This document shows positions 1-64,000 of a DNA stretch of 64,000 bases, piece after piece (the first letter of the stretch is position 1; every line of letters begins with the position of its first letter). Both the position numbers and the translations under genes were made by a program. The notes beneath the pieces were generated by a model. The model was not told the DNA's origin and did not search any database. It worked only from the letters and a program-made list of their open reading frames with translations. Origin of the DNA: Candidatus Electrothrix communis (GTDB lineage Bacteria > Desulfobacterota > Desulfobulbia > Desulfobulbales > Desulfobulbaceae); NCBI GenBank assembly GCA_030644725.1, contig CP130629.1, positions 1,652,795-1,716,794 of the forward strand. Direction: 5' to 3'.

Positions 1-640
1 AGCAAAATATGTTTATAACCAAGCTCGTTAAGGGTCCTACAATCTTGCTTTGCAAATGGCATGTGAGTGCCAACAAAATATTTCCTATTTAAAAGGGACA
101 ATATTCTTTTCTTTTCTGTCAAATTTACTTTATATTTACCATAGGATATATGACTATAAAAAAAACCTGAATTCTGAATTCCTGGTAATGATGATACAAT
201 CCGCTCTAGAAGATGTGTCCCTGATTTCGGCATGCTATTAAGCAAAAGACCTCCCTTCTTGTCAGTAACACAACATCTAGATAAACTAATAAATTTATTA
301 CAGTAATTTATTAAAGTTTGTTTCTTACTAAAGTTCCCTTTTAAAAAAAAATCTATATATTCCCTCATTCTCATAGTCAGTGCTGTCTGGTAGTGGGCTC
401 ACGGCAAACGCATGACTTTTAGAGTCCTGCCCTGCCTAGTACCTTGCCCAAAAAAACGTTTAACACCAATCTTAAACTGAAAAAGGGAACACAACGGTAG
501 TTGTATTCCTCTGACGACAGGCCGAACGGTATGTCCTCTTCTCTTTTCAAACCACTTCTTAAGTAGGTGTGCATAAATAACTTAACATTTCCCAACAGGA
601 AGCCCCTGTAACTTCGTGCTTCACGATTTAGGCTACCAAC
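1..640. other. AT-rich region without a convincing gene
   Basis: No convincing gene is visible. A 63-codon open frame near the start has no Shine-Dalgarno sequence and an unremarkable composition. The right end (631-640) is the downstream side of the decayed transposase at 641-1531. The segment probably holds decayed mobile DNA at the edge of the polysaccharide cluster. Confidence 0.5.
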
Positions 641-1531
641 TTAAGCCGGGACAGAAAGTAAATTCAAAGAGTTACTCTTAACATGTTTTCTCGGCTTACG
701 AGGCAGGGGCAACTCGCCCATTTGGTGCAGCAACCATTCAAATAAGTCTGGTGGCTTTTCACCAAACAATCGTTGTGCTGCGGTGCTACCATCTGAGCGT
801 GTTATGAAATAATTGTGCATAACGGTAAGCGCTTTGAGACGCTTTGGACTTAAGCCTCTATGATTATGATGAATTTGTGACAAAAAACCGTTGCGTCCTT
901 CGACAGCTGAAGACGCTCAATGAAATTTTCCCACCATTTCCTGAGCCCAATTTTGCCAAAAGAGAATCTCATCCTCGCTGAATGTTCCGGTCAAGGCATG
1001 CGTGTGAAAGACGACCAAGGCTTTTTCCCATGCTTTTTCTTGTTCCTTTCGAAGGGTTGGGTTCTTGTTTTTTTCCTGATTGCGCCAGTACACCGTAGGC
1101 AAAAGATAGTACATTGCTCAGTTCAGCATTTCCTTGCTCCTCTCGCCCTGCTCTATCAGGTTGGTGAGTACATACAACCACCAAAAATCGGGTTTAGCTT
1201 GCCACCGAATGAGAGAGTGAAACCTTCAAGGGTGAGCTGTCTATCACTGGTGTACCTGATCATGTGCATGCCTTATGAGGGGGTGGTCGTTAAAAGCATG
1301 CATATTTTACTCTATTTTCTAATAAATTTCATTTTAAATCAACACATTGACCCTTTTCAAGGAGAGTCTAATTACAGCCGCTAAAATACGCCTGTTTTTG
1401 TCCAACGAGGTGGCCTGGAGTTGACGATGTCTGCTGGGTCTGCCAGTTGATGAACTCAAGCAGAGCACATCAACAAGAGGGCTTCGTTCTTCTTCTGAAA
1501 TGAGCGAAAATTTAGGCTTGGTTGAAGTCAC
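641..1531 (-). pseudogene. Decayed transposase (DUF6399-like C-terminus)
   Basis: Remnant of a transposase on the minus strand. The N-terminal piece (from 1531) reads MTSTKPKFSLISEEERSPLV and then needs a frame change to continue as LLEFINWQTQQ. The C-terminal half is one continuous frame from about 1200 down to 641, broken only by two TGA codons: one before AMYYLLPTVYW and one between VGKFH and ASSAVEGRNG. Its SQIHHNHRGL and MGELPLPRKPRK motifs are those I associate with DUF6399 transposase-like proteins. The remnant is about 890 bp, whereas I recall intact relatives near 1.5 kb, so the middle is probably deleted. It is certainly not functional. The family assignment rests on recalled motifs only. 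Confidence 0.7.
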
Positions 1532-1610
1532 GGGCTACATCTTACAGCTTTTTTACAATATTGCCTGTGCTTTTTGAGAAGTAACGAAAATTTTATAATT
1601 TTCTATACAG

Positions 1611-2891
1611 TCAAACAATTGTTATATTGAGTATCTTTTTAACATAGAATACCAAAATAACATTCTGAAAAACCATTATTAATGATGAAGATATAGCGGC
1701 ACCGATAATTCCATAGTTCGATATAAAAAAAGCACCTAATACAAAAGCTAAAATTGTACAAATAACTAGATGATTCCGTAATACCCTTTCGTTCCCTGTC
1801 ATATTGAGCAGTTGCGCCGATGCGCCAGTTGATACATTAATAAATTGCCCAATTGCTAACAGTAGCAAGATATTTTTACCAACCTTAAACTCCTCTCCAA
1901 AAAAAGAAAGAATAAATTCAGGAAAAATCATAAATAAGAGCAAAATGGGAAAAGCAAACAATATCATTAACTGTGTAGATTTTCGAACAAGTGAAGCCAG
2001 TACTTCCATATCGCCCTGTTGGTAGAGAGCCGCAAATTTAGGTACCGCAATACTACCTACCGCTGTAAGAACAAAGCTGATCAGCATAGCTGCACGATTA
2101 GCAGCACTATAAATACCAGCATTTTTACTTGGCTCCCATATCCCTATAAAAAGCATCGGAAACCAATTAATGATCATATTCATGATCACAATACCAAACA
2201 TAGGGATACTAGTTACAAAAATTTCTTTATTTTTAATATAGGGCAGAAATTGATTAAGTGAGCAGGTTGCTTTTTCCCAAAACCACCTCCCTATGAGCAA
2301 AGTTACAATTGTTGCGAATAAATATCCCCAGGCAGCACCGTTCAGTCCATAGGTTGGAACAAAACTGATAGCGAACAAACATGTTAGCAGCGGTATATAT
2401 ACACTCAGCAGTGAAATTGATGCGGCTGTCTTCAGTAAACCTTGCAAGGCATGGGCATGAAGGGTAAGAAGGGCAAGGGGAACAACTGCTAGGGCCATAA
2501 TCGCGAGAGGTTGAGTCAGTTCCGGTTTTACAAAAACAACCCTACCCAGCCATGGTGATAACAAATAAAGAAATATTGACAAAATAACTCCCGCAAGCAA
2601 AGTATAAAGCATGCCTTTGCGATAAATGCCAAGTACTTTTCCCGGTTGCTCTATAGCAACATTGGAGGCGATTAATTTGGTTAATGCACTTTCCATCCCA
2701 ATTCTACTTATTGCTGCAGTAATCAGGACAATGGTAAAAGCTATAAAAAATATACCAAACTCCTTTGTACCCAGTAGCCGAGCCAAAACAACATGCATGC
2801 TAAACGTCAAACCAGCAGCTAAAATTTTGAGTACAGATGCAACTGCTGCCCCCCGGAGTAACTCCTGTATATGATCATCAAAACGACTCAT
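1611..2891 (-). CDS. Polysaccharide flippase (Wzx/MOP superfamily)
   Basis: Multi-pass inner-membrane protein of about 426 residues with 12 or more hydrophobic segments spread along its length. This is the size and layout of O-antigen/exopolysaccharide flippases of the MOP (MATE-like) superfamily, which move undecaprenyl-linked sugar units to the periplasmic face. The N-terminal stretch ending in LARLLGTKEFGIFF is the typical start of this family. ATG at 2891 (MSRFDDHIQ) is chosen. A TTG at 2915 would add eight residues, and neither start has a clear Shine-Dalgarno sequence. It lies on the same strand as the sugar transferase and asparagine synthetase, which suggests one surface-polysaccharide cluster. 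The lipid-linked substrate cannot be read from sequence. Confidence 0.85.
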   Translation of the reverse strand: MSRFDDHIQELLRGAAVASVLKILAAGLTFSMHVVLARLLGTKEFGIFFIAFTIVLITAAISRIGMESALTKLIASNVAIEQPGKVLGIYRKGMLYTLLAGVILSIFLYLLSPWLGRVVFVKPELTQPLAIMALAVVPLALLTLHAHALQGLLKTAASISLLSVYIPLLTCLFAISFVPTYGLNGAAWGYLFATIVTLLIGRWFWEKATCSLNQFLPYIKNKEIFVTSIPMFGIVIMNMIINWFPMLFIGIWEPSKNAGIYSAANRAAMLISFVLTAVGSIAVPKFAALYQQGDMEVLASLVRKSTQLMILFAFPILLLFMIFPEFILSFFGEEFKVGKNILLLLAIGQFINVSTGASAQLLNMTGNERVLRNHLVICTILAFVLGAFFISNYGIIGAAISSSLIMVFQNVILVFYVKKILNITIV

Positions 2892-3077
2892 AATTTTGTT
2901 AATGAGACAGGGCAATCTCTTTTTTAGGTTATTAATGTTACTCCTCCTTATTCAATAAGAGAACCCAAGTACATTTGCATCGTTAAACCGACGATTAAAG
3001 GAGTTTCAGTCTCAACCTCGCACCCTGGGCGATAACTAACTAATCTAATGTACTTCCCCCTTCATTTCGTGTTTTTT

Positions 3078-5321
3078 CTAAGGGGCACCAACCTTATAAA
3101 GAGTAACAGGAACCGCCCCTGGCAACTTCACAGCTCCTCCCACGTCTTTCTGCTTATCAATGAGGAGGTACCAAAGACGGGGGTTGTGCGCTGTTCCCAG
3201 CCGCCCTGCGTGCCCTTGAGGTTTAAATGCCGGATTAATGTTTGCAAGCAGAAAATCCCTGCTATTCTTGATGTTAAATAAAGGCCACCCAGCACGTGGC
3301 ATACTATTTCCCCCATACCCAAACAAACGAATATTCTGACTATTCTCAATTAACATCAGTGTATAATCCCCTTCCCCTTTCACACCAAAAAAATCAACGT
3401 TTCGAGCCTTAACTAGATCGATCATGTTAACCCCATTACTGTGCTCGGTATTAATCGCATAGAATGACATTTTTTCGTGTGTACTGCGTATGAGAATACG
3501 CCGAAAATCAGGCCCCTGAGCATGTGGAGCGCTGTGGTAGAGGTTCAGAGTGTACCACAGCCCTCCACCGTGACCTGTTACAAGGATTTGTGGTTCACAG
3601 GCTACAGGAGAGAATGGGGTCCACCCGGTTTGGACAGGTCGAATATCACGGACAATAGAGCGCCGACCAGCTCGCCACCGCAAGGCATAGGCAGCAGGGA
3701 ATCTAACAGGTACAGAGATGCCAATAAATGCTAGCACTGTCTCGGCTTGGGCATCATCAACCGTATCTATCAGAGGCCGTGCATAGTCAGGATCAGCCCA
3801 AGCATCTGCATTATCGTGGAGACCAATTATCGACAATGCGGAATTGACGCCGATAAACTTTGTCTTAGGTCCTAGATGAAGAGGAGAGGAAATCCGAAAG
3901 TCACCTTTCGGGAGAAACACGATTTCATTTTCATCAATTGCATGCTGCAGCGCTGCTGTGTCGTCGGTTTTACCATCGCCAGCAGCATGGTAGGGAGCAT
4001 CGCGAACGTTGACCGAACCAGCTGACAAATACGACGGGAAAGGATGTGGCCAAGTATGCCGATCGGAAAAATTTAGAGTTGGCTCTGTCGCCTCATAATC
4101 CACGATTGTTATTGGGCTTTGAGTAGGTAAATGCTCTATAAATAAAGTATCTCTTTGTGTTCCGATATCCCAATCATTGATAGATTTTCTTTTGGTAGTT
4201 GCGGCGTACTCGCTAACATGCACCCAGCCATCAATATTACCAGCAACTTTTGGATTACCTCGCACATCCACAGCCGTTTTCGCATTTTTAATCCACACAT
4301 TATTGAGTACCAATGATTTGTCAGCTCTGATTGCTGTATCAGGCTTATTGAGAATGAGTGTGGCATCAACCAAGCATAACGCACCATCACCGACATTCGT
4401 TTTGGTGGGTCCTTGTGATTTTATGCCACTTCCTTCAATATTGGCTCCAACAATAGTCATTGGCCCATTACTGTGGCAAATAATAGCGGCTTTATACTGA
4501 CCTTTCAAAGTAAGATTAGAAAAAACAGGGGCTGGTTGTGTAGTACGCCTTGGTAAGTAGAGTCCGTATCGGCCACCTATGACAGTAAGCCCATGCGAGC
4601 CACCACCAGAGCCCGGCGCACCATATATCCCGGAAAAACCGTCACGTGCAAAAATTTTAACGTCCTCAATAACCGATCCCTGTGCGCTTTGATGCTCAAT
4701 ACCAACAGCCCCGAAATTTTCCTGACCAAGGTCAATATCAATATCGCGAATAGTCTGATAAAAATTAATATTAGGCTGTGATTTAGTTGGATCATTATAA
4801 GCTGAGTAGGGAGAATCCGTGAGTGATCTAGCCCAAAAACGAATCACTGGCTTGGGATAATTACGGTCGCCGAATCCAACTGCTTTATTCTTAAGCACTA
4901 ACTTTGCACGTTGACCAAAACGTGGTCCTTCAATCGAGCAATGATGCTGAAATGGGGCGTCTTTCACAACCCCTTGAACACCTACTAATGTGTCAGAAAT
5001 TAGATAATCTCCAGCAGGTAGATAAGTCACAAGTCTGGCATCACGCGCGTCCCGAATAGCTCGTTGGATAGCAATCGTCGAATCTTGGTAACCGCTCGGA
5101 TCAGCCTCATAAGGAGGCTTAGTTACATCCAATATTCCAAGAGATAGCATTTTTACTTCCTTATATTCTTTAGACACCCGTTGCTCTATACCCTTAAGAT
5201 CAGCACTACTCCGAATTGGTTTATCTTGCTCATTTTTTTCCCTGTTTACTTCTGAAGAAGAAATCATATAGGGTAGTAGCATGATAATAATATATATAGA
5301 GAATATATATCTCATTGACAA
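3078..5321 (-). CDS. Exported pectate-lyase-like double beta-helix protein
   Basis: Exported 747-residue protein. A short hydrophobic N-terminus (about residues 3-22) looks like a signal peptide or anchor. Two pectate-lyase-3-type modules follow. The first starts near residue 62 with a Gly-x-Leu-Asp-Val-Thr and ADPSG...D motif. The second starts near residue 433 with VNVRDAPYHAAGDGKTDDT and FLPKGDFRIS. Such twin modules form paired right-handed beta-helices, as in GH55 beta-1,3-glucanases and phage tail-spike-like polysaccharide enzymes. Its place between a flippase and a sugar transferase suggests it modifies, cleaves or anchors the polysaccharide made here. No catalytic residues can be assigned, so lyase and hydrolase are both open. 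Confidence 0.7.
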   Translation of the reverse strand: MSMRYIFSIYIIIMLLPYMISSSEVNREKNEQDKPIRSSADLKGIEQRVSKEYKEVKMLSLGILDVTKPPYEADPSGYQDSTIAIQRAIRDARDARLVTYLPAGDYLISDTLVGVQGVVKDAPFQHHCSIEGPRFGQRAKLVLKNKAVGFGDRNYPKPVIRFWARSLTDSPYSAYNDPTKSQPNINFYQTIRDIDIDLGQENFGAVGIEHQSAQGSVIEDVKIFARDGFSGIYGAPGSGGGSHGLTVIGGRYGLYLPRRTTQPAPVFSNLTLKGQYKAAIICHSNGPMTIVGANIEGSGIKSQGPTKTNVGDGALCLVDATLILNKPDTAIRADKSLVLNNVWIKNAKTAVDVRGNPKVAGNIDGWVHVSEYAATTKRKSINDWDIGTQRDTLFIEHLPTQSPITIVDYEATEPTLNFSDRHTWPHPFPSYLSAGSVNVRDAPYHAAGDGKTDDTAALQHAIDENEIVFLPKGDFRISSPLHLGPKTKFIGVNSALSIIGLHDNADAWADPDYARPLIDTVDDAQAETVLAFIGISVPVRFPAAYALRWRAGRRSIVRDIRPVQTGWTPFSPVACEPQILVTGHGGGLWYTLNLYHSAPHAQGPDFRRILIRSTHEKMSFYAINTEHSNGVNMIDLVKARNVDFFGVKGEGDYTLMLIENSQNIRLFGYGGNSMPRAGWPLFNIKNSRDFLLANINPAFKPQGHAGRLGTAHNPRLWYLLIDKQKDVGGAVKLPGAVPVTLYKVGAP

Positions 5322-5477
5322 TGGTTCAGTATATTTTCTTGCACAGGAAGGCCTTAAAGGTTAAGTATTTAAAATTATACAGATTCCAGAAGCCCGCCCT
5401 GTCGAGACAAGCTGCTGAAATTATTTATCTAAAAATTAATTACCGAACCATTGATTAATTGGTTAATATTTATTTCG

Positions 5478-5510
5478 GGCTACCAACTTAATCCGGGACA
5501 GAAAGTAAAT
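5478..5510. repeat. 33-bp copy of the transposase 3' end
   Basis: This stretch matches 631-663 at 32 of 33 positions (the difference is G/T at the fifteenth base). At 641 the same sequence encodes the last residues and stop of the decayed transposase, so this is probably a scar of a second copy of that element, truncated by or abutting the MITE-like element that starts at 5511. Confidence 0.75.
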
Positions 5511-5696
5511 CTGACTGTTACAGATTTAGGGGAGGGGGACAGCCAGCTCTATAACCCCTTAAATGTCAAACATGAAAAATCAGTGCGTTATCTTCAGCCA
5601 GTCTGGTTTATTGGTTTACTGAACCTCTCAACCTTTGATCTCAAACAGTTGATTTAGAGACATTCTGTGAGGGTCCCCTAAATCCGTAACAGTCAG
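5511..5696. mobile_element. MITE-like element, 23-bp inverted ends
   Basis: A 186-bp segment bounded by inverted repeats at 5511-5533 and 5674-5696 that match at 22 of 23 positions, starting ctgactgttac. There is no transposase gene inside. This is the architecture of a non-autonomous miniature element derived from a larger insertion sequence. No target duplication could be recognised: the left side is the transposase scar and the right side begins gaaaatt. The parent IS family is not identified. Confidence 0.7.
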
Positions 5697-5900
5697 GAAA
5701 ATTATCTTGGAGGACACTTATAAAGTCAAGATGAACGGGGCGCACGTATTATTTACAAGATCGGTTAACTTTCAAGAGTTATTGATCAAGTCATGCTTTT
5801 GCCGTGTGAATATCTATGGGCAGTTTTTGCGGCTTGGCAGATTACACCTTAAAATCATGTTGCATTGCTCCGCTCAGCATGTCCCAGTACAAACACAACG

Positions 5901-7346
5901 TCATCTCCCATGAAAGCTAACAACCTCTCTAACGGTCTTCAGAAGAATCTTACTATCCAACATCAAAGACCATTGATCAATATATTCTAAATCCAAACGC
6001 ATCCAACGCTCAAAATTAATATTGTTGCGCCCATTAACCTGCCAGGTGCAGGTTAATCCCGGCTTCATTGACAATCGACGACGTTGCCACGGCTCGTATT
6101 TTTTCACTTCCTCGGGCAGAGGTGGGCGCGGACCAACCAAACTCATATGCCCCATAACAACATTGAGTAACTGAGGCAGCTCGTCCAAGCTAGTCTTACG
6201 AAGAAATTTTCCAAAAGAAGTAATACGAGGATCATGGGTAATCTTGAAAACCGGGCCATCAGCCTCGTTATCTTCCTGTAAATCCCTTTTCATTTTTTCC
6301 GCATCTTTGACCATCGTACGAAACTTGATCAGGGGAAAGGTACGTCCGTACAACCCGCAACGCTGTTGAACAAAAAAAGCGGGCCCCTCAGAGGTGGCTT
6401 TTATCAAGAGAATAAGAACGAGGAATATCGGAGCAAGAAGAACAACACCTATTCCTGCAAAGGAATAATCTATAATATCCTTAATAATCAAGGCATTTTT
6501 TCGCTGGGATATTGTTGATAAGGATAAAGTAGGGTGACCAAAAAAATCCTGTATGGAGATAGATGCTATCTCAGGTTGATACATAATTTTTTCCAGTTGA
6601 AAATCGGGTACGATATGAACATTCACCCCTAAATGTTCTGCAAAACGAATAAGACTATCAATATCCTCTATTTTGTCTATATCAGCAGCAAAAATAATTT
6701 CATCGACAATATCCTCAGTCAGGATGATAGGCAAGGTACTGACCGAACCGAGAAGTCTGATCTCGCCAGAGAGATGTTTTTTTCCTTCTCGTTCATTATC
6801 ATTATCCGTCGTCAAACAGCCGATAATTCGATACCCTGACCCCTTATGATTTCGGATTGCCTCAATGATCCGTTCCGCCCGCTGTCCAGCTCCGACAATA
6901 AGGAGATTGCGCGTATTATAACTCCGAGAACGGTAATATCGAAGAATATAATAAATAACCCCTTTACTCAGGAAGAGAAAAAAAGTCAGAAAGATAATAA
7001 AGAGCGCTAGTAGCATTCTGCTTACATTATGCTCGTGCAGCAGATAAAGCAGAATAATTGTACCGAACAGGATACTGACAACGGCCCTGATGACTCTCAT
7101 GTATATCTGCAAGAGACTTTGAGTTCGATACGGTCGGTAGCACCCGGTTACAGAAAATGAAAAGAGAGCGATAATTATAGCAATCAACAGGACGAGATAG
7201 TAATTCGGCTCTGTTGAAAGGCCTTGCCCTGCAAAAAAAACAAAGCTTCTTTTCGTATGATAAGCCGCAACAAAAGCAAGGACCACCCAAAAAATATCCA
7301 TAATCATGTGGATACGGGCTAACAATTTACTGTGTTCTCGCAACAT
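5901..7346 (-). CDS. Undecaprenyl-phosphate sugar phosphotransferase
   Basis: Polyprenyl glycosylphosphotransferase of 481 residues, the usual length for WcaJ/PslA-type enzymes. It starts exopolysaccharide assembly by transferring a sugar-1-phosphate to undecaprenyl phosphate in the inner membrane. Hydrophobic segments occupy roughly residues 10-135. A Rossmann-like CoA_binding_3 region follows (LLIVGAGQRAERIIEAI). The C-terminal catalytic domain carries the hallmark motifs KFRTMVKDAE, a Thr-Ser-Leu-Asp-Glu-Leu-Pro-Gln segment, and SLVGPRPPLP. Another hydrophobic segment (about 285-315) precedes the catalytic domain. It is co-oriented with the flippase and asnB. The transferred sugar cannot be predicted. 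Confidence 0.92.
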   Translation of the reverse strand: MLREHSKLLARIHMIMDIFWVVLAFVAAYHTKRSFVFFAGQGLSTEPNYYLVLLIAIIIALFSFSVTGCYRPYRTQSLLQIYMRVIRAVVSILFGTIILLYLLHEHNVSRMLLALFIIFLTFFLFLSKGVIYYILRYYRSRSYNTRNLLIVGAGQRAERIIEAIRNHKGSGYRIIGCLTTDNDNEREGKKHLSGEIRLLGSVSTLPIILTEDIVDEIIFAADIDKIEDIDSLIRFAEHLGVNVHIVPDFQLEKIMYQPEIASISIQDFFGHPTLSLSTISQRKNALIIKDIIDYSFAGIGVVLLAPIFLVLILLIKATSEGPAFFVQQRCGLYGRTFPLIKFRTMVKDAEKMKRDLQEDNEADGPVFKITHDPRITSFGKFLRKTSLDELPQLLNVVMGHMSLVGPRPPLPEEVKKYEPWQRRRLSMKPGLTCTWQVNGRNNINFERWMRLDLEYIDQWSLMLDSKILLKTVREVVSFHGR

Positions 7347-7423
7347 ATACTTTCAGCACTCAACCAATACCGCCAGCTGTATCCAAGCTGCGATAAAAAA
7401 GAAAAACAAGGCGTTATTTATAC

Positions 7424-9283
7424 TCATTGACTACTTCTGTTTTTCTGGGTTTTCCACAACAAATAAATGTACAAACACCACAACCGATACCCATGATCAC
7501 GATGGCCCTGCCGGTGCTGCTGTAAAAGCTGAAGGACCTGCGGAACATTCAGCAAGGTTTGCTCCTGACCAAGCAGTTGCTCTAGTTCATTTCCCAGTTC
7601 GTTTCTGAACCAATCATGGATAGGTACCCCGAAGCCCTGCTTCCGTCTGTTCCATATATTATCCGGTAATATATCAGAAAACGATCTTCGTAACATCTTT
7701 TTTCCTGTAGCCCCTGATCGGTGCCAGCTTCGGGGAAAAGAAAAAGCAAGCTCCACAACATCACGATCAAGAAACGGGGCTCTGCTCTCCAAGGAATTAC
7801 CCATAGATGCGCGGTCAACCTTCACCAAAATATCCTGGGGAAGATAAATAAGAGCATCAGCAAACATCATCCGCTGGATATCATCAAGATTGCATTCCTC
7901 GGGGATGTTCGGTGGGGCATGCCCCCTGCCCTGCAATTCGGGAAACAACGCATTATAATCGTTACCGGCATAAAGGACCGGAGCAAAATAAGGGGTTTCC
8001 TCCTCAATCCGATTCAAGATATCCTGAAAAAGATGCGCTTTTTTTATAAGCGAATGGCTATGATGAGCCATAGGCTCCGGGATTGCCCGGATAATCTTTT
8101 CCGCACCAAGGCGAAGCGGTTTGGGCAGCCGGGTATACCAGCGAAGAATGGACCTAGCCTGATAGCGTTGATAGCCGCTGAACAGCTCGTCGCCGCCGTC
8201 GCCGGACAATGCCACCTTAACCTTTGATGCGGCAAGCTGTGACACCATTGCTGTAGGCAAAAGCGATGAGTCGGAAAAAGGCTGACCGATATTATTCAGG
8301 ATCAATCCTGTCAGATATTCCCGATCCCATGAGTCCAACACCTTGACATAATGATCCGTGTTCTGTTGAACAGCGATCTGTTCAGCAAACTTACGCTCGT
8401 CATAAGAACGTTCGTGAAAACCGATAGTGAAGGTCTTCGGATGCACGCCCAGCTCGGCAGCCATGATCGAAACCACCAGGGAAGAATCAACGCCTCCGGA
8501 AAGAAAGGCCCCGACCTCGACATCGGCAACCATGCGGCGTTCAACGGCCCGTATAAATGTGCTGCGCAATTCAGCAGCGGCATCTTCCCGACTTCCGGCA
8601 TAAGAACGTATCTGTAAGGACCAATAGGACTCTTCTCGGCAGGATGCTCCGGGTGACCAATGAAGAAGATGTCCGGGCAGAACCTCATGCACCCCCTGAT
8701 ATGCTGTTGTTCCTGGAAGGTAGTAGCCGTGGCGAAGAAAATCAGCGGTAGAATCCAAATCCTCCTCCCATGCTCCGGCTACCAGCCTACTCAGAGCCGG
8801 AAGTTCCGAAGCGCAGAGCAAAAAAGAACCTGCTGCTTGGTAATAAAGCGGCTTTTTCCCCATCCGATCCCGACAGAGAAGGAGCTTTCTTTCCTGATTA
8901 TCCCAGAGCGCAAAGGCCCACATCCCCTCCATTTTGTCGAGGAAAGAGATCCCCTGAGTGATCAGGCCAGCAAGCAGAACCTCGGTGTCACCTTTGGTCT
9001 GAAATTGCCACCTCCCCTCTAACAGCGGGCGAAGCTCCTTGTAATTATATATTTCACCGTTATAGCTGAGAACAAAACGCCCGTCAGGACTCTGCATGGG
9101 CTGGAGACTGCCAGCCTGATCGATGATCGAAAGGCGGCGATGGCCGATACTGACGTCCCTACCCTGCCAGATTCCTTTATCATCAGGACCGCGATGCTGC
9201 ATAGCGGTCAAAGCACGGCTCATCTTTATCCGAAGTTCTTCATCGGTTAGATGCTCATTATAAAGCAGGGCAACGCCGCACAT
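7424..9283 (-). CDS. asnB: Asparagine synthetase, glutamine-hydrolysing
   Basis: Class II glutamine amidotransferase fused to an ATP-dependent amide-forming domain, 619 residues, typical AsnB length. The N-terminal MCGVALLYN supplies the catalytic Cys2, followed by the RGPDDKG and SYNGEIYN glutaminase motifs. The synthetase domain has the PP-loop SGGVDSSLV near residue 260 and ALSGDGGDELFSGY near 350. It makes asparagine from aspartate, glutamine and ATP, but relatives inside polysaccharide clusters often amidate sugar acids instead. Its position just after the sugar transferase makes that possible here. The stop is 77 bp from the transferase start, so the two may share a transcript. Confidence 0.9.
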   Translation of the reverse strand: MCGVALLYNEHLTDEELRIKMSRALTAMQHRGPDDKGIWQGRDVSIGHRRLSIIDQAGSLQPMQSPDGRFVLSYNGEIYNYKELRPLLEGRWQFQTKGDTEVLLAGLITQGISFLDKMEGMWAFALWDNQERKLLLCRDRMGKKPLYYQAAGSFLLCASELPALSRLVAGAWEEDLDSTADFLRHGYYLPGTTAYQGVHEVLPGHLLHWSPGASCREESYWSLQIRSYAGSREDAAAELRSTFIRAVERRMVADVEVGAFLSGGVDSSLVVSIMAAELGVHPKTFTIGFHERSYDERKFAEQIAVQQNTDHYVKVLDSWDREYLTGLILNNIGQPFSDSSLLPTAMVSQLAASKVKVALSGDGGDELFSGYQRYQARSILRWYTRLPKPLRLGAEKIIRAIPEPMAHHSHSLIKKAHLFQDILNRIEEETPYFAPVLYAGNDYNALFPELQGRGHAPPNIPEECNLDDIQRMMFADALIYLPQDILVKVDRASMGNSLESRAPFLDRDVVELAFSFPRSWHRSGATGKKMLRRSFSDILPDNIWNRRKQGFGVPIHDWFRNELGNELEQLLGQEQTLLNVPQVLQLLQQHRQGHRDHGYRLWCLYIYLLWKTQKNRSSQ

Positions 9284-9347
9284 AGCCTATATTTTTTCCT
9301 TCGGGGCTGTAATCATCTTATTAATGCCGATCGACCTTTCAAGTAAC

Positions 9348-10157
9348 CTACTGATTCTCTTCTATAAACTGACAAACCTCTGAGCTGAGCCCTAGGGATC
9401 GACCGAACTCGTCAAACCATTCCCGCTCACTCTCTGTATCAATGAGCACTGCCGAGGCAGCAACGGCGTACATGGCCTGTCCCAGTCGAATATCTTCAAC
9501 CCCCTGAGTCAGTTCAGCAATGGTACGGGGGTGATGCAGCTCTTCCAAAAGGAACATTTTTTCTTCCTGGGCAAGATCCACAGCACGCAGGCGATCAAGA
9601 ATTGCCTTTTCTTCTTCGTTATCAAGCATACCGTCCGCATGGGCAGCTCCGACCATGACCTGAATCAGGCGGCGGGCAACGTCCTGCTCGTTAAGCACTG
9701 TTCTCAATGGTTCGACAGAGGCTGTCTGCGGTGAACTCGTCGGTACTGAAGAAAGAGAGCTCATAGCCTGTTCCTGTTGCACCCCGGTTGGCGGAGGCGG
9801 GGGCGGAGGAGCAGAGGCAGGCTGTACTGGCGCTGCCTGTGGGCTATACTGGGTTCCGCCCCCAACAGCTGCCTGGCGCTGCTGGGTCTGTTGACTTGTT
9901 CGGTATATTTCATAGGCCCCTACCCCCAGCCCAATGGCAGTGAGCAACCCTTTACCGGACGTCAAATTACCGGTAAGATTGCCAAGTAAGGAACTTTTTT
10001 TTGAGACATGCTGAGAAGATGTGCTTTGCCGATAGCCTCCATCTCCTCCTTTGTACTTATGCTTTTTTTTATATTTTTTATGCTTCTTTTTAAACTGGTT
10101 CCCGCCGGAACCGGTGACCTCATGCAGCAGTTTCCCCAACAATTTTTCAACGTCCAT
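9348..10157 (-). CDS. DUF533/TerB-like protein
   Basis: About 269 residues from ATG 10157, chosen because it has a strong upstream Shine-Dalgarno sequence (aggaga) and an earlier in-frame start does not. The N-terminal 35 residues are followed by a Lys/Gly-rich basic stretch, a short hydrophobic segment (about 75-90, GLLTAIGLGVGAYEIYR), then a Pro/Gln-rich linker. The C-terminal half (about 155-265) is a helical TerB-like/DUF533 domain with the segment MVGAAHADGMLDNEEEKAIL and conserved acidic residues. YebE-type proteins of this family are peripheral or single-pass inner-membrane proteins of unknown function. It stands apart from its neighbours and its role is unknown. Confidence 0.75.
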   Translation of the reverse strand: MDVEKLLGKLLHEVTGSGGNQFKKKHKKYKKKHKYKGGDGGYRQSTSSQHVSKKSSLLGNLTGNLTSGKGLLTAIGLGVGAYEIYRTSQQTQQRQAAVGGGTQYSPQAAPVQPASAPPPPPPPTGVQQEQAMSSLSSVPTSSPQTASVEPLRTVLNEQDVARRLIQVMVGAAHADGMLDNEEEKAILDRLRAVDLAQEEKMFLLEELHHPRTIAELTQGVEDIRLGQAMYAVAASAVLIDTESEREWFDEFGRSLGLSSEVCQFIEENQ

Positions 10158-10187
10158 AGACTCTCCTGAAAAAAATAAATATCCCAC

Positions 10188-10524
10188 CCCTGCCTATGAT
10201 GAACAAAAACAATCTCCAATACCTTCTTGATAGAATCAGCCTATTGTACCTTTTGCGTCGTTGGAAGCAAGAAGAATTCGACCATTCGCTCAGAGAATCG
10301 CTCAGGTACCAAGGAGTATTACCTCTATATCTTCAATCCGTTGTAAAACCTGAGAGTTGCTAATTCTCATTTTTCCTTTTTCCACCCTTAACTCATGAAA
10401 GTTGACAAGAAAAAATCCCGCCCCAGTGCGAATTATGAAAAAACCAGCTTGCAGGAACCCGTTTTTTTGCTACACTAAAAAATTCGTCGCAAATAAAGGC
10501 GACCATAAAAACATCGGATAAAAA
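10188..10524. other. Divergent intergenic region upstream of dgt
   Basis: This 337-bp space separates the divergent TerB-like gene and dgt. It should carry both promoters, but no clear -10/-35 pair or operator could be assigned. An A-rich run just before 10525 has only a weak ribosome-binding-site match. No small gene is apparent. Confidence 0.4.
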
Positions 10525-11727
10525 ATGAAAAAAGGCAGCTCGTTGTTTACTGGTTTGAGAGACAAACTTGCTGGGGAAGAAAAAAGCCGCTTTTCCCCTC
10601 TTGCCTGCCTCAGCCAAGACAGCATTCGCAGAACAAAGGAGACCCGACAGGGGTACCGACAGCCGTTCGCCAAGGACGCCGACCGCATTCTTCATTCCAA
10701 GGCCTATACCCGCTATATTGACAAAACCCAGGTTTTTTCGCTGATCGATAATGATCACATCACGCATCGCGTGCTGCATGTACAACTGGTCTCCAGAATT
10801 GCCAGAACAGCAGGACGCTTTCTGGGATTAAATGAGGATCTTATTGAGGCGATTGCCTTGGGCCATGACATCGGTCATCCTCCTTTCGGGCATGAAGGGG
10901 AACATATTTTGGACCGACTCTGCCGATCTCATGAATTACCGGGCTTTCGCCATAATATCCAGTCCGTTCAATTCCTGGACAGGATTGAAAAAAAAGGCGC
11001 AGGCTGGAACCTGACCCTTCAGGTTCTGGACGGAATCCTCTGTCATGACGGGGAAGCAAATATCACCCGACTCGTGCCGGAACGGCAGCGTGAGCCAACC
11101 TTTTCCTGTTTTGAACATCATGTGGATGAGGCCATGCATAAAAGCCTGATACCCATGACCCTTGAAGGCTGCCTGGTGCGATTGGCTGATACTATTGCCT
11201 ATATAGGCCGTGATATTGAAGATGCCATAGAACTGAACCTGATTACACGACAGGATATCCCTGCTGCCTGCGGTGAAATCCTAGGTAGAAGCAACGGTAC
11301 CATTGTCCATACCTTGGTGACTGATCTCATTGCCAACAGCGCACATCTTCGCCAAAGTAATTTTGATAACGACCCCTCTTCTGATTTTATTGGATTCAGT
11401 GAAAAAATTGGGGCAACCCTCCTTGAGCTGAAAAAATTCAACTATGAGCGAATCTATCGGAATCCACTCTTTAAACCGGATTTCAAACGCATTCACTCCT
11501 GTTATGAAAAACTTTTTTCATTCTACCTGGACCAGCTCGCCAGGAAACTTTCGCCGAAAAAATCAGACCAGTTTTTTTGGCATTCCATGTCAGAGACCTA
11601 TCTGAACAACCATGCACCGGCAGCTCTAGTGAGAGATTATTTAGCCGGGATGACAGATAAATTTTTTCTACACCAGGCTGAACGGCTTGGATGCGATGTA
11701 CCGGAGCGGAAATGTATAGTAAATTAA
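10525..11727 (+). CDS. dgt: Deoxyguanosinetriphosphate triphosphohydrolase
   Basis: HD-superfamily dNTPase of 400 residues that hydrolyses dGTP (or other dNTPs) to the nucleoside and tripolyphosphate in the cytoplasm. Metal-binding motifs are visible: HRVLHVQLVSRIARTAG near residue 77, then ALGHDIGHPPFGHEGE near residue 113 (the HD pair), CHDGEAN near 175 and RLADTIAYIGRDIEDA near 225. The opening RRTKETRQGYRQPFAKDADRI stretch is typical of dGTPase type 2. It overlaps the ClC gene by 16 bp, so the two are probably co-transcribed. Preference for dGTP over other dNTPs cannot be inferred. Confidence 0.9.
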   Translation: MKKGSSLFTGLRDKLAGEEKSRFSPLACLSQDSIRRTKETRQGYRQPFAKDADRILHSKAYTRYIDKTQVFSLIDNDHITHRVLHVQLVSRIARTAGRFLGLNEDLIEAIALGHDIGHPPFGHEGEHILDRLCRSHELPGFRHNIQSVQFLDRIEKKGAGWNLTLQVLDGILCHDGEANITRLVPERQREPTFSCFEHHVDEAMHKSLIPMTLEGCLVRLADTIAYIGRDIEDAIELNLITRQDIPAACGEILGRSNGTIVHTLVTDLIANSAHLRQSNFDNDPSSDFIGFSEKIGATLLELKKFNYERIYRNPLFKPDFKRIHSCYEKLFSFYLDQLARKLSPKKSDQFFWHSMSETYLNNHAPAALVRDYLAGMTDKFFLHQAERLGCDVPERKCIVN

Positions 11728-13493
11728 AAGGCTTTATACCAGGTGAAAATACAGCTGTCATTATTACCGCTGCTGTTATCGGTCTCTTGGCCGGTTGTGT
11801 GATTATTGTTTTTCACGAGGCGGTAGAACTGGTTCATACATATATTTTTGTGCAGGGCTCAGAGCTCCTGCGCATTGACGAAGGAGGCTGGCGTAGACTG
11901 CTCCTTCCTCTGATCCCTATGGCCGGTATGATTTTGCTTATTCCTCTTGCCTGGATGTGGCCGGGAAAGGTTAACGGGTACGGCTTTACTAAATTTCTCC
12001 GCCGGGTTAACCTGGAGAACGGAGTCATTAATGCCCGCAATATTTTCATTAAAATAGCTGCAACAGCCATCACCATCGGTTCTGGAAACTCAGCCGGTGT
12101 GGAAGGACCGACCGCACAGATCGGCGGGGCGCTTGGGTCCCAGTTTGGACAGAGACTCAGGGTCTCTGGAGCTCGAATGAAGGTCTATATCGCTGCCGGT
12201 AGTGCCGGTGCTATTGCAGGCATCTTTAACGCTCCCTTAGCTGGTATTTTTTTTGCCGCAGAAATCATCCTGCTCGGCACCTATAAGATCTCTTCTTTTT
12301 CCGCCCTGGTGGTTGCCTCAGCCATGTCCACAGTGGTTTCCCGTGCCTATTACGGCAAGATACCCGCCTTCCCCATCCCGGACTATCATATGGTCAACCC
12401 GCTGGTAGAGATCCCTCTGTACGCGGTCATGGCCGTACTGATCGGCCTGCTTGCTGTCGTGCATATCCGTTTTTTTTATTTTGTCCGGGACTGGTTCCGC
12501 GAACTCTCTCTTCCAGAGCACGCTAAACCCATTATCGGCGCCTTTCTGGTGGGTAGTATCGGCATAGTTTTCCCCCAGGTTATGGGAGACGGCTATGAAT
12601 ACATTGAACAAGTCCTGGCCGGTGACGGGATCGTCTGGGTCATGCTGGCTCTGATCGCTTTAAAATCAGTGGCCACAGCCATAACCCTCGGATCCGGCGG
12701 AGCTGGCGGTGTGTTCGCCCCGGCCCTCTTTATCGGCGCGGTGATCGGCGGAGCCTTCGGTGGTGTTGTCCATGCATTCCTGCCCAATCTGACCGCCACA
12801 CCAGGGGCTTATGCCACTATTGGCATCGGAGCTTTCCTGGCCGCCTCAACCCATGCCCCCATGACAGCTATCTTCCTGCTCGTCGAAATGACAGGAAATT
12901 ATATGATTATCGTCCCGGTTATGCTGACTGCCATTGTAGGCACGGTGACAGCCAATAAATTCTACAGTGACTCTATAGACACTGTGGATTTCACCCGCGA
13001 AGGGATCAATATCCATGAAGGGCGAGAGGTGGCTATCCTCAGATCCATTCGAGTAGGCAAGGCGATCAGTGAGGATGTTGATTTTATCAGCGAAACTGCT
13101 AATATTAACAATCTTTTGGATCTCTTTGCCATTGCCAAGGACTCTCTCTACTTTCCCGTGGTCGATCATGAAGGCAAGATGGTCGGTGTCGTATCCATGC
13201 AAGATGTGAAAACAATTCTCCATGATGAAGCAAAACGCTGCTGCCATCTGGTCGGTGCTATTTGTAGCCGCGATGTGATCACCCTAACACCGGATCACAA
13301 TCTATTTGAAGCGATGCAGCTTTTTGATGTCAAAGGCATTGAGGAAATCCCGGTAGTGGAAAGTATGGAGGAACAATGGGTTGTTGGAAAGCTCAAGCGA
13401 AGAGACGTGATTTCTGTGTACAATCATGAAGTACTGAAACGAGGAATCAGCGAAAAGGCTGAGGATATCCGCCTGCTCTGTTCATCATCATAA
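11712..13493 (+). CDS. ClC-family chloride channel/antiporter with CBS pair
   Basis: Integral membrane protein of about 593 residues. ATG 11712 (MYSKLKG) is preferred because ggagcgga lies just upstream; a start at 11691 lies deeper inside dgt. The ClC signatures are present: GSGNSAGVEGPTAQIGG (including the gating glutamate in GxEGP), AGIFNAPLAGIFFAAE, and SGGAGGVFAPALFIGAV. Two CBS domains follow (about residues 455-585), with VVDHEGKMVGVVSMQD and EEIPVVESMEE, which usually bind adenine nucleotides and regulate transport. It moves chloride or other anions across the inner membrane. Channel versus H+/anion exchange is not resolved. The 3' end is followed by a hairpin at 13499. Confidence 0.92.
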   Translation: MYSKLKGFIPGENTAVIITAAVIGLLAGCVIIVFHEAVELVHTYIFVQGSELLRIDEGGWRRLLLPLIPMAGMILLIPLAWMWPGKVNGYGFTKFLRRVNLENGVINARNIFIKIAATAITIGSGNSAGVEGPTAQIGGALGSQFGQRLRVSGARMKVYIAAGSAGAIAGIFNAPLAGIFFAAEIILLGTYKISSFSALVVASAMSTVVSRAYYGKIPAFPIPDYHMVNPLVEIPLYAVMAVLIGLLAVVHIRFFYFVRDWFRELSLPEHAKPIIGAFLVGSIGIVFPQVMGDGYEYIEQVLAGDGIVWVMLALIALKSVATAITLGSGGAGGVFAPALFIGAVIGGAFGGVVHAFLPNLTATPGAYATIGIGAFLAASTHAPMTAIFLLVEMTGNYMIIVPVMLTAIVGTVTANKFYSDSIDTVDFTREGINIHEGREVAILRSIRVGKAISEDVDFISETANINNLLDLFAIAKDSLYFPVVDHEGKMVGVVSMQDVKTILHDEAKRCCHLVGAICSRDVITLTPDHNLFEAMQLFDVKGIEEIPVVESMEEQWVVGKLKRRDVISVYNHEVLKRGISEKAEDIRLLCSSS

Positions 13494-13498
13494 ACAAA

Positions 13499-13526
13499 AA
13501 AGCCACCCCCCATAGGAGGTGGCTTT
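13499..13526. terminator. Hairpin after the ClC gene
   Basis: Nine-bp stem aaagccacc (13499-13507) pairs with ggtggcttt (13518-13526) just after the ClC stop codon. The following bases are not a strong T-run on the plus strand, so termination may be weak. Confidence 0.6.
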
Positions 13527-13607
13527 CGACGACAAAATATAATCCAGAGAGAATGTACTCCCCTGCCCCCCAAAAAAAGAAGGGGGGAGGGATACCAGAG
13601 CTTCGCT

Positions 13608-13985
13608 ATGAAAATCACCCTTTTTTCCTTTGGCTTTAAACACGGATATCCTGAAGCCAACATCGTCTGGGATGTCCGTTTTCTTCCTAACCCGTATTGG
13701 GTGGAGGACCTGCGGGAACATACCGGCCTAGAAGAGCAGGTTTCTGCCTATGCCCTGGACAATGCAACAGGTCGGGAGTTTATTGAACAGCTTGCCTCGC
13801 TGGTTTCCTTTACTGTGCGTAAACATAAGGCAGGGAGACAGGAGGAACTTCGTTGTGCCATAGGCTGCACCGGCGGTCGCCACCGTTCTGTTGCCGTGAC
13901 CGAATTCCTGCGCGGCCTCCTGTCTGAATGTCTTGACAGCAAGGACGAGCTGATTGTGTACCATAGGGATATTGAGAAAAGGTAG
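13608..13985 (+). CDS. Stand-alone RapZ C-terminal domain protein
   Basis: Small 125-residue protein carrying only the RapZ (YvcJ) C-terminal domain. The hallmark is RCAIGCTGGRHRSVAVTEFL near residues 83-102, preceded by VWDVRFLPNPYWVEDLRE (the FDVRFLPNP-type motif). Full RapZ proteins are about 285 residues and have an N-terminal P-loop kinase-like domain, which is absent here with no upstream remnant. In E. coli the C-terminal domain binds the small RNAs GlmY/GlmZ and a glucosamine-6-phosphate signal. Whether the stand-alone form here senses a metabolite or binds RNA is unknown. The stop codon lies inside a 30-bp palindromic repeat. Confidence 0.8.
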   Translation: MKITLFSFGFKHGYPEANIVWDVRFLPNPYWVEDLREHTGLEEQVSAYALDNATGREFIEQLASLVSFTVRKHKAGRQEELRCAIGCTGGRHRSVAVTEFLRGLLSECLDSKDELIVYHRDIEKR

Positions 13986-14010
13986 GGGCACGGCGTGCCG
14001 TGCCCCTACC
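13981..14010. repeat. GTAGGGGCACGGC palindrome, copy 1
   Basis: Fourteen-bp perfect inverted arms around a two-base centre, starting ggtaggggcacggc. The same core occurs at 32480 and 51179, and longer relatives at 48274 and 61570. It overlaps the stop codon of the RapZ-C gene and could act as a transcript-end hairpin. Confidence 0.85.
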
Positions 14011-14045
14011 AAAACATAACATGTCTAACCAAGGAGGAACACATC

Positions 14046-14393
14046 ATGAAAGAATTGCTCAAAAATATGTTGTACACCGGCGTTGGAGCCGCTTTTCTCA
14101 CCCGTGACAAACTTGATGAGATACGCAAGGAATTGGTAGATCGTGGCAACCTAACCAGGGAAGAAGGCAAAGATTTTGTAGAAGACCTGCTCAAAAAATC
14201 AGACAGTGCCCGGGATCAGTTGGAACTCTGGCTCAGTCGTCAAGTGGAAGATCGCATCAAAGGGCTCAACCTTGCAACGACTGACGAGGTCGAGGAATTA
14301 CGTCGTAAGATTGAAGAATTGCAGGTTGCTCTAAACAGCAGGGAACAACCGAAAGCGAACAACGGAGACGCTGAAGATACTGAAGATGCGTAA
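14046..14393 (+). CDS. Phasin-like coiled-coil protein
   Basis: Small 115-residue helical protein. ATG 14046 is fixed by the strong aaggagg upstream; an earlier in-frame start at 13995 lies in the palindrome. The sequence from about residue 10 (GAAFLTRDKLDEIRKELVDR) and the central KDFVEDLLKKSD segment match the phasin/PhaF-like 'phasin superfamily' proteins annotated in many Desulfobacterota, followed by a heptad-rich coiled coil and an acidic tail. It ends six bases before the AarF/UbiB-like kinase, so the two are very probably translated from one transcript. No polyhydroxyalkanoate synthase is visible in the window, so a granule role is not supported. Function is unknown. Confidence 0.75.
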   Translation: MKELLKNMLYTGVGAAFLTRDKLDEIRKELVDRGNLTREEGKDFVEDLLKKSDSARDQLELWLSRQVEDRIKGLNLATTDEVEELRRKIEELQVALNSREQPKANNGDAEDTEDA

Positions 14394-14399
14394 ACTGTA

Positions 14400-16145
14400 A
14401 TGGTCAGCATCAGGCGACTCGGTGCCATTAACCGCACCTACCGACACCTTACCCGATACCGGCAAATCCTACGGATCCTGTTTAAATACGGTTTTCATGA
14501 TCTGGTCGATTATTTACATCTCGATCATTACCTAGAAACCGGTCTGCAGATGATCAGCCGCAAACCCCGTGAGCAGATATTCCGCTATTCCCGGCCGGAA
14601 CGTCTGCGCATGGGATTGGAAGAATTGGGCCCTACCTTTATCAAACTTGGCCAGTTACTCTCAACCCGTCCTGATTTCGCACCACCTGATTATCTTGATG
14701 AATTAAGGAAACTTCAGGATAATGTGCCCCCCTTTTCCTATCAGGAAGTACAACAGATTTTCCAGGAAGATCAAGGGAAGGATCCCACGGAAATCTTCAC
14801 CGATTTTTCTACCACTCCTTTAGCTGCCGCCTCTATCGGACAGGTTCACCTTGCCCGCATTCCTTCGGATTCTCTCAAGAGCACAACGCTTTCCCGGAAA
14901 AACAAAGAAGCTTCGAAGCGCGATGTGGTGGTTAAGGTTCAGCGACCGGGCCTGGAAAATATCATTGCGGTCGACCTGGAAATTCTGGCTCAGATCGCCA
15001 CGCTGATGGAAGATCATTTTGAGGAGGTTCAGGGGCATCAGCCCACGGCTATTGTGGAGGAATTCGCCCTCAGTCTTTCCAGAGAGATTGACTTCACAAT
15101 CGAGCTTGCCAATATCCATCATTTCTCCAGCTTGTTATCTGACAATCCAACCATATATGTACCTGAAGTCTTCCCGGAGCTGTCTACGGAACGAATTCTG
15201 GTTATGGAGCGGGTAAACGGCATCAAGGCCTCTCATGTTTCTGAACTGAAAAAGCAGGGATACGATCTGGGCCTGATTGCCGAACGAGGTGCTAATCTCG
15301 TGATGGAACAAATTTTTGTTCATGGCTTTTTCCACGCTGATCCACACCCAGGGAACCTTTTTGTTTTACCGGAAAATAAAATCTGCTTCATTGATTTTGG
15401 CCAGATGGGCAGACTGCTTTTAAAGGACAGGGAAAATTTCACCGACTTTCTCATCAGTATTACCTCAGGCAATGAAAGCGAAGCAGTCAACGGCATCCTC
15501 AAAATGACTGTGCATAAAGGAGAGGCGGATCGCGACAGGCTGGCCTTGGATATTAGTGAGCTCGTGGGCCGTTACATGCATCTGCCCATCGGAGAGTTGG
15601 AGGTGGAAAAAATACACTTTGAACTGCTGAAGCTCCTGAGCAAACACAAGCTTTTTTTAAAACCAAATCTCTACCTGATGTTTAAGGCCTTGGCAACCGT
15701 GGAGGGGGTCGGAACGATGCTTGCCCCGGAGATTGAGCTTCTGGCTTTAGCCAAGCCTTTTATGAAAAAAATCAAACTGGACAGGGTGCATCCTCGCCGC
15801 TTGGTTGATGATCTTTCCACAACCGGTTACCAGTACCTCAGCCTGATCCGTGATCTTCCCGGTGAAACCCGCACTATCCTTACCCAGCTTCGCCAGGGAA
15901 AAATAAAAATGGAGTTCAAACATAGGGGGCTGCTCCCGCTGGAACGGGCTCTTTACCGGATTTCCAATCGGATTGCCTTTGCCATTGTTCTTGCCGCCCA
16001 GATTGTCGGATCCTCCCTAATTGTCCTTTCCGGCATCAAACCGCGTTGGCACGGCATTCCTGTTATAGGCCTGGCTGGCTTTCTTCTTGCCGGAATAATG
16101 GGTTTCTGGCTGCTCATTTCTATTCTTCGGCGCGGTAAGCTATGA
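14400..16145 (+). CDS. ABC1/AarF/UbiB-family atypical kinase
   Basis: Membrane-associated protein-kinase-like ATPase of 581 residues. Visible family motifs are the KxGQ segment FIKLGQLLSTRPD (near residue 80), the Ala-rich nucleotide loop AAASIGQVHLA (about 141), VVKVQRPG (about 178), the catalytic HADPHPGN (about 313) and the metal-binding IDFGQMG (about 331). Two hydrophobic segments end the protein (about 520-578). E. coli UbiB and yeast Coq8 support ubiquinone biosynthesis, probably as ATPases acting on lipid intermediates. In anaerobes lacking ubiquinone the substrate is unclear. It is co-transcribed with the phasin-like gene and has no obvious Shine-Dalgarno sequence, which suggests translational coupling. 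Confidence 0.9.
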   Translation: MVSIRRLGAINRTYRHLTRYRQILRILFKYGFHDLVDYLHLDHYLETGLQMISRKPREQIFRYSRPERLRMGLEELGPTFIKLGQLLSTRPDFAPPDYLDELRKLQDNVPPFSYQEVQQIFQEDQGKDPTEIFTDFSTTPLAAASIGQVHLARIPSDSLKSTTLSRKNKEASKRDVVVKVQRPGLENIIAVDLEILAQIATLMEDHFEEVQGHQPTAIVEEFALSLSREIDFTIELANIHHFSSLLSDNPTIYVPEVFPELSTERILVMERVNGIKASHVSELKKQGYDLGLIAERGANLVMEQIFVHGFFHADPHPGNLFVLPENKICFIDFGQMGRLLLKDRENFTDFLISITSGNESEAVNGILKMTVHKGEADRDRLALDISELVGRYMHLPIGELEVEKIHFELLKLLSKHKLFLKPNLYLMFKALATVEGVGTMLAPEIELLALAKPFMKKIKLDRVHPRRLVDDLSTTGYQYLSLIRDLPGETRTILTQLRQGKIKMEFKHRGLLPLERALYRISNRIAFAIVLAAQIVGSSLIVLSGIKPRWHGIPVIGLAGFLLAGIMGFWLLISILRRGKL

Positions 16146-16224
16146 CACAGGGCGGCTCCAGATGACAGGTGCCGCAACTGCTTATTCATTTTATTTAAAT
16201 TGAGTGCAACTTACAGAGCCCCCT

Positions 16225-18849
16225 ATGCATGAACCTATAGACAGGCACCACAAACGGTCGCTCCAACCGGGGTACGGGTTAGTCCTTACCTCACTGTTCT
16301 TCTCTGCCGCCCTGCCCTCTCTCTTCGCGATTGCGCTCAAAAAATATTTTCCGACATGGCATTGGGCTAATGAGCCTCTTCATTCCCTCTTCGAATCAAT
16401 CGGCTCCTTTGCCGCTATCACGCTGGCGCTGTTTATACTGATCATGCGACGCAACCGACAGCTCCGCCCGAACTATCTTTGGCTTGCCTGTACCTTAATG
16501 GGGATGGGCGTACTTGATCTGTTTCATGCCAGTATGTCGCCGGGAAATGTCTTTACCTGGCTCCACTGCCTAGCAATCCTCATCGGCGGTTTAACTGTCG
16601 CTTTGGTAGTGTTCCCGGAAGACTTGGCCGTCTTTCCCGGATTGCAATGCTTACCCTGTGTTACAGGTGTATGCAGTGCTCTTTTAGGTGCTGGCTCCAT
16701 TTTTTTCCCGGAATTTCTTCCGATAATGGAAGAACAGGAAAAATTTTCATTCCTTGCCGACAGTATGAATACGGTGGGCGGAATCGGCTTTCTTCTTGCC
16801 TGTTTTCATTTTTGTTTTCAGGATGTTGACGAAAAAATTCGCAACGAAAAAATTCTCTTGGCAAATTTCAGCCTTCTCTTTGCTACATCCGCACTTCTTT
16901 TTGATTTTTCGACGATATGGGGGACGACATGGTGGCTTATGCACGTTGTTCGGCTGCTCGCCTATTTAGTGCTTCTTCAATTTTTCTTAAAGATCTACAG
17001 CCGGGATATAGGGAATATCCGCCAAAGCCAATTTGCATTAAAACAACGCACTCGAGAACTGGAACGTGCCCAAAGGTACCTGAATGACATTATCGAATAC
17101 TCTCCAACAGCTATCACACTTAAGGATATCACAGGAAAATTTATTATCGTCAATCGGAAGTTCAGCGATCTCTTTGCTTGTCCACAGGAGAAACTCATCG
17201 GCAAAACAGCAGCAGATCTTTTTCCAGCCAATGCTGCACAACATCAGCAAACCGAAGACGAAAAGGTCATTCAGCTGGGTAAAGCAACAGAGATTGAGGA
17301 AAAACATTGTCATATCACAGATGAAAAATCCTGCTATCTTGAGAAAGAAATAAAGACCTTTATTGTAGATCGTTTTCCGCTGAAAGACGCAGACAATGCA
17401 ATTTACGGGGTTGGAACCGTTATGACCGATATCTCGGAGCGCAAACGAATTGAAACAGAAAGAAAAAAACTTTTAGCCGAGAATACCGAGCGTATTAAAA
17501 ATCTCAACTGCCTGTACGGTCTTTCCCGCCTTGCTGAATATTCTGATTCCGCATTAACCGATATCTTAAAAGAGATGGTGGAACTGATTGCCGCCTCATG
17601 GCAATATGCAAGCCATGCAGGTGTACGAATAATTATTGACGACTATGAAATCGCGAGCGATAATTTTGAAGAAACACAATGGATACAGGAAACTCCTGTT
17701 ATTATCAATGAAGAAACACGGGGCAGGGTCCAGGTTTGTTACAACCGGCTGTTCCCTGATGTCTATGAAGGCCCGTTTCTAAAAGAAGAGCGGCATCTGA
17801 TTAATGAGATAGCTGTCCGACTCGCTCATATCATACAGCGAAAAAACGCCGACATTGAATTACGTAAGTCAGTTGAGTTCAACAACAAAATTATTGAAGA
17901 ATTCCCCGTCGGCTTATCTGTCTACCACCAAGACGGAAAATGCATCGCAACCAACAGCTGCATGACAAAAATTACAGGATTGTCCCATAAACAACCGCTC
18001 TGCTCGAATTATAATACAATTGATTTTTGGCAGAATACCGGTCTCTGTGCAGCAGCAAAACAGAGTATTGCACTGCATACCAACATACGCCATAATTTTG
18101 AAATCGAGGACACCTCCGGAAAACGGACATTTTTTAAAGGCATATTCGTTCCCTTTACTCTGGGTAATGAACAACGTTTATTACTTATGCTGGATGATAT
18201 CACCGAACGAACAGAGGCGGAAAAGGAACTCAAGTCGACCTTGACGGAAAGAGAATCTCTGCTCAAAGAAATTCACCACCGCGTCAAGAATAATATGCAG
18301 ATCGTTGCCAGCCTTATGTTTTTGCAGGCCCAAAATATCAAGAGTCAGGAGGCATTAGATATCCTGCAGGAAAGTCAGGAGCGGGTAAAGAGCATGAGTC
18401 TGGTCCATGAACTGCTGTATCAGTCCGGCAACCTGTCCAAGGTGCCTTTTAAGGAATATGTTGAAACTCTTGTTGACTCGCTACGTCAATCCTATGACGC
18501 TCATAATGTCCTGTTTCAGGTTGAGGCGGAATCTATTGATCTTCCCGTGGATACCGCCGTGCCATGCGGTTTGATCGTGAACGAGCTTGTTACCAACAGC
18601 TTTAAGCACGCTTTTAAAGCGGAGAGCAATCGCCAGCCAGGCAGGCTGGATATCCTTTTTATCAAGGACAAAGACATCTGCATGCTTTCTGTCAGCGATA
18701 ACGGCCCAGGATTTCCGGCAGATTATGATTGGAGTTCATCCGGCACATTGGGGCTGAATCTTATTCGCACTCTGTCGACCCAGCTGGATGCGGAATTAGA
18801 ATTTAAGAACCGGGACGGCCTGACCTGTCAATTGCGCTTTCCCGCCTGA
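16225..18849 (+). CDS. Membrane sensor histidine kinase (MASE-like, PAS, HisKA_2)
   Basis: Sensor kinase of about 874 residues. A GTG at 16204 would add seven residues, but the ATG at 16225 is preferred. The N-terminal 270 residues carry about seven hydrophobic segments with a GVLDLFHA motif like MASE3 sensor regions. A PAS domain follows (about 295-415, ending in TDISERKRIE), then a GAF-like region, a second PAS, and a HisKA_2 domain with the phospho-acceptor in [20 protein letters not shown]. The ATPase part has VNELVTNSFKHAF and SDNGPGFPADYDW. It autophosphorylates and probably hands phosphate to the REC-bearing protein at 22557. Its C-terminal half is closely similar to that of the kinase at 19952, indicating duplication. 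The signal is unknown. Confidence 0.88.
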   Translation: MHEPIDRHHKRSLQPGYGLVLTSLFFSAALPSLFAIALKKYFPTWHWANEPLHSLFESIGSFAAITLALFILIMRRNRQLRPNYLWLACTLMGMGVLDLFHASMSPGNVFTWLHCLAILIGGLTVALVVFPEDLAVFPGLQCLPCVTGVCSALLGAGSIFFPEFLPIMEEQEKFSFLADSMNTVGGIGFLLACFHFCFQDVDEKIRNEKILLANFSLLFATSALLFDFSTIWGTTWWLMHVVRLLAYLVLLQFFLKIYSRDIGNIRQSQFALKQRTRELERAQRYLNDIIEYSPTAITLKDITGKFIIVNRKFSDLFACPQEKLIGKTAADLFPANAAQHQQTEDEKVIQLGKATEIEEKHCHITDEKSCYLEKEIKTFIVDRFPLKDADNAIYGVGTVMTDISERKRIETERKKLLAENTERIKNLNCLYGLSRLAEYSDSALTDILKEMVELIAASWQYASHAGVRIIIDDYEIASDNFEETQWIQETPVIINEETRGRVQVCYNRLFPDVYEGPFLKEERHLINEIAVRLAHIIQRKNADIELRKSVEFNNKIIEEFPVGLSVYHQDGKCIATNSCMTKITGLSHKQPLCSNYNTIDFWQNTGLCAAAKQSIALHTNIRHNFEIEDTSGKRTFFKGIFVPFTLGNEQRLLLMLDDITERTEAEKELKSTLTERESLLKEIHHRVKNNMQIVASLMFLQAQNIKSQEALDILQESQERVKSMSLVHELLYQSGNLSKVPFKEYVETLVDSLRQSYDAHNVLFQVEAESIDLPVDTAVPCGLIVNELVTNSFKHAFKAESNRQPGRLDILFIKDKDICMLSVSDNGPGFPADYDWSSSGTLGLNLIRTLSTQLDAELEFKNRDGLTCQLRFPA

Positions 18850-18890
18850 TGAGGAAGCCGTAAACAGCAATAAACACCGAAGGAAACGTC

Positions 18891-19949
18891 ATGAAAACAT
18901 TTTCTATCAAAACAGAATTACTTTTTTTGGTGACAATGCTGTTGTTTTGTTCCGGGCATGTTCAAGCCCTGGCAGAGCATGAGAAAGAAGGAAGCAGTTC
19001 GCATTGTTTTTCTTCTGACCCTCAACTTGATATGGGAGAGGAGTGGCTGAGTCAACCGATTCGCTATGATCAGCAATGGGCAAAAGACGCTGATTTATCC
19101 TTAACCTTGGATCAACATCTTTATCCAGCTCTTTCCTCCATAATCAACCGATTCGCTTCGGAGAAGAAGTTGAAGATCGCCATAAAGGAGGGGACCTGCG
19201 GAATTTCGGCAGGTCTGCTTTCAAAGAAACACGTTGATATCGGAGGATTTTGCTGTCCGCCCGGCAAGATGGACAGATTACCCGGTTTACAATATCATAC
19301 TCTCGGGGTTGCTGCTCTCGGCATACTGATCAACACAGCAAATCCCTTGCAAAATCTTCCGACAGAAAAAATACGTGATCTTTTTCGAGGGAAAATAAAA
19401 AGTTGGTCTCATTTTTCTTCTGAGAAAGCTCCAAATGCTTTTCAACAGCCGGTCAAAGTTATTGCCCGATTTCATTGCAAACAGAGACCGGGCCATTGGC
19501 GTCTAATTCTTGACAACGAAGAATTATACAGTCTCCGAACTGACGAAGTGGCATCCATTGAGGATATGATTTCAAGGATCGCCGGGATAAAGGGAGCGTT
19601 AGGCTATGAAGTGTTGTGGAATATAAAACATTATCAGGCGGCAGAAAAAGTTAAATTTCTCCAGGTCGGGGGTGCTGACCCGAACAAGGGGGTTGATGTC
19701 GCCTCTGGCAGGTATCCGTTCTACAGGGTCTACAATATTACCAGCTGGGGTGCGGAGAGCGGTGTTGAAAATGCAAAGGCCGATGCGTTGGTTCAATACA
19801 TTCTTGCTCATATTGATGAGGTTGATCCAAATTTTGGGCTGGTACCTGCTCACCAGCTGCACCAGGCTGGCTGGGGGTTCAGCGGTGATGAACTGATCAG
19901 CCCTCCGCCGTTGCATCATGATGACGGCCATATCAACAGGAAGCCGTAA
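18891..19949 (+). CDS. PstS-like periplasmic binding protein
   Basis: Exported protein of 352 residues with a signal peptide (about 1-28, ending near VQALA). The rest matches the phosphate-type substrate-binding fold: repeated statements of gain and loss of lobes such as KIAIKEGTCGISAGLLSKKHVDIGGF, LGVAALGILINTANPLQNLP and the IRDLFRGKIKSWS motif typical of PBP_like_2 proteins. Two adjacent cysteines (GGFCCPPG) are unusual. No transporter genes accompany it. It lies between two sensor kinases, with two bases before the next start, so it may be a soluble input subunit for the downstream kinase. The ligand is not known; phosphate is only one possibility. Confidence 0.75.
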   Translation: MKTFSIKTELLFLVTMLLFCSGHVQALAEHEKEGSSSHCFSSDPQLDMGEEWLSQPIRYDQQWAKDADLSLTLDQHLYPALSSIINRFASEKKLKIAIKEGTCGISAGLLSKKHVDIGGFCCPPGKMDRLPGLQYHTLGVAALGILINTANPLQNLPTEKIRDLFRGKIKSWSHFSSEKAPNAFQQPVKVIARFHCKQRPGHWRLILDNEELYSLRTDEVASIEDMISRIAGIKGALGYEVLWNIKHYQAAEKVKFLQVGGADPNKGVDVASGRYPFYRVYNITSWGAESGVENAKADALVQYILAHIDEVDPNFGLVPAHQLHQAGWGFSGDELISPPPLHHDDGHINRKP

Positions 19950-19951
19950 CC

Positions 19952-22573
19952 ATGTCCCTCTTTCGCCACTTTTCCATTACCGGGAAATTTATAACCCTTG
20001 CTCTGCTGGTCAGCGCAACAGCCTGGGGTGTACTGGATTGTTTTCAAAGTCGAATAATAGAGGAAGTCTTCAAACGACATATTGATAGCGATTTAAAGAT
20101 ATCTGCCAGAGATGACAGAGAACTCTTTGATACCTATCTTGCTTCTTTTCGTCATTCAGCCCGCCTGTTGACAGCCAATCAAAAACTTACCCGACACTTT
20201 CTTTCGTCGGAATGGAACAACAGAGGAGAAAACGCTGTTATCCACCGCAGTATGCCGAAATGGCTGCCCGGTAGGACAGTGTTACGTGCTATGCCATTGG
20301 TGCATTATTTTCTTCTTCTTGACCAAGACGGGCGTGTCGGAGAAATTTTCTCTGGAGATACAGAAACTGTTCCTCATGAATTGCGAAATCCCCGTCCCCT
20401 TTTTCATCGATTAAGCCATAACCAGTCATTGCTGACCAGATTGGGCAACGAAGCGTTTGTCGTTACCTCGAGTATCATCTTTGACGAGAATAATTCTGTT
20501 CTCGGGAACCTGTTGCTCGCTTCACATCTGAATCGCGATTTCCTCTCCGCCTCCATGCAGGGGATGACCATGAGTCATCTTATCGCCCTGGTTGATAATC
20601 AAAGCGGCCTAGTGGTTGCCGACACCAATCCGAACGTGGCGTTGATCGGTATGCCTGAAGACAGGTTGGCCTTGCAATACCATGTCCTCGGTACATCATT
20701 TTTTGATTACGGCGCCTCTGACTTAGACGCTCATTTTGTTTCCATGATACCCAGAGAACATTATCAAAAAATGGGGAAAGAAATACTTGAGGCTGATCGC
20801 TGGAATCGAGCCTTGACCGGAGGCGTCATCCTTGCCTGCCTTTGCCTCATCTTGTTTACCGTGACCCGCAGAATCAGCAAGGTTACCTCCAGAATTGATA
20901 CATTCGCCGAGAAAGAACTGCAACCCACCATACTTTTGAACAGAACAGGTGATCAGCTGTTTATCCTGGAAGAACGTTTTCTGACGTTGGGACAACAGAT
21001 TATTGAAACGAGAAATAATCTCCGTGAACAGGTGGCAGAACGGACGAAAGAATATCAGGTTGCGAACTGGCAGTTAGAAAAAGAGGCTGCCGAACGAGTC
21101 AAGACTGAAGAAATTCTTCGCAACACGGCTATGTTTCAGCAGGCTATCCTGGACAGTGCCAAACACATAATTATTTCAATAGACATCATCGGTGCTGTTA
21201 TCACATTAAACGGTGCTACCGAAAGCCTCCTTGGTTATTCCGAAGATGAAGCCATCGGAAAAAATCTTTTGGAACTTATTTATGACCAAGAAGAGATCAA
21301 ACAATACGCTGAAGAATTGAGCCAGGAAGCAGGATGTAGAGTGGAGCCTGATATCGAAATGCTGACGTTTAATGCCTGCCGGAAGAACCAAAGCTATGAG
21401 CAGGAATGGAGCTACCTGAGTAAAACAGGCGAACGTTTTCCTGTCCGCCAGGCAGTAACTGTGATCAGAGACGGGAATAATGACATCACCGGTTTTTTAA
21501 TCATTGCTTCTGATATACGAGAAATCAAAGCTGCCGAACAGGCCCTGCGTGAAACAGCTGCCCTCAATGATAAAATTATTCATGAGGCCCCGGTGGGACT
21601 GGCGATTTACGATAAAAGCGGGCAATGTATCATTGCCAATGATTCGGCTGCAAAAATGATCGGTGCCTCTTTGCCACAGATACTTGAGCAAAACTATAAT
21701 GATCTGGAGTCATGGAGAAAATCCGGGCTATTAAATATAGCCCAAAAAAGCCTTACGGAACGAAAAAGATATTATTACGAATTTGATATTATCACAAGCT
21801 TCGACAGGTACGGTTTTTTCAATAGTGTTTTTGTTCCCTTTACGCTTCATGATGAATTGCATTTAATGCTTATGATAGATGACATCACAGAACGTAAACA
21901 GGCCGAGAAACGACAAAGAGCAAACTTGGCTGAAAAAGAGGCTCTGCTCAAGGAAATTCACCATCGCGTTAAGAATAATATGCAGATCGCTGCGAGCCTC
22001 ATGTTCCTCCAAGCCCAATCTGTTGAAAATCCCGAAGCCCTGCGCGTATTACAGGACAGTCAAGAGCGGATAAAAAGTATGGGGTTGGTGCATGAACTTT
22101 TGTATAAATCCGGTAACCTTTCCAAGGTACCGTTCAACGAATATATCGAGACCCTTGTTCAATCTCTGCAAGGCTCCTATGGAGAGAACAATCAGCAGGG
22201 TATATCATTTCACGTTGAAGCTGATGGTATCGCTCTTCCTGTTGATACTGCGGTTCCCTGCGGTCTAATTACGAATGAGTTAATTACCAATAGTTTCAAA
22301 TATGCCTTTACCGATAACAGACCCGGAAAAATAATCGTTCGCTTTATCCAGGAAGATGATCTGTATATACTCACGGTCAGTGATAACGGTATCGGATTAC
22401 CTGCTGATTACGACTGGAAATCAGCCAAAAGCCTGGGCCTGAATCTGGTTCGCACCTTGGCGGGACAGCTGGACGCGGAAGTCCGGTTTGAAAATGATAA
22501 CGGGCTGAAGACCAGCCTTATTTTTAAAGCACCTGATACTCAAACGGAAAATGATCATGAACGACAGGGGTAA
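19952..22573 (+). CDS. Sensor histidine kinase (periplasmic sensor, PAS, HisKA_2)
   Basis: Membrane kinase of 873 residues. One hydrophobic helix near residues 12-30, a periplasmic domain of about 240 residues resembling double Cache sensors ([15 protein letters not shown]), and a second helix near 290 ([16 protein letters not shown]). A coiled coil (about 350-385) leads to two PAS domains, then HisKA_2 with [20 protein letters not shown] and the ATPase motifs [14 protein letters not shown] and [13 protein letters not shown]. It starts two bases after the binding protein and overlaps the REC-kinase gene, so the three form one operon. The neighbouring binding protein may present a ligand to its periplasmic domain, as in other binding-protein-linked kinases. 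That is inference from order. Confidence 0.88.
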
Positions 22574-24245
22574 CACCGTACGGATACTAGTGGTTGAAGA
22601 TGAGGCAATTATCGGCATGGAGCTTCAGGCCAGGCTCATCAGGCAAGGCTACGATGTTCCCCTTGTCGTGGACACCGGCATCAAGGCCATTGACAAGGCT
22701 GGAGAGCTGCAACCGGATTTGATCCTCATGGATATCTTCCTGAAAGGAGATATGGACGGGATTGAAGCTGCCGAAAAAATTCGTCAGAAATATGCTTTCC
22801 CTATTGTTTTTCTGACCGCCAATACGGACAAAAAGACCTTTGAGCGGGCCAAACTCTCGGCACCGTTGGGATATATACAAAAACCTTTTCAAGAAAATGT
22901 TCTTTTCTCCACCATTGAGATCGCCTTGTATAAGGGAAGGACAGAAAAAGAACTGGATCTCTACAGGCATCATCTTGAGGATATGGTCAGGGAAAAAACC
23001 AATGATCTTGTTCGTATCAATCAGGAGCTTAATATCGCAAAGGAGGCTGCTGAATCAGCAAATGATGCGAAAACGGAATTCTTGACCAATATGAGCCATG
23101 AGCTTCGCACGCCTCTGAACATTATCTTAGGGAATATCCGCCTTGCCTTGGATACCTCGTTGAACAATGAGCAAAAACAATTTCTTGCCTCAGCCTACCG
23201 TTCATCTGATTCTCTGATGCATCTTTTGAATGATATACTGGATCTTTCTAAAATCGAAGCCGGACAGCTCACGCTGGAAAACAGTCCTTTTGATCTGCGG
23301 ACTACAATTGATAAAATCACGGAATTTTTTCAAGGACGTGTTCAGAATAAAGGCCTGATGCTGACCTGCCGGGTTGATTCCGCGATTCGGGACGGGATCG
23401 GGCTGTCTGGAGATATTCGTCGAATAGAGCAGATTCTCGGTAACCTTCTGGATAATGCTGTTAAATTTACCGACTCGGGAACTGTTACGCTCAGTATTGA
23501 TATGTCTTCTCGAAATGATAAAGGGGCGGTTGTTCAATTTTGTGTTGCTGATACCGGATCGGGTATCCGGGAGGGCTTCAAAAACGAGATATTCAAAGGG
23601 TTTACACAGTCGGACAGCAGCATGACCAGACGATTCGGCGGTGTCGGACTCGGGTTAACAATTTGTGATAAATTAGTAAAGTTATTAGGCGGAAAGATTT
23701 GGTTTGAAAGCGAAGTAGGTAAAGGCAGTACGTTCTGCTTTTCACTGTATTTGAAACTATCGCAATCCGGCAAACCCAAGGACGACGGGCAACCGGATGC
23801 TGAGAAAAAACTCTGTGTTAACCTGAATATTCTCTTGGTTGAAGACAACCTGTTCAATCAGCAGTTGATTAAAACCATTTTTGAAGGAAACGGGCACTCG
23901 GTGACAACAGCATCTGACGGGCTGGAATGCCTGAAATTGCTTGCGGAAAATGAATATTCCGTTATCGTTATGGATATCCAGATGCCTGTTATGGACGGCA
24001 TTGAGGCAACAAAACACATCAGGGGATGTGAGCAGGGCGAGTTATTTACCGGCAATCAGCATGAAAACGAGTTAAACAAACTACGTAACCGCATTCAAGG
24101 TAAATATACTCCCATAGTGGCACTCACGGCCCATGCCATGTCCGAGGACCGGAAAAAATGTCTTGAGGCGGGTATGGATGATTATCTGACCAAACCCTTT
24201 CGCCCGGATAAGGATTTTTCCGTGATAAAGCGGGTTGCACGATAA
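22557..24245 (+). CDS. Hybrid REC-histidine kinase-REC protein
   Basis: Cytoplasmic signalling protein of about 562 residues. ATG 22557 (MNDRGN) or 22551 are both possible starts inside the upstream kinase gene. The domain order is: REC (about 5-120, phospho-acceptor Asp in [10 protein letters not shown]), a coiled coil, HisKA with [19 protein letters not shown], HATPase_c with [15 protein letters not shown] and [19 protein letters not shown], then a second REC (about 425-560) with [11 protein letters not shown] and [11 protein letters not shown]. It lacks membrane segments. It probably receives phosphate from the HisKA_2 kinase upstream and relays it. No output domain such as a DNA-binding or GGDEF domain is present, so the final response is unknown. 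Confidence 0.88.
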
Positions 24246-24273
24246 GCCGGATTGATGCTTGCTCAGCGAAAAA

Positions 24274-26289
24274 TCAGGTGTGCAGTGCAGCCTTTTCAAG
24301 ATCCGCCATGGTACATATAGGCAGGTCCAAGGCAAACCAGACCCCCTGCCCCGGCTCACTTTCACAATACAGGGCGCCGTGATGGCGATGAACAAGATTA
24401 TAGCTGATATACATCCCCAGGCCGCTGCCAACACCACGTGTTGTGGTGTAAAAGGGCTCAAAGAGATGCTCCAACGCTTCAGGACTCATGCCCTTGCCGT
24501 TATCCCGGTACACCATATGAAAATTATCCTGCGAACCACAGGAGATATGAATTTTCCCCTTTGAAGCGCCGTTATCAAAGCCGTGAATAAGGCTGTTTTG
24601 AATCAGGTTGACCAAGACCTGCTCAATCAGCCCAGGCACACTGATGATGCGCAGTTCATCAGGGCATTCGACGGTTACCTTGATCTGCGTTTTCTTCAGG
24701 GTATTGTGGAGGCTGACCAAGACATCTTCGATCAATTCCCGCACTCGGAACTGCCGAATTTCCTCAGAGGCACGATCAATAGATGAGCGTTTAAACCGTT
24801 GAACCAACTCGGCAGCTCGGCGAAGATTATTCAGCGTCAACTCGGTCCCCTCTCCAATAATATCAAGTACCTCTTCCAGCTCTTCCTCCTCCACCTCCTC
24901 GGATGCCAGCATCCGCTTGATCTCGTTCGCAGCATCCTGGAGCTGCGATGCCGCCCCGACAGCAATACCGATTGGGGTATTGATCTCATGGGCAAAACCA
25001 GCCACGAGACGTCCCAAGGAGGCCATTTTCTCGTTGGCCACAAGATGATCTCGGGTCTGTTCTAACTCCACCACCTTGGTGTGCAGTTCACGGGTTCGTT
25101 GAGCTACCTTTCTGTCCAGGTTATCCAAAGTAGCCTCAAGCTCCGCTTCAACACGTTTTCGTTTATCAATATCAGTACTTACCTGAACCATACCGTCCCC
25201 TCTCCCCCCTGTACCCACCAGGCTCAGGGTAAATTTACGCCACCCGCGCTCGTCATCCAACTTTAACTCTGTAGGAGGTACTTCGACACCGGCCTTGAGG
25301 GCCCGACACAAAGGGCAGGAAGCTCTACTTAGGTAGGCAGGATGAAATAGAGAATGGCAATCACAGCCGAGCAATTCTGTTTCACTCAGCCCGCTCTCCT
25401 GGCAGGCAGCCTTATTCGCCTGCCGCAGAGTACCATCATGATCAAGCAGTACGGTGGCCTGCGGTATCGCATTATAGGTACTTGAATCACGGGCCATGAC
25501 GGCAAACGGTTCGTACAAGGTCGTGTGAATAATTGCCTCGTAAATGAGCCAGAAAGAATAGAGTTTGAAGAGATGGCCTATTAAATTGGAGAGTCCATAA
25601 ACGCTTACATAGAAGGTAAAGGCAAGATCAGCACCCATGGTCAAGGCAATGCCGACCAGCATTATGCGGTAGATCCGAGGGGGCAACAAGGTACGACGGC
25701 AAAAAAGAATACATCCGGCAACAGCCATAATGGTGATAATAAGATACTCACTATATATCTTAAAGAGAGTGAGGCCAACACCGTCGATATAAGCATCTGG
25801 AAACTGGCCCCCCATAATGGTGCCGATAAGGGTACTGGTAACCGCAGCAAAACCGAACATGACATATTTACGATTTAAAACCTGCGAGAGAAAGACAGGA
25901 GCGGTGATTAATATAAGGGCCTCCAGATAGCGACTAGCGATCCAGAACTGAGTCCCCGGATTACCGCCGGTCATTACAGGAAAAACTCTCATACCTTTAT
26001 AGATCAAGGTATGAAACAGATCCAGCAGGGCGATCCAGAGATAGCCACAGCCCAAGAACATTAAGAAGTGATTGCGGGAAAAACTGTACGTGTGCCAAGC
26101 CACCACGAACATAATCATCGCCACAGCGATGGAAAAGAGTTCGACCAGAGAGTGGAAGAGCAGGTAACTGTACAGGCTGATGAGAACCAGGAGAATACTG
26201 AGTACGGACATTAACAAAAATCCCGGCAGCAGATCTGGAGGGAAAAAAACGGGAATATAGCGAGCTCTGTTTCCTTGCCTGCGACTCAT
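24274..26289 (-). CDS. MASE3-type sensor histidine kinase
   Basis: Membrane kinase of 671 residues. Residues about 20-265 hold seven hydrophobic segments with FLGCGYLWIALLDLFHTLIY, the signature of MASE3 membrane sensor regions. A PAS domain (about 275-400) has DHDGTLRQANKAA and a Cys-rich loop (Cys-Asp-Cys, then Cys-Pro-Leu-Cys-Arg) that might hold a metal or redox group. A coiled coil leads to the dimerisation motif GFAHEINTPIGIA and HATPase_c motifs VLVNLIQNSLIHGF and SGLGMYISYNLV. The start overlaps the HD-GYP regulator by four bases (26286-26289), a coupling that suggests a cognate pair. The signal is unknown; redox sensing by the Cys-rich loop is speculative. Confidence 0.88.
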   Translation of the reverse strand: MSRRQGNRARYIPVFFPPDLLPGFLLMSVLSILLVLISLYSYLLFHSLVELFSIAVAMIMFVVAWHTYSFSRNHFLMFLGCGYLWIALLDLFHTLIYKGMRVFPVMTGGNPGTQFWIASRYLEALILITAPVFLSQVLNRKYVMFGFAAVTSTLIGTIMGGQFPDAYIDGVGLTLFKIYSEYLIITIMAVAGCILFCRRTLLPPRIYRIMLVGIALTMGADLAFTFYVSVYGLSNLIGHLFKLYSFWLIYEAIIHTTLYEPFAVMARDSSTYNAIPQATVLLDHDGTLRQANKAACQESGLSETELLGCDCHSLFHPAYLSRASCPLCRALKAGVEVPPTELKLDDERGWRKFTLSLVGTGGRGDGMVQVSTDIDKRKRVEAELEATLDNLDRKVAQRTRELHTKVVELEQTRDHLVANEKMASLGRLVAGFAHEINTPIGIAVGAASQLQDAANEIKRMLASEEVEEEELEEVLDIIGEGTELTLNNLRRAAELVQRFKRSSIDRASEEIRQFRVRELIEDVLVSLHNTLKKTQIKVTVECPDELRIISVPGLIEQVLVNLIQNSLIHGFDNGASKGKIHISCGSQDNFHMVYRDNGKGMSPEALEHLFEPFYTTTRGVGSGLGMYISYNLVHRHHGALYCESEPGQGVWFALDLPICTMADLEKAALHT

Positions 26290-27851
26290 TGGCCCATCTC
26301 TTCAAATCCGATCTTTTTTTCCGATACCCTCGGAAGAACCCCGCGATCTGTTAAACGAAGAAAGGCGTCAACCACCTTCGGATCAAACTGGGTACCGGCA
26401 TTTCCCTGGAGATGAGCAAGACAACGCTCCAGTGACCAGGCCTCTTTATAAGGCCGTTTATGGGAAAGAGCATCATAGACATCAGCGACCGAGACAATGC
26501 GGGCTGTTAAGGGAATTTCATTTCCCTTGAGCCCTCGTGGATAGCCGCTTCCATCCCAGTACTCATGGTGGTTGAGAGCAATATCTCTAGCCAACTGAAA
26601 CCAACTATGATTTTCCAAAATCTGGAATCCCATCGTGGTGTGAGTTCGCATGACAGCCTGTTCCTCCTCGGTAAGGTCCCCTGGTTTTTGCAAAATGGCA
26701 TCAGGTATCCCCAGCTTGCCGATATCGTGAAGCATACTTGCCTGGGCACAGTTTTTCGCCTCCTCTTCCGGCATACCCATTTCCAAAGCAAGCAGACGGG
26801 TATACTCGGCTATACGTTGAATATGAGCACCTGTTGTTTTATCCTTAAATTCTGCGGCCACCGCTAACATATAGAGAGAGTCTCTATTGGCTTCTTTCAG
26901 TTCAAAATGGAGTATGAGATTCTCTAAGGCTGAAGAGCATTGATTCACCATGACCTGAATGAGATGCCGATCATCTTCACTAAGAAGTTGGGTAGTCTCC
27001 AGATAGATAAAGCCCAGCACCTGTTGTTTGCCACCGAGGGGGAGCAACAATGCGCCAGCTATCAACTCCCCAGGATACGGATCCCGTCCTTCCTTAATGA
27101 TCCTTGAACAAATCCGGATAACCTCGACGCATTCATCCTGGCGGTCAATGTTTTCTCGCGGGGAAAAATCTCCTGTTGCGGCACGGAGTTGCGTGTGATT
27201 ACTGTCAAAGGTGGAAATAAAGCCGTTGATAGTGCAGAGCAGACCGTTTTTACCCAACTGGCAAAGACCGATAAGTTGCTGCAAGACGCCCTGAAAAAAT
27301 TGATCCACAGAATCAAAACTGGGCAGATAAAGTCCAGGTGTTGCATTGAGAATACGCTCCAGCCCCTGCCGATTGCTCTCAATAATCATGATATCACGGT
27401 AAGCCTTGAGAGCCGAACGGATGGTCGTATACAGTTTTTGGGCGGTCAGCTCGGTCTTGTCCTTGTAATCGTCAATATCGTAATGATCAATAACCTCCCG
27501 TTCTGGAGCGGATCCAGCCTGTCCCGTCCGGATAACTAACCTGATGTGCCGGTTGCCCAACTCTTCACGGATATACTCCACCAGATCCAAGCCAGCATGT
27601 TCGCTCTCCATCACCACATCGACCAGGGCCACGGCAATGTCTGCCTCTTTATGGAGGACCTCTTTGGCTTCTTCGGCCGAGTAGGCGAAAAAAAGCTGCA
27701 CCTTGCGACTGGAAAATTCCATGCGTTTCAGAATGAGCTTGGTCAGGGTATGCACTGACGGCTCATCATCAATGACCAGTATCTTCCACGGTTGCGCCGT
27801 GATCTCTTCAATCGACGAAACAGGATTTCTTTTTTTCCTGACTAATCGCAT
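26286..27851 (-). CDS. HD-GYP response regulator, c-di-GMP phosphodiesterase
   Basis: Cytoplasmic regulator of about 521 residues. ATG 27851 (MRLVRKKRNP) is chosen because the earlier in-frame start lies inside lpxB. An N-terminal REC domain (about 25-150) has VIDDEPSVHTL and the acceptor Asp in ALVDVVMESEH. A central DUF3369-like, GAF-like segment follows. The C-terminal HD-GYP domain has MLHDIGKLGIPDAILQKPG, RTHTTMGFQILE and HHEYWDGSGYPRGLKG, so both the HD and GYP elements are intact. HD-GYP domains hydrolyse c-di-GMP to pGpG or GMP, and the intact motifs support activity here. The overlapping MASE3 kinase is its probable partner. Confidence 0.9.
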   Translation of the reverse strand: MRLVRKKRNPVSSIEEITAQPWKILVIDDEPSVHTLTKLILKRMEFSSRKVQLFFAYSAEEAKEVLHKEADIAVALVDVVMESEHAGLDLVEYIREELGNRHIRLVIRTGQAGSAPEREVIDHYDIDDYKDKTELTAQKLYTTIRSALKAYRDIMIIESNRQGLERILNATPGLYLPSFDSVDQFFQGVLQQLIGLCQLGKNGLLCTINGFISTFDSNHTQLRAATGDFSPRENIDRQDECVEVIRICSRIIKEGRDPYPGELIAGALLLPLGGKQQVLGFIYLETTQLLSEDDRHLIQVMVNQCSSALENLILHFELKEANRDSLYMLAVAAEFKDKTTGAHIQRIAEYTRLLALEMGMPEEEAKNCAQASMLHDIGKLGIPDAILQKPGDLTEEEQAVMRTHTTMGFQILENHSWFQLARDIALNHHEYWDGSGYPRGLKGNEIPLTARIVSVADVYDALSHKRPYKEAWSLERCLAHLQGNAGTQFDPKVVDAFLRLTDRGVLPRVSEKKIGFEEMGQ

Positions 27852-27916
27852 AAGTATGCTACCCTGTATCTTCTTTGTTTGAGATATCCTACACAGGGAT
27901 ATCTGACCAAGTTGTC

Positions 27917-29131
27917 TTATTTTTCCGAAGAAGATCCGGTTCGGAACGATGCATTCCGGTTCATACATATAAAAGCAAGTTCTGCTGCCCGTTGTGCGCA
28001 GCCTGGAGGCCCGAGTTTCTCCGCCACCTCGGCAAGCCCCTGGATAAGTTTTTTTCTATAGGTGCTCTCCTCCACCATGGCCTGAAGATGTTCGGCAATA
28101 GCCGCTGGAGTAACAGCATCTTGCAGCAGTTCTGGAATGACCTCTTGACCAGCAATCAGGTTAACCAGAGAGAAATGGCGAATATGGCGAATGAGCAAAC
28201 GCCCCAGCTGATAGGTTCGTGGTGATAACCGATAGGTGGTCAGGGTGGGAATGCCAAGAATGGCAAGCTCAAGGGTCACGGTACCGGAGGCGGCAACCAC
28301 GGCATCACAGGCTGCCATCAAATCATATCGATTATCAGTCAGGACATGGATATCAAGCCTGTCCTCTCCATCTTCTCCATAGGCAGCCAGACCGTTTTCC
28401 AGCAGCAATTCCTCAGAGATAGTTGAAGCCCGAGGGAGAAGAAAAAGCCATTTCCTGCTGTGCTCCCTGCGCACTAAAATTCGGGCCGCAGCAAGAAAAT
28501 CAGGGAGCAAAGAGCGAATCTCCTTAGAACGGCTACCGGGCAGTAGGCCGACAATCCGGGTCTCCGGGTCAATTGACAGGTTATGGGTCCGAAGAAAATC
28601 CTCCTTGCAAGCAACCTTGTCTCGACTGATGGTATCCTTAAGCGGATGCCCGACAAAATCCACCTTCACTCCCCGAGCAGCGTAAAAATCTTTCTCAAAA
28701 GGTAGAATAACGCCGATCCGGTCGGTGAGCCTGTCAATCTTTTTCACCCTGCCACTACGCCAAGCCCAGACCTGTGGACTCACATAATAAAAAACCGGGA
28801 TGTCCATTTTTTTCGCCTTGGCAGCGAGCAGAAGGTTAAAGTCCGGGTAGTCGATCAGGATCAGCAGGGCCGGTTTCTCCGCCTGCATCCGGCGAATCAA
28901 GGCCTTGCGGGCCGCCAGGATATCGCCGAGATGACTGAGGACCTCGGTGATTCCCACCACGGCCAGCTTGGAGGCATCAAAAAGCATTTCCACGCCTGCG
29001 GCGGTCAGTTCTTTCCCGCCGATACCGGAAAAAGAGAGATCGGGTTGCATCGCCTGCATGGCTTCAACCAGTCGGGCTCCGTGCATATCGCCGGAGGCCT
29101 CTCCGGTGACAATCATAATGTGGGTGGTCAT
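27917..29131 (-). CDS. lpxB: Lipid-A-disaccharide synthase
   Basis: Glycosyltransferase of 404 residues, close to the usual 380-400, that joins UDP-2,3-diacylglucosamine and lipid X to make lipid A disaccharide at the inner membrane. Recognisable family segments are GEASGDMHGARLVEAM at the N-terminus, LIDYPDFNLLLAAKAK, YYVSPQVWAWR, PFEKDFY and FVGHPL, followed later by AASGTVTLELAILGIPTLTTYR. It is the only lipid A gene in the window and confirms an outer membrane. The HD-GYP regulator lies 65 bp downstream on the same strand; a shared transcript is possible but no functional link is implied. Confidence 0.95.
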   Translation of the reverse strand: MTTHIMIVTGEASGDMHGARLVEAMQAMQPDLSFSGIGGKELTAAGVEMLFDASKLAVVGITEVLSHLGDILAARKALIRRMQAEKPALLILIDYPDFNLLLAAKAKKMDIPVFYYVSPQVWAWRSGRVKKIDRLTDRIGVILPFEKDFYAARGVKVDFVGHPLKDTISRDKVACKEDFLRTHNLSIDPETRIVGLLPGSRSKEIRSLLPDFLAAARILVRREHSRKWLFLLPRASTISEELLLENGLAAYGEDGEDRLDIHVLTDNRYDLMAACDAVVAASGTVTLELAILGIPTLTTYRLSPRTYQLGRLLIRHIRHFSLVNLIAGQEVIPELLQDAVTPAAIAEHLQAMVEESTYRKKLIQGLAEVAEKLGPPGCAQRAAELAFICMNRNASFRTGSSSEK

Positions 29132-29614
29132 ATTTTTTCAGATGGTTGCGCAGAAAAACCGTCAGTTTTGAACTGAGTCGCCCTTACAGTCCTTACAGTG
29201 CATCCCGGATGAAATGAACTCTCTCGCTCCAGGAGGCAGAGAGTTAAAATTATAATAATGGTTAACGTACAAGGTAAGCAATGCGGTTCCCCCGTGAGCT
29301 GCACAAGACAATTTCCTGCGATGGTGACGTCAAGGATGGGAGCCGGTTATCAAGTCTCAAATCTACAATACCTGATTCTCGGGCCGGAGCAAAGCGTTCT
29401 CCGAAATTATGACCGGGGGGCTCCTGCTCCTTCTGGTTGTATCCTTGGGAAGATGCTTCGATGTCGAACAGTTATCTGAAGTGACCGGCCTTGCATTGCT
29501 GCTGCATTTTTCTTGCATGTGTAAAATGGTTGACGCCTACTAGCCACCTTTGTTATAGCAGAAGCAGGACAGCTCTTATCATTTAAGGCATTTTTACCTC
29601 TTCAGAAAGAACAC
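29132..29614. other. Intergenic region upstream of the ATPase gene
   Basis: A 483-bp space between divergent lpxB and the ATPase gene. A 73-codon open frame near 29258 has no Shine-Dalgarno sequence and no recognisable motif, so it is left out. No promoter, operator or repeat could be assigned with confidence. Confidence 0.4.
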
Positions 29615-30940
29615 ATGACACTACGCGCGAAAACCATTGCCGATGCCTATCGGGCCTGCAACCCGGACAAGCCCTTGCCGCCCGACGACGACCGCTATGT
29701 TGATCTGACAGCAAACCGGGGCGTGAAGCAGATTGCCAAAACCGTTACCCGGCGCATCAAGCGCAGCGAAGCGGATGCCCGCATTAAGCTGCTCTTCACT
29801 GGCCATCGCGGCTCCGGCAAAACCACCGAGCTGCTCCGTCTGCAAAAGGAGCTGGAGGAGAACTCGTTCTTCACCATCTACATGGATGTTGAGGAGATGC
29901 TGGATCTGGGCTCGCTCAGTTACCTTGATGTGCTGGTGGCAATGGCCAAGGAGGTGCAGGCCGGGCTTGATCAGCGCAAAATCCCCCTGCCGCCGGTGCT
30001 CCTGGACAGCATTGCCCAATGGTTCAATGAGCGGATTATCGAAGAGACCAAGAGCCGGGAGATGACAGGCGGTATCTGCACCGAGGCCAAGGCAGGTAGC
30101 GAGATCCCCCTCTTTGCCAAGTTCTTTGCCAGCATCACGGCCAGCGTCAAGGCGGGCAGCAGCCAGAGGGAGACAGTCAGGGCAGTCCTGAAACGGGAGC
30201 TAAACGTGTTTATGGACAGGCTCAATCTCCTGATTGACACGGCCCGCGAGAAGGTGCAGGCCAACGGCTTCCAGGATATCGTTCTGATTGTGGACGGTAT
30301 GGAGAAGATGCACTACGAGCTGAACAGCGAAGGTGTGTCCACCCATACAGATCTCTTTATCCGCCATGCTGAGCAGCTCCGTGCGCCGCAATGCCACATC
30401 ATCTACACGGTACCGGTTTCGTTGGCCTATGACCAGAACCTAGGGGCAGACTTTGACGACATCCACGTCCTACCCATGGTCAGGACCGATACAGACGGCA
30501 TTGCCAAGCTGATTGAGCTGGTCGAACGACGAGTGGACACGCAGCAGGTCTTCAGCGAACCGGAGCTGCTAACACGCCTTGTCCGGGCCAGCGGCGGCGT
30601 GGTGCGCGACCTGATGCGCTTGGTGCGCATGGCCACGGACACCGATGCAGACACCATCATTGCTGCTGATGTGGACTACGCCCTCAAAACCCTGCGCAAC
30701 GAGTATGACCGCCTCATCCACAGCGACGACATCCCCATCTTCCGCCGCATCCGGCAGGAACGGCGTATTCAAGGCGGCGACGAGGAGGCAGGCCGCCTGC
30801 TCAATCTGCGCCTAGTTCTGGAATATCATAACGGTGCCCGCTCGGCTGCCCTCCATCCAGCAGCTGCGGAGATCCCTTGGGTCAAGGCTGCCTTAGCCGC
30901 TGATGCCGATGGTACCGACAAAAGCGATGATGCAGCCTGA
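29615..30940 (+). CDS. P-loop ATPase paired with a TPR protein
   Basis: Cytoplasmic P-loop NTPase of 441 residues. Walker A is GHRGSGKT at residues 63-70 and a Walker B-like strand is IVLIVDGME at about 222-230. Between them lies a Pro-rich helical insert (about 115-180). A sensor-like segment (CHIIYTVPVSLAY) and a winged-helix-like end containing GGVVRDLMRLVRMA resemble Orc/STAND-like AAA+ proteins. No effector domain is fused. It overlaps the downstream TPR gene by 14 bp, so the pair is translated together. The region is noticeably richer in G and C than its surroundings, which hints at horizontal acquisition. The product is not recognised as a named system; conflict or signalling roles are possible. 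Confidence 0.65.
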   Translation: MTLRAKTIADAYRACNPDKPLPPDDDRYVDLTANRGVKQIAKTVTRRIKRSEADARIKLLFTGHRGSGKTTELLRLQKELEENSFFTIYMDVEEMLDLGSLSYLDVLVAMAKEVQAGLDQRKIPLPPVLLDSIAQWFNERIIEETKSREMTGGICTEAKAGSEIPLFAKFFASITASVKAGSSQRETVRAVLKRELNVFMDRLNLLIDTAREKVQANGFQDIVLIVDGMEKMHYELNSEGVSTHTDLFIRHAEQLRAPQCHIIYTVPVSLAYDQNLGADFDDIHVLPMVRTDTDGIAKLIELVERRVDTQQVFSEPELLTRLVRASGGVVRDLMRLVRMATDTDADTIIAADVDYALKTLRNEYDRLIHSDDIPIFRRIRQERRIQGGDEEAGRLLNLRLVLEYHNGARSAALHPAAAEIPWVKAALAADADGTDKSDDAA

Positions 30941-32447
30941 AAGCAGCGAAACCCTCATCAAGCGCATCTGCCGCGCCCTAAGCCGTGCAGACGGCTTTGC
31001 CCTCTACTTTGTCCTTGTCAACCTCCCCTCAGCACGCAGGGCCATAGCCCTTCAGGTGCAGGAACAGCTGGGGCTGCCTGTCATCGAGCTGGACGTACCG
31101 CCGGAGGGCTTCGGCGACACCACCCTGGACGGCTGGCTGCTGCCAAAGCTGGAAGAACTGAAGAAACTAGAAGGCGTGACAGCAGAGAGTCCCATCTTCC
31201 TGCACGGCCTGGACCGCGTCATGCCCAGCGGGCAGGTTGCCCTGCGCCGCTTCCTCCAGCTCCTCAACTGGCGGCGGTCTGCGCTGGCTGCTGTGGGGCG
31301 GCCCTTGGTCATCTGGCTGCCGCGCCATGCCCTGGACAGCATGGCCGAACACGCACCGGACTTGTATGACTGGTACAGCAATGTCTATGAGTTTGCCTCG
31401 CCCAAGGAGGAGGCTGAGGAGCTGCGTAGCGGGTTTATCACCGAATTCGACACAGCAGTGCATCCGGCTTCGCGCCAGAGCAAGACGGAAAAGGAGCAAT
31501 GGCTGCATACCCTGACTGCGCTGCTGGATGAGCACCCAAAACGCAATGCCTACCGAGCCAAGCTGTTGAATGAGGCAGGGAGGATGCATGATGCTTTGGG
31601 CAGCCTGGAAGATGCGCTGGACCTGTACCAGCAGGCACTTGCTATCGATAAAGAAATCGGCACCAGAAAGGGCGAAGGCGTGATCCTGAACAACATCAGT
31701 CATATTTACTATGCACGGGGCGACTATGCCACTGCGCTCAAGTATCTGAAGCAGAGCCTTGCTATCGACCGGGAGATCGGCGACAAGGTGGAGGAAGGGG
31801 CGCACCTGAACAACATCAGCCTGATTTACCATGCGCGAGGCAACTACGACACGGCCCTCAGTTATCTGAAGCAGAGTTTGAACATCCGCCGGGAGATCGG
31901 CGACCGGGCCGAGGAAGGCACCATCCTGAATAACATCAGCCAGATTTACGATGCACAGGGTGACTACGATACCGCGCTCAAGTATCTAGAGCAGAGTCTT
32001 ACTATCTGTCGGGAGGTCGGGAATCAGGTAATGGAAGGTACCACCCTGAACAACATAGCTGCTATTCACCATGCCAAGGGCGATTATGACACCGCCCTCA
32101 AATATCTTGAGCAGGGTCTTGATCTTATCCGTGAAATTGGTGACAAGGCGCATGAAGGCGACACTCTAAGCAACATCGGTGTACTTTATCATGCACGGGG
32201 CGACTACGCCACGGCCTTGCAGTATCTGGAGCAGAGCCTTGCCATCCGTCGAGAGATCGGCGACAGGCGGGGTGAAGCAGAGACGAGCTTGAACATCGGG
32301 CGTACTTACGAAGACCAGGGCGACCTTGCCAAGGCGGAGCAGTACATACGCCAATCTGTGGAGCTTGCCGAGGAGATCGGTCACCCTGAATTGGAGAGAT
32401 TCCGCAAAGGATTGGAAGAGGTACGGGCAGAGATCAAGGGCCGGTAG
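30927..32447 (+). CDS. TPR protein with degenerate ATPase-like N-terminus
   Basis: About 506 residues starting at ATG 30927 or 30930; an earlier in-frame start sits within the upstream ATPase gene. The first 170 residues look like an ATPase fold without a Walker A: strand-like segments ALYFVLVNL and SPIFLHGLDRVM, then RPLVIWLPRHALDSMA. From about residue 215 there are seven or eight tetratricopeptide repeats of the 40-residue Kinesin-light-chain type, each built on LNNIS.IY.A.GDY.TAL.YL.QSL and separated by REIGD. The near-identical repeats also appear at DNA level with 120-bp spacing. It probably docks partner proteins and works with the co-encoded ATPase. Function is unknown. Confidence 0.65.
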   Translation: MMQPESSETLIKRICRALSRADGFALYFVLVNLPSARRAIALQVQEQLGLPVIELDVPPEGFGDTTLDGWLLPKLEELKKLEGVTAESPIFLHGLDRVMPSGQVALRRFLQLLNWRRSALAAVGRPLVIWLPRHALDSMAEHAPDLYDWYSNVYEFASPKEEAEELRSGFITEFDTAVHPASRQSKTEKEQWLHTLTALLDEHPKRNAYRAKLLNEAGRMHDALGSLEDALDLYQQALAIDKEIGTRKGEGVILNNISHIYYARGDYATALKYLKQSLAIDREIGDKVEEGAHLNNISLIYHARGNYDTALSYLKQSLNIRREIGDRAEEGTILNNISQIYDAQGDYDTALKYLEQSLTICREVGNQVMEGTTLNNIAAIHHAKGDYDTALKYLEQGLDLIREIGDKAHEGDTLSNIGVLYHARGDYATALQYLEQSLAIRREIGDRRGEAETSLNIGRTYEDQGDLAKAEQYIRQSVELAEEIGHPELERFRKGLEEVRAEIKGR

Positions 32448-32699
32448 GGGCAATCCCCTGTGATTGCCGTGGTGTTTATGTAGGGGCACGGCGTGCCGTG
32501 CCCCTACGGCCCAAGGTTAAAACCTTGGGCTATGTTCGCTTCGTCCCTCCGGGACGGCCTGTTTTCCCTGTCCCGGAGGGACAACCGATAATAGCCCCGT
32601 GATTTATCACGGGGCAGCATACTGGGGCATTGGTGCCTCCACTAACGGACGCACCCCAAATACATCTTGGCGTGTATCGCCCATACATGCCAGCATATA
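32448..32699. repeat. Cluster of palindromic hairpin repeats
   Basis: Between the TPR gene and the IS66 element lies a dense set of hairpins: a GTAGGGG unit at 32480-32507, an arm pair on cccaagg/ccttggg near 32510-32530, a Pro-like gtccctccgggac with its complement gtcccggagggac near 32553-32584, and gccccgtgat/atcacggggc near 32594-32615. No gene is supported here except the tail of a split minus-strand reading frame that ends at 32607. Confidence 0.7.
32480..32507. repeat. GTAGGGGCACGGC palindrome, copy 2
   Basis: Same core as the repeat at 13981: gtaggggcacggc, a two-base centre, then the complement. It sits among several other hairpins downstream of the TPR gene. Confidence 0.85.
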
Positions 32700-32781
32700 G
32701 TATCCTCTCCAAAATCCAGGGTAGCTAAATAAAATTTTTCAAAGCTTGCAATATGGCTCAATTTATAAGAATATATGCCTC

Positions 32782-33180
32782 ATGAATGCAGATAGTCTGA
32801 AAACCTTACAACAGCTTCATATTGATTTTGACTCACTGCCCGACAATGGGGTGCAGGATAAAATCATGCTGTTGATAAACATCGTTGAGCAGTTAGCCCA
32901 GGAGAACCAAGAACTCAAGGAAACTGTCAAATTGCTCAAAGACGAGAACAACCGTCTCAAAGGAGAGCAGGGGTGTCCGATAATTCGACCCAAAACACAA
33001 TCTGGTGATATTTCATCGGAGTCGGACCGTAAAAAGAAAAAAACAACAAAGCAACCCAAACGGAAAAAACGCAATCTTGTTATCCATGAGAAAAAAGCTG
33101 CCCAGTGGATAAGGAAAAATTACCCGCTGATGCTGTACCAAAAGGACACGATACCGTTGTTGTTCAGGATATTATTATAG
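32782..33180 (+). CDS. IS66 transposase, 5' part (frame 1)
   Basis: N-terminal part of the IS66-like transposase, starting at MNADSLKTLQQ. A leucine-rich coiled coil (about residues 30-65, LAQENQELKETVKLLKDENN) is followed by a basic Lys-rich linker (KKKKTTKQPKRKKRN), as in family members that bind their ends with this region. The useful sequence ends at the A6 run (33091-33096), where a -1 shift enters the frame of the DDE domain. Beyond that point this frame reads a short tail that does not match the family. It is either the pre-frameshift product or the result of a one-base loss. Confidence 0.8.
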   Translation: MNADSLKTLQQLHIDFDSLPDNGVQDKIMLLINIVEQLAQENQELKETVKLLKDENNRLKGEQGCPIIRPKTQSGDISSESDRKKKKTTKQPKRKKRNLVIHEKKAAQWIRKNYPLMLYQKDTIPLLFRILL

Positions 33181-34436
33181 AGGTGAAAAACACCGCCTTT
33201 AAGCGGGAAGTCTATTATTCAGCATCAGAAAACCGACGAATCATCGGCGCATTACCCATTGAATATCAAGGTGGTTTCGGCCCCGGCATCAGGACATTGG
33301 TCCTCTGCTTATATAATGACTCCAACATGAGTCAGCCTAAAATCCATAGCTTGTTGCAGACAGTCGGTGTTGAAATCTCACCAGCAACAATTTCTCGCAT
33401 AATAACAGACGATGTTACCTGTTTTCACGACGAAAAATCTGAAATTGTCTCGGCTGGTCTTCAAGCAACGAATTATCAGAATGCTGATGATACCAGTGCT
33501 CGTGTCAATGGCGCCAATTTCTACAACCATGTACTCTGCAGCCCCTATTATACAGCATATTTTACCAGAGCGAAGAAGAATCGCCTGACTCTGCTGGAAA
33601 TATTCAGTGAAGGCGAATTGACCTTCCAGCTAAACTCGCAAACCATTGAACTGTTAAGTGACTTTAACCTGTCTGAAAAACAGCGGCAACGTCTGACACC
33701 ATTTTTAAGTGAACGCATAATGGAGCGTTCTGAAATGGATGCTTTGTTGAGTAGGCTGTTTCCTGACCCTGGCAAACAGAAAACGAATCGTCAACGCATT
33801 TTGGAAGCCTGTGCTGTGACAGCGTTTCGTCATCAGGGCCGCCCGTTTCCGATCCTTATCTGTGATGATGCCCCTCAGTTTAAGGGGATCACCGAACATC
33901 TTGGTCTATGCTGGGTCCACGAAGGCAGGCATTACAAGAAACTGCAGCCGTTCATGGAAAATAATCGCGAGAAACTGGCAAAAGTGCTCAGTGACTTTTG
34001 GGATTATTACCATTGCCTGCGGAGCTATAAAGAGGCTCCCTCCAAGGCTGAAGCTGAACGTCTTTCCGAGCAGTTCGACACCTTATTCCTGCAAACAACA
34101 GGCTATGATCAGCTAGATGACCGTTTACGGAAAACATGGGCCAAGAAGGATAATCTTCTGCTTGTCCTGCAATATCCGCACATTCCTTTGCATAATAATT
34201 CTGCGGAACTTGGTGCCAGAGTTCAGGCACGAAAACGGGATGTCAGTTTCCAGACGAAAAACGAAAAAGGGACTCAAGCAAAAGACACCATGATGACTGT
34301 GGTCGAAACTGCAAAAAAAATGTCGGTCAATGTGTTTGAATACATCCATGACCGTATCAGCAAAAAGTACGAAATGCCCTCCTTGGCATCCATCATTTCA
34401 TCTCAATCTCAGCATACTGCTTCCGACCCCGCCTGA
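33096..34436 (+). CDS. IS66 transposase, catalytic part (after -1 shift)
   Basis: DDE-domain part of the IS66-like transposase in the -1 frame relative to the 5' part. It continues the family sequence as CPVDKEKLPADAV right after the A6 slip site. Candidate catalytic residues are the Asp in QNADDTSARV (about residue 127 from the GTG at 33105), the Asp pair in LICDDAPQF and the Glu in NNSAELGAR. The enzyme would cut and paste the element at its 26-bp ends. With no independent start that includes the CPVDKEK segment, its production depends on frameshifting or a re-initiation at an internal GTG. Whether the element is active is not known. Confidence 0.85.
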   Translation, partial: SCPVDKEKLPADAVPKGHDTVVVQDIIIEVKNTAFKREVYYSASENRRIIGALPIEYQGGFGPGIRTLVLCLYNDSNMSQPKIHSLLQTVGVEISPATISRIITDDVTCFHDEKSEIVSAGLQATNYQNADDTSARVNGANFYNHVLCSPYYTAYFTRAKKNRLTLLEIFSEGELTFQLNSQTIELLSDFNLSEKQRQRLTPFLSERIMERSEMDALLSRLFPDPGKQKTNRQRILEACAVTAFRHQGRPFPILICDDAPQFKGITEHLGLCWVHEGRHYKKLQPFMENNREKLAKVLSDFWDYYHCLRSYKEAPSKAEAERLSEQFDTLFLQTTGYDQLDDRLRKTWAKKDNLLLVLQYPHIPLHNNSAELGARVQARKRDVSFQTKNEKGTQAKDTMMTVVETAKKMSVNVFEYIHDRISKKYEMPSLASIISSQSQHTASDPA

Positions 34437-34643
34437 AAATATTCCTGTTACCCTGGTTTTTGGAGAGGATACAGCATATATTCCAAAACATGCCAAAGAG
34501 CATTTTCAGGCTCCTTAAAAAAGCAGCGTTCCAAACGCTCGGCCCGGATGCAGTTCAGCCGACAGCCCTCTTTCAGCTTGACAGCGATAACCTGTTGAAC
34601 TATCCTTGAAAAATTCACCAAATAATCTAACAAGAGCCCTTCT

Positions 34644-35669
34644 ATGGAGAACGATGCAGTGACCAAGCAAATCCTGCAAGGTACCAAAAAAGCAGGAAAA
34701 GAATACTCCTTCCATGCCGTTGAAGAATATGACCCGAACAGACCAGCACAATGGTGGTTTCAGGAGTCCAACGAAGGGCTGATCATCTTTGTTGTGTTTT
34801 ATTCCCAGGCATGCAGGTGGGCCCGCTGCCTCGGATGCAATCTACCCTCCAAGATGTCTGTTGAGCATATTCCTTTTGATTCCCTGATCAAGCAGATAGA
34901 CCACCTGTTCAGCCTACCTGAAATTACTGAACGGTCCTCCGCAATCAGCAAAATGATTGTTTCCAATAACGGTTCTGTGCTGGATGAAGCCACCTTTTCC
35001 TCAACCGCCTTAATGTACCTCCTGGCCCGGGTGAACATGCAGTTCCGTGCTCTGAAAGTACTGGCGCTTGAGTCCAGGCCGGAATATGTTGACACGGTTG
35101 AACTCAAATTCCTGGCTCGGGCACTGCAAGAGGGAGAAAGAGCCACAGCTCTTGAACTGTGTATAGGCTTTGAGGCTTTTGATGAACATATACGTAATGA
35201 TGTCTTTGACAAGGGTCTTTCTCTACATACCTTTGAACAGCTGGCGCAAAAAATATCCCCTTACGGTTATCGGCTGAAGTGTTATTTTATGCTGAAACCT
35301 GTCCCCGGAATGAGCGACAGCGAAGCAATCGAAGATATTCGGCAGGCCATTGATTATCTTGATGCAATCAGTTCAAAATACAATCTTGCCGTTAATATGC
35401 ATCTCAATCCGACCTATGCGGCCCGTGGTACCCTCCTGGGCAAAGCCTTTCTGCGGGGAGAATATATTCCTCCCACTCTGCTGGATCTCGCGCAGGCGGC
35501 AGGCTCTGCAAAAGGAAAGAATATCTCTGTCTTTCTCGGACTGTCCGATGAAGGACTTGCCGAGCAAGGGGGCTCTTTTATCCGGGAAGGGGATGAAAAC
35601 CGGTTAAAACATCTGGAAGAATTCAACCGAACGCAGGATTACACTCTTTTGCAAGAGTTGCATTCGTAA
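34644..35669 (+). CDS. Radical SAM protein, RaSEA/TIGR01210-like
   Basis: Radical SAM enzyme of 341 residues. The iron-sulfur cluster ligands are probably Cys57, Cys62 and Cys65 in ACRWARCLGCNLPS, a Cx4Cx2C spacing instead of the classical Cx3Cx2C. Other segments such as ALESRPEYVDTVELKFL and ELCIGFEAFDEHIRNDVFDKGL match the Elp3-like core of the archaeosine-linked RaSEA/TIGR01210 proteins, as far as I can recall. In archaea RaSEA acts with ArcS in making archaeosine on tRNA; the role of bacterial relatives is not established. It stands alone, just downstream of the IS66 insertion, and no tRNA-modification partner is seen. Confidence 0.75.
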   Translation: MENDAVTKQILQGTKKAGKEYSFHAVEEYDPNRPAQWWFQESNEGLIIFVVFYSQACRWARCLGCNLPSKMSVEHIPFDSLIKQIDHLFSLPEITERSSAISKMIVSNNGSVLDEATFSSTALMYLLARVNMQFRALKVLALESRPEYVDTVELKFLARALQEGERATALELCIGFEAFDEHIRNDVFDKGLSLHTFEQLAQKISPYGYRLKCYFMLKPVPGMSDSEAIEDIRQAIDYLDAISSKYNLAVNMHLNPTYAARGTLLGKAFLRGEYIPPTLLDLAQAAGSAKGKNISVFLGLSDEGLAEQGGSFIREGDENRLKHLEEFNRTQDYTLLQELHS

Positions 35670-35817
35670 CAGACATACGGTATCTTTACAGCGTACTGCG
35701 CGGAACAAAATCGCCTTTACCGTATCATCCGCCTGAACACCAGGGCTCAATCCTGCTTTTTATGACTTTCCCTGAATATTTCCCAGAACATTTTCCTGAA
35801 CAAACGGAGAGCAAAGA

Positions 35818-37554
35818 ATGTTGACAAAAAATGTGCGGCAACTCCTTATGATGACTCTAACGACAGCAGCCTTTATCGGCCTGTCAGGAACTTCCTTTGC
35901 CGTGCAATACGTCAAAGCCCCACCTCTTGCCGAGGCGGTCAAGGCGAAGGTTCAGGATGTCAAAAGCGGCGGAGCCGTGCAGGTGCCCCTGATTACCTGG
36001 GGGGGAGACATTGCCACCATCCTTGCCAACGGCAACAGCCGGAACACTGCCGCAGGTTCAATTTTCGCCAAGCAAAAGCTGAAACTCAAACTCACCCGTA
36101 TAGATGATTTCAAACAGCAGGTCGAAGCCTATATGCAGGGCGAAACCCCGTATCTGCGCGGCACTATGGGCATGGTCAATATGGCGGCCGAACTGCTGAA
36201 CCGTGACCCGCGCACACAACCGATCATTATCTACCAGATGACCTGGAGTAACGGCGGTGACTGTCTGGTGGTGAAGCCGGGTATCAAGTCAGCCGCTGAT
36301 CTGAAAGGAAAAACCATTGCCCTCCAAGCCTACGGCCCTCATGTTGACTATATTGCCAAACTGCTCCGCGATGCCGGTCTGAAGATGTCGGATGTCAACA
36401 TTAAATGGGTGAAAGACCTGACCGGCACAGACAACACCCCTGCCGAAGCCCTGAACACCAAGGATGTTGATGCGGCCATGGTCATTATTCCGGACGGCCT
36501 GATGTTGACCTCCAACGGTTCCGTGGGCACCGGTTCGGAAGGCTCGATAAAGGGGGCCAAGATCATGCTCTCCACCAAGAGCGCCAACCGCATTATTGCG
36601 GACGTATATGCGGTACGCAGTGATTATTTCGCAGCCCATAAAAAAGAGGTCCAGAATTTTGTGCATGGCCTTCTCCTGGCTGAACAGGACGTGAAAGCGC
36701 TTTTTAAAAGCAAACAGGCCCGGCTTGCCGACTATAAAAAGACCGTTACAGCTGCTGCTGAGATCCTGCTGGACAGTGCCGCCGCAACCGCAGATGCCGA
36801 GGCCCTGTACGGGGACTGTGAATATGTTGGTTTTCAAGGAAATGTGAAATTCTTTACAGATACAAACTGGCCGCGAAATCTGCACCGCCTCAGTGATGAA
36901 GTACAGGTTTCCTTTATCACCGGCGGCCTGCTGAGCCGGAAGATCTCCCTTCAACCGGCGGCCTGGGACTACAACGCACTCCGCAAAGGTTTAACCGGGG
37001 TTGATGACGTTGAAGCACCCAAATTCAACACCAAAGCGGTCGCCCAGGTGGTGGCAAAAAAGCAAAACCTCGGTACCCTGGATGAAGGGGAGCTCTTTTC
37101 CTTTGAGGTTTTTTTCAAACCCAACCAGAACAGCTTTTCAGCGGATCAGTACAGTGATGCCTTTACCAAGGTTGTTGATCTGGCATCCACCTACGGCGGC
37201 GCGGTTATCATCGTGGAAGGACATTCCGACCCCATGGGATATCTGCGCAAGATCAAAGAAAAGGCATCGGATATCGTGTTGACCAGGACAAAACAGGCCG
37301 CAAAAAATCTCAGTCTGACCCGAGCAATTGCGGTGCGAGATTCCATTATGGCGTACAGTGCCGGAAAAAACGTCAACCTCGATCCCAGTCAGTTCACCGT
37401 CATGGGGCACGGTATCATGCAGCCCAACACCGGTATGTGCGGCCAGTTGCCCTGTGCTCCCAAAGCCAAAGAAGAATGGCTGAGCAATATGCGGGTTGTC
37501 TTCCGCATCATCCAGATCGAGGCTGAGGAAAACGCCTTCATTCCCTTGGATTAA
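35818..37554 (+). CDS. Substrate-binding protein fused to an OmpA domain
   Basis: Exported 578-residue fusion. A signal peptide covers about residues 1-28 (cleavage near SFA). Residues about 50-400 form an NMT1/SsuA-like periplasmic binding domain (VPLITWGGDIATILANG, KSAADLKGKTIALQAYGPH, EALNTKDVDAAMVIIPDG). The last 140 residues are an OmpA-like peptidoglycan-binding domain with FEVFFKPNQNSFSADQ, VEGHSDPMGYLR and LSLTRAIAVRDSIMAYS. It would be tethered to the cell wall and offer a ligand-binding lobe, not feed a permease. It opens a tight run of five genes ending in TelA. The ligand is unknown. Confidence 0.8.
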   Translation: MLTKNVRQLLMMTLTTAAFIGLSGTSFAVQYVKAPPLAEAVKAKVQDVKSGGAVQVPLITWGGDIATILANGNSRNTAAGSIFAKQKLKLKLTRIDDFKQQVEAYMQGETPYLRGTMGMVNMAAELLNRDPRTQPIIIYQMTWSNGGDCLVVKPGIKSAADLKGKTIALQAYGPHVDYIAKLLRDAGLKMSDVNIKWVKDLTGTDNTPAEALNTKDVDAAMVIIPDGLMLTSNGSVGTGSEGSIKGAKIMLSTKSANRIIADVYAVRSDYFAAHKKEVQNFVHGLLLAEQDVKALFKSKQARLADYKKTVTAAAEILLDSAAATADAEALYGDCEYVGFQGNVKFFTDTNWPRNLHRLSDEVQVSFITGGLLSRKISLQPAAWDYNALRKGLTGVDDVEAPKFNTKAVAQVVAKKQNLGTLDEGELFSFEVFFKPNQNSFSADQYSDAFTKVVDLASTYGGAVIIVEGHSDPMGYLRKIKEKASDIVLTRTKQAAKNLSLTRAIAVRDSIMAYSAGKNVNLDPSQFTVMGHGIMQPNTGMCGQLPCAPKAKEEWLSNMRVVFRIIQIEAEENAFIPLD

Positions 37555-37566
37555 GGAGGAATAATC

Positions 37567-38367
37567 ATGAAAAAACTCTTATGCACATATGCTGCCGCCC
37601 TCCTCATTCTGAGTGTAGTTCTCAGCGGATGCGGCGAGGATGCTGATCAGCAGAACGCCTCTGCCCCGCAACAGCAAAAAAACGTTGCCCAACAACAGAA
37701 GATTCCTGATCCTTTTGAAAAGACAACGGATGCATCTACCTGGCCGCCGTCAGCGAAAAAGGAGGCGAATATCCTGCCTGCCGACCAATGGAGCCGGAAA
37801 AATTATGTGATGATTTTTGACGGCTCAGGCAGTATGAGCGAACAACGCTGTTCCGGTAATAAAACAAAAAGCACAGTGGCCAAAGAAGCAGTGGCGGACT
37901 GGGCCCAGTCGGTTCCTGCTGATGCGAACCTGGGGCTTATCGTCTTTGATCAGCAGGGCTTTTCTGTTCGCCTGCAACTCGGTCAGGGCGACCGACAGAA
38001 ATTTATTCAGCAGGTGCAGGCGGTCGTGCCGAATTCCGGTACGCCGTTGACCCAGGCTGTCCAGACAGCCTATGAGATTCTCACGGCCCAGGCTGGCAAA
38101 CAACTGGGCTACGGTGAATATCATATGGTGATCGTCACTGATGGCGTGGCCAATCAGCCGGAACAGCTGACCAGAACAGTCAACGCGGTACTGGCCCGTT
38201 CCCCGATCATCATCAGTACCATCGGCTTCTGCATTGCCGACACCCATTCACTGAATCAGCCAGGACGAACAATCTACAAGGCTGCGGATAATCCAGAGGC
38301 TCTTCGTCAGGGCTTGCAGGATGTGCTGGCTGAATCCGAGTCCTTTGATGATATAACGGAGTTCTGA
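37567..38367 (+). CDS. VWA-domain lipoprotein
   Basis: Lipoprotein of 266 residues. The signal ends in the lipobox LSGC (Cys22), followed by a Gln/Ala-rich linker. A von Willebrand A domain occupies about residues 78-255: the MIDAS motif is DGSGSMSE near residue 84, followed by a conserved Thr in SGTPLTQAV and an Asp in VIVTDGVAN. Such domains bind Mg2+ and mediate protein contacts. It starts 12 bases after the binding-protein/OmpA gene and 32 bases before the next one. The combination with TelA recalls Ter-type stress loci, where VWA proteins are frequent, but the lipoprotein form and the OmpA fusions are different. Confidence 0.85.
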   Translation: MKKLLCTYAAALLILSVVLSGCGEDADQQNASAPQQQKNVAQQQKIPDPFEKTTDASTWPPSAKKEANILPADQWSRKNYVMIFDGSGSMSEQRCSGNKTKSTVAKEAVADWAQSVPADANLGLIVFDQQGFSVRLQLGQGDRQKFIQQVQAVVPNSGTPLTQAVQTAYEILTAQAGKQLGYGEYHMVIVTDGVANQPEQLTRTVNAVLARSPIIISTIGFCIADTHSLNQPGRTIYKAADNPEALRQGLQDVLAESESFDDITEF

Positions 38368-38399
38368 ACAACATATCAGGAACTGAGCGAAGAAAAAAT

Positions 38400-39971
38400 A
38401 TGAGTAAAAAGATAACAGGCGCGCTCCTCCTGCTGGTGCTCGGTGCCGGTGTATTGGTCGGTATAAAACTGCTTCTGCCGGGTTTTATAGATGAGCAACA
38501 AGTGAATACCAGCGATGCCGTCAAGATCAAAGGCAAGGTCAGGCTCGCCCTGGATAACTGGATAGGGTATTTTCCTCTACGCTCCAATGAGATGAAAACC
38601 CTGATGCGCCGTGGTGGCTGGAATCTTGTCTGGACAGATGATAAGGCCGATTACCGGGCACGTATGGAGCAGCTGCAAAAGGGAGAAATAGATATTGCGG
38701 TGGCCACAGTGGATTCCTACCTCCTCAACGGTGCTGAGTTCAATTTTCCCGGTTCCATCATAGCGGTGCTTGACGAGTCCAAGGGCGGTGACGCCATTGT
38801 AGCCCGAAAAAAACAAGCGGAAAGCCTTGACAGCCTGAAAGGGAAAGACGGTCTAAAAATCGCCTTTACCCCGAACAGTCCCAGTCATTTCCTGCTCAAG
38901 GCGGCAGCTGATCATTTTAATGTGCCGGAACTGCTGCCGACGCAAAAGAACAAGAGGATTGAGACCGAGGGTTCCGAAGGTGCCTTAAAAGCGCTGCTGA
39001 AAGGCAAAGCTGATATTGCCGTGCTCTGGGAACCTGATGTCTCTAGGGCACTTGCGGAAAAAGATATAGTCAAGCTTCTGGGAACAGAGGATACAGCACA
39101 GCTCATTGTTGATATCCTGCTGGTTAGTCGGGATTTCATGCAGGATCAGCCGGAAGCTGTGGAGGTTCTGCTCCGTTCCTATTTCAAGGTGCTGAAAAAA
39201 TACAGGGACAACCCGGATCTCCTCAAAGAACATGTGGTGGAGGAAACAGGACTTCCTGCAAAGGCTGCGCAGGCCATGCTGCAAGGCGTGCGCTGGGCCT
39301 CTCTCCTGGACAACTGTGAACAATGGTTCGGTATTGCACAGCCCGGTGGACAGGCACAGGAAAAAATCAGTGACACCATAGAATCCGCAGCAGCGACCCT
39401 GGTGAATGTCGGTGATTTCAGCTCTTCGCCGGTGCCGGATCAGAACCCCTACCGGCTGGTAAAAAGTTCCTTTCTCCAGGACCTGTATACAAAGGGGATA
39501 GGCAGCGGCTTCACTAAACCGGGTGCAGGGGCCTCAGCTCAGGGAACGGATTCGCTGACCGCCCCGTTCCCGCCGCTGGAGACTAGGGCCTGGGAGAGAA
39601 TGCGAGAGGTGGGAACCCTGAAAATTCAGCCGATTATCTTCCAACACGGTTCTTCAAAGCTTGATCTATTTGCTGAAGAGGTGCTGGAAAAGGTTATCTC
39701 TCGCCTAAAACATTATCCGCATTTTAGAGTGTTGGTGAAAGGGCACACTGGTTTACGGGGAGATCCCGGGCAGAACAAAGCCTTATCGCAACAGCGGGCT
39801 GACAGCGTTGCCGCTTTTCTCCAGAAAAAATTCCGCATTGATTCGAACCGGATCCGAGCAATCGGATACGGTGCTGATCATCCCCTGCAGCAGTTGCCCG
39901 GAGAGTCAAAGCGGGCTTATGAGCACCGGCTGCTGCGGGTAGAGATTGTTCTTGTTCGTGAGGAGTTCTGA
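38400..39971 (+). CDS. Second substrate-binding/OmpA fusion
   Basis: Exported or anchored protein of 523 residues. A single hydrophobic segment near residues 5-28 is uncleaved-looking. Residues about 43-330 are an ABC-type binding fold (VRLALDNWIGYFPL, YRARMEQLQKGEIDIAVATV, LKGKDGLKIAFTPNSPSHFLL). A Gly/Ser-rich linker leads to an OmpA-like domain (about 405-520) with VLVKGHTGLRGDPGQNKALS and QQRADSVAAFLQKKF. It is a diverged counterpart of the gene at 35818, sharing domain order but not close sequence. It starts 32 bases after the VWA gene and ends five bases before the next gene. It may sense a periplasmic ligand from a wall-bound position. Confidence 0.8.
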   Translation: MSKKITGALLLLVLGAGVLVGIKLLLPGFIDEQQVNTSDAVKIKGKVRLALDNWIGYFPLRSNEMKTLMRRGGWNLVWTDDKADYRARMEQLQKGEIDIAVATVDSYLLNGAEFNFPGSIIAVLDESKGGDAIVARKKQAESLDSLKGKDGLKIAFTPNSPSHFLLKAAADHFNVPELLPTQKNKRIETEGSEGALKALLKGKADIAVLWEPDVSRALAEKDIVKLLGTEDTAQLIVDILLVSRDFMQDQPEAVEVLLRSYFKVLKKYRDNPDLLKEHVVEETGLPAKAAQAMLQGVRWASLLDNCEQWFGIAQPGGQAQEKISDTIESAAATLVNVGDFSSSPVPDQNPYRLVKSSFLQDLYTKGIGSGFTKPGAGASAQGTDSLTAPFPPLETRAWERMREVGTLKIQPIIFQHGSSKLDLFAEEVLEKVISRLKHYPHFRVLVKGHTGLRGDPGQNKALSQQRADSVAAFLQKKFRIDSNRIRAIGYGADHPLQQLPGESKRAYEHRLLRVEIVLVREEF

Positions 39972-39976
39972 ACACT

Positions 39977-40840
39977 ATGCCGTTTTCTGATCATCAAAAA
40001 AATAATGAACCCGCACGGCTTCCCACTCTGGAGGATTTTTCCGGTCGGGCGGTAAAAAAAGCCGTGCAGGCGGAGAGCCTGTTTCATCCGGTTTCTCTCT
40101 ATTCCTCTTCTCTTGGCCTGCTTTCCGGCCTGGGCTGGTATCTTTTTGACATGTCCGTACTGGGGGCCGGAATGGGGGTTCTGCTCTGTCTCGGTGCGGG
40201 CACGACTGTTGTGAATATGTTTTTCCGGCGCGATATCATTGCCCGGCAATATCTTGACCGACTTTCCGCCCGCTTTGCCAAGGAACGGGCCGGGCTCCTC
40301 CGGACGATCAGTACTGATCTAGAAAAATGCTCCCATATCAAAGGAGCGGAACAGTACGGCAGACAGGCTCAGCAGCAATCGGTCTTTATTAAAGAAAAAT
40401 ACGATAAATTCCGGACAATGCTGGACCAGAAGCTCAAACGCGGTGAGCTGACCTATGCCCGCTTTCTCGGAGCTGCCGAACAGGTCTACCTGGGTGGGCT
40501 GGATACCCTGCGACAGGTTGTTGTCCTGCTGGAGAGCGTGAGCACCATTGATCCAGACTATATTGCCCGGCGGCTTGCTGAACTTGAGCGGGTTGCCGCC
40601 CCGGATTCAGCAGATGAGCGGGAACATGCCACCCTGAAAAAACGGCTGGAACTGATGGAAGAGCAGCTGAGGCAGGTGAACAGTCTGCTCACGGATAACG
40701 AGGAGTCCATGACCATTATGAGTCAGAGCATAGCCACGGTCGCGCAGATGCGTACTGGCGGTGATCTGGCCTCTATGGATATGGAAACAGCCATGGAGAA
40801 TCTCCAGGAGATTGCCAGCCGCCGCTATCATACCGAGTAA
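39977..40840 (+). CDS. Coiled-coil membrane protein, XpaC-like position
   Basis: Protein of 287 residues with a hydrophobic pair near residues 45-90 (SLGLLSGLGWYLFDM and LGAGMGVLLCLGAGTTVV), then a long helical region with heptads (about 105-285), including LEKCSHIKGAEQYGRQAQQQ and LKKRLELMEEQLRQVNSLL. In many bacteria TelA is preceded by an XpaC-type membrane protein with the same layout, so this gene fills that slot, although the sequence match is not clear. It begins five bases after the OmpA-type gene and 75 bases before TelA. It could couple periplasmic input to TelA in the cytoplasm. No enzyme motifs are seen. Confidence 0.6.
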   Translation: MPFSDHQKNNEPARLPTLEDFSGRAVKKAVQAESLFHPVSLYSSSLGLLSGLGWYLFDMSVLGAGMGVLLCLGAGTTVVNMFFRRDIIARQYLDRLSARFAKERAGLLRTISTDLEKCSHIKGAEQYGRQAQQQSVFIKEKYDKFRTMLDQKLKRGELTYARFLGAAEQVYLGGLDTLRQVVVLLESVSTIDPDYIARRLAELERVAAPDSADEREHATLKKRLELMEEQLRQVNSLLTDNEESMTIMSQSIATVAQMRTGGDLASMDMETAMENLQEIASRRYHTE

Positions 40841-40854
40841 AGGAATAATGAACC

Positions 40855-40880
40855 GCCCCGCCGCTGCTGACCGCCGGGGC
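40855..40880 (+). promoter_or_regulatory. Hairpin between the membrane protein and TelA genes
   Basis: A stem of gccccg (40855-40860) with cggggc (40875-40880) lies in the 75-bp gap before telA. There is no following T-run, so it may be an mRNA-stability or weak attenuation hairpin rather than a terminator. Confidence 0.4.
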
Positions 40881-40915
40881 AGATAACCGATGTTTTGTAG
40901 ACAAGGAGACCTGAG

Positions 40916-42130
40916 ATGGATACCCGGACGAATACAGCAATGACCCTGCCCACTGCTTCAGACCTGAAAAATGAGCTTGCATTTCCTGATCCGCAGGCGC
41001 TCACCGCAACAGAAGGGGAAGATAAGGATATTGAAGAGGCGGCGGAAAATTTTGTTACTGCGGTGCTGGCCTTTGATCCCAATGATCCACAGCAACAGAA
41101 CACCCGTGATGCCAACATTGCGGCAGTGGAAACGCTCGGCGGAAAAACACAGCAGGAGGCGTCGCACCGCAGTGCCATGCTTAAGCAGCCCATTCGCTCC
41201 TTGGCCGCAAAAAGCGATGACGGCGGTGAGGTAGCCCGTTCTCTTGTTGAGCTGAATATGCAGGTTGATGAGCTTGATCCGGGGAAATTCGATTTTGAAG
41301 CGGGCTGGTTCGGTCGCCTTTTGGGTATGATCCCCGGTTTTGGTACACCGCTGAAAAAATACTTTATCAAGTTTGAGCAGGCTGATACGGTTATTGACGC
41401 CATTGTCCGTTCTTTGAAAGAGGGCAAGGACCAGCTCGGCAGGGATAATATGACCTTGGTCGGAGACCAGAAGGCCATGCGCGGTTTCACTTTTCGTCTG
41501 GAAAAAACAATAAAGCTAGGTATGCGGATTGATGATCGGCTGAACTACGCTTTAGAGCGTGAAGTCGATCCGGGTGATGCCAAGGCGTCGTTTATCCAGG
41601 AGGAACTTCTCTTCCCGTTACGGCAGAGAATTCAGGACCTCCAGCAGCAATTAGCGGTCAACCAACAGGGAGTACTCGCCATTGAGCTCCTTGTTCGGAA
41701 CAATAAGGAACTTATCAAAGGGGTCGACAGAGCGATCAACGTGACAGTGAATATGCTGACCGTGGCCGTCACTGTCGCCTTGGCGCTTGCTAACCAAAAA
41801 ATTGTCCTGGAAAAAATTGATGCAATCAACAAGACAACCAATAGGCTGATTGAGGAGACCGCTGCCCGCCTGAAAACCCAGGGCGCGGCGATACAGAAAC
41901 AGGCGGCCAGCACCCAACTCAGTATGGAATCCCTGACCAGAGCCTTTGCGGATATTAATGCGGCCCTGGATGACATATCCACCTTTCGCAAGGAATCCCT
42001 GCCCGTTATGGCTGAGAACATATTGGCTATGGATCAGATGACCTCTGAGGCGGAAGATCGGATTAAACAGCAGGAGCAGGGGAATCAGGCCGCTCCCTCA
42101 ATTGAGCTTGATTTTACCGGGCCTGTTTGA
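40916..42130 (+). CDS. TelA-family toxic anion resistance protein
   Basis: TelA-like protein (PF05816) of 404 residues, close to the typical 380-400. The family features are the helical core RLLGMIPGFGTPLKKYFIKFEQA, then ELLFPLRQRIQDLQQQLAVNQQG with AIELLVRNNKELIKGVDRAINVT. The mid-C-terminal helices (LKTQGAAIQKQAASTQ) and the ALDDISTFRKESLP segment also match. TelA was first linked to tellurite resistance, but its broader role in envelope stress is unresolved. It closes the five-gene locus with two binding-protein/OmpA fusions and a VWA lipoprotein. A strong ribosome-binding site (aaggaga) precedes the ATG. Confidence 0.9.
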   Translation: MDTRTNTAMTLPTASDLKNELAFPDPQALTATEGEDKDIEEAAENFVTAVLAFDPNDPQQQNTRDANIAAVETLGGKTQQEASHRSAMLKQPIRSLAAKSDDGGEVARSLVELNMQVDELDPGKFDFEAGWFGRLLGMIPGFGTPLKKYFIKFEQADTVIDAIVRSLKEGKDQLGRDNMTLVGDQKAMRGFTFRLEKTIKLGMRIDDRLNYALEREVDPGDAKASFIQEELLFPLRQRIQDLQQQLAVNQQGVLAIELLVRNNKELIKGVDRAINVTVNMLTVAVTVALALANQKIVLEKIDAINKTTNRLIEETAARLKTQGAAIQKQAASTQLSMESLTRAFADINAALDDISTFRKESLPVMAENILAMDQMTSEAEDRIKQQEQGNQAAPSIELDFTGPV

Positions 42131-42466
42131 TTGCGAAGCTTCGGGGCTATCTATCCCCGCTCCTTGATAGCTGGGGCGGAAGTCGGTAGGTCCACAAATG
42201 CACACGATGTATCATCGACAATCTCGGAGTGTATTCCAAGAATGAGCAAGATTTCTTGGAGTACATTCCAAATATACCCTGTGGCGTTACAGATAGGATC
42301 AGTTTTTTTCACGGGCTTATCTGTAAGAAAACATTATGTTACTCCGAGAGTAATGCCCCTCGATAAATTACGGGGCAATTTACGCAATCTCTTTTGCAAC
42401 TAAATATAGTTGCACGACAAGACAGATACTACTACAATTTAACGAGTAAACAGCAGGAGGAACAGG
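42131..42466. other. Intergenic region upstream of HicAB
   Basis: A 336-bp gap after telA. It holds two GC-rich hairpin-prone segments (ggggctatctatcccc near 42150 and gcccc/ggggc arms at 42355-42376) and a pair of half-matching tccaagaa-type stretches near 42230-42270. No open frame is convincing. A strong Shine-Dalgarno sequence for hicA sits at its right end (aggagg, 42455-42460). Confidence 0.5.
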
Positions 42467-42721
42467 TTGAGCCGAAAAGAGAAATTGGCGGCAAAATTAC
42501 TGGATCGTAACAGAGACATCACCTGGGATGAATTGACCGTTCTGCTGCAATATCTGGGATACCGTGAAACGAAGAAAGGAAAGACAGGAGGCTCGCGAAG
42601 ACGGTTTGTCCATGAATCCGGTTCAGTAATTACGTTGCACAAGCCGCACCCTCGGAATGTCATCAAAAAGTATGCGGCAGATCAGGTTATAGAAATTTTG
42701 CATAAGGAAGGACTGCTATGA
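42467..42721 (+). CDS. hicA: HicA-type mRNA interferase toxin
   Basis: Small 84-residue protein of the HicA toxin family, which cleaves mRNA unless held by HicB. The C-terminal part shows the family core: a Gly-Gly-Ser segment followed by RRRFVH, then VITLHKPHPRN with the likely catalytic His. The start is TTG at 42467, supported by aggagg six bases upstream. It overlaps hicB by four bases (ATGA at 42718-42721), the standard coupled arrangement. Like many HicA loci it lies in an accessory region next to other mobile-associated genes. Confidence 0.85.
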   Translation: MSRKEKLAAKLLDRNRDITWDELTVLLQYLGYRETKKGKTGGSRRRFVHESGSVITLHKPHPRNVIKKYAADQVIEILHKEGLL

Positions 42722-43077
42722 AAGACATGATACGTTATAAAGGATATCTGGGCTCTGTGCATTACAGTGACGATGATCAGGTCTTTTACGGAAAATTGGA
42801 ATATATAAAAAGTCTGGTCAACTATGAGGGCACGGATGTCGTCGGTTTGCGGCAGGCATTCCATGAGGCGATTGATGATTATCTGACCCTCTGCGCGGAA
42901 GAAGGCTTGGAGCCCGAGCGTCCTTTTAAGGGGAGTTTCAATGTGCGGACAGGCTGTGACCTCCATCGCAGGGCTGCTCTGTATGCGCTGGAATGCGGTT
43001 CGAATCTCAACAAGGTTGTTACAGAGGCGTTGGAGCAATATCTTCCGACGCATTCGCCATGCAGCAATTCGGATTGA
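42718..43077 (+). CDS. hicB: HicB-family antitoxin
   Basis: Antitoxin partner of HicA, 119 residues. The N-terminal half (IRYKGYLGSVHYSDDDQVFY) is the partial RNase-H-like HicB fold. The C-terminal segment (FNVRTGCDLHRRAALYALEC and SNLNKVVTEALEQYL) is a ribbon-helix-helix DNA-binding domain. It should neutralise HicA and repress the operon. It overlaps the toxin by the ATGA stop/start. Confidence 0.88.
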   Translation: MKDMIRYKGYLGSVHYSDDDQVFYGKLEYIKSLVNYEGTDVVGLRQAFHEAIDDYLTLCAEEGLEPERPFKGSFNVRTGCDLHRRAALYALECGSNLNKVVTEALEQYLPTHSPCSNSD

Positions 43078-43109
43078 GAAAGAAGATGATTTAATCGAAT
43101 GGTACTTTT

Positions 43110-43460
43110 ATGGATATTGAAGATCCCAGTGAACAGGTCCGAAAGGAACTCGAACAACAGCTCACCGAATTTGAGAAATTCCTGCAAGCAAAGTTGAAGT
43201 CCCGCACGGTGTATGGGCATGCGGTGGTTATCGGCAACCTCATCGACTTTCTCTGCTTCGATTGCGGGGTCACGCGGTTTCAGGATATCCGACGGGGCAT
43301 GGTGTGCAGCCGGTTTCGGCGGTGGTATTGCAGCAACATGCAAGATCGGACGGAGAGTCAGGTAAATACCTCGGTCAGGAAGTTCTTTCATTTTCTGGCG
43401 ACTGAACAGGGTGTTTCTGTTGGGACGGATGTGTTGGTTGGGTTAAAAATTACCGGTTAA
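43110..43460 (+). CDS. Integrase core-binding-like protein
   Basis: A 116-residue protein that resembles only the N-terminal SAM-like core-binding domain of tyrosine recombinases: EFEKFLQAKLKSRTVYGHAV, then GVTRFQDIRRGMVCSRF and TESQVNTSVRKFFHFLATEQ. No catalytic domain with Arg/His/Tyr follows. It could be a truncated integrase, or a small DNA-binding protein of the accessory region. It is 32 bases after hicB. Confidence 0.55.
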   Translation: MDIEDPSEQVRKELEQQLTEFEKFLQAKLKSRTVYGHAVVIGNLIDFLCFDCGVTRFQDIRRGMVCSRFRRWYCSNMQDRTESQVNTSVRKFFHFLATEQGVSVGTDVLVGLKITG

Positions 43461-43488
43461 TCTTTATTTGAATAGAGGAGATTTAATC

Positions 43489-43683
43489 ATGCGTACATTT
43501 GAGGTGAAGGTAATAAAAAATGAAAAAGAATTCACTGGGGAAGCTACTGTTGTAGGTAAAACTCTTACTGTGTCTTCGGTGAATTTAGGCAGCAGGACGG
43601 CTTCAACTTCGTCAAATAATCAATTTCTTGCCAAACTCCTTCTTGAGGAGTTAATCGATGAAAATCAAAAGAGAATGGGATAA
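43489..43683 (+). CDS. Small hypothetical protein
   Basis: A 64-residue protein from ATG 43489 (MRTFEVKVIKNEKE), chosen because gaggag lies just upstream. It has no motifs I recognise. It is rich in beta-type residues (FEVKVIKNEKEFTGEATVVG) and ends with a charged tail. It precedes the DUF4145 gene by 11 bases, so the two were probably co-transcribed before the insertion. Confidence 0.5.
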   Translation: MRTFEVKVIKNEKEFTGEATVVGKTLTVSSVNLGSRTASTSSNNQFLAKLLLEELIDENQKRMG

Positions 43684-44149
43684 TAAAATATTTCATGAAT
43701 AATATGCAAAAAACTAAAAAATATTGTAATAAATGTTCGCAAGATACATGGCATATTGTACTTTTCTTCAAAGAATATATTGATGAGGATTATTTCGATA
43801 ATGATCGTCCACAATATTATCAAGAGTATAAATATTCATTAATTGAATGTTGCGGTTGTGAAAATATATCGCTATTTCTTGATACAGACGGAGTTGAAGG
43901 AAGTCATAAAGAATATTACCCTCCTTTAACATTTAGAAGAAAACCTGAATGGTTCATACATATTATATGGCAAAACCTAACTGATAATACTAATGCAGAT
44001 TTAATTGATGAAATATATATTGCATTGAAAACGAATATGCCACGTTTGGCAGCAATGGGAACACGTGCATTAATAGAAAATATAATGATAGAAAGCATCG
44101 GAGATCAAGGAAATTTTAATAAAAATTTAAACAAATTTGAATCCAACGC

Positions 44150-45853
44150 GGGCCTTGCCCGCAACCCAATTACCGTATGAAGTAGAGCCGTTCCTGATGT
44201 AAAATGAAAGTAGCCAATAACTTTCAGGATATAAGGAGGAACGACTCATGAAATCATTAATAGACAGGTTCTCCAGTTCAGTCAAGGGCGTACTCTCAGG
44301 ATTTGATCGTATCGTTTTCAAAGGATGGATTCTTCCCCTGATGTCCGCCTCCCAAGTCATGAGCTTTTGGGCTCTAAAGGCGTACTCAACAAAGACTACA
44401 AAAACTGGATGGTTGCCCGAACAAAAGATGTAGTCGACACTGCTGATCAATATGCTCGTGATAACTCCGGGCAATCCATTATCCATATTCCGACATGGCG
44501 TATTCGAAAAGAAGAACTTGCCCATGAACGCCAACAGCAGGAACAGATTGAAAGTGGTCTGATCGGCGTGTGGTCCTGTATGGAAAGTGCCTCATCTTAT
44601 CGGGCTGTGTATTGCAACCAGGCGGGTTTTCCACAAATCAGAAATTATCAAACCCAATGTAAGCATCTGTATTTCTACTTTGATGACTGTGAATTCGGTT
44701 TTATGAACATACGGCTGCAGACTTGGTTTCCCTACCATATTCAAATGTGCCTCAACGGTCGTGAATGGCTGCGCCGGGGACTTGAAAAAGAAGGTGTGGG
44801 ATTTCATGTTCACGGAAACAAGTTTCTGCACATTGCTGATTATCAAAAAGCGCAACAACTGCTTGACGAACAGCTGAACACCCGTTTTACGGATATGCTT
44901 GACGGCTTTACGCAACGAATTTTTCCAGGAATGGAAGATATCCTAGGGCCGCATCTCTCTTATTATTGGACCTTATGGCAGAGCGAGTGGGCCACGGATC
45001 TTATTTTCGACAACCCCGATTCCTTGAAAGCTCCTATGGATGCTCTTTTGCGACACGCACATATAATCGGAACGAGTACCCGTGTCTTGCGTTACCTTGA
45101 TCGACCTTTGACCAAAGCCGGTCGTCCTGATGGCCGTTCTCATGATACCGTCATGACACGCCTCACGGATTTCAATGACGGTATACGTATTCGTCATTGG
45201 GTTGATAAAAATTCTGTCAAATTGTACAACGAACAGAATAATATGCGAGTAGAAACAACCATCAATGATCCTGGAAAATTTAAAGTATTTCGCCATAAGC
45301 AGGGTCAGGATGAAAACGAACCGAAACAGCGAATGCCCATGCGCAAAGGCGTAATGGATATACCGTTGCGGGCATCGGTTTCTCAGGACGTCAATAACCG
45401 CTTTATGGATGATCTTGCGACGTTGGAGGAAAAAACTCCGATCCGTAATTTCATGGAGGAGTTGACTGCTCATATAACGAAAAACGGTCGTCGATTTCGC
45501 GGCCTTGATCCGGTCGGTAAGGACCAAGAACTGCTTCTTGCGCTCTCCGATCCCGCATACATGATTTCCGGTCTAACGAACAAAATGCTTCGGGAGCGGT
45601 TGTCGGACACTCCTTTCGGCTCCGGCCGCACGGACAAACAGTTATCAGCCAAAATAAGCCGTCACCTGCGGCTGTTGAGAAGTCACGGGATTATCCGAAA
45701 ACTTCCCCGACAGAATCGATACCAGGTGACCGTCAAGGGGATGCGGTTGAGTAACGCTCTGAATGCGTTGCTGGCGGCATCCATTGAAAATCTTATAAAA
45801 ATTGCCGCTTGATTTTCTTGTTTTTTGTGACAGAAGTTGAGGAGTAAGGCACT
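44150..45853. mobile_element. Unnamed mobile element inserted in the DUF4145 gene
   Basis: A segment of about 1.7 kb that separates the two halves of a DUF4145 gene. Its left side starts near tccaacgcgggccttg, a GC-rich hairpin (gcgggc/gcccgc), and the right side ends near gagtaaggc. Neither terminal inverted repeats nor a target duplication could be recognised. The only gene is a 520-residue transposase-like protein. Absence of obvious ends could mean a strand-transfer mechanism without duplication, or my failure to see them. The position within a broken gene is the best evidence of mobility. Confidence 0.6.
44248..45812 (+). CDS. Transposase-like protein, -1 frameshift near the start
   Basis: Large protein of about 520 residues, read as MKSLIDRFSSSVKGVLSGFD in the first frame and as GSKGVLNKDYKNWMVARTKD in the -1 frame. 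The switch falls on a T4 run (44365-44368): AGC TTT slips back to give SFLGSKG. The long second frame is continuous to 45812. Conserved-looking segments include RLQTWFPYHIQMCLNGREWL, SEWATDLIFDNPDSLKAPM and RVETTINDPGKFKVFRHKQG. The last 100 residues resemble a winged-helix DNA-binding domain. I recall a widespread, mostly unnamed family with this layout (often multi-copy in planctomycetes and acidobacteria), but no catalytic motif is assigned. A good ribosome-binding site (aaggaggaa) precedes ATG 44248. Confidence 0.65.
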
Positions 45854-46069
45854 AAAGGATATATTTCTAAAATACAGAAGGAGGCTATCGATTCTGTTTT
45901 ACAGGCAGGTCATGCAGCTATTCATAGAAAGTTTAAACCAACCCAAGATAATCTCACTCAATTGATTGATATAACGGAAAATATAATTGAATCAATATAT
46001 ATTAATAAAATTAACGCAGATAAAATCGTCGTACCGCCAAGACATAAACAATCAAAATCCGTAAAATAG

Positions 46070-46450
46070 AAACGTCATACAGGCCCCTGACATGTTTTTC
46101 TAGCTGATAGGTTATTTGCTTAATTTTACGGCAGAAAAAAATGGACATAAAGTGGACATTTGAAATCTTTCTCCGACATCCTGCCCGCTTTTCTTCATTT
46201 TAATCATTTCATAACACTTTGTTTTTTTTCATTTTTCTTTTTTTGTCCGAAAAAGTACTCTACCAAAAACCAAAAATATCCGGGGTGCAGATCAACGGTT
46301 TCTGGAAATAGCAAACCTTATGCTTCTGGTAACCCTAAGTAATGTCAGCTTATTTGCCTTGTGTCCATTTTATCGAAAGGCTGTCAGGGGCCTGTCTTAT
46401 CTATACTTTTCATAGTAATTCAAAGACAAACCTCATTCTTCTCGAAGAAA
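46070..46450. other. AT-rich intergenic region with a 14-bp inverted repeat
   Basis: A 380-bp stretch without a supported gene. A perfect 14-bp inverted repeat, acaggcccctgaca at 46079-46092 and its complement at 46382-46395, bounds most of it. An open frame of 60 codons inside is Phe/Ser-rich and is not considered coding. It may be a small mobile remnant or the terminator region of the ABC operon running leftward. Confidence 0.5.
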
Positions 46451-47344
46451 TCAATCCCGCCCGCTCTCCTCCCTGGTCAGGGTCTGAAACGAATCAGGAT
46501 GCTTCAGGTTGAATTCATGGGCATGCTGGAGAAAATCAGGGTCAAAACCTTCTCTGCGTATACAATCAATCAACTCGGTAAATTCCTTACTCTGTTTCAC
46601 CGCCGTGCTGCTCACGGTGTCGGGCAGCTGATAATCCGCTGTGATCTTCGCCCCTCGATTGACCTGACCGCCGCTTCCCCGATCATCAGTATAATACTGG
46701 GATAATACAATAAGTCTCGTACCAAGAAAAGCGGCTTCTGCCAGATCATGGGTGACAAAAAAGACGGTCATCTTCTCCTGCTCCCAGAGTTCCATCAGAA
46801 ACAGCTGCATATCCTCTCTGGTGTCCGGATCAAGAGCACCAAAGGGTTCGTCCATGACCAGAATTTTCGGCTTCATGATCAGGGACTGCCCGATAGCCAC
46901 CCGCTGCTGCATCCCGCCTGACAGCTCATGGGGATATTTATTGCCATGCTCGGCCAGCCGGATTTTCTCCAGCATCGCCGTTGCCTCATCTTGAATTTCT
47001 TTGCCCGACATCTCCTTTGATCCCGGTCGTCCGCCGAGCCGCAGGCCCATGCTCACGTTATCCAGCACGGTCAGGTGGGGAAAAAGAGAATATCTCTGAA
47101 AAACAATCCCTCGATGGATGTCGGGCGGCCCCACGCTTTCCTGTTCGAGCAGAACTCGGCCTGCCGTGGGTATCTCGGCCCCGACTATCAGCCGCAACAG
47201 GGTTGATTTCCCACAGCCGCTGGGTCCGACCACCGTGCAGAATTCCCCCCTGCTGACCTGAAAATCAATATTATCCAGGATCACCTTGCCGTTATATTCC
47301 TTGTACACATCGATAATTTGGAGAAAACCGGACTGAGAACTCAT
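46451..47344 (-). CDS. ABC transporter ATP-binding protein (NitT/TauT type)
   Basis: ATPase subunit of 297 residues. Walker A is GPSGCGKST, the signature is LSGGMQQRVAI, Walker B is ILVMDEPFGALD, and the switch His lies in FVTHDLAEA. It would power uptake through the permease encoded at 47341, which it overlaps by four bases. The family serves nitrate, sulfonates, taurine, aromatics or urea-linked substrates. Its C-terminus has an extra helical tail. The last gene in the leftward operon is this one, since the binding protein and permease lie upstream. Confidence 0.9.
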   Translation of the reverse strand: MSSQSGFLQIIDVYKEYNGKVILDNIDFQVSRGEFCTVVGPSGCGKSTLLRLIVGAEIPTAGRVLLEQESVGPPDIHRGIVFQRYSLFPHLTVLDNVSMGLRLGGRPGSKEMSGKEIQDEATAMLEKIRLAEHGNKYPHELSGGMQQRVAIGQSLIMKPKILVMDEPFGALDPDTREDMQLFLMELWEQEKMTVFFVTHDLAEAAFLGTRLIVLSQYYTDDRGSGGQVNRGAKITADYQLPDTVSSTAVKQSKEFTELIDCIRREGFDPDFLQHAHEFNLKHPDSFQTLTREESGRD

Positions 47345-48204
47345 TTATTACCTCCGCTGGCGGCATACCAGGGATAAAAACAACTCATTATATGGCGAAG
47401 CAGCCAGTCCATCACAAAACCCAAAAAGGTTATCCACAGCACATAGGGTAAAATCACATCCATAGCCAGATAGCGGCGCACCAAAAAAATCCGGTATCCC
47501 AGGCCGCTGCTGGCGGCAATGGCCTCGGCCGCGATAAGAAAGAGCCAGGCCGAACCAAGGGAAAGCCGAACCGCCTCAATGAGCCTGGGCATAATCTGGG
47601 GCAGAATAATCCGATAGGCGAGCTGAAACTGAGAGGCACCCAGGGTGGCGGCCTTAGTCAGCTGTTCATGGGGGAGTTTATAGACCGCCAGCCGGATATC
47701 CCTGGTGATCAACGGAAAAATCCCGAGAAAAATCAGCACGATTTTTGCCGCTTCATCCACGCCGAAACTGATAAAGAGGATGGGAAGAACAGATAGCGGG
47801 GGAATCATGGAGATAAAGGTGATAAACGGATTCAGGGCCGCATTGATGCCCGGAAACAGGCCTATATTAAGACCGAGCAGGAGAGCTGTAAGAGCGGCAA
47901 GTCCTGTACCGATAAGCAGACGTTTCATGCTGGCAAGGGTGTCGTTCAGCATCAGATAGCTGCCGGTCCGGCGATTTTTCTCAAAGGCCATATGCTTGAC
48001 CGCAGCAGTCATCTGAGAAATCTTCGGCAAGAGCTTATCCGCCGGATTATCCCTATGGCGGATTTCCGAGGCACCCAGATAGACAACCAGCAGAAGAGCA
48101 AAGGGCAGCACCGCCAGCACGATGCTGAACACCTTGCCGGGCCGGGCGTGAATCCCCAAAAAACGGGGCGGTTTTCGTGTGGGTTGTTCCGGTGTTTTTG
48201 CCAC
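47341..48204 (-). CDS. ABC transporter permease (NitT/TauT type)
   Basis: Inner-membrane permease of 287 residues with about six hydrophobic segments and the cytoplasmic EAA loop ATLGASQFQLAYRIILPQIM (about 190-210). This is the BPD_transp_1 fold of SsuC/TauC/NrtB proteins. It overlaps the ATPase gene by four bases and follows the binding protein gene after a 159-bp gap containing a palindromic repeat. Substrate specificity comes from the binding protein, which looks like the urea-linked group. Confidence 0.9.
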   Translation of the reverse strand: MAKTPEQPTRKPPRFLGIHARPGKVFSIVLAVLPFALLLVVYLGASEIRHRDNPADKLLPKISQMTAAVKHMAFEKNRRTGSYLMLNDTLASMKRLLIGTGLAALTALLLGLNIGLFPGINAALNPFITFISMIPPLSVLPILFISFGVDEAAKIVLIFLGIFPLITRDIRLAVYKLPHEQLTKAATLGASQFQLAYRIILPQIMPRLIEAVRLSLGSAWLFLIAAEAIAASSGLGYRIFLVRRYLAMDVILPYVLWITFLGFVMDWLLRHIMSCFYPWYAASGGNK

Positions 48205-48273
48205 GACAGTTCTACTCCCTGCTGTTGCGTGTTAGGTTGCCTGTTTATGATGATGATTTTTTTTCGGGACGCT

Positions 48274-48353
48274 GTAGGGGCAGGTCCCCGTGCCTGCCCG
48301 GTCCGATTCGGTCTTCCGGGAAATTCAGGGCGAACACAGGGGTTCACCCCTAC
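48274..48353. repeat. GTAGGGG compound repeat, long form
   Basis: An 80-bp unit beginning gtaggggcaggtccccg and ending ttcacccctac, so its outer seven bases are inverted. It contains cgtgcctgccc and ggcgaacacagg segments also found at 61570. It lies between the permease and the binding protein genes. Confidence 0.8.
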
Positions 48354-48363
48354 GACACATCCC

Positions 48364-49425
48364 CTACTGCATATATTTTGCCGTAAAACGAAGCTTGATA
48401 TTGTTTTTATCGCCCAGCACAGAGCCGTCATCAAAGGCGATACCCACGATATCCGCCGAAGGGGCGGACTCGCCGTAGAGACCTTTTGCATAGGAAAACT
48501 GGCGAACCTGCTCCATAGTCTCTTTCGGCTTTGCTGATGCGGCAAAAGCGGCGGCATCTGCGGCCTTGTAGAACATGGCTGTAGTCGCGAGCTGCTGCTT
48601 AAATTCTTCAACCGTGCCGCCGGAGGCCTGGGCCATAGAGGCGATAGCCTCTTCTTTTTTCGGGCCGTCGCTCTCCATGATCGCCATAACTTCGTACCAG
48701 GCACCCACCAAGGCTTTTTTCAGCGCTTCCGGCGCATCGGATCGGACAACCATCAGGTCGATAATCTCACCGGGAATGCTTGAGGAATCAAAGACCCGTA
48801 CCGATCCGGGGGCCCGCAAGGCCTGCATCAGGGGCGGGTTCCAGGTGACGGCGGCACCTTCGGGATCAGCAGTAAAAAGAGCTGCGATATCCGCATCGCT
48901 GGTATTGATCAGTTTGACATCCTGTTCGCTCATGCCGTTCATATCCAGGGCCCTGGCCAACAGGTAATGGGACACGGAAAGTTCCACCAGAGTGATCGGG
49001 CGTCCTTTCAGGTCTGTTATCTTTGTCCCCTTTTTCATGATAATACCGTCGTTGCCATTGGAAAAATCACCGACAATCACGGCGGTCGAGTCAATTCCTC
49101 CCACTGCGGGGATAGTCAGGGCATCCATATTGGTCATGGTGCAGGCAGCAAATTTCCCTGTGGTATAGAGATTGATAGACTCAATATAATCATTAACCAA
49201 GGTCAACTCGATCTCAATATTATGCTTATCCGCCCATTTCTTGAGAATACCGCTCTGTTGGGCATATCCCCAGGGCTCCCAGCCAGCGTAATGCGACCAG
49301 GCAATATCGAATTTCTCTTTTTTCTCCGCTGCCTGAAGCGGGGAAATGAAGAAAAACACAGCGGAAAGGACGACAGTGGCTGTAAGCAGCACGACTAGTG
49401 ACTGATGTTTCATCGGATTCTCCAT
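48364..49425 (-). CDS. Periplasmic binding protein, putative urea-type
   Basis: Exported protein of 353 residues with a signal peptide (about 1-33, ending near LQAAE). The mature start KFDIAWSHYAGWEPWGYAQQ and the segment TMTNMDALTIPAVGGIDSTA match the binding proteins that occur with urea carboxylase or related amide-using operons (TIGR03427 as I recall). It would capture a small nitrogen or amide substrate for the permease and ATPase downstream. No urea carboxylase or urease gene is in the window, so the substrate remains open. A possible ATG at 49410 would shorten the signal region. Confidence 0.85.
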   Translation of the reverse strand: MENPMKHQSLVVLLTATVVLSAVFFFISPLQAAEKKEKFDIAWSHYAGWEPWGYAQQSGILKKWADKHNIEIELTLVNDYIESINLYTTGKFAACTMTNMDALTIPAVGGIDSTAVIVGDFSNGNDGIIMKKGTKITDLKGRPITLVELSVSHYLLARALDMNGMSEQDVKLINTSDADIAALFTADPEGAAVTWNPPLMQALRAPGSVRVFDSSSIPGEIIDLMVVRSDAPEALKKALVGAWYEVMAIMESDGPKKEEAIASMAQASGGTVEEFKQQLATTAMFYKAADAAAFAASAKPKETMEQVRQFSYAKGLYGESAPSADIVGIAFDDGSVLGDKNNIKLRFTAKYMQ

Positions 49426-49789
49426 AGATTATTTCACTAAAAAAGCGGTGTTCCCGCCTGTATCATCTCGGCGTTGTTTCACGCAGTACAAAAGTATATA
49501 AAATATCACCATAACTCGACCTTGTCAATGGATCGGTCGGAATGCCGGGGCTACCTTGTGCCTTGCTTGCCTCTCCAGCTGCTTATGGCGTTCTTGATGC
49601 CATCCTTTTTCCCTCCAAAGCAGAAAAACATTCCAAAACCTCCTTGCATCTGCTCACCGGATAATGGTAAACAAGGCATGCATAAAAGCATAAACCCGTA
49701 TTCTTATTTTCTGAGCTGCCGATTTTTACGCTATAGTTCTACACTATAGATAAGAGATCTTTTATTTCAAAGAACTGGAGAAAAATACC
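49426..49789. other. Divergent intergenic region before the DUF1015 gene
   Basis: A 364-bp space between the divergent binding-protein and DUF1015 genes. A short plus-strand open frame within it is not supported by a ribosome-binding site. Tandem tatag-type stretches (49733-49750) near the DUF1015 start could form a -10 region, but no clear -35 pairs with them. No repeat or RNA was recognised. Confidence 0.4.
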
Positions 49790-51178
49790 ATGGCTGTTGT
49801 TGCCCCGTTTCGTGGCGTGCGTTACAACCCGGAAAAAATTGAACGACTGGAAGATGTCGTCACCCCGCCGTATGATGTTATTTCCACCGACGACGAGAAA
49901 AAACTGCTGCAAAAAAATCCCTATTCCATGATCAATCTGGATCTGCGCAATATCTCGCAGGGAATAACCAAGGATGACGGGCGCTACGAGCAGGCTCGGG
50001 AGCGGTTTCAAGCCTGGCAGGACAAAAACGTGCTTATTCAGGATGAGCAGCCTTCCATCTACCTCTACTATATTGACTATAACCATCCCAGCGGCAAGCG
50101 TCTGACCCGGAAAGGTATAGTCAGCCTGGTCGGTCTAGCAGAATTTGCCGAAGGCATTGTCAAACCCCATGAAAAGACCTTTTCCGGGGTGATCAGCGAC
50201 CGTTTACAACTCATGGAGACCTGCAAGGCCCAGTTCAGTCAGATCTTTTCTATCTATGCAGATCAGGAGCAGGAAATCATCAGCAACCTGGAAAAGGTAC
50301 GGGAAGCAGAACCCATGCTGCGGGTGGACGATCATAATGCCAACACCCATGCCCTCTGGCGAGTGACGGATAAAGAGGCCCTGAAATTTGTGTACCGCTT
50401 CTTTGCCGACAAGCCAGTGTATATTGCAGATGGACACCACCGCTATACCACAGCTCTGGATTGCCGCAGACGGGCCTTGGCCGCCAACCCTAATCTGCCT
50501 GCTGATCATCCCTGTAACTATATCATGATGTACCTCTGTGCCTGCGAGGATCCAGGCTTATCTGTTCTCCCCACCCATAGGCTGGTCCGCTGGCCCGGCC
50601 CCATGACAGGGGACCAACTCCAGGAACGGATGCAGCAGGGCATGACAGTGACAGAAGTCACGCAGGGCGGCCGCGAGACCCTGATTGCCGAGGTGCTGAA
50701 CAGAATGAATGAAGCCGACAACAACGGCGGCATGCCCACCTTTGGCGTCTACCATCCCGGCGAAGATCGGGCCTTTCTCCTGCGCATGCAGGATGAGACC
50801 ATCTCCCGCTCGCCTTCACTTGCTGACAAGCCCGAGGTTTTGCAGGAACTTGATGTGGTTGTCCTTTCCGACCTGCTTATTCATGATTACCTGGGTCTCA
50901 GTCATGATCAATGCGTACTGGAAGGACTGGTTAGCTACTTGAGCGACTCGGACATGGCCCTGGACGAGGCAGTCAAGGAAAGTGTGCTTCAGAGCGCTCA
51001 TACCCCGTTGCTCTTTTTGCTCAATCCGACCAAGGTGGAACAGGTGCTCAAGGTGGCAGACAGCGACAACATCATGCCCCATAAGTCGACCTATTTCTAT
51101 CCTAAAATCATGACCGGCCTGCTCTTGAACAAGCTGGACGACGGAGAGCATATCCAGTCGCTCGGTACAGAGGCCTGA
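49790..51178 (+). CDS. DUF1015 family protein
   Basis: Cytoplasmic protein of 462 residues that matches DUF1015 along its whole length: PFRGVRYNPEKIERLEDVV, VTPPYDVIS, KPHEKTFSGVISDRLQLMET and the conserved GHHRYTTAL. Some archaeal relatives (SerK) phosphorylate free serine, using the ParB/Srx fold. The bacterial role is not established. It starts after an ATP-rich Shine-Dalgarno-like segment and is followed by a 34-bp palindrome. It stands alone on the plus strand next to the TrmN6-like gene. Confidence 0.85.
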   Translation: MAVVAPFRGVRYNPEKIERLEDVVTPPYDVISTDDEKKLLQKNPYSMINLDLRNISQGITKDDGRYEQARERFQAWQDKNVLIQDEQPSIYLYYIDYNHPSGKRLTRKGIVSLVGLAEFAEGIVKPHEKTFSGVISDRLQLMETCKAQFSQIFSIYADQEQEIISNLEKVREAEPMLRVDDHNANTHALWRVTDKEALKFVYRFFADKPVYIADGHHRYTTALDCRRRALAANPNLPADHPCNYIMMYLCACEDPGLSVLPTHRLVRWPGPMTGDQLQERMQQGMTVTEVTQGGRETLIAEVLNRMNEADNNGGMPTFGVYHPGEDRAFLLRMQDETISRSPSLADKPEVLQELDVVVLSDLLIHDYLGLSHDQCVLEGLVSYLSDSDMALDEAVKESVLQSAHTPLLFLLNPTKVEQVLKVADSDNIMPHKSTYFYPKIMTGLLLNKLDDGEHIQSLGTEA

Positions 51179-51212
51179 TACGTAGGGGCACGGCGCGCCG
51201 TGCCCCTACGTA
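51179..51212. repeat. GTAGGGGCACGGC palindrome, copy 3
   Basis: A perfect 34-bp palindrome reading tacgtaggggcacggc followed by its complement, directly after the DUF1015 stop. A related ggattgcccctac fragment follows near 51250. It can form a strong hairpin in the transcript end. Confidence 0.88.
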
Positions 51213-51284
51213 TCACCCAATCCGTAATTTTTTCGTGCAATAACGGGGGGGATTGCCCCTACAGCCCACATTGAAAAATCCCTT

Positions 51285-52019
51285 ATGCCTCTGACCAACC
51301 TGACCAACGACACCCTGTTCAACGGGCGTCTTGTCTGCCGTCAGCACCGGGACGGCTACCGTTTTTCCCTGGATGCAGTGCTTCTGGCTCATTTTTGTCA
51401 ACCTGCTTCCCGAGATAAGGTGCTGGATCTGGGTTGCGGCTGCGGGGTGATCGGCTTGATCCTCTGCTATCGTCACCCGGACGTACAGGTTACCGGCCTG
51501 GAGCTGCAACCGGCCTTGGCTGATCTCAGCCAGCAAAATATCCAGGCCAACAGCCTTCAAGATCGTTTTGCAGTTATCAATGGAGACCTGCGCACAATAA
51601 AACAGCACCTACGGGCGGAATCCTACGAGCTGGTGCTCAGTAATCCTCCGTATTATAAAGTCGGAGGCGGACGTATCAGTCAGGAAGATGAATGCGCCCT
51701 TGCTCGCCACGAGCTGACCGCTGATCCGGACTCGGTGATCGCGGCAGCTGCCTATGCCGTTAAAAACCGAGGCACGGTGGCCTGCATGTACCCGGCGGAA
51801 CGGCTTGCCACAGTCATCGCCGCCATGATGAAAAAACGCCTGGTTCCCAAACGGATCCAGCCGGTGTACAGCTATCCAAAAGATAATCGGGCACGGCTAG
51901 TCATGATTGAAGCGATGAAAAATGGCGGAGAAGGTCTGTGCCTGTTGCCGCCGCTGTATATCTATCAGTTCCCTGATGGCCCTTATTCTACTGAGCTTGA
52001 AGCGATGTATGAAGGGTGA
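51285..52019 (+). CDS. TrmN6-like tRNA methyltransferase
   Basis: Methyltransferase of 244 residues. The SAM-binding motif is VLDLGCGCGVIGLIL (about residues 45-60), then an acidic end of beta 2 in VTGLELQPALA. The catalytic SNPPYYKVGG motif (about 119) is typical of adenine N6 methyltransferases. Length and motif spacing match TrmN6 (YfiC), which methylates A37 of tRNA-Val(1). A wide relative group with other substrates exists, so the exact target is not certain. It follows DUF1015 after the palindrome and no operon link is implied. Confidence 0.85.
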   Translation: MPLTNLTNDTLFNGRLVCRQHRDGYRFSLDAVLLAHFCQPASRDKVLDLGCGCGVIGLILCYRHPDVQVTGLELQPALADLSQQNIQANSLQDRFAVINGDLRTIKQHLRAESYELVLSNPPYYKVGGGRISQEDECALARHELTADPDSVIAAAAYAVKNRGTVACMYPAERLATVIAAMMKKRLVPKRIQPVYSYPKDNRARLVMIEAMKNGGEGLCLLPPLYIYQFPDGPYSTELEAMYEG

Positions 52020-52227
52020 GGTGACGTCCCAGAGAAGCGCAGTATTAAAAATTGTTCTCTCTCCAACCCTTAACCCAATTATTCCTCGAATGCTCTTTCG
52101 TGTTATAGCTTGAAATTGCGAAGCAATATCTCTCATTTTCTCGATGGTGTGAAAAATAATACCAGCAAGTTTCTCCTTTGCTTTTTATCCGCTATCGGAT
52201 AATATACTTTCATATTAGATTGTCATT

Positions 52228-52233
52228 TATAAT
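52228..52233 (+). promoter_or_regulatory. Possible -10 element for the beta-barrel gene
   Basis: A perfect tataat sequence about 36 bp before the ATG at 52270. The expected -35 position is only a weak match (tacttt-like), so this is a suggestion. Confidence 0.35.
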
Positions 52234-52269
52234 GATTTCTCTATGAGAATCAAAAAAAGGAAGAGCGTT

Positions 52270-53073
52270 ATGAAAAAAATATTGAGCGCAGCCGCAATAT
52301 CAGCCCTAATATTCACAGCAAATCAAGGGCTTGCTGGCAATATGAAAATTATGCCGCCCTCCTTGGGTGTAGACTGCCCTGCTGACTGCCAGGATCAAAT
52401 TGACCAGCTCAATTCCAGCCAGGCTCGTCAGGACGAACAGCTTGGAGCATTGGAGGAGAGTCAAGCCCGCCAGGATCAAGCCATAGAGGCCAATGCTGCT
52501 GATATCCAAACTAATCTGCAAGAGATTGAGAAGCTGAAAACCCGGGAAGAATATAATCCCTGGTATGTTAAAGCCACAGCCCAGCTGACCTGGATGGGTT
52601 CAATGGATCTGGACAAGGAGTCTTACGGCTTTCAAGCAGATACAGATACCGGATACGGCTTTGGCTTCTCAGCAGGACGGCAATTTGGCAATCTTCGCAT
52701 TGAAGGAGAGCTTGCCACACGATCCTCTGACATCAAAGCCGAAGGGCTTTCCGATGTGACCATCAGCACTGCCATGCTGAACGGTTTCTACGGCGTCCCT
52801 GTCTACGGCCCCTTTTCTGTTTACGGGACCGCAGGTGCAGGTACAGCCAAGGTGAAAATGGCTTTTGCTAATGGCGTCGACGACAGCGAGGTAACCTTTG
52901 CCTATAAGGCCGGTGCCGGGGTGGCGATGGAAGTTGCACAGAATATGGCTGTGGATCTGGGCTATGAATATCTACGCACCGGTGATGTAGAATTCGGGCG
53001 GAACCACGATCTCCTGCGAGTTGATGACCTGAAAAATAGCGCCATTAACGCTTCTGTTCGCTACTCATTCTAA
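52270..53073 (+). CDS. Outer-membrane beta-barrel protein with coiled coil
   Basis: About 267 residues from ATG 52270 (MKKILSAAA), chosen because aaggaag lies upstream and it starts the signal peptide (about 1-23, ending near GLAGN). Two adjacent Asp-Gln-Glu-rich heptad stretches (RQDEQLGALEESQARQDQA) form a coiled coil (about 45-90). The last 170 residues are an OMP_b-brl-type eight-strand barrel with alternating aromatic and Gly residues, ending in the classic C-terminal Phe (VRYSF). Such proteins span the outer membrane; the coiled coil may form a periplasmic or surface trimer. Two cysteines near the mature N-terminus might pair. No interaction partner is evident. Confidence 0.8.
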   Translation: MKKILSAAAISALIFTANQGLAGNMKIMPPSLGVDCPADCQDQIDQLNSSQARQDEQLGALEESQARQDQAIEANAADIQTNLQEIEKLKTREEYNPWYVKATAQLTWMGSMDLDKESYGFQADTDTGYGFGFSAGRQFGNLRIEGELATRSSDIKAEGLSDVTISTAMLNGFYGVPVYGPFSVYGTAGAGTAKVKMAFANGVDDSEVTFAYKAGAGVAMEVAQNMAVDLGYEYLRTGDVEFGRNHDLLRVDDLKNSAINASVRYSF

Positions 53074-53480
53074 GCTGGTCCAGCTACTGCAAACCCAAGG
53101 CATAGGGTAAGCAATAAGCAATTCCGTCAACCTCTGCTCCGCACTTGCGGGGCAGAGGTTCATCCTTCTTTCATCCCCGCCTTTCCCTACATCACATGCA
53201 TTTGCCTTGCTCATCCCCTTTTCACCTCCCTGGATAACGCAAGTTGATCACCACCATAAAAACGGCCAACTTCTCTCTTTGCCCTTTTCCGATTTTACAG
53301 TATCATTCAAAGATAATGATCTCCCGGCACATCAAAAGAGACAAGGCAGCAAATAGACTTCTTCAAGGTACGAAGAAAGCTGTGGAACATTGAATCCAAA
53401 GCTGAACAATAAACTTTTCACCCACAGCGTTTTTCATCTTCCCTGAATCAACACACGTTCACCAAAATACTTTTTTACTT
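53074..53480. other. Intergenic region with a terminator
   Basis: About 407 bp between the barrel protein and the large exported protein. It contains a strong hairpin at 53131-53158 and no supported gene. The right half is AT-rich and probably contains the promoter of the 53481 gene, but no -35/-10 pair stands out. Confidence 0.5.
53131..53158 (+). terminator. Hairpin terminator after the beta-barrel gene
   Basis: A stem pairing cctctgc with gcagagg, extended by ccgc/gcgg, lies 58 bp after the stop codon and is followed by a tt-rich stretch. It is probably the intrinsic terminator of the barrel gene. Confidence 0.65.
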
Positions 53481-56000
53481 ATGGATGCTCTACCCAAAAA
53501 AATAACCGTCTCCGCCTCACAGCTCCTCACTCTCCCCTTCCTGTTTGTCCTTTGTTTTCTTTTCACCCCTCTTCATATTCAGGCTGCCCGAGCAGAACCC
53601 AGCGATATCGTGGTGAATAAAACCATGACGAGCTTTTCCAAAATACCAGGTATGACGAAACGAGAGCTGGAATACGGAAGACAGGTCATTGAACAGATGA
53701 ACTATAACTCCCAGCGGATCACTCGCCACATCAGCCTCCTGCCCGGTGCAAACTTTGGCCAGTGTAAAGAGATCTGGGCCATGCTGGAGAGCAAAAAGGC
53801 CTCTTTCGATCAGATTCTCGCCTTTGAACAATGGGTAAAACTGCCTGATGCAACTATGCCTCTGGCGGTTCAAGTACTCGAAACCATTAGAGACCTGACT
53901 CGTGAAGAGGTCAAATGCCTCCGAGCCTTTCTCGGCATCTCCAAACAAAGGGCCGATGCGATTCTCTCACTCATCCCTCCAATTGTAGCTATGGAGCCTT
54001 CAGGAAACTTTGCTTCTCGCAAGATGTTCGCGGTGCGTGGCATAACAGCAGAACAGGCCCTGGACAACCTCAGTATCATTGAAAAGTTTACAGATAAACA
54101 GGCATGGGTCTATGCCGCCTTTGCTGAAACCAAAAGGATGGACGCGCGAACTGTTACTGATGCCTTGCCTCTTTTTCTGCAATTGCGAGATGATGCGGCC
54201 TGGAACATGCGCACTCTGATTAAAAAGGATAAACTCAACCGAAATGCAGCATGGAGATGGCTGATCAGTTATTTTGCCCATCCCGTCCAGGTGCAGGAGA
54301 AACAGTATTATCGCTATGACGGCCGTGAACGAACCCAGCTCCTGGACGCTTTTTATGCTGCCGGTGAAGAACTGGTCTGGACAATTAACAGCCTGCATGC
54401 TGTTTCCGACGAATACGGCATGGAAATTTCGAGCTCCAGCCTGCAAGCAATGCCCAAAGAAGACTTGCAGAGGCTTTTTGCTAAGCTGTCCCAAAAAACC
54501 AAGGTAAACTATGGTGGTCATTTTCACGATGCGTACAAGGCAGGAAAGAAAAACAGTATGATCAGGACATTGCGCAAAGCAACCACTGCAGACCGCACCC
54601 AGGTTTCGGAAGATCTGACCTCGGCGAATATCTATGCCCTGCTAGCCCAGGGAAGCGAACTCTATGACTCCTCATTTCGAGATATCCTGGTCCCTATCCT
54701 GAAAAAACGCATCAAGAAAAAATATGGGAATAATCTGCTCACCTTTCTCAAGGCAACAGATCCGGCAAATCTCTTGGTTTCCAGCTTCACCGTCAGCTTG
54801 GCCCAGAAAGGCAAATTAACCACCTTTTTCCCAAAAGAAGCTGCTGAGCAGGAAAAAATTCTTGATCTGGTTGCAGCATCTGCTTTTAAGGATGAAGATA
54901 CCATCCTCCTTTTTTCAGCCACCTTTCGCCACCTGCTGAAGGTATTAGATCCAGATGTTCGATATTATCTGATCAAAAAAATGGTGTTGGCCGATAACGG
55001 GCGAGGCAGCTTTAGCAAGCTCATTACGGTTATCCTCCAGTACTATTTGCAGGAATACCCAGAGCTCCTCACGGCCTCGTCACGTCAGCTTATCCAACAG
55101 ACTGTTGAACGCAACGGTGCAGTGGATCTGGAAAAATACCTCCTGACCCCCTTTGGCGAATGGAAAAAAGACAAGCGGCTGGGCTCCATCTCAGTCTTTC
55201 ATCCTGACGATGACGGCCGCAAATCCTTTGTCTCCAACGGAAAAAACCTGCTCAATCATGGCTATACAATGGCCTTATCCAAGCAATACACCCCGTACCA
55301 GGATGCAAGCGCGCAAGAACTGAGCAAACGTGCAATCCAACGGACCCGCTCAGGCAAGGGGCTGGCAGCACTCTTTGATACCATGCGCCGCAAACCCTTT
55401 GCAGTGGCTTTTGTCAAAAAGGTCAAAGGCATTATCATAAGCCATTCTGTTTACGTGTATGCCAATGAGGCAGACCAACAGTTACTGATGAAACGCTTTC
55501 TCCAAGGTGATGATGAAATGTTCGCTCAACGGGGCCATTCTTACTGGCGTTCAGAACAGATCACTGATCCTCTAGAAAAACTCAAGGCAAATAAACAGAT
55601 CGCAGCCTCTGATCTTACCAAGAGGCAACGCTTTCTTAGCCTGGGCTCCTGCGGCGGTGTAAAGGCCTACACAAAACTGACCAGAATGTTTCTCGGTCAT
55701 ATTGATATCCTCGCCACCATCGGGACAGGAATGGCGATTATCAACGATCCCTATAACCGGAACTTCTTTGAAACCGTGGCCAAGAATCCCTCGACCATTA
55801 CCTGGGAAGACATGGCAGCTAAGTCCTCCTTTATTTTTGCCAACGGTCGGGGACAGGACTACCTGCTGCCCGGCTGCCTGACAGCCATTCTCCATAAAAT
55901 ACTGGACGAGGACAGGAAAAACCGAGGGGATTTTTCCGACGCTGAGCAAGACTTCTCTCTTGAATCAGAAATGGAGCAAGAGTTCAACGCGCTGCAATGA
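53481..56000 (+). CDS. Large exported protein with His/Cys peptidase-like C-terminus
   Basis: An 839-residue protein with an N-terminal hydrophobic segment (about 14-36, LLTLPFLFVLCFLFTPLHIQ), probably a signal peptide. Residues 45-640 are almost entirely helical and I recognise no family. Near the C-terminus, RGHSYW (His at about 685) and LSLGSCGGVKAYTK (Cys at about 724) have the GHS...GSCGG layout that I recall from clostripain/caspase-like proteins, where the His and Cys form the active dyad. The sequence ends with an acidic Glu-rich tail. If correct, it is a periplasmic or surface peptidase with a long helical scaffold. The fold is inferred from two motifs only. Confidence 0.55.
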   Translation: MDALPKKITVSASQLLTLPFLFVLCFLFTPLHIQAARAEPSDIVVNKTMTSFSKIPGMTKRELEYGRQVIEQMNYNSQRITRHISLLPGANFGQCKEIWAMLESKKASFDQILAFEQWVKLPDATMPLAVQVLETIRDLTREEVKCLRAFLGISKQRADAILSLIPPIVAMEPSGNFASRKMFAVRGITAEQALDNLSIIEKFTDKQAWVYAAFAETKRMDARTVTDALPLFLQLRDDAAWNMRTLIKKDKLNRNAAWRWLISYFAHPVQVQEKQYYRYDGRERTQLLDAFYAAGEELVWTINSLHAVSDEYGMEISSSSLQAMPKEDLQRLFAKLSQKTKVNYGGHFHDAYKAGKKNSMIRTLRKATTADRTQVSEDLTSANIYALLAQGSELYDSSFRDILVPILKKRIKKKYGNNLLTFLKATDPANLLVSSFTVSLAQKGKLTTFFPKEAAEQEKILDLVAASAFKDEDTILLFSATFRHLLKVLDPDVRYYLIKKMVLADNGRGSFSKLITVILQYYLQEYPELLTASSRQLIQQTVERNGAVDLEKYLLTPFGEWKKDKRLGSISVFHPDDDGRKSFVSNGKNLLNHGYTMALSKQYTPYQDASAQELSKRAIQRTRSGKGLAALFDTMRRKPFAVAFVKKVKGIIISHSVYVYANEADQQLLMKRFLQGDDEMFAQRGHSYWRSEQITDPLEKLKANKQIAASDLTKRQRFLSLGSCGGVKAYTKLTRMFLGHIDILATIGTGMAIINDPYNRNFFETVAKNPSTITWEDMAAKSSFIFANGRGQDYLLPGCLTAILHKILDEDRKNRGDFSDAEQDFSLESEMEQEFNALQ

Positions 56001-56975
56001 GGCGTGGATGCGCTTTTCGCTGATACGCCCTTGATCCAAGAGCTCCTGAACTGCCTGGACGCCCTGCTCAAGAGCATCCGGGTTGCGCTCCAAATTATTA
56101 CCCACGATCAAAAGATCAGCCCCTGCGAGAACAGCACGTTGGACAGCCTCTTTAAAACCGTATCGTGATGCAATGGCCTGCATTTGCAAGTCATCGGTCA
56201 TGATCACACCATCAAAGCCCAGGTTCTGCCGTAGCATGCCATGAAGCAGAACCGGGGACAAGGTGGCGGGCAGGCCCGAGGGATCAAGCCCGTAATGCAC
56301 CACATGTGCCGTCATCACCGCATCAATCAGACCATTTCCAATCATTATCTTATAGGGCTCTAGCTCTTTTCCCTGCCAATCTTCGCTGATATCCACAAAA
56401 CCGAGATGTGAATCCCCTGAGGCACTGCCGTGCCCTGGAAAATGCTTCAGGCAACAGGCTACCCCATGTTTATGATGCCCCTCAATAAAGGCCTGGCAAT
56501 GAGCTGCTACCGTATCGGGGCTAGCCCCAAAACTGCGCTCATATCGGGCAATAATCGGATTATCAGGGTTAAGATTTACATCCGCCACCGGTCCTAGATT
56601 CAGATTGATGCTGTATTCTGCCAACTCAGCAGCCATCACCTCTGCCGCTGGCAGGGTAGATATCTCCGGGCTCTGCTGTCCAAGTTCTGCTGCGGTTTTC
56701 GTCCGTAAAAAACCGGCTTGTTCTTTAAGCCTGCACACTCGTCCCCCCTCCTGATCCACTGCAATCAACAGAGGCTCAGCCGCTACATCAGCCAACTCGG
56801 CAGTCAGCTCCTTCAGCTGTTGCGGGGAGGTGAAATTCTGCACAGTCCCATCGACATTCCTATCAAAAAGAATGACACCCGCCGGGGGGGACGTTTTCAA
56901 AGCCTTTCTCAGCCAATGCCCCTGCTTTACTGTACATCCGTCGAATCCGACAAGAAACATCCGACTTAATTTCAT
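55965..56975 (-). CDS. nagZ: Beta-N-acetylhexosaminidase (GH3)
   Basis: Glycoside hydrolase of 336 residues, length typical of NagZ. ATG 56975 is used (an in-frame TTG precedes it). The family motifs are present: KHFPGHGSASGDSHLG, with the GH3 His of the Asp-His dyad, and the nucleophile in VIMTDDLQMQAI. NagZ removes N-acetylglucosamine from cell-wall fragments in the cytoplasm for peptidoglycan recycling, but secreted relatives also exist; no signal peptide is visible, so it is probably cytoplasmic. Its 3' end overlaps the convergent large exported protein gene by 36 bp. Confidence 0.9.
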   Translation of the reverse strand: MKLSRMFLVGFDGCTVKQGHWLRKALKTSPPAGVILFDRNVDGTVQNFTSPQQLKELTAELADVAAEPLLIAVDQEGGRVCRLKEQAGFLRTKTAAELGQQSPEISTLPAAEVMAAELAEYSINLNLGPVADVNLNPDNPIIARYERSFGASPDTVAAHCQAFIEGHHKHGVACCLKHFPGHGSASGDSHLGFVDISEDWQGKELEPYKIMIGNGLIDAVMTAHVVHYGLDPSGLPATLSPVLLHGMLRQNLGFDGVIMTDDLQMQAIASRYGFKEAVQRAVLAGADLLIVGNNLERNPDALEQGVQAVQELLDQGRISEKRIHASLQRVELLLHF

Positions 56976-57266
56976 CAACGCACCTTAAGTATAATAACAC
57001 AGTTTGGTAAATAATTTTCAGTTCAGCAGCTTGAACACGTTAGTCTAAACGACCTGCATGTCATATGTATATAATTTTAGTTAGTTACAATCGAACGATT
57101 GGTACAGCGATCTTTAATAAAAAAAATAAAACTTGATCAGCCATATGTACAAAAAAATATACTGCAATTATGGAACAATCGACATTCAATTTGTCAAATA
57201 TTTTTTTGAAAATAAATAAAATATTTAAAAACAAGGAGTAAGGTGAAAAGAAAATTTTAAGCGCAA

Positions 57267-57286
57267 TTGGCACGATTCTGGTATAA
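57267..57286 (+). promoter_or_regulatory. Sigma-54-like promoter
   Basis: ttggcacgattctggtataa resembles the -24/-12 class: TGGCAC followed by five bases and then a -12 element in which GT replaces the usual GC. It lies about 530 bp before the PilJ-like gene and upstream of the structured leader, which fits a regulated long leader transcript. The imperfect -12 keeps confidence low. Confidence 0.4.
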
Positions 57287-57480
57287 CCTTAAAGCGAAAC
57301 ATGTAACATATTAAATTTATTAAACATAATAAAGCTAACGATTAATCACCACACTGTAACACACAACAGTGTTCATGATAAACTTTTTCCCCCTAACAGG
57401 GGATATATAACAGCCGTCCTTTCTCGGGCGGTTAAACAAAACGGGCATTAATCGCCCGTTCCGTATGCATCATAATAAAC

Positions 57481-57608
57481 GGCAAACCTTAGTTAACTAA
57501 GCGGGTGCCTTACTTTCCGGTCGGAAACGGAAAGTTGATAAAGCCACAGCCGTCGCGAGGCGGTGTCGGAAAGCCACGGGTCTCCAGGAAGGAGACAGCC
57601 GGGTTGCC
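57481..57608 (+). ncRNA. Structured leader, GEMM-like riboswitch candidate
   Basis: The ends pair: ggcaaacc (57481-57488) with gggttgcc (57601-57608). The 3' half, from ggaaagccacggg to agccgggttgcc with a gtctcc/ggagac stem, matches what I recall of the P3 side of cyclic-di-GMP-I (GEMM) riboswitches in Geobacter-like bacteria. A stem capped by a GCGA (GNRA) loop lies at about 57549-57566. An extra hairpin (actttccg/cggaaagt) and the change of ACGCAAAGCC to TCGGAAAGCC do not fit the consensus. It may be a variant cyclic-dinucleotide riboswitch, another ligand-binding RNA, or a structured leader of another type. Confidence 0.5.
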
Positions 57609-57795
57609 TGCTTTTACCTGTAACCTCTATCGGGAAGTATGTTATGAAAACTCTATTCTATTCAAGTACTTTTTCACTCGTATCGGCACGTCAGCATCGC
57701 CGCCCCCCCCCAGCCTTTCGCACCGCACCGGGCTTCTCATTGATATTTCGTTCTTTCAACCTCTCCTGAAACCATAGCAATAAGCAAAAAACATC

Positions 57796-58713
57796 ATGAA
57801 GAAAAAACACTTCGGTAAAAAAGGTATCTGCCTGCCAGCCAGATACCTACTCACCCTGGCAGCCATCGCCACCTTATTTTTCTGTACAGAGGTATCGGCA
57901 AATGCATCAGCGAAAGACGTCCATGAAATAGCAGATGTCTGTATGCAGGCCAACCGCATCTTAAAGGACTATGCTCTGGTCGGCATGGGGGTAGAATATC
58001 ACGATCCGGCCAAGGATCTCAAAGAGAACCTAGAGCTTATTGAAAAGGAAATCAAGGATCTTGAAGGACATAAGCAGAATGAAAAGATAGCTACCGAGAT
58101 TCATGAGATTGAACAATCCTGGCATGCCATCAAGCCTGAATTCGAAAAAACACCGGACAAAGCAAAGATGCTTGACCTTCACGAGATGGTGGAAAAATTC
58201 ACCACTCGTTGTGAACAGGTCGCTGAAGATATTGCCAAAGACACTGGTATTAAGGGTGAGCATGATGTGGTGCTGGTGGCCGAGCTGGGCATGGAGTCGC
58301 AACGTCTGGCTGCAATCTACCTGATGAAAGCCTGGGGCGTAACCACCCCTAATTATGTTGAAGAGGTTCAAGAGGTTGTTGACCAAACCGAGAAGATATA
58401 CAAAGAACTTTTCGAAGCGGATGAGAAACTTGTTTCCAAGGAAATTAAGGACCAGCTGAAAAAGGTTGAAAAGGACTTTATTGCCTTCAGCGTTATGGCA
58501 ACCAGCACAACAGGACGCTTCATGCCTTCAGCTGCTGAGAAAATGGCGACAAAAATTTTCAAGGCCCTGCGCGTGATACTGGATAAAGAGCAAAAACTGG
58601 TTGAGGGGACTGTGTCTGGATATTTCACCCCGATCGCTGACGAAAAAACAGCTGGAGAAATCTTTCGAGTAATCACTGGAATTGTACACGGAGAGGGAGG
58701 TATCAAATCATGA
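57796..58713 (+). CDS. Periplasmic PilJ-like protein A, copy 1
   Basis: Exported protein of 305 residues. Signal peptide about 1-36 (ends near VSANA). The mature part is helical with two PilJ-like units: the first around CMQANRILKDYALVGMGVEY and the second around GMESQRLAAIYLMKAWGV. Each resembles the N-terminal ligand-binding helix pair of type IV pilus chemoreceptors and NarX-like sensors. No transmembrane or signalling domain is attached. It is the first gene after the GEMM-like leader and overlaps the B gene by ATGA. A second A+B copy follows. Probable role: periplasmic sensor or ligand carrier for a chemosensory or motility pathway, inferred only. Confidence 0.7.
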   Translation: MKKKHFGKKGICLPARYLLTLAAIATLFFCTEVSANASAKDVHEIADVCMQANRILKDYALVGMGVEYHDPAKDLKENLELIEKEIKDLEGHKQNEKIATEIHEIEQSWHAIKPEFEKTPDKAKMLDLHEMVEKFTTRCEQVAEDIAKDTGIKGEHDVVLVAELGMESQRLAAIYLMKAWGVTTPNYVEEVQEVVDQTEKIYKELFEADEKLVSKEIKDQLKKVEKDFIAFSVMATSTTGRFMPSAAEKMATKIFKALRVILDKEQKLVEGTVSGYFTPIADEKTAGEIFRVITGIVHGEGGIKS

Positions 58714-59519
58714 AATTTGCAGCCATTAAGACATTGAAGTATGTAACCGCAGGTATGCTCTGCGCATTATATTTTTCCCCGGCATTTGCTGCTGATATGG
58801 GCCATGCATTACTAACAGCAGAGGCAGCTGAAAATATTAAATTTTCCAGCCAAACGATAACCAAAGCGTATTTTTATAAACAACAAGGGGTCCGCCCGGA
58901 CCATGCTGCTGATGATTTGAAAAAAAGCCTTGCCCTTCTCCAGAAGGACTTGCTCATAATCCAAGATGGCCTGAGCAAAGGAACGAAGGAAGAAAAAAAC
59001 ATTGTGGTTTTCCTTGAATATTCCTTAGAGGAACTGCATAACATTGTCGACAAACCTTTCAGTAAACAAAATGGCGCATTGATGATCGACTACAGTGAAT
59101 CATTACTGGAGGGAGCTGAATTCATTGCTAAGCAGCATATACGTAAGGATGATCCCGAGCAAGCCATGCTTATTGCTGTTGAAGAGCAGCTTTTTCTTCT
59201 CGAAAGAATTAACAAATTCTATATTGCCTACCAGGCAGGCTTTAGAAATTACAATAATGTGGTGCAACTGAAGCAGGCTGTGCATGATTTTGAGACCACA
59301 ATGACGAAAATCAATGCATACAGCAAATACTCGGACGCGGTCCTGACCAACCGAAATAAGATCAATGAGTTCTGGCCAGTTGCCAAAGAATTTTTTATTG
59401 ATATCCAAAAAGGTGCTTTGCCAGTCATTGTCCTGGCCTCAGTTGAAAAGCTGGAACACGAGCTGACGGTTTTGGAAGATTTCCATCATAACAAGGCGAG
59501 TTCGGACAAGAAAAGGTAA
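58710..59519 (+). CDS. Periplasmic PilJ-like protein B, copy 1
   Basis: Exported 269-residue partner of protein A. Signal peptide about 1-27 (ends near AFAAD). The mature helical region has AAENIKFSSQTITKAYFYKQ and GALMIDYSESLLEGAEFIAK, a diverged PilJ-like layout. A Lys-rich C-terminus ends the protein. It overlaps gene A by four bases (ATGA), so both are translated together and probably form a complex. Copy 2 (60574) shares most of its sequence. No ligand is assigned. Confidence 0.65.
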   Translation: MKFAAIKTLKYVTAGMLCALYFSPAFAADMGHALLTAEAAENIKFSSQTITKAYFYKQQGVRPDHAADDLKKSLALLQKDLLIIQDGLSKGTKEEKNIVVFLEYSLEELHNIVDKPFSKQNGALMIDYSESLLEGAEFIAKQHIRKDDPEQAMLIAVEEQLFLLERINKFYIAYQAGFRNYNNVVQLKQAVHDFETTMTKINAYSKYSDAVLTNRNKINEFWPVAKEFFIDIQKGALPVIVLASVEKLEHELTVLEDFHHNKASSDKKR

Positions 59520-59543
59520 AAATGGTGGATAAACCGTCAACTT

Positions 59544-59600
59544 ACTTTCATATAAACACCCATCCCACCCCTCTGGGGTGGGACAACAAAATATGAAAGT
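59544..59600 (+). promoter_or_regulatory. Long hairpin between the two PilJ-like modules
   Basis: A 10-bp outer stem (actttcatat with atatgaaagt) encloses an inner tcccacccc/ggggtggga stem at 59563-59583. No T-run follows, so it is likelier an mRNA-processing or stability hairpin that separates the two modules than a terminator. Transcription may read through into copy 2. Confidence 0.55.
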
Positions 59601-59659
59601 TCGCTAGGTGACCTGAAATACGTTACCCCGCACTTTCAAATAAAAGGAGACAAGAAATT

Positions 59660-60577
59660 ATGCAACGAAAACAAACCTGTAAAAAACGCTTCTCTTTGGC
59701 AGCCAGATACCTCCTGACCTTAACAGCCTTCACAACCCTGTTTTTCTGTACAGAGGTATCGGCAAATGCATCAGCGAAAGACGTCCATGAAATGGCTGAT
59801 ATCTGTATGCAGGCTAACCGCATCTTAAAGGATTATGCTCTGGTCGGCATGGGGGTAGAGTATCACGATCCGGCCAAAGATCTCAAAGAAAACCTAGAGC
59901 TTATTGAAAAGGAAATCAAGGATCTTGAAGGACATAAGCAGAATGAAAAAATAGCTGCTGAGATTCATGAAATTGAACAATCCTGGCATGCCATCAAGCC
60001 TGAATTTGAGAAAACGCCGGAGAAATCAAAAATGCACGATCTCCGGGTGATGGTAGAAAAATTTACCACTCGTTGTGAACAGGTTGCTGAAGATATTGCT
60101 AAAGATACCGGTATAAAAGGAGAGCATAATGTCGTCCTTGTCGCCGAGCTGGGCATGGAGTCACAACGACTGGCTGCTCTTTACCTGATAAAGGCATGGG
60201 GAGTGGATGATCCTGACTACGAAGAAGAGGTCAAAGAGGTCGTTGACCAAACCGAGAAGATATACAAAGAGCTTCTTGAGGCAGATGAAAAACTTGTCTC
60301 TAAGGAGATCAAGGAGCTGCTGCAAAAGGTTGAGAAAGACTTCATCGCCTTCAGTGTTATGGCGACCAGCGAAACAGGACGCTTCATGCCTTCAGCTGCT
60401 GAAAAAATGGCGTCAAAAATTTTCAAGGCACTTCGTGACATCCTTAAGAAGGAACAGAAACTGGTTGAGGGGACGGTGTCTGGGTATTTCACCCCTATTG
60501 CTGATGAAAAAACAGCAGGAGAAATCTTTAGAGCAATTACCGGAATTGTATGTGTAGAAGGAGAGATTAAATCATGA
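59660..60577 (+). CDS. Periplasmic PilJ-like protein A, copy 2
   Basis: A 305-residue paralogue of the gene at 57796, identical over most of its length, with the same two PilJ-like units (QANRILKDYALVGMGVEY and SQRLAALYLIKAWGVDD). Strong aaggaga precedes the ATG. Differences are concentrated in the signal peptide and in the segments around residue 120 and 195-225. The DNA is also close to copy 1 (for example 59746-59792 against 57886-57932), which points to recent tandem duplication or gene conversion. Overlaps the B copy by ATGA. Confidence 0.7.
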   Translation: MQRKQTCKKRFSLAARYLLTLTAFTTLFFCTEVSANASAKDVHEMADICMQANRILKDYALVGMGVEYHDPAKDLKENLELIEKEIKDLEGHKQNEKIAAEIHEIEQSWHAIKPEFEKTPEKSKMHDLRVMVEKFTTRCEQVAEDIAKDTGIKGEHNVVLVAELGMESQRLAALYLIKAWGVDDPDYEEEVKEVVDQTEKIYKELLEADEKLVSKEIKELLQKVEKDFIAFSVMATSETGRFMPSAAEKMASKIFKALRDILKKEQKLVEGTVSGYFTPIADEKTAGEIFRAITGIVCVEGEIKS

Positions 60578-61374
60578 AATTGGCATGTATGAATAGATTA
60601 AATATAGTAACAGCAGCTTTTATATGTACCCTGTACTTCACCTCTGCAAATGCGGGAGAAAAAAAGCATGATCTGCTTCTCCTGGAGGCAGCAGAGAATA
60701 TTGAATTTAACAGCCAACAGGTTGCCAAGGCGTATTTTTACAAACAACAAGGGGTCCGCCCAGATCATGCGGCCGAAGATCTCAAAAGAGGCCTTGCCCT
60801 GCTCCAAGATAATGTCATCGTCATTCAGAATGGCGTTGGCAAAGATAAGAAAGAAAAGAATATAGCCGTTTTTCTTGAATATACCATGAATGAAATGAAA
60901 GACATCGTGGTCAAGCCCTATAGTAGGGAAAACGGAGCGTTGATGATTGACTATAGTGAATCGCTGCTGGAGGGCGCTGAATTTATAATAAAACCACATA
61001 GGAATAAAGGGGATGCCGAAGAAACAATGCTGGTTGCAGTGGAATATTCGCTTTTTCTCCTGGAGCGTATCAATAAATTCTATATTGCCTATCAGGCTGG
61101 CTTTAGAGATTACAACAACGTGATTCAGCTGAAACAGGCTGTTCAGGACTTTGAAACGAAGCAGGCCCAAATTAATGCCTATACCAAGTACTCGGGCAGT
61201 ACTTTATCTAGTAGAAATAAAATCAATGAGTTCTGGCCGGTCGCTAAGGAATTTTTCGTTGATGTTCAAAAAGGAGCATTGCCGGTGATTGTTTTGGCCT
61301 CTGTTGAAAAACTGGAAAAGGAACTGAGAGTTCTAGAAGACTATCACCATAAAAAAACAAAGGGTGACAAGTAA
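60574..61374 (+). CDS. Periplasmic PilJ-like protein B, copy 2
   Basis: A 266-residue paralogue of the gene at 58710. Signal peptide about 1-27. Shared cores are KAYFYKQQGVRPDHAA, GALMIDYSESLLEGAEFI, ERINKFYIAYQAGF and RNKINEFWPVAKEFF. The termini and the region around residues 75-125 have diverged more than in the A pair. It overlaps A copy 2 by four bases. The stop is followed by a terminator hairpin at 61381. Confidence 0.65.
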   Translation: MKLACMNRLNIVTAAFICTLYFTSANAGEKKHDLLLLEAAENIEFNSQQVAKAYFYKQQGVRPDHAAEDLKRGLALLQDNVIVIQNGVGKDKKEKNIAVFLEYTMNEMKDIVVKPYSRENGALMIDYSESLLEGAEFIIKPHRNKGDAEETMLVAVEYSLFLLERINKFYIAYQAGFRDYNNVIQLKQAVQDFETKQAQINAYTKYSGSTLSSRNKINEFWPVAKEFFVDVQKGALPVIVLASVEKLEKELRVLEDYHHKKTKGDK

Positions 61375-61380
61375 CACAAG

Positions 61381-61402
61381 GGGGTAATCCATGAATTACC
61401 CC
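61381..61402 (+). terminator. Terminator hairpin of the PilJ-like operon
   Basis: ggggtaat (61381-61388) pairs perfectly with attacccc (61395-61402) seven bases after the last stop. The downstream bases are pyrimidine-rich, though not a clean T-run. Confidence 0.6.
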
Positions 61403-61569
61403 TCCCTCTCCAAGTCTCCACCGTTTTTTCCACCCCCCTTCTTATAGTCATTACTCCGGGCAGACACCCAGGTGTCTGCCCGTACCTCTGCATACAGAAA
61501 ACAGACAATGCAGGGGGCGCGGCATAAGGCCTTCTCCAGAAATAAAATTCCCTCTTAAGATACAGCGCC

Positions 61570-61636
61570 GTAGGGGCAAGGTCCCTGTGCCTGCCCGTTT
61601 ATATACGGCACGGAACCCGTTCCAGGGCGAACACAG
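61570..61636. repeat. GTAGGGG compound repeat, second long form
   Basis: gtaggggcaaggtccctgtg followed by cctgcccg and a ccagggcgaacacag segment. It matches the layout of the unit at 48274 but lacks the closing cccctac half. Confidence 0.75.
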
Positions 61637-61753
61637 CATAAGAGGACAAGGCCTTTCTTATTGGATCCATTAGTAGGCGGGATTTTGAAGGAACAAAACC
61701 AATAAGTTTCCCGTACTTCAAAAGACAGAAGGTTTCTCCCCCAAAATATTCGC

Positions 61754-61789
61754 AAAAAAAAAGCTCTACCGGTATTCTTCCGGTAGAGC
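61754..61789 (-). terminator. Intrinsic terminator of the two-CW gene
   Basis: On the minus strand a perfect gctctaccgg/ccggtagagc stem is followed by a run of nine T (61754-61762 as A on the plus strand). It is a classic terminator for the leftward gene ending at 61836. Confidence 0.85.
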
Positions 61790-61835
61790 CTCTCAATCGG
61801 TAAAACCAGTTACCGTCGATTTGCAAGCCCGTCAG

Positions 61836-62150
61836 TCATTTTTTCTGTCGCATCTCTTTCAAAATGGATAATCCGATCTTGAAATCCGGTTCCTCCTCCC
61901 GCTTCACTATGGCGTAAAAATCACATTTTTGGCAGTCACCACTGAACTTCTCTATATAAGAGCCTTGGGCCTTTGCTCCCTTACATAAGGTCCCGGAAAC
62001 CACCCAGCAGCAGCGCCCACCGTTTTCGCCATCATGAATCCCGTCTGCCTTCCCCTCTTCAGCAGCAGGACAGATACCGAACTCATCAGCCTTTATTCCA
62101 CCAGGCTCCCGCCCGCATTTTTTCACTTCCCAGCAATTTTGCTTTTTCAT
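61836..62150 (-). CDS. Cys-rich two-CW domain protein
   Basis: Small cytoplasmic protein of 104 residues. ATG 62150 is used, with ggaagac upstream; an earlier frame start adds eight residues. The KKQNCWEVKKCGREPGG opening, the GICPAAEEGK loop and GRCCWVVSGTLCKG with the later CQKCDF pair are the two-CW/Cys-rich module found next to, or fused to, chemoreceptors and sensor kinases in delta-type bacteria. Nine cysteines suggest a metal or haem-free redox centre. It lies 184 bases downstream of the binding-protein gene and may serve the chemoreceptor at the window end. Confidence 0.75.
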   Translation of the reverse strand: MKKQNCWEVKKCGREPGGIKADEFGICPAAEEGKADGIHDGENGGRCCWVVSGTLCKGAKAQGSYIEKFSGDCQKCDFYAIVKREEEPDFKIGLSILKEMRQKK

Positions 62151-62194
62151 TTTATTGTCTTCCTTTTTTAACAATCTTATTCCTTCTAAAAAAC

Positions 62195-62223
62195 AAAAAC
62201 CGATCTCAAAGGAGTCGGTTTTT
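62195..62223 (-). terminator. Terminator of the LivJ-like gene
   Basis: aaaaaccga pairs with tcggttttt around an 11-base loop. On the minus strand a T-run follows, so it can end the gene that stops at 62334. It can also act on the plus strand. Confidence 0.65.
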
Positions 62224-62333
62224 TAATGTCATACGTGTCATTTCAGCGTTGCTGCCCCTGGTATCTAAAAAAAACTCCTATCCAGGCAAATACTTACAAG
62301 TTAACGCCGTAAGTTAGATATCTAACGTAGAGG

Positions 62334-63539
62334 TCATTTCTCTGGCGATACAGGAGATAGCGTATCAACAACGGTGAACCGAACCTTCTCATCGGTTTTA
62401 TCAACCTTGGTTAAATAAACCGCATCGGCACCTCGATGGTCATCCTTTCCAAAGGAGACCTCTATTCCTCCAGCATCATATTTCGACATTGCCTCAATCG
62501 AATCTTTCAGAGCTGCTGTTGTCACCTCACCTTTAATGCCTGCAAGAGCCTGATGGAATATCTTGGCACTGAGGTATCCTTCCAGGCTGGCAAAGCCGTA
62601 TTCACCAGAGCCCATATCCTGCTGATACTGTTTCACCAGTGGAAGACTGTTATCCCAAGGATCTGGAACAACCTGGCTGATATAGACATTATCTGTCTTT
62701 ATCAACCGATCAACTAAAGAGGTTGAACCGACAAAAGAGATATTGAGCATGGGAACGTTAAAGCCTATTTTATGCCATTGGTTAATAGCCAACGCACAGG
62801 GTCTACTTCCTCCCACCAAGATAACCGCGTCCACAGCATGACCCCTGACTTGGCGGACAGCTCCACCCACCGAAACCGTATTTCTCCGATAATTCGGTAC
62901 ACTCTTCCAGAACTCATTCCACTCATCCATCGAGCTTTCATCACCAGGTACTTTGGGTATCGGAGGAACGATATTAACCCCTTTAATCTTCTCCTGGGCC
63001 TGCACAACAGCGCGTACCCCGGCCATTCCAAAGGAATCCCGCTGCACAAAAAGACCAATCCGTGTAATTTTCAGATCCTCTTTCAGATGCCGAATCATAT
63101 TTTCAATTTCAGCATCATAACTGGCACGTACAGCAAAGGAATAGGGATTTTCCTGAGCATCGCTTAAAAAACTCGCCCCGGTAAAAGGGGCAAAGAATAA
63201 GACTTCATTTTCCATTGCCAAAGGAAGAGCATCCTTTGATGTCGGGGTACCCACGTAGCCGAACAGTACATCAATTCCTTCCTTAAGAAAGGTTTCTGTA
63301 TTTTCAACAGAACGGATCGGTTCATAGCCGTCATCTTTTACCAGCAGCTCCACCTCATCACCAGCATGTGCATTTAGATAGGACATTGCCCCATTATGTA
63401 CCTGCTGCCCGAGAAATGATGCAGGACCGGTAAGCGCACAGGACTGACCGAGCTTGACTGCGGCATCACTCTGTCCGGGTAAAACAGTCGCAAGGCACAG
63501 GCAGCAGCCCCACAGAATACTCCTTCTGTTTTTCTTCAT
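62334..63539 (-). CDS. LivJ-type periplasmic binding protein
   Basis: Exported protein of 401 residues with a signal peptide (about 1-26, ending near SDAAV). The Peripla_BP_6 fold is shown by VKLGQSCALTGPASFLGQQV, a YEPIRSVENTETFLKEG loop, FGYVGTPTSKDALPLAMEN and GYLSAKIFHQALAGI. No permease or ATPase genes accompany it; a chemoreceptor gene lies directly upstream. Therefore it may deliver a ligand (amino acid, amide or organic acid) to a chemoreceptor instead of a transporter. This is inferred from order. Confidence 0.85.
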   Translation of the reverse strand: MKKNRRSILWGCCLCLATVLPGQSDAAVKLGQSCALTGPASFLGQQVHNGAMSYLNAHAGDEVELLVKDDGYEPIRSVENTETFLKEGIDVLFGYVGTPTSKDALPLAMENEVLFFAPFTGASFLSDAQENPYSFAVRASYDAEIENMIRHLKEDLKITRIGLFVQRDSFGMAGVRAVVQAQEKIKGVNIVPPIPKVPGDESSMDEWNEFWKSVPNYRRNTVSVGGAVRQVRGHAVDAVILVGGSRPCALAINQWHKIGFNVPMLNISFVGSTSLVDRLIKTDNVYISQVVPDPWDNSLPLVKQYQQDMGSGEYGFASLEGYLSAKIFHQALAGIKGEVTTAALKDSIEAMSKYDAGGIEVSFGKDDHRGADAVYLTKVDKTDEKVRFTVVDTLSPVSPEK

Positions 63540-63630
63540 TCCTTTTAACCCTTTTCAGTTGTTCAATTATCTTTTTAAACAAGTAACATATCACGCGATC
63601 TAACGGATCTTAGACATCAAGCGCGCTCGC

Positions 63631-64000
63631 TTATCCTTCCAAAACCTCAGCAGCATCATCGGCCTGTTCTTCTCCCTCAAGTTTAAAGGTGGCAACAGCC
63701 TGCAACATGTCATCGCCCATAACCGCCATTTCCTGCATGGAAACCGATGCCCCCATAGCCTCTTCAGCTGTTTCCAGACTGATACTGCCGATCTCCCCCA
63801 TTGATGTCGCTAAGATCGCAGTTGTATCTGCCTGCTGCTGAGCATCAGAGGCAACCCCTTGAATAAGCTCAAAAACCTCATTTGAACGTTCTGTAATTTC
63901 GTCCAGTCGTGCAAGAGCATTTTGGGAAAGCGTAGTACCTTGGACCACTTCTTGAATACTGGCATCCATACTGACACCTGCCTCGGTGATCTCGCCGAGA
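63631..64000 (-). CDS. Methyl-accepting chemotaxis protein, C-terminal fragment
   Basis: Partial gene: the coding frame runs off the right edge (64000). The visible 123 residues are the C-terminal cytoplasmic coiled coil of a chemoreceptor: LGEITEAGVSMDASIQEVV, then ALARLDEITERSNEVFELIQ and a Gln-rich TDTTAILATSMGEI-like methylation helix, followed by the tail FKLEGEEQADDAAEVLEG. The tail lacks a CheR-docking pentapeptide. The binding protein is 92 bases downstream on the same strand. The sensory part lies outside the window. Confidence 0.85.
   Translation of the reverse strand, partial: LGEITEAGVSMDASIQEVVQGTTLSQNALARLDEITERSNEVFELIQGVASDAQQQADTTAILATSMGEIGSISLETAEEAMGASVSMQEMAVMGDDMLQAVATFKLEGEEQADDAAEVLEG

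Follow-up and report, generated by a model that had tools for sequence, protein, structure and literature searches.

A five-gene TelA locus of Candidatus Electrothrix communis that looks like part of a control device for a guanidine-importer-family ABC importer

What role is played by solute-binding domains that are fused to OmpA-like domains and encoded next to a VWA protein, a membrane protein and TelA? The question is raised by five genes, A to E, found in a 64,000-nucleotide stretch of the genome of Candidatus Electrothrix communis that was analysed as a whole and is termed here the window (Table 1). The genes run in one direction on the forward strand and are separated by 12, 32, 5 and 75 bp, which an earlier sequence-only reading had described and the ORF positions confirm. 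That reading held that binding folds at the wall cannot deliver substrate to a permease, and did not connect the full ABC importer that the set often holds; the binding-protein/OmpA parts are therefore not orphaned from a permease. In the window, the complete importer (binding protein S, permease P and ATPase T) is coded at 46451–49425 of the minus strand. It lies on the strand opposite to genes A–E, 4.3 kb off, past a HicB-type gene and others.

The five genes are part of a larger set, found in bacteria of many phyla, that comprises an importer, wall-attached copies of its binding protein and a stress protein at the inner face of the membrane. The set has the appearance of a device for sensing or control, not described before, that serves an importer of the guanidine importer family. 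No recognisable description of it was found in the open-access literature covered, namely titles, openings of abstracts and passages of PMC12186494, PMC7824862, PMC12791056 and PMC7159879.

Table 1. Genes of the locus and of the associated importer, with positions in the window.
Gene	Position	Strand	Product
A	35818..37554	+	578 aa; signal peptide (as judged from the sequence in this analysis), type-2 solute-binding-protein domain, C-terminal OmpA-like domain
B	37567..38367	+	266 aa; VWA domain, complete MIDAS, lipobox anchor
C	38400..39971	+	523 aa; N-terminal membrane helix, type-2 solute-binding-protein domain, OmpA domain
D	39977..40840	+	287 aa; two hydrophobic segments and a helical part
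E	40916..42130	+	404 aa; TelA-family protein (PF05816), predicted cytosolic
T	46451..47344	-	297 aa; ATPase with C-terminal tail
P	47341..48204	-	287 aa; permease, BPD_transp_1, TauC/SaoP-like
S	48364..49425	-	353 aa; free periplasmic binding protein, TIGR03427

Proteins of the five-gene locus

The amino terminal regions of A and C had been read as binding folds, which is corroborated by confident AlphaFold2 models (mean pLDDT of 92.0 for A and 89.3 for C) whose top Foldseek match in the PDB is for both the taurine-binding protein TauA (6ssy; 1.8e-12 and 9.8e-16, respectively). A is matched by Pfam NMT1 over cut-off (9.8e-8) and C by Phosphonate-bd (4e-7). The OmpA profile recognizes C over cut-off (1.1e-17, 64.6 bits) and A below it (3e-4, 21.5 bits versus a cut-off of 27.2), so that the expected OmpA assignment was obtained directly for C; in A the domain is supported because the alignment of A to C, which spans 413 columns with a profile probability of 98.3%, takes in the OmpA part. 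Together with the probabilities for the pairs C-S (97.6%) and A-S (97.0%), this defines A and C as distant paralogues of the free binding protein S, C being a paralogue of A over its full length. The motif S-x-G-x-D and a late Asp are invariant and common to S, C and A, and the S-x-S and W-x-P motifs are found in S and C. A features an invariant G-P-H at the place of S-x-S (57/57 proteins) and, at the place of W-x-P as aligned through C, the sequence I-x-P-D whose I and D are present in 57/57. The ligand of A therefore probably differs from that of S. A search of the phylum with query P0003 gave mostly matches to single OmpA or SBP domains, and cover of the whole protein was found only in the window's genome (G000) and in G252 among the matches listed.

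In classical OmpA domains an Asp, acting with an Arg, binds the diaminopimelate of peptidoglycan. The OmpA domain of A keeps the Asp in 57/57 and the Arg in 56/57 aligned proteins, and A is presumably wall-bound in the periplasm. In C the Arg is kept in 58/58 proteins and the Asp is replaced by Gly, Ala, Ser or Asn in all 58. C carries a membrane helix at its amino terminus (residues 3–37 of the AlphaFold2 model) and, for that reason, is not simply wall-bound. The proposal that both fusions are attached to the wall thus presumably holds for A and has to be revised for C.

The VWA protein with a MIDAS that had been recognized in B matches Pfam VWA_2 (4.6e-10), and its DxSxS...T...D residues are D85, S87, S89, T159 and D192. 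All five are present in 7/7 aligned B proteins, and the MIDAS pattern in 71/76. Its description as a lipoprotein is correct for the window, where a lipobox is found, and does not extend to some relatives that have a plain amino terminal membrane segment.

D has no Pfam or NCBIfam family over cut-off. The hint that it is of XpaC type was not sustained: there is no Pfam match, and the profile probability is 3.9%, the XpaC profile being narrow (8 close sequences). Note that a true XpaC (PF10112, 7.2e-14) adjoins the second TelA of the window's genome. E is a TelA protein, as had been assigned (PF05816; 1.4e-70, 238.5 bits versus a cut-off of 30). Neither D nor TelA, nor the protein that takes the TelA position in some loci (see below), found a match when searched as profiles against the PDB.

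Conservation of the locus and its linkage to the importer

Loci were collected with gene A alone, using two peptide patterns, and the best 80 of 90 confirmed places were kept. Gene order was counted in loci whose sequence continues for 5.5 kb or more after A (n=54) and importer genes, anywhere within the fetched locus, in those where it does so for 8.5 kb or more (n=49). Some of the 80 loci apparently lie on the same contigs as loci of the genome (G) set (L053/L044, L066/L048, L067/L051, L108/L049, L107/L050), so that the two sets are not independent.

Within this best-80 set the order A-B-C-D is kept in 47/54 loci, 35 of the 54 having TelA in addition, over records titled as about ten phyla and also on plasmids; the order is thus not unique to the window. 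The other seven loci code A-B-C (L058, L077), A-B (L094, L109, L125, L130) or a short A (L126). TelA is absent from the fetched stretch in 12 of the 47 A-B-C-D loci, four of which code an unrelated coiled-coil protein after D. The latter had appeared PspA-like by eye, an assignment that was rejected; it is called a coiled-coil protein only, because Pfam gives no more than a weak CENP-K match, the PDB search was empty and profiles reveal no homology to TelA.

S exceeds the cut-off of 333.9 bits for TIGR03427, a family known from guanidine-carboxylase operons (483.4 bits; 485.1 in a second run). Among the 49 loci an S-type gene is found in 33, a permease gene in 30, a gene of the ATPase cluster in 32 and all three in 27, the neighbour clusters including a few other ABC ATPases and binding proteins (e.g., L116 and the first set of L095). 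Of the 31 loci that code both S and P, 29 have the two genes in the orientation of A, and in two Vibrio plasmids T-A-B-C-D-E-S-P form a single run. The importer is apart and inverted in the window's genus.

Linkage extends to genomes whose fetched locus has no S: a TIGR03427 protein over cut-off is coded elsewhere in 14 of 18 such carriers, its gene adjoining urea carboxylase in 2 of the 14. The background in the phylum is 3/297 genomes, of which 2 carry the locus. Of the remaining four carriers, G375, G371 and G384 have none and G382 has one protein under cut-off; G375 holds L053, which is apparently shared with G297, a genome that is 97% complete and comes from the same genus as the window. 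For each of the 28 gene pairs the pairwise distances are correlated (r 0.58–0.89), a result matched by 0/300 permutations; such a correlation would also arise from vertical inheritance alone.

A role in anti-phage defence was considered and rejected, the core proteins having no convincing match to PADLOC defence models. A, B, D, E and S gave none, C gave a weak ZorB match through its OmpA domain (3.4e-5), and the match of T to mad3 (4.7e-31), among others, is taken for the common ABC ATPase domain. In L082 a neighbouring AAA protein matches IetA (PADLOC, 2.7e-24).

A tentative model and its alternatives

The five genes are read, with a probability of roughly 0.4, as the accessory half of an eight-gene, envelope-spanning and ligand-controlled ABC importer system. 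S, P and T would form an importer of the guanidine/urea-carboxylase type, and A and C would go back to a duplicated S-like binding protein that became joined to an OmpA domain. The two would serve as sensor or regulator arms occupied by ligand, and not as the principal protein for delivery. A would grip the wall and C would span from the inner membrane towards it. B, a metal-dependent VWA protein at the outer face of the inner membrane, may couple A and C through its MIDAS, probably in a ligand-dependent manner, and D would relay their state across the membrane to TelA and to the private tail of T, which D and TelA may touch. These two may then adjust transport and perhaps membrane protection. 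The fold matches of A and C include SBP-like domains of related importers (9uak, 9u9z_C, 8wm7_C), which are regulatory to judge by the entry titles. Counted against control of the importer are that C might be no more than a further delivery protein, that its OmpA domain lacks the classical Asp, that in four of the 18 carriers whose locus is devoid of S no protein exceeds the TIGR03427 cut-off, that seven of the 54 loci lack A-B-C-D and twelve more lack TelA, and that the importer of the window is on the other strand. The sequence-only reading is supported in its proposal that the set crosses the envelope, with TelA on the inner side and, on the outer side, binding proteins that resemble sensors or tethers; the gene order is conserved far beyond the window. 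The signal that it proposed may end at TelA, which 12 of the 47 A-B-C-D loci lack in the fetched stretch. A more specific version, in which A and C read a guanidinium-like ligand, dock on B and through D drive TelA and the T tail, with ligand and wall state thereby setting both uptake and membrane protection, is rather unlikely.

The same chain A, C, B, D might instead control TelA as a membrane-protecting stress effector, the importer being its client or neighbour. According to passages of PMC12791056, a Listeria TelA mutant has greater sensitivity to nisin and tellurite, the mechanism of TelA being stated there as unknown, and passages of PMC7824862 say that TelA and the vWA protein TerF build sub-membrane structures in Ter systems. 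Several A-B-C-D-E loci without S, P and T in the fetched stretch (e.g., L066, L091, L100, L112), two of them from genomes without any S-type gene (G371 and G384, holding L091 and L112), also favor this possibility. It is nevertheless doubtful, given the 12 A-B-C-D loci without TelA in the fetched stretch and the S-type genes found elsewhere in 14 of the 18 carriers whose locus has no S. Substrate capture is a less likely role: A at the wall and C at the inner membrane would concentrate substrate for S-P and raise uptake at low concentration, with B, D and TelA as scaffold. The retention by C of most S motif residues and its modelled anchor in the inner membrane agree with such an array, which conflicts with the probably different ligand of A and with the difficulty for a wall-fixed protein to dock on the permease. 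Chance neighbourhood or a loose cluster of unrelated envelope genes, to which the separate, inverted importer of the window's genus could point, is very improbable in view of the gene order kept over so many phyla and plasmids, the locus counts and the TIGR03427 carrier counts.

It is also improbable that the system is a true guanidine importer for nitrogen nutrition whose five genes replace a riboswitch by proteins, in spite of several features of S in its favor. TIGR03427 genes adjoin urea (guanidine) carboxylase in L157, L159 and G018 and lie directly 3' of guanidine-I riboswitches in L158 and L159, and the S motif positions agree in 9/9 aligned proteins (5 from the system and 4 from other contexts). 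A protein-based replacement would fit the finding that the window, like ten further loci of the system, has no guanidine riboswitch at gathering score; among the four comparison loci it is present in two (L158, L159) and absent from L156 and L157. Against this, the window's genome has only partial matches to urea (guanidine) carboxylase (biotin-carboxylase and biotinyl parts), none over cut-off, and no ureohydrolase (PF00491) or urease over threshold, and 8/19 carrier genomes, several of them incomplete assemblies, lack both a carboxylase over cut-off and a ureohydrolase; among these eight, G366 codes a urease. Guanidine or urea nutrition via the known enzymes is thus unlikely in the window's host.

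Relation to known systems and significance

The importer resembles that of the guanidine (urea) carboxylase context in its TIGR03427 binding protein, motif residues and order binding protein-permease-ATPase. It differs in that neither a carboxylase (among the clustered neighbours) nor a guanidine riboswitch (in the 11 system sources scanned) was found, in the five extra genes, and in the T tail, which is common to the ATPases of the system and absent from three guanidine-context ATPases. NrtBCD and CmpBCD are related importers with extra SBP-like domains. There the regulatory domain resides in the cytosol as part of the ATPase polypeptide, whereas here two periplasmic proteins carry the SBP-like domain, each joined to an OmpA domain. 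Ter-type stress loci (TelA, TerF, TerC/TerD/TerB) also bring together TelA and a VWA protein, but TerB, TerC and TerD are unmatched among the selected proteins scanned here and B is extracytoplasmic. The XpaC-TelA pair likewise combines TelA with a protein that has two membrane segments and a helical part, but D shows no match to XpaC. MotB/Pal/YfiB-type tethers share the OmpA-like domain, which matches Pal, YiaD, YfiB and others, and the combination of transmembrane segment and OmpA domain seen in C; here, however, a binding-protein domain is situated between anchor and OmpA domain, and C is without the classical Asp.

The labels "putative urea ABC transporter" and "phosphate ABC transporter substrate-binding/OmpA family protein" had better not be taken literally for these genes. 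If the wall-fixed binding proteins are sensors, the system would represent control of an ABC importer from the cell wall, of which no description was found. In this set TelA shares a conserved setting with an importer, the closest relatives of which transport guanidine, and this setting gives TelA, the unnamed membrane protein D and the VWA protein a testable partner.

Conservation of the five-gene locus

The five open reading frames and the gaps between them lie in the window where the sequence-only reading had placed them, and their order is not unique to it. A scan with an alignment of A, the first binding-protein/OmpA fusion, gave 90 confirmed places, of which the best 80 were retained. 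By record title, the A loci among these best 80 of 90 come from about ten phyla: Desulfobacterota (including Electrothrix and Electronema), Gamma- and Betaproteobacteria, Acidobacteria, Verrucomicrobia, Poribacteria, Spirochaetes, Elusimicrobia, Aminicenantes, Bacteroidetes and others. The few records under candidate-phylum titles (Parcubacteria, Sungiibacteriota, Niyogibacteria) may be mis-binned. Among the 54 retained loci with at least 5.5 kb past A, the order A-B-C-D is found in 47 and A-B-C-D-E in 35, three of the latter (L096, L098, L099) having importer genes between D and E. The other seven of the 54 carry A-B-C (L058, L077), A-B (L094, L109, L125, L130) or a short A (L126). Closer to the window, A is present in six of the eight genomes of the genus, the window's own included, and A-B-C-D-E is kept in all eight loci taken from relatives (L044-L051, of which five come from the genus, two from the family and one from the phylum), with A split in two ORFs in genome G300 and additional genes or gaps in G305. 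Note that in the Electrothrix aarhusensis loci L107 and L050 A is split and B, C and E are whole, D being split too in L107; the cause is decay or sequencing error in this assembly.

The radical-SAM gene next to A in the window resembles RaSEA (TIGR01210; 118.4 bits, under the cut-off of 212), and a cluster of such proteins of ~340 aa is present in 7/80 loci. Near 15/80 loci (L082, L071, L108, L117, L118 and others) there is an AAA+ ATPase, roughly 490-600 aa long and often divergent and upstream of A; that of L082 is closest to FtsH/Cdc48/proteasome-activating ATPases, under their cut-offs.

Features of the window and of comparison loci
Feature	Location	Strand	Remark
Genes A-E	window 35818-42130	+	
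Genes S, P, T	window 46451-49425	-	
Radical-SAM gene	window 34644-35669	+	directly upstream of A
Small gene pair, last of HicB family (PF05534)	window 42467-43077		lies between TelA and the inverted importer; may be a toxin-antitoxin pair (HicAB) and a trace of rearrangement
c-di-GMP-I riboswitch	window 57533-57611	+	57.8 bits
Acido-Lenti-1 RNA	window 32569-32614	-	38.7 bits (threshold 37)
Two overlapping ORFs	window 32746-34436		sequence suggests an IS66-type transposase in two frames
Coiled-coil protein, about 276 aa, at TelA's place after D	L116:15093-15929		also in L117, L118, L124
TIGR03427-type importer after guanidine-I riboswitch	L158:6929-10796		neighbour is an agmatinase-family gene rather than urea carboxylase; may be a guanidinase operon
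Second TelA gene of the genome	G000:C1:3002826-3004711 (L052 6827-8739)		adjoins genuine XpaC (PF10112)

Domains of the encoded proteins

Proteins A and C have NMT1/SsuA-like and OmpA matches in Pfam and NCBIfam, the OmpA match of A being below the Pfam cut-off. Their N-terminal regions had been taken for binding folds, which is borne out by confident AlphaFold2 models (mean pLDDT 92.0 for A and 89.3 for C, from alignments of 57 and 58 sequences) whose top PDB match is in both cases the taurine-binding protein TauA. Profile comparison identifies A and C as full-length paralogues, with binding domains homologous to S, the free binding protein of the associated importer. The motif S-x-G-x-D and a late Asp are common to S, C and A, while S-x-S and W-x-P are common to C and S; A has an invariant G-P-H at the S-x-S place and I-x-P-D at the W-x-P place. 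Alignment place and invariance mark the shared residues as putative pocket residues. The OmpA Asp and Arg, positions that we take to bind peptidoglycan (diaminopimelate), are found in 57/57 and 56/57 A proteins; in C the Asp is replaced in 58/58 and the Arg kept. The N-terminal stretch of A reads as a cleavable signal peptide. The model of C shows a long N-terminal helix (residues 3-37), and the N-terminus is strongly hydrophobic in 57/58 C proteins.

Protein B has a VWA match (Pfam and NCBIfam) with its MIDAS present. A lipobox was recognized in 29/76 B proteins, a lower bound as starts were set mechanically and the pattern misses some lipoboxes; 38/76 have a hydrophobic segment without recognized lipobox and 9/76 neither. 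The plain membrane segment of relatives such as those in L071 and L080 suggests that B is located at the inner membrane. Protein D, with two hydrophobic segments in 47/51 cases, matches no Pfam or NCBIfam family over cut-off and has no named relative there. The TelA match of E is from Pfam only.

The associated ABC importer and its ligand

The five genes of the sequence-only reading stand as half of a larger set: the importer genes coding S, the permease P and the ATPase T had been missed and were found by clustering neighbour genes, which gave binding protein, permease and ATPase in about 35 loci. Of the 49 loci whose sequence extends 8.5 kb or more past A, and counting over the whole fetched locus, S is present in 33, P in 30, an ATPase in 32 (a few being others) and all three in 27. 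There are 31 loci that hold both S and P, and in 29 of them (all but L103 and L107) the two genes share the strand of A; the gaps are often tens of bases long. The importer is inverted in Electrothrix aarhusensis (L107, same contig as G300) as in the window; so are permease and ATPase in G299. C matched six Vibrio records over at least 80%, among them two annotated plasmids that carry the full run: ATPase, 'OmpA family' or 'nitrate ABC transporter substrate-binding' protein, VWA, 'phosphate ABC transporter substrate-binding/OmpA', hypothetical, 'toxic anion resistance', 'putative urea ABC transporter substrate-binding' and permease. When the eight genes are compared two by two, the distances correlate in each of the 28 combinations (r 0.58-0.89, reached in 0/300 permutations), as expected of one unit but also of plain vertical descent.

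S belongs to a family (TIGR03427) of guanidine-carboxylase operons. A gene of this family adjoins urea carboxylase in comparison loci L157 and L159, and a guanidine-I riboswitch lies just upstream of the importer in L158 and L159; none was found within the fetched stretches of L156 and L157. According to a review (PMC12186494), which does not name TIGR03427, guanidine is taken up by ABC transporters in organisms of this kind. The S motif residues are identical in five proteins of the system and four from other contexts, and a C-terminal tail of T is common to the compared system ATPases and absent from three guanidine-context ones. The family of S makes a guanidinium-like ligand likely, by descent. 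Its use as food in the window's host is doubtful, however, because a guanidine riboswitch was found in 0/11 system sources and the window's genome shows neither urease nor ureohydrolase nor, over cut-off, urea carboxylase; carboxylase and ureohydrolase are both missing from 8/19 carrier genomes (those with the A locus).

Proposed role of the system

The favoured reading, to which we give a probability of about 0.42, is an importer that would carry wall-held and membrane-held sensor copies of its own binding protein. The PDB fold matches of A and C include CmpC/NrtC, from related importers with SBP-like regulatory domains, and so offer a precedent; the regulatory role is presumed here from the entry titles. 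Trust in the importer-with-sensors reading is slightly reduced because some carriers are without S. Among 18 carrier genomes without S at the fetched locus, 14 have a TIGR03427 protein over cut-off elsewhere, two of these adjoining urea carboxylase; G382 has one under cut-off, and no S-type protein was found in G371, G384 and G375 (the genome of L053, whose contig equals one from the window's genus). In a sample of 297 genomes of the phylum three have an S-type protein, two with the locus and one (G018) with urea carboxylase.

All families are known except D, and most genes are already named by NCBI. A search of an open-access library found no description of the set as a whole, which is weak evidence of absence, subscription papers being mostly outside its scope. 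TelA is absent, within the fetched stretch, from 12/47 A-B-C-D loci, and in four of these a coiled-coil protein of no named family follows D. This argues that A-D form the core of the system, TelA being an exchangeable output or scaffold.
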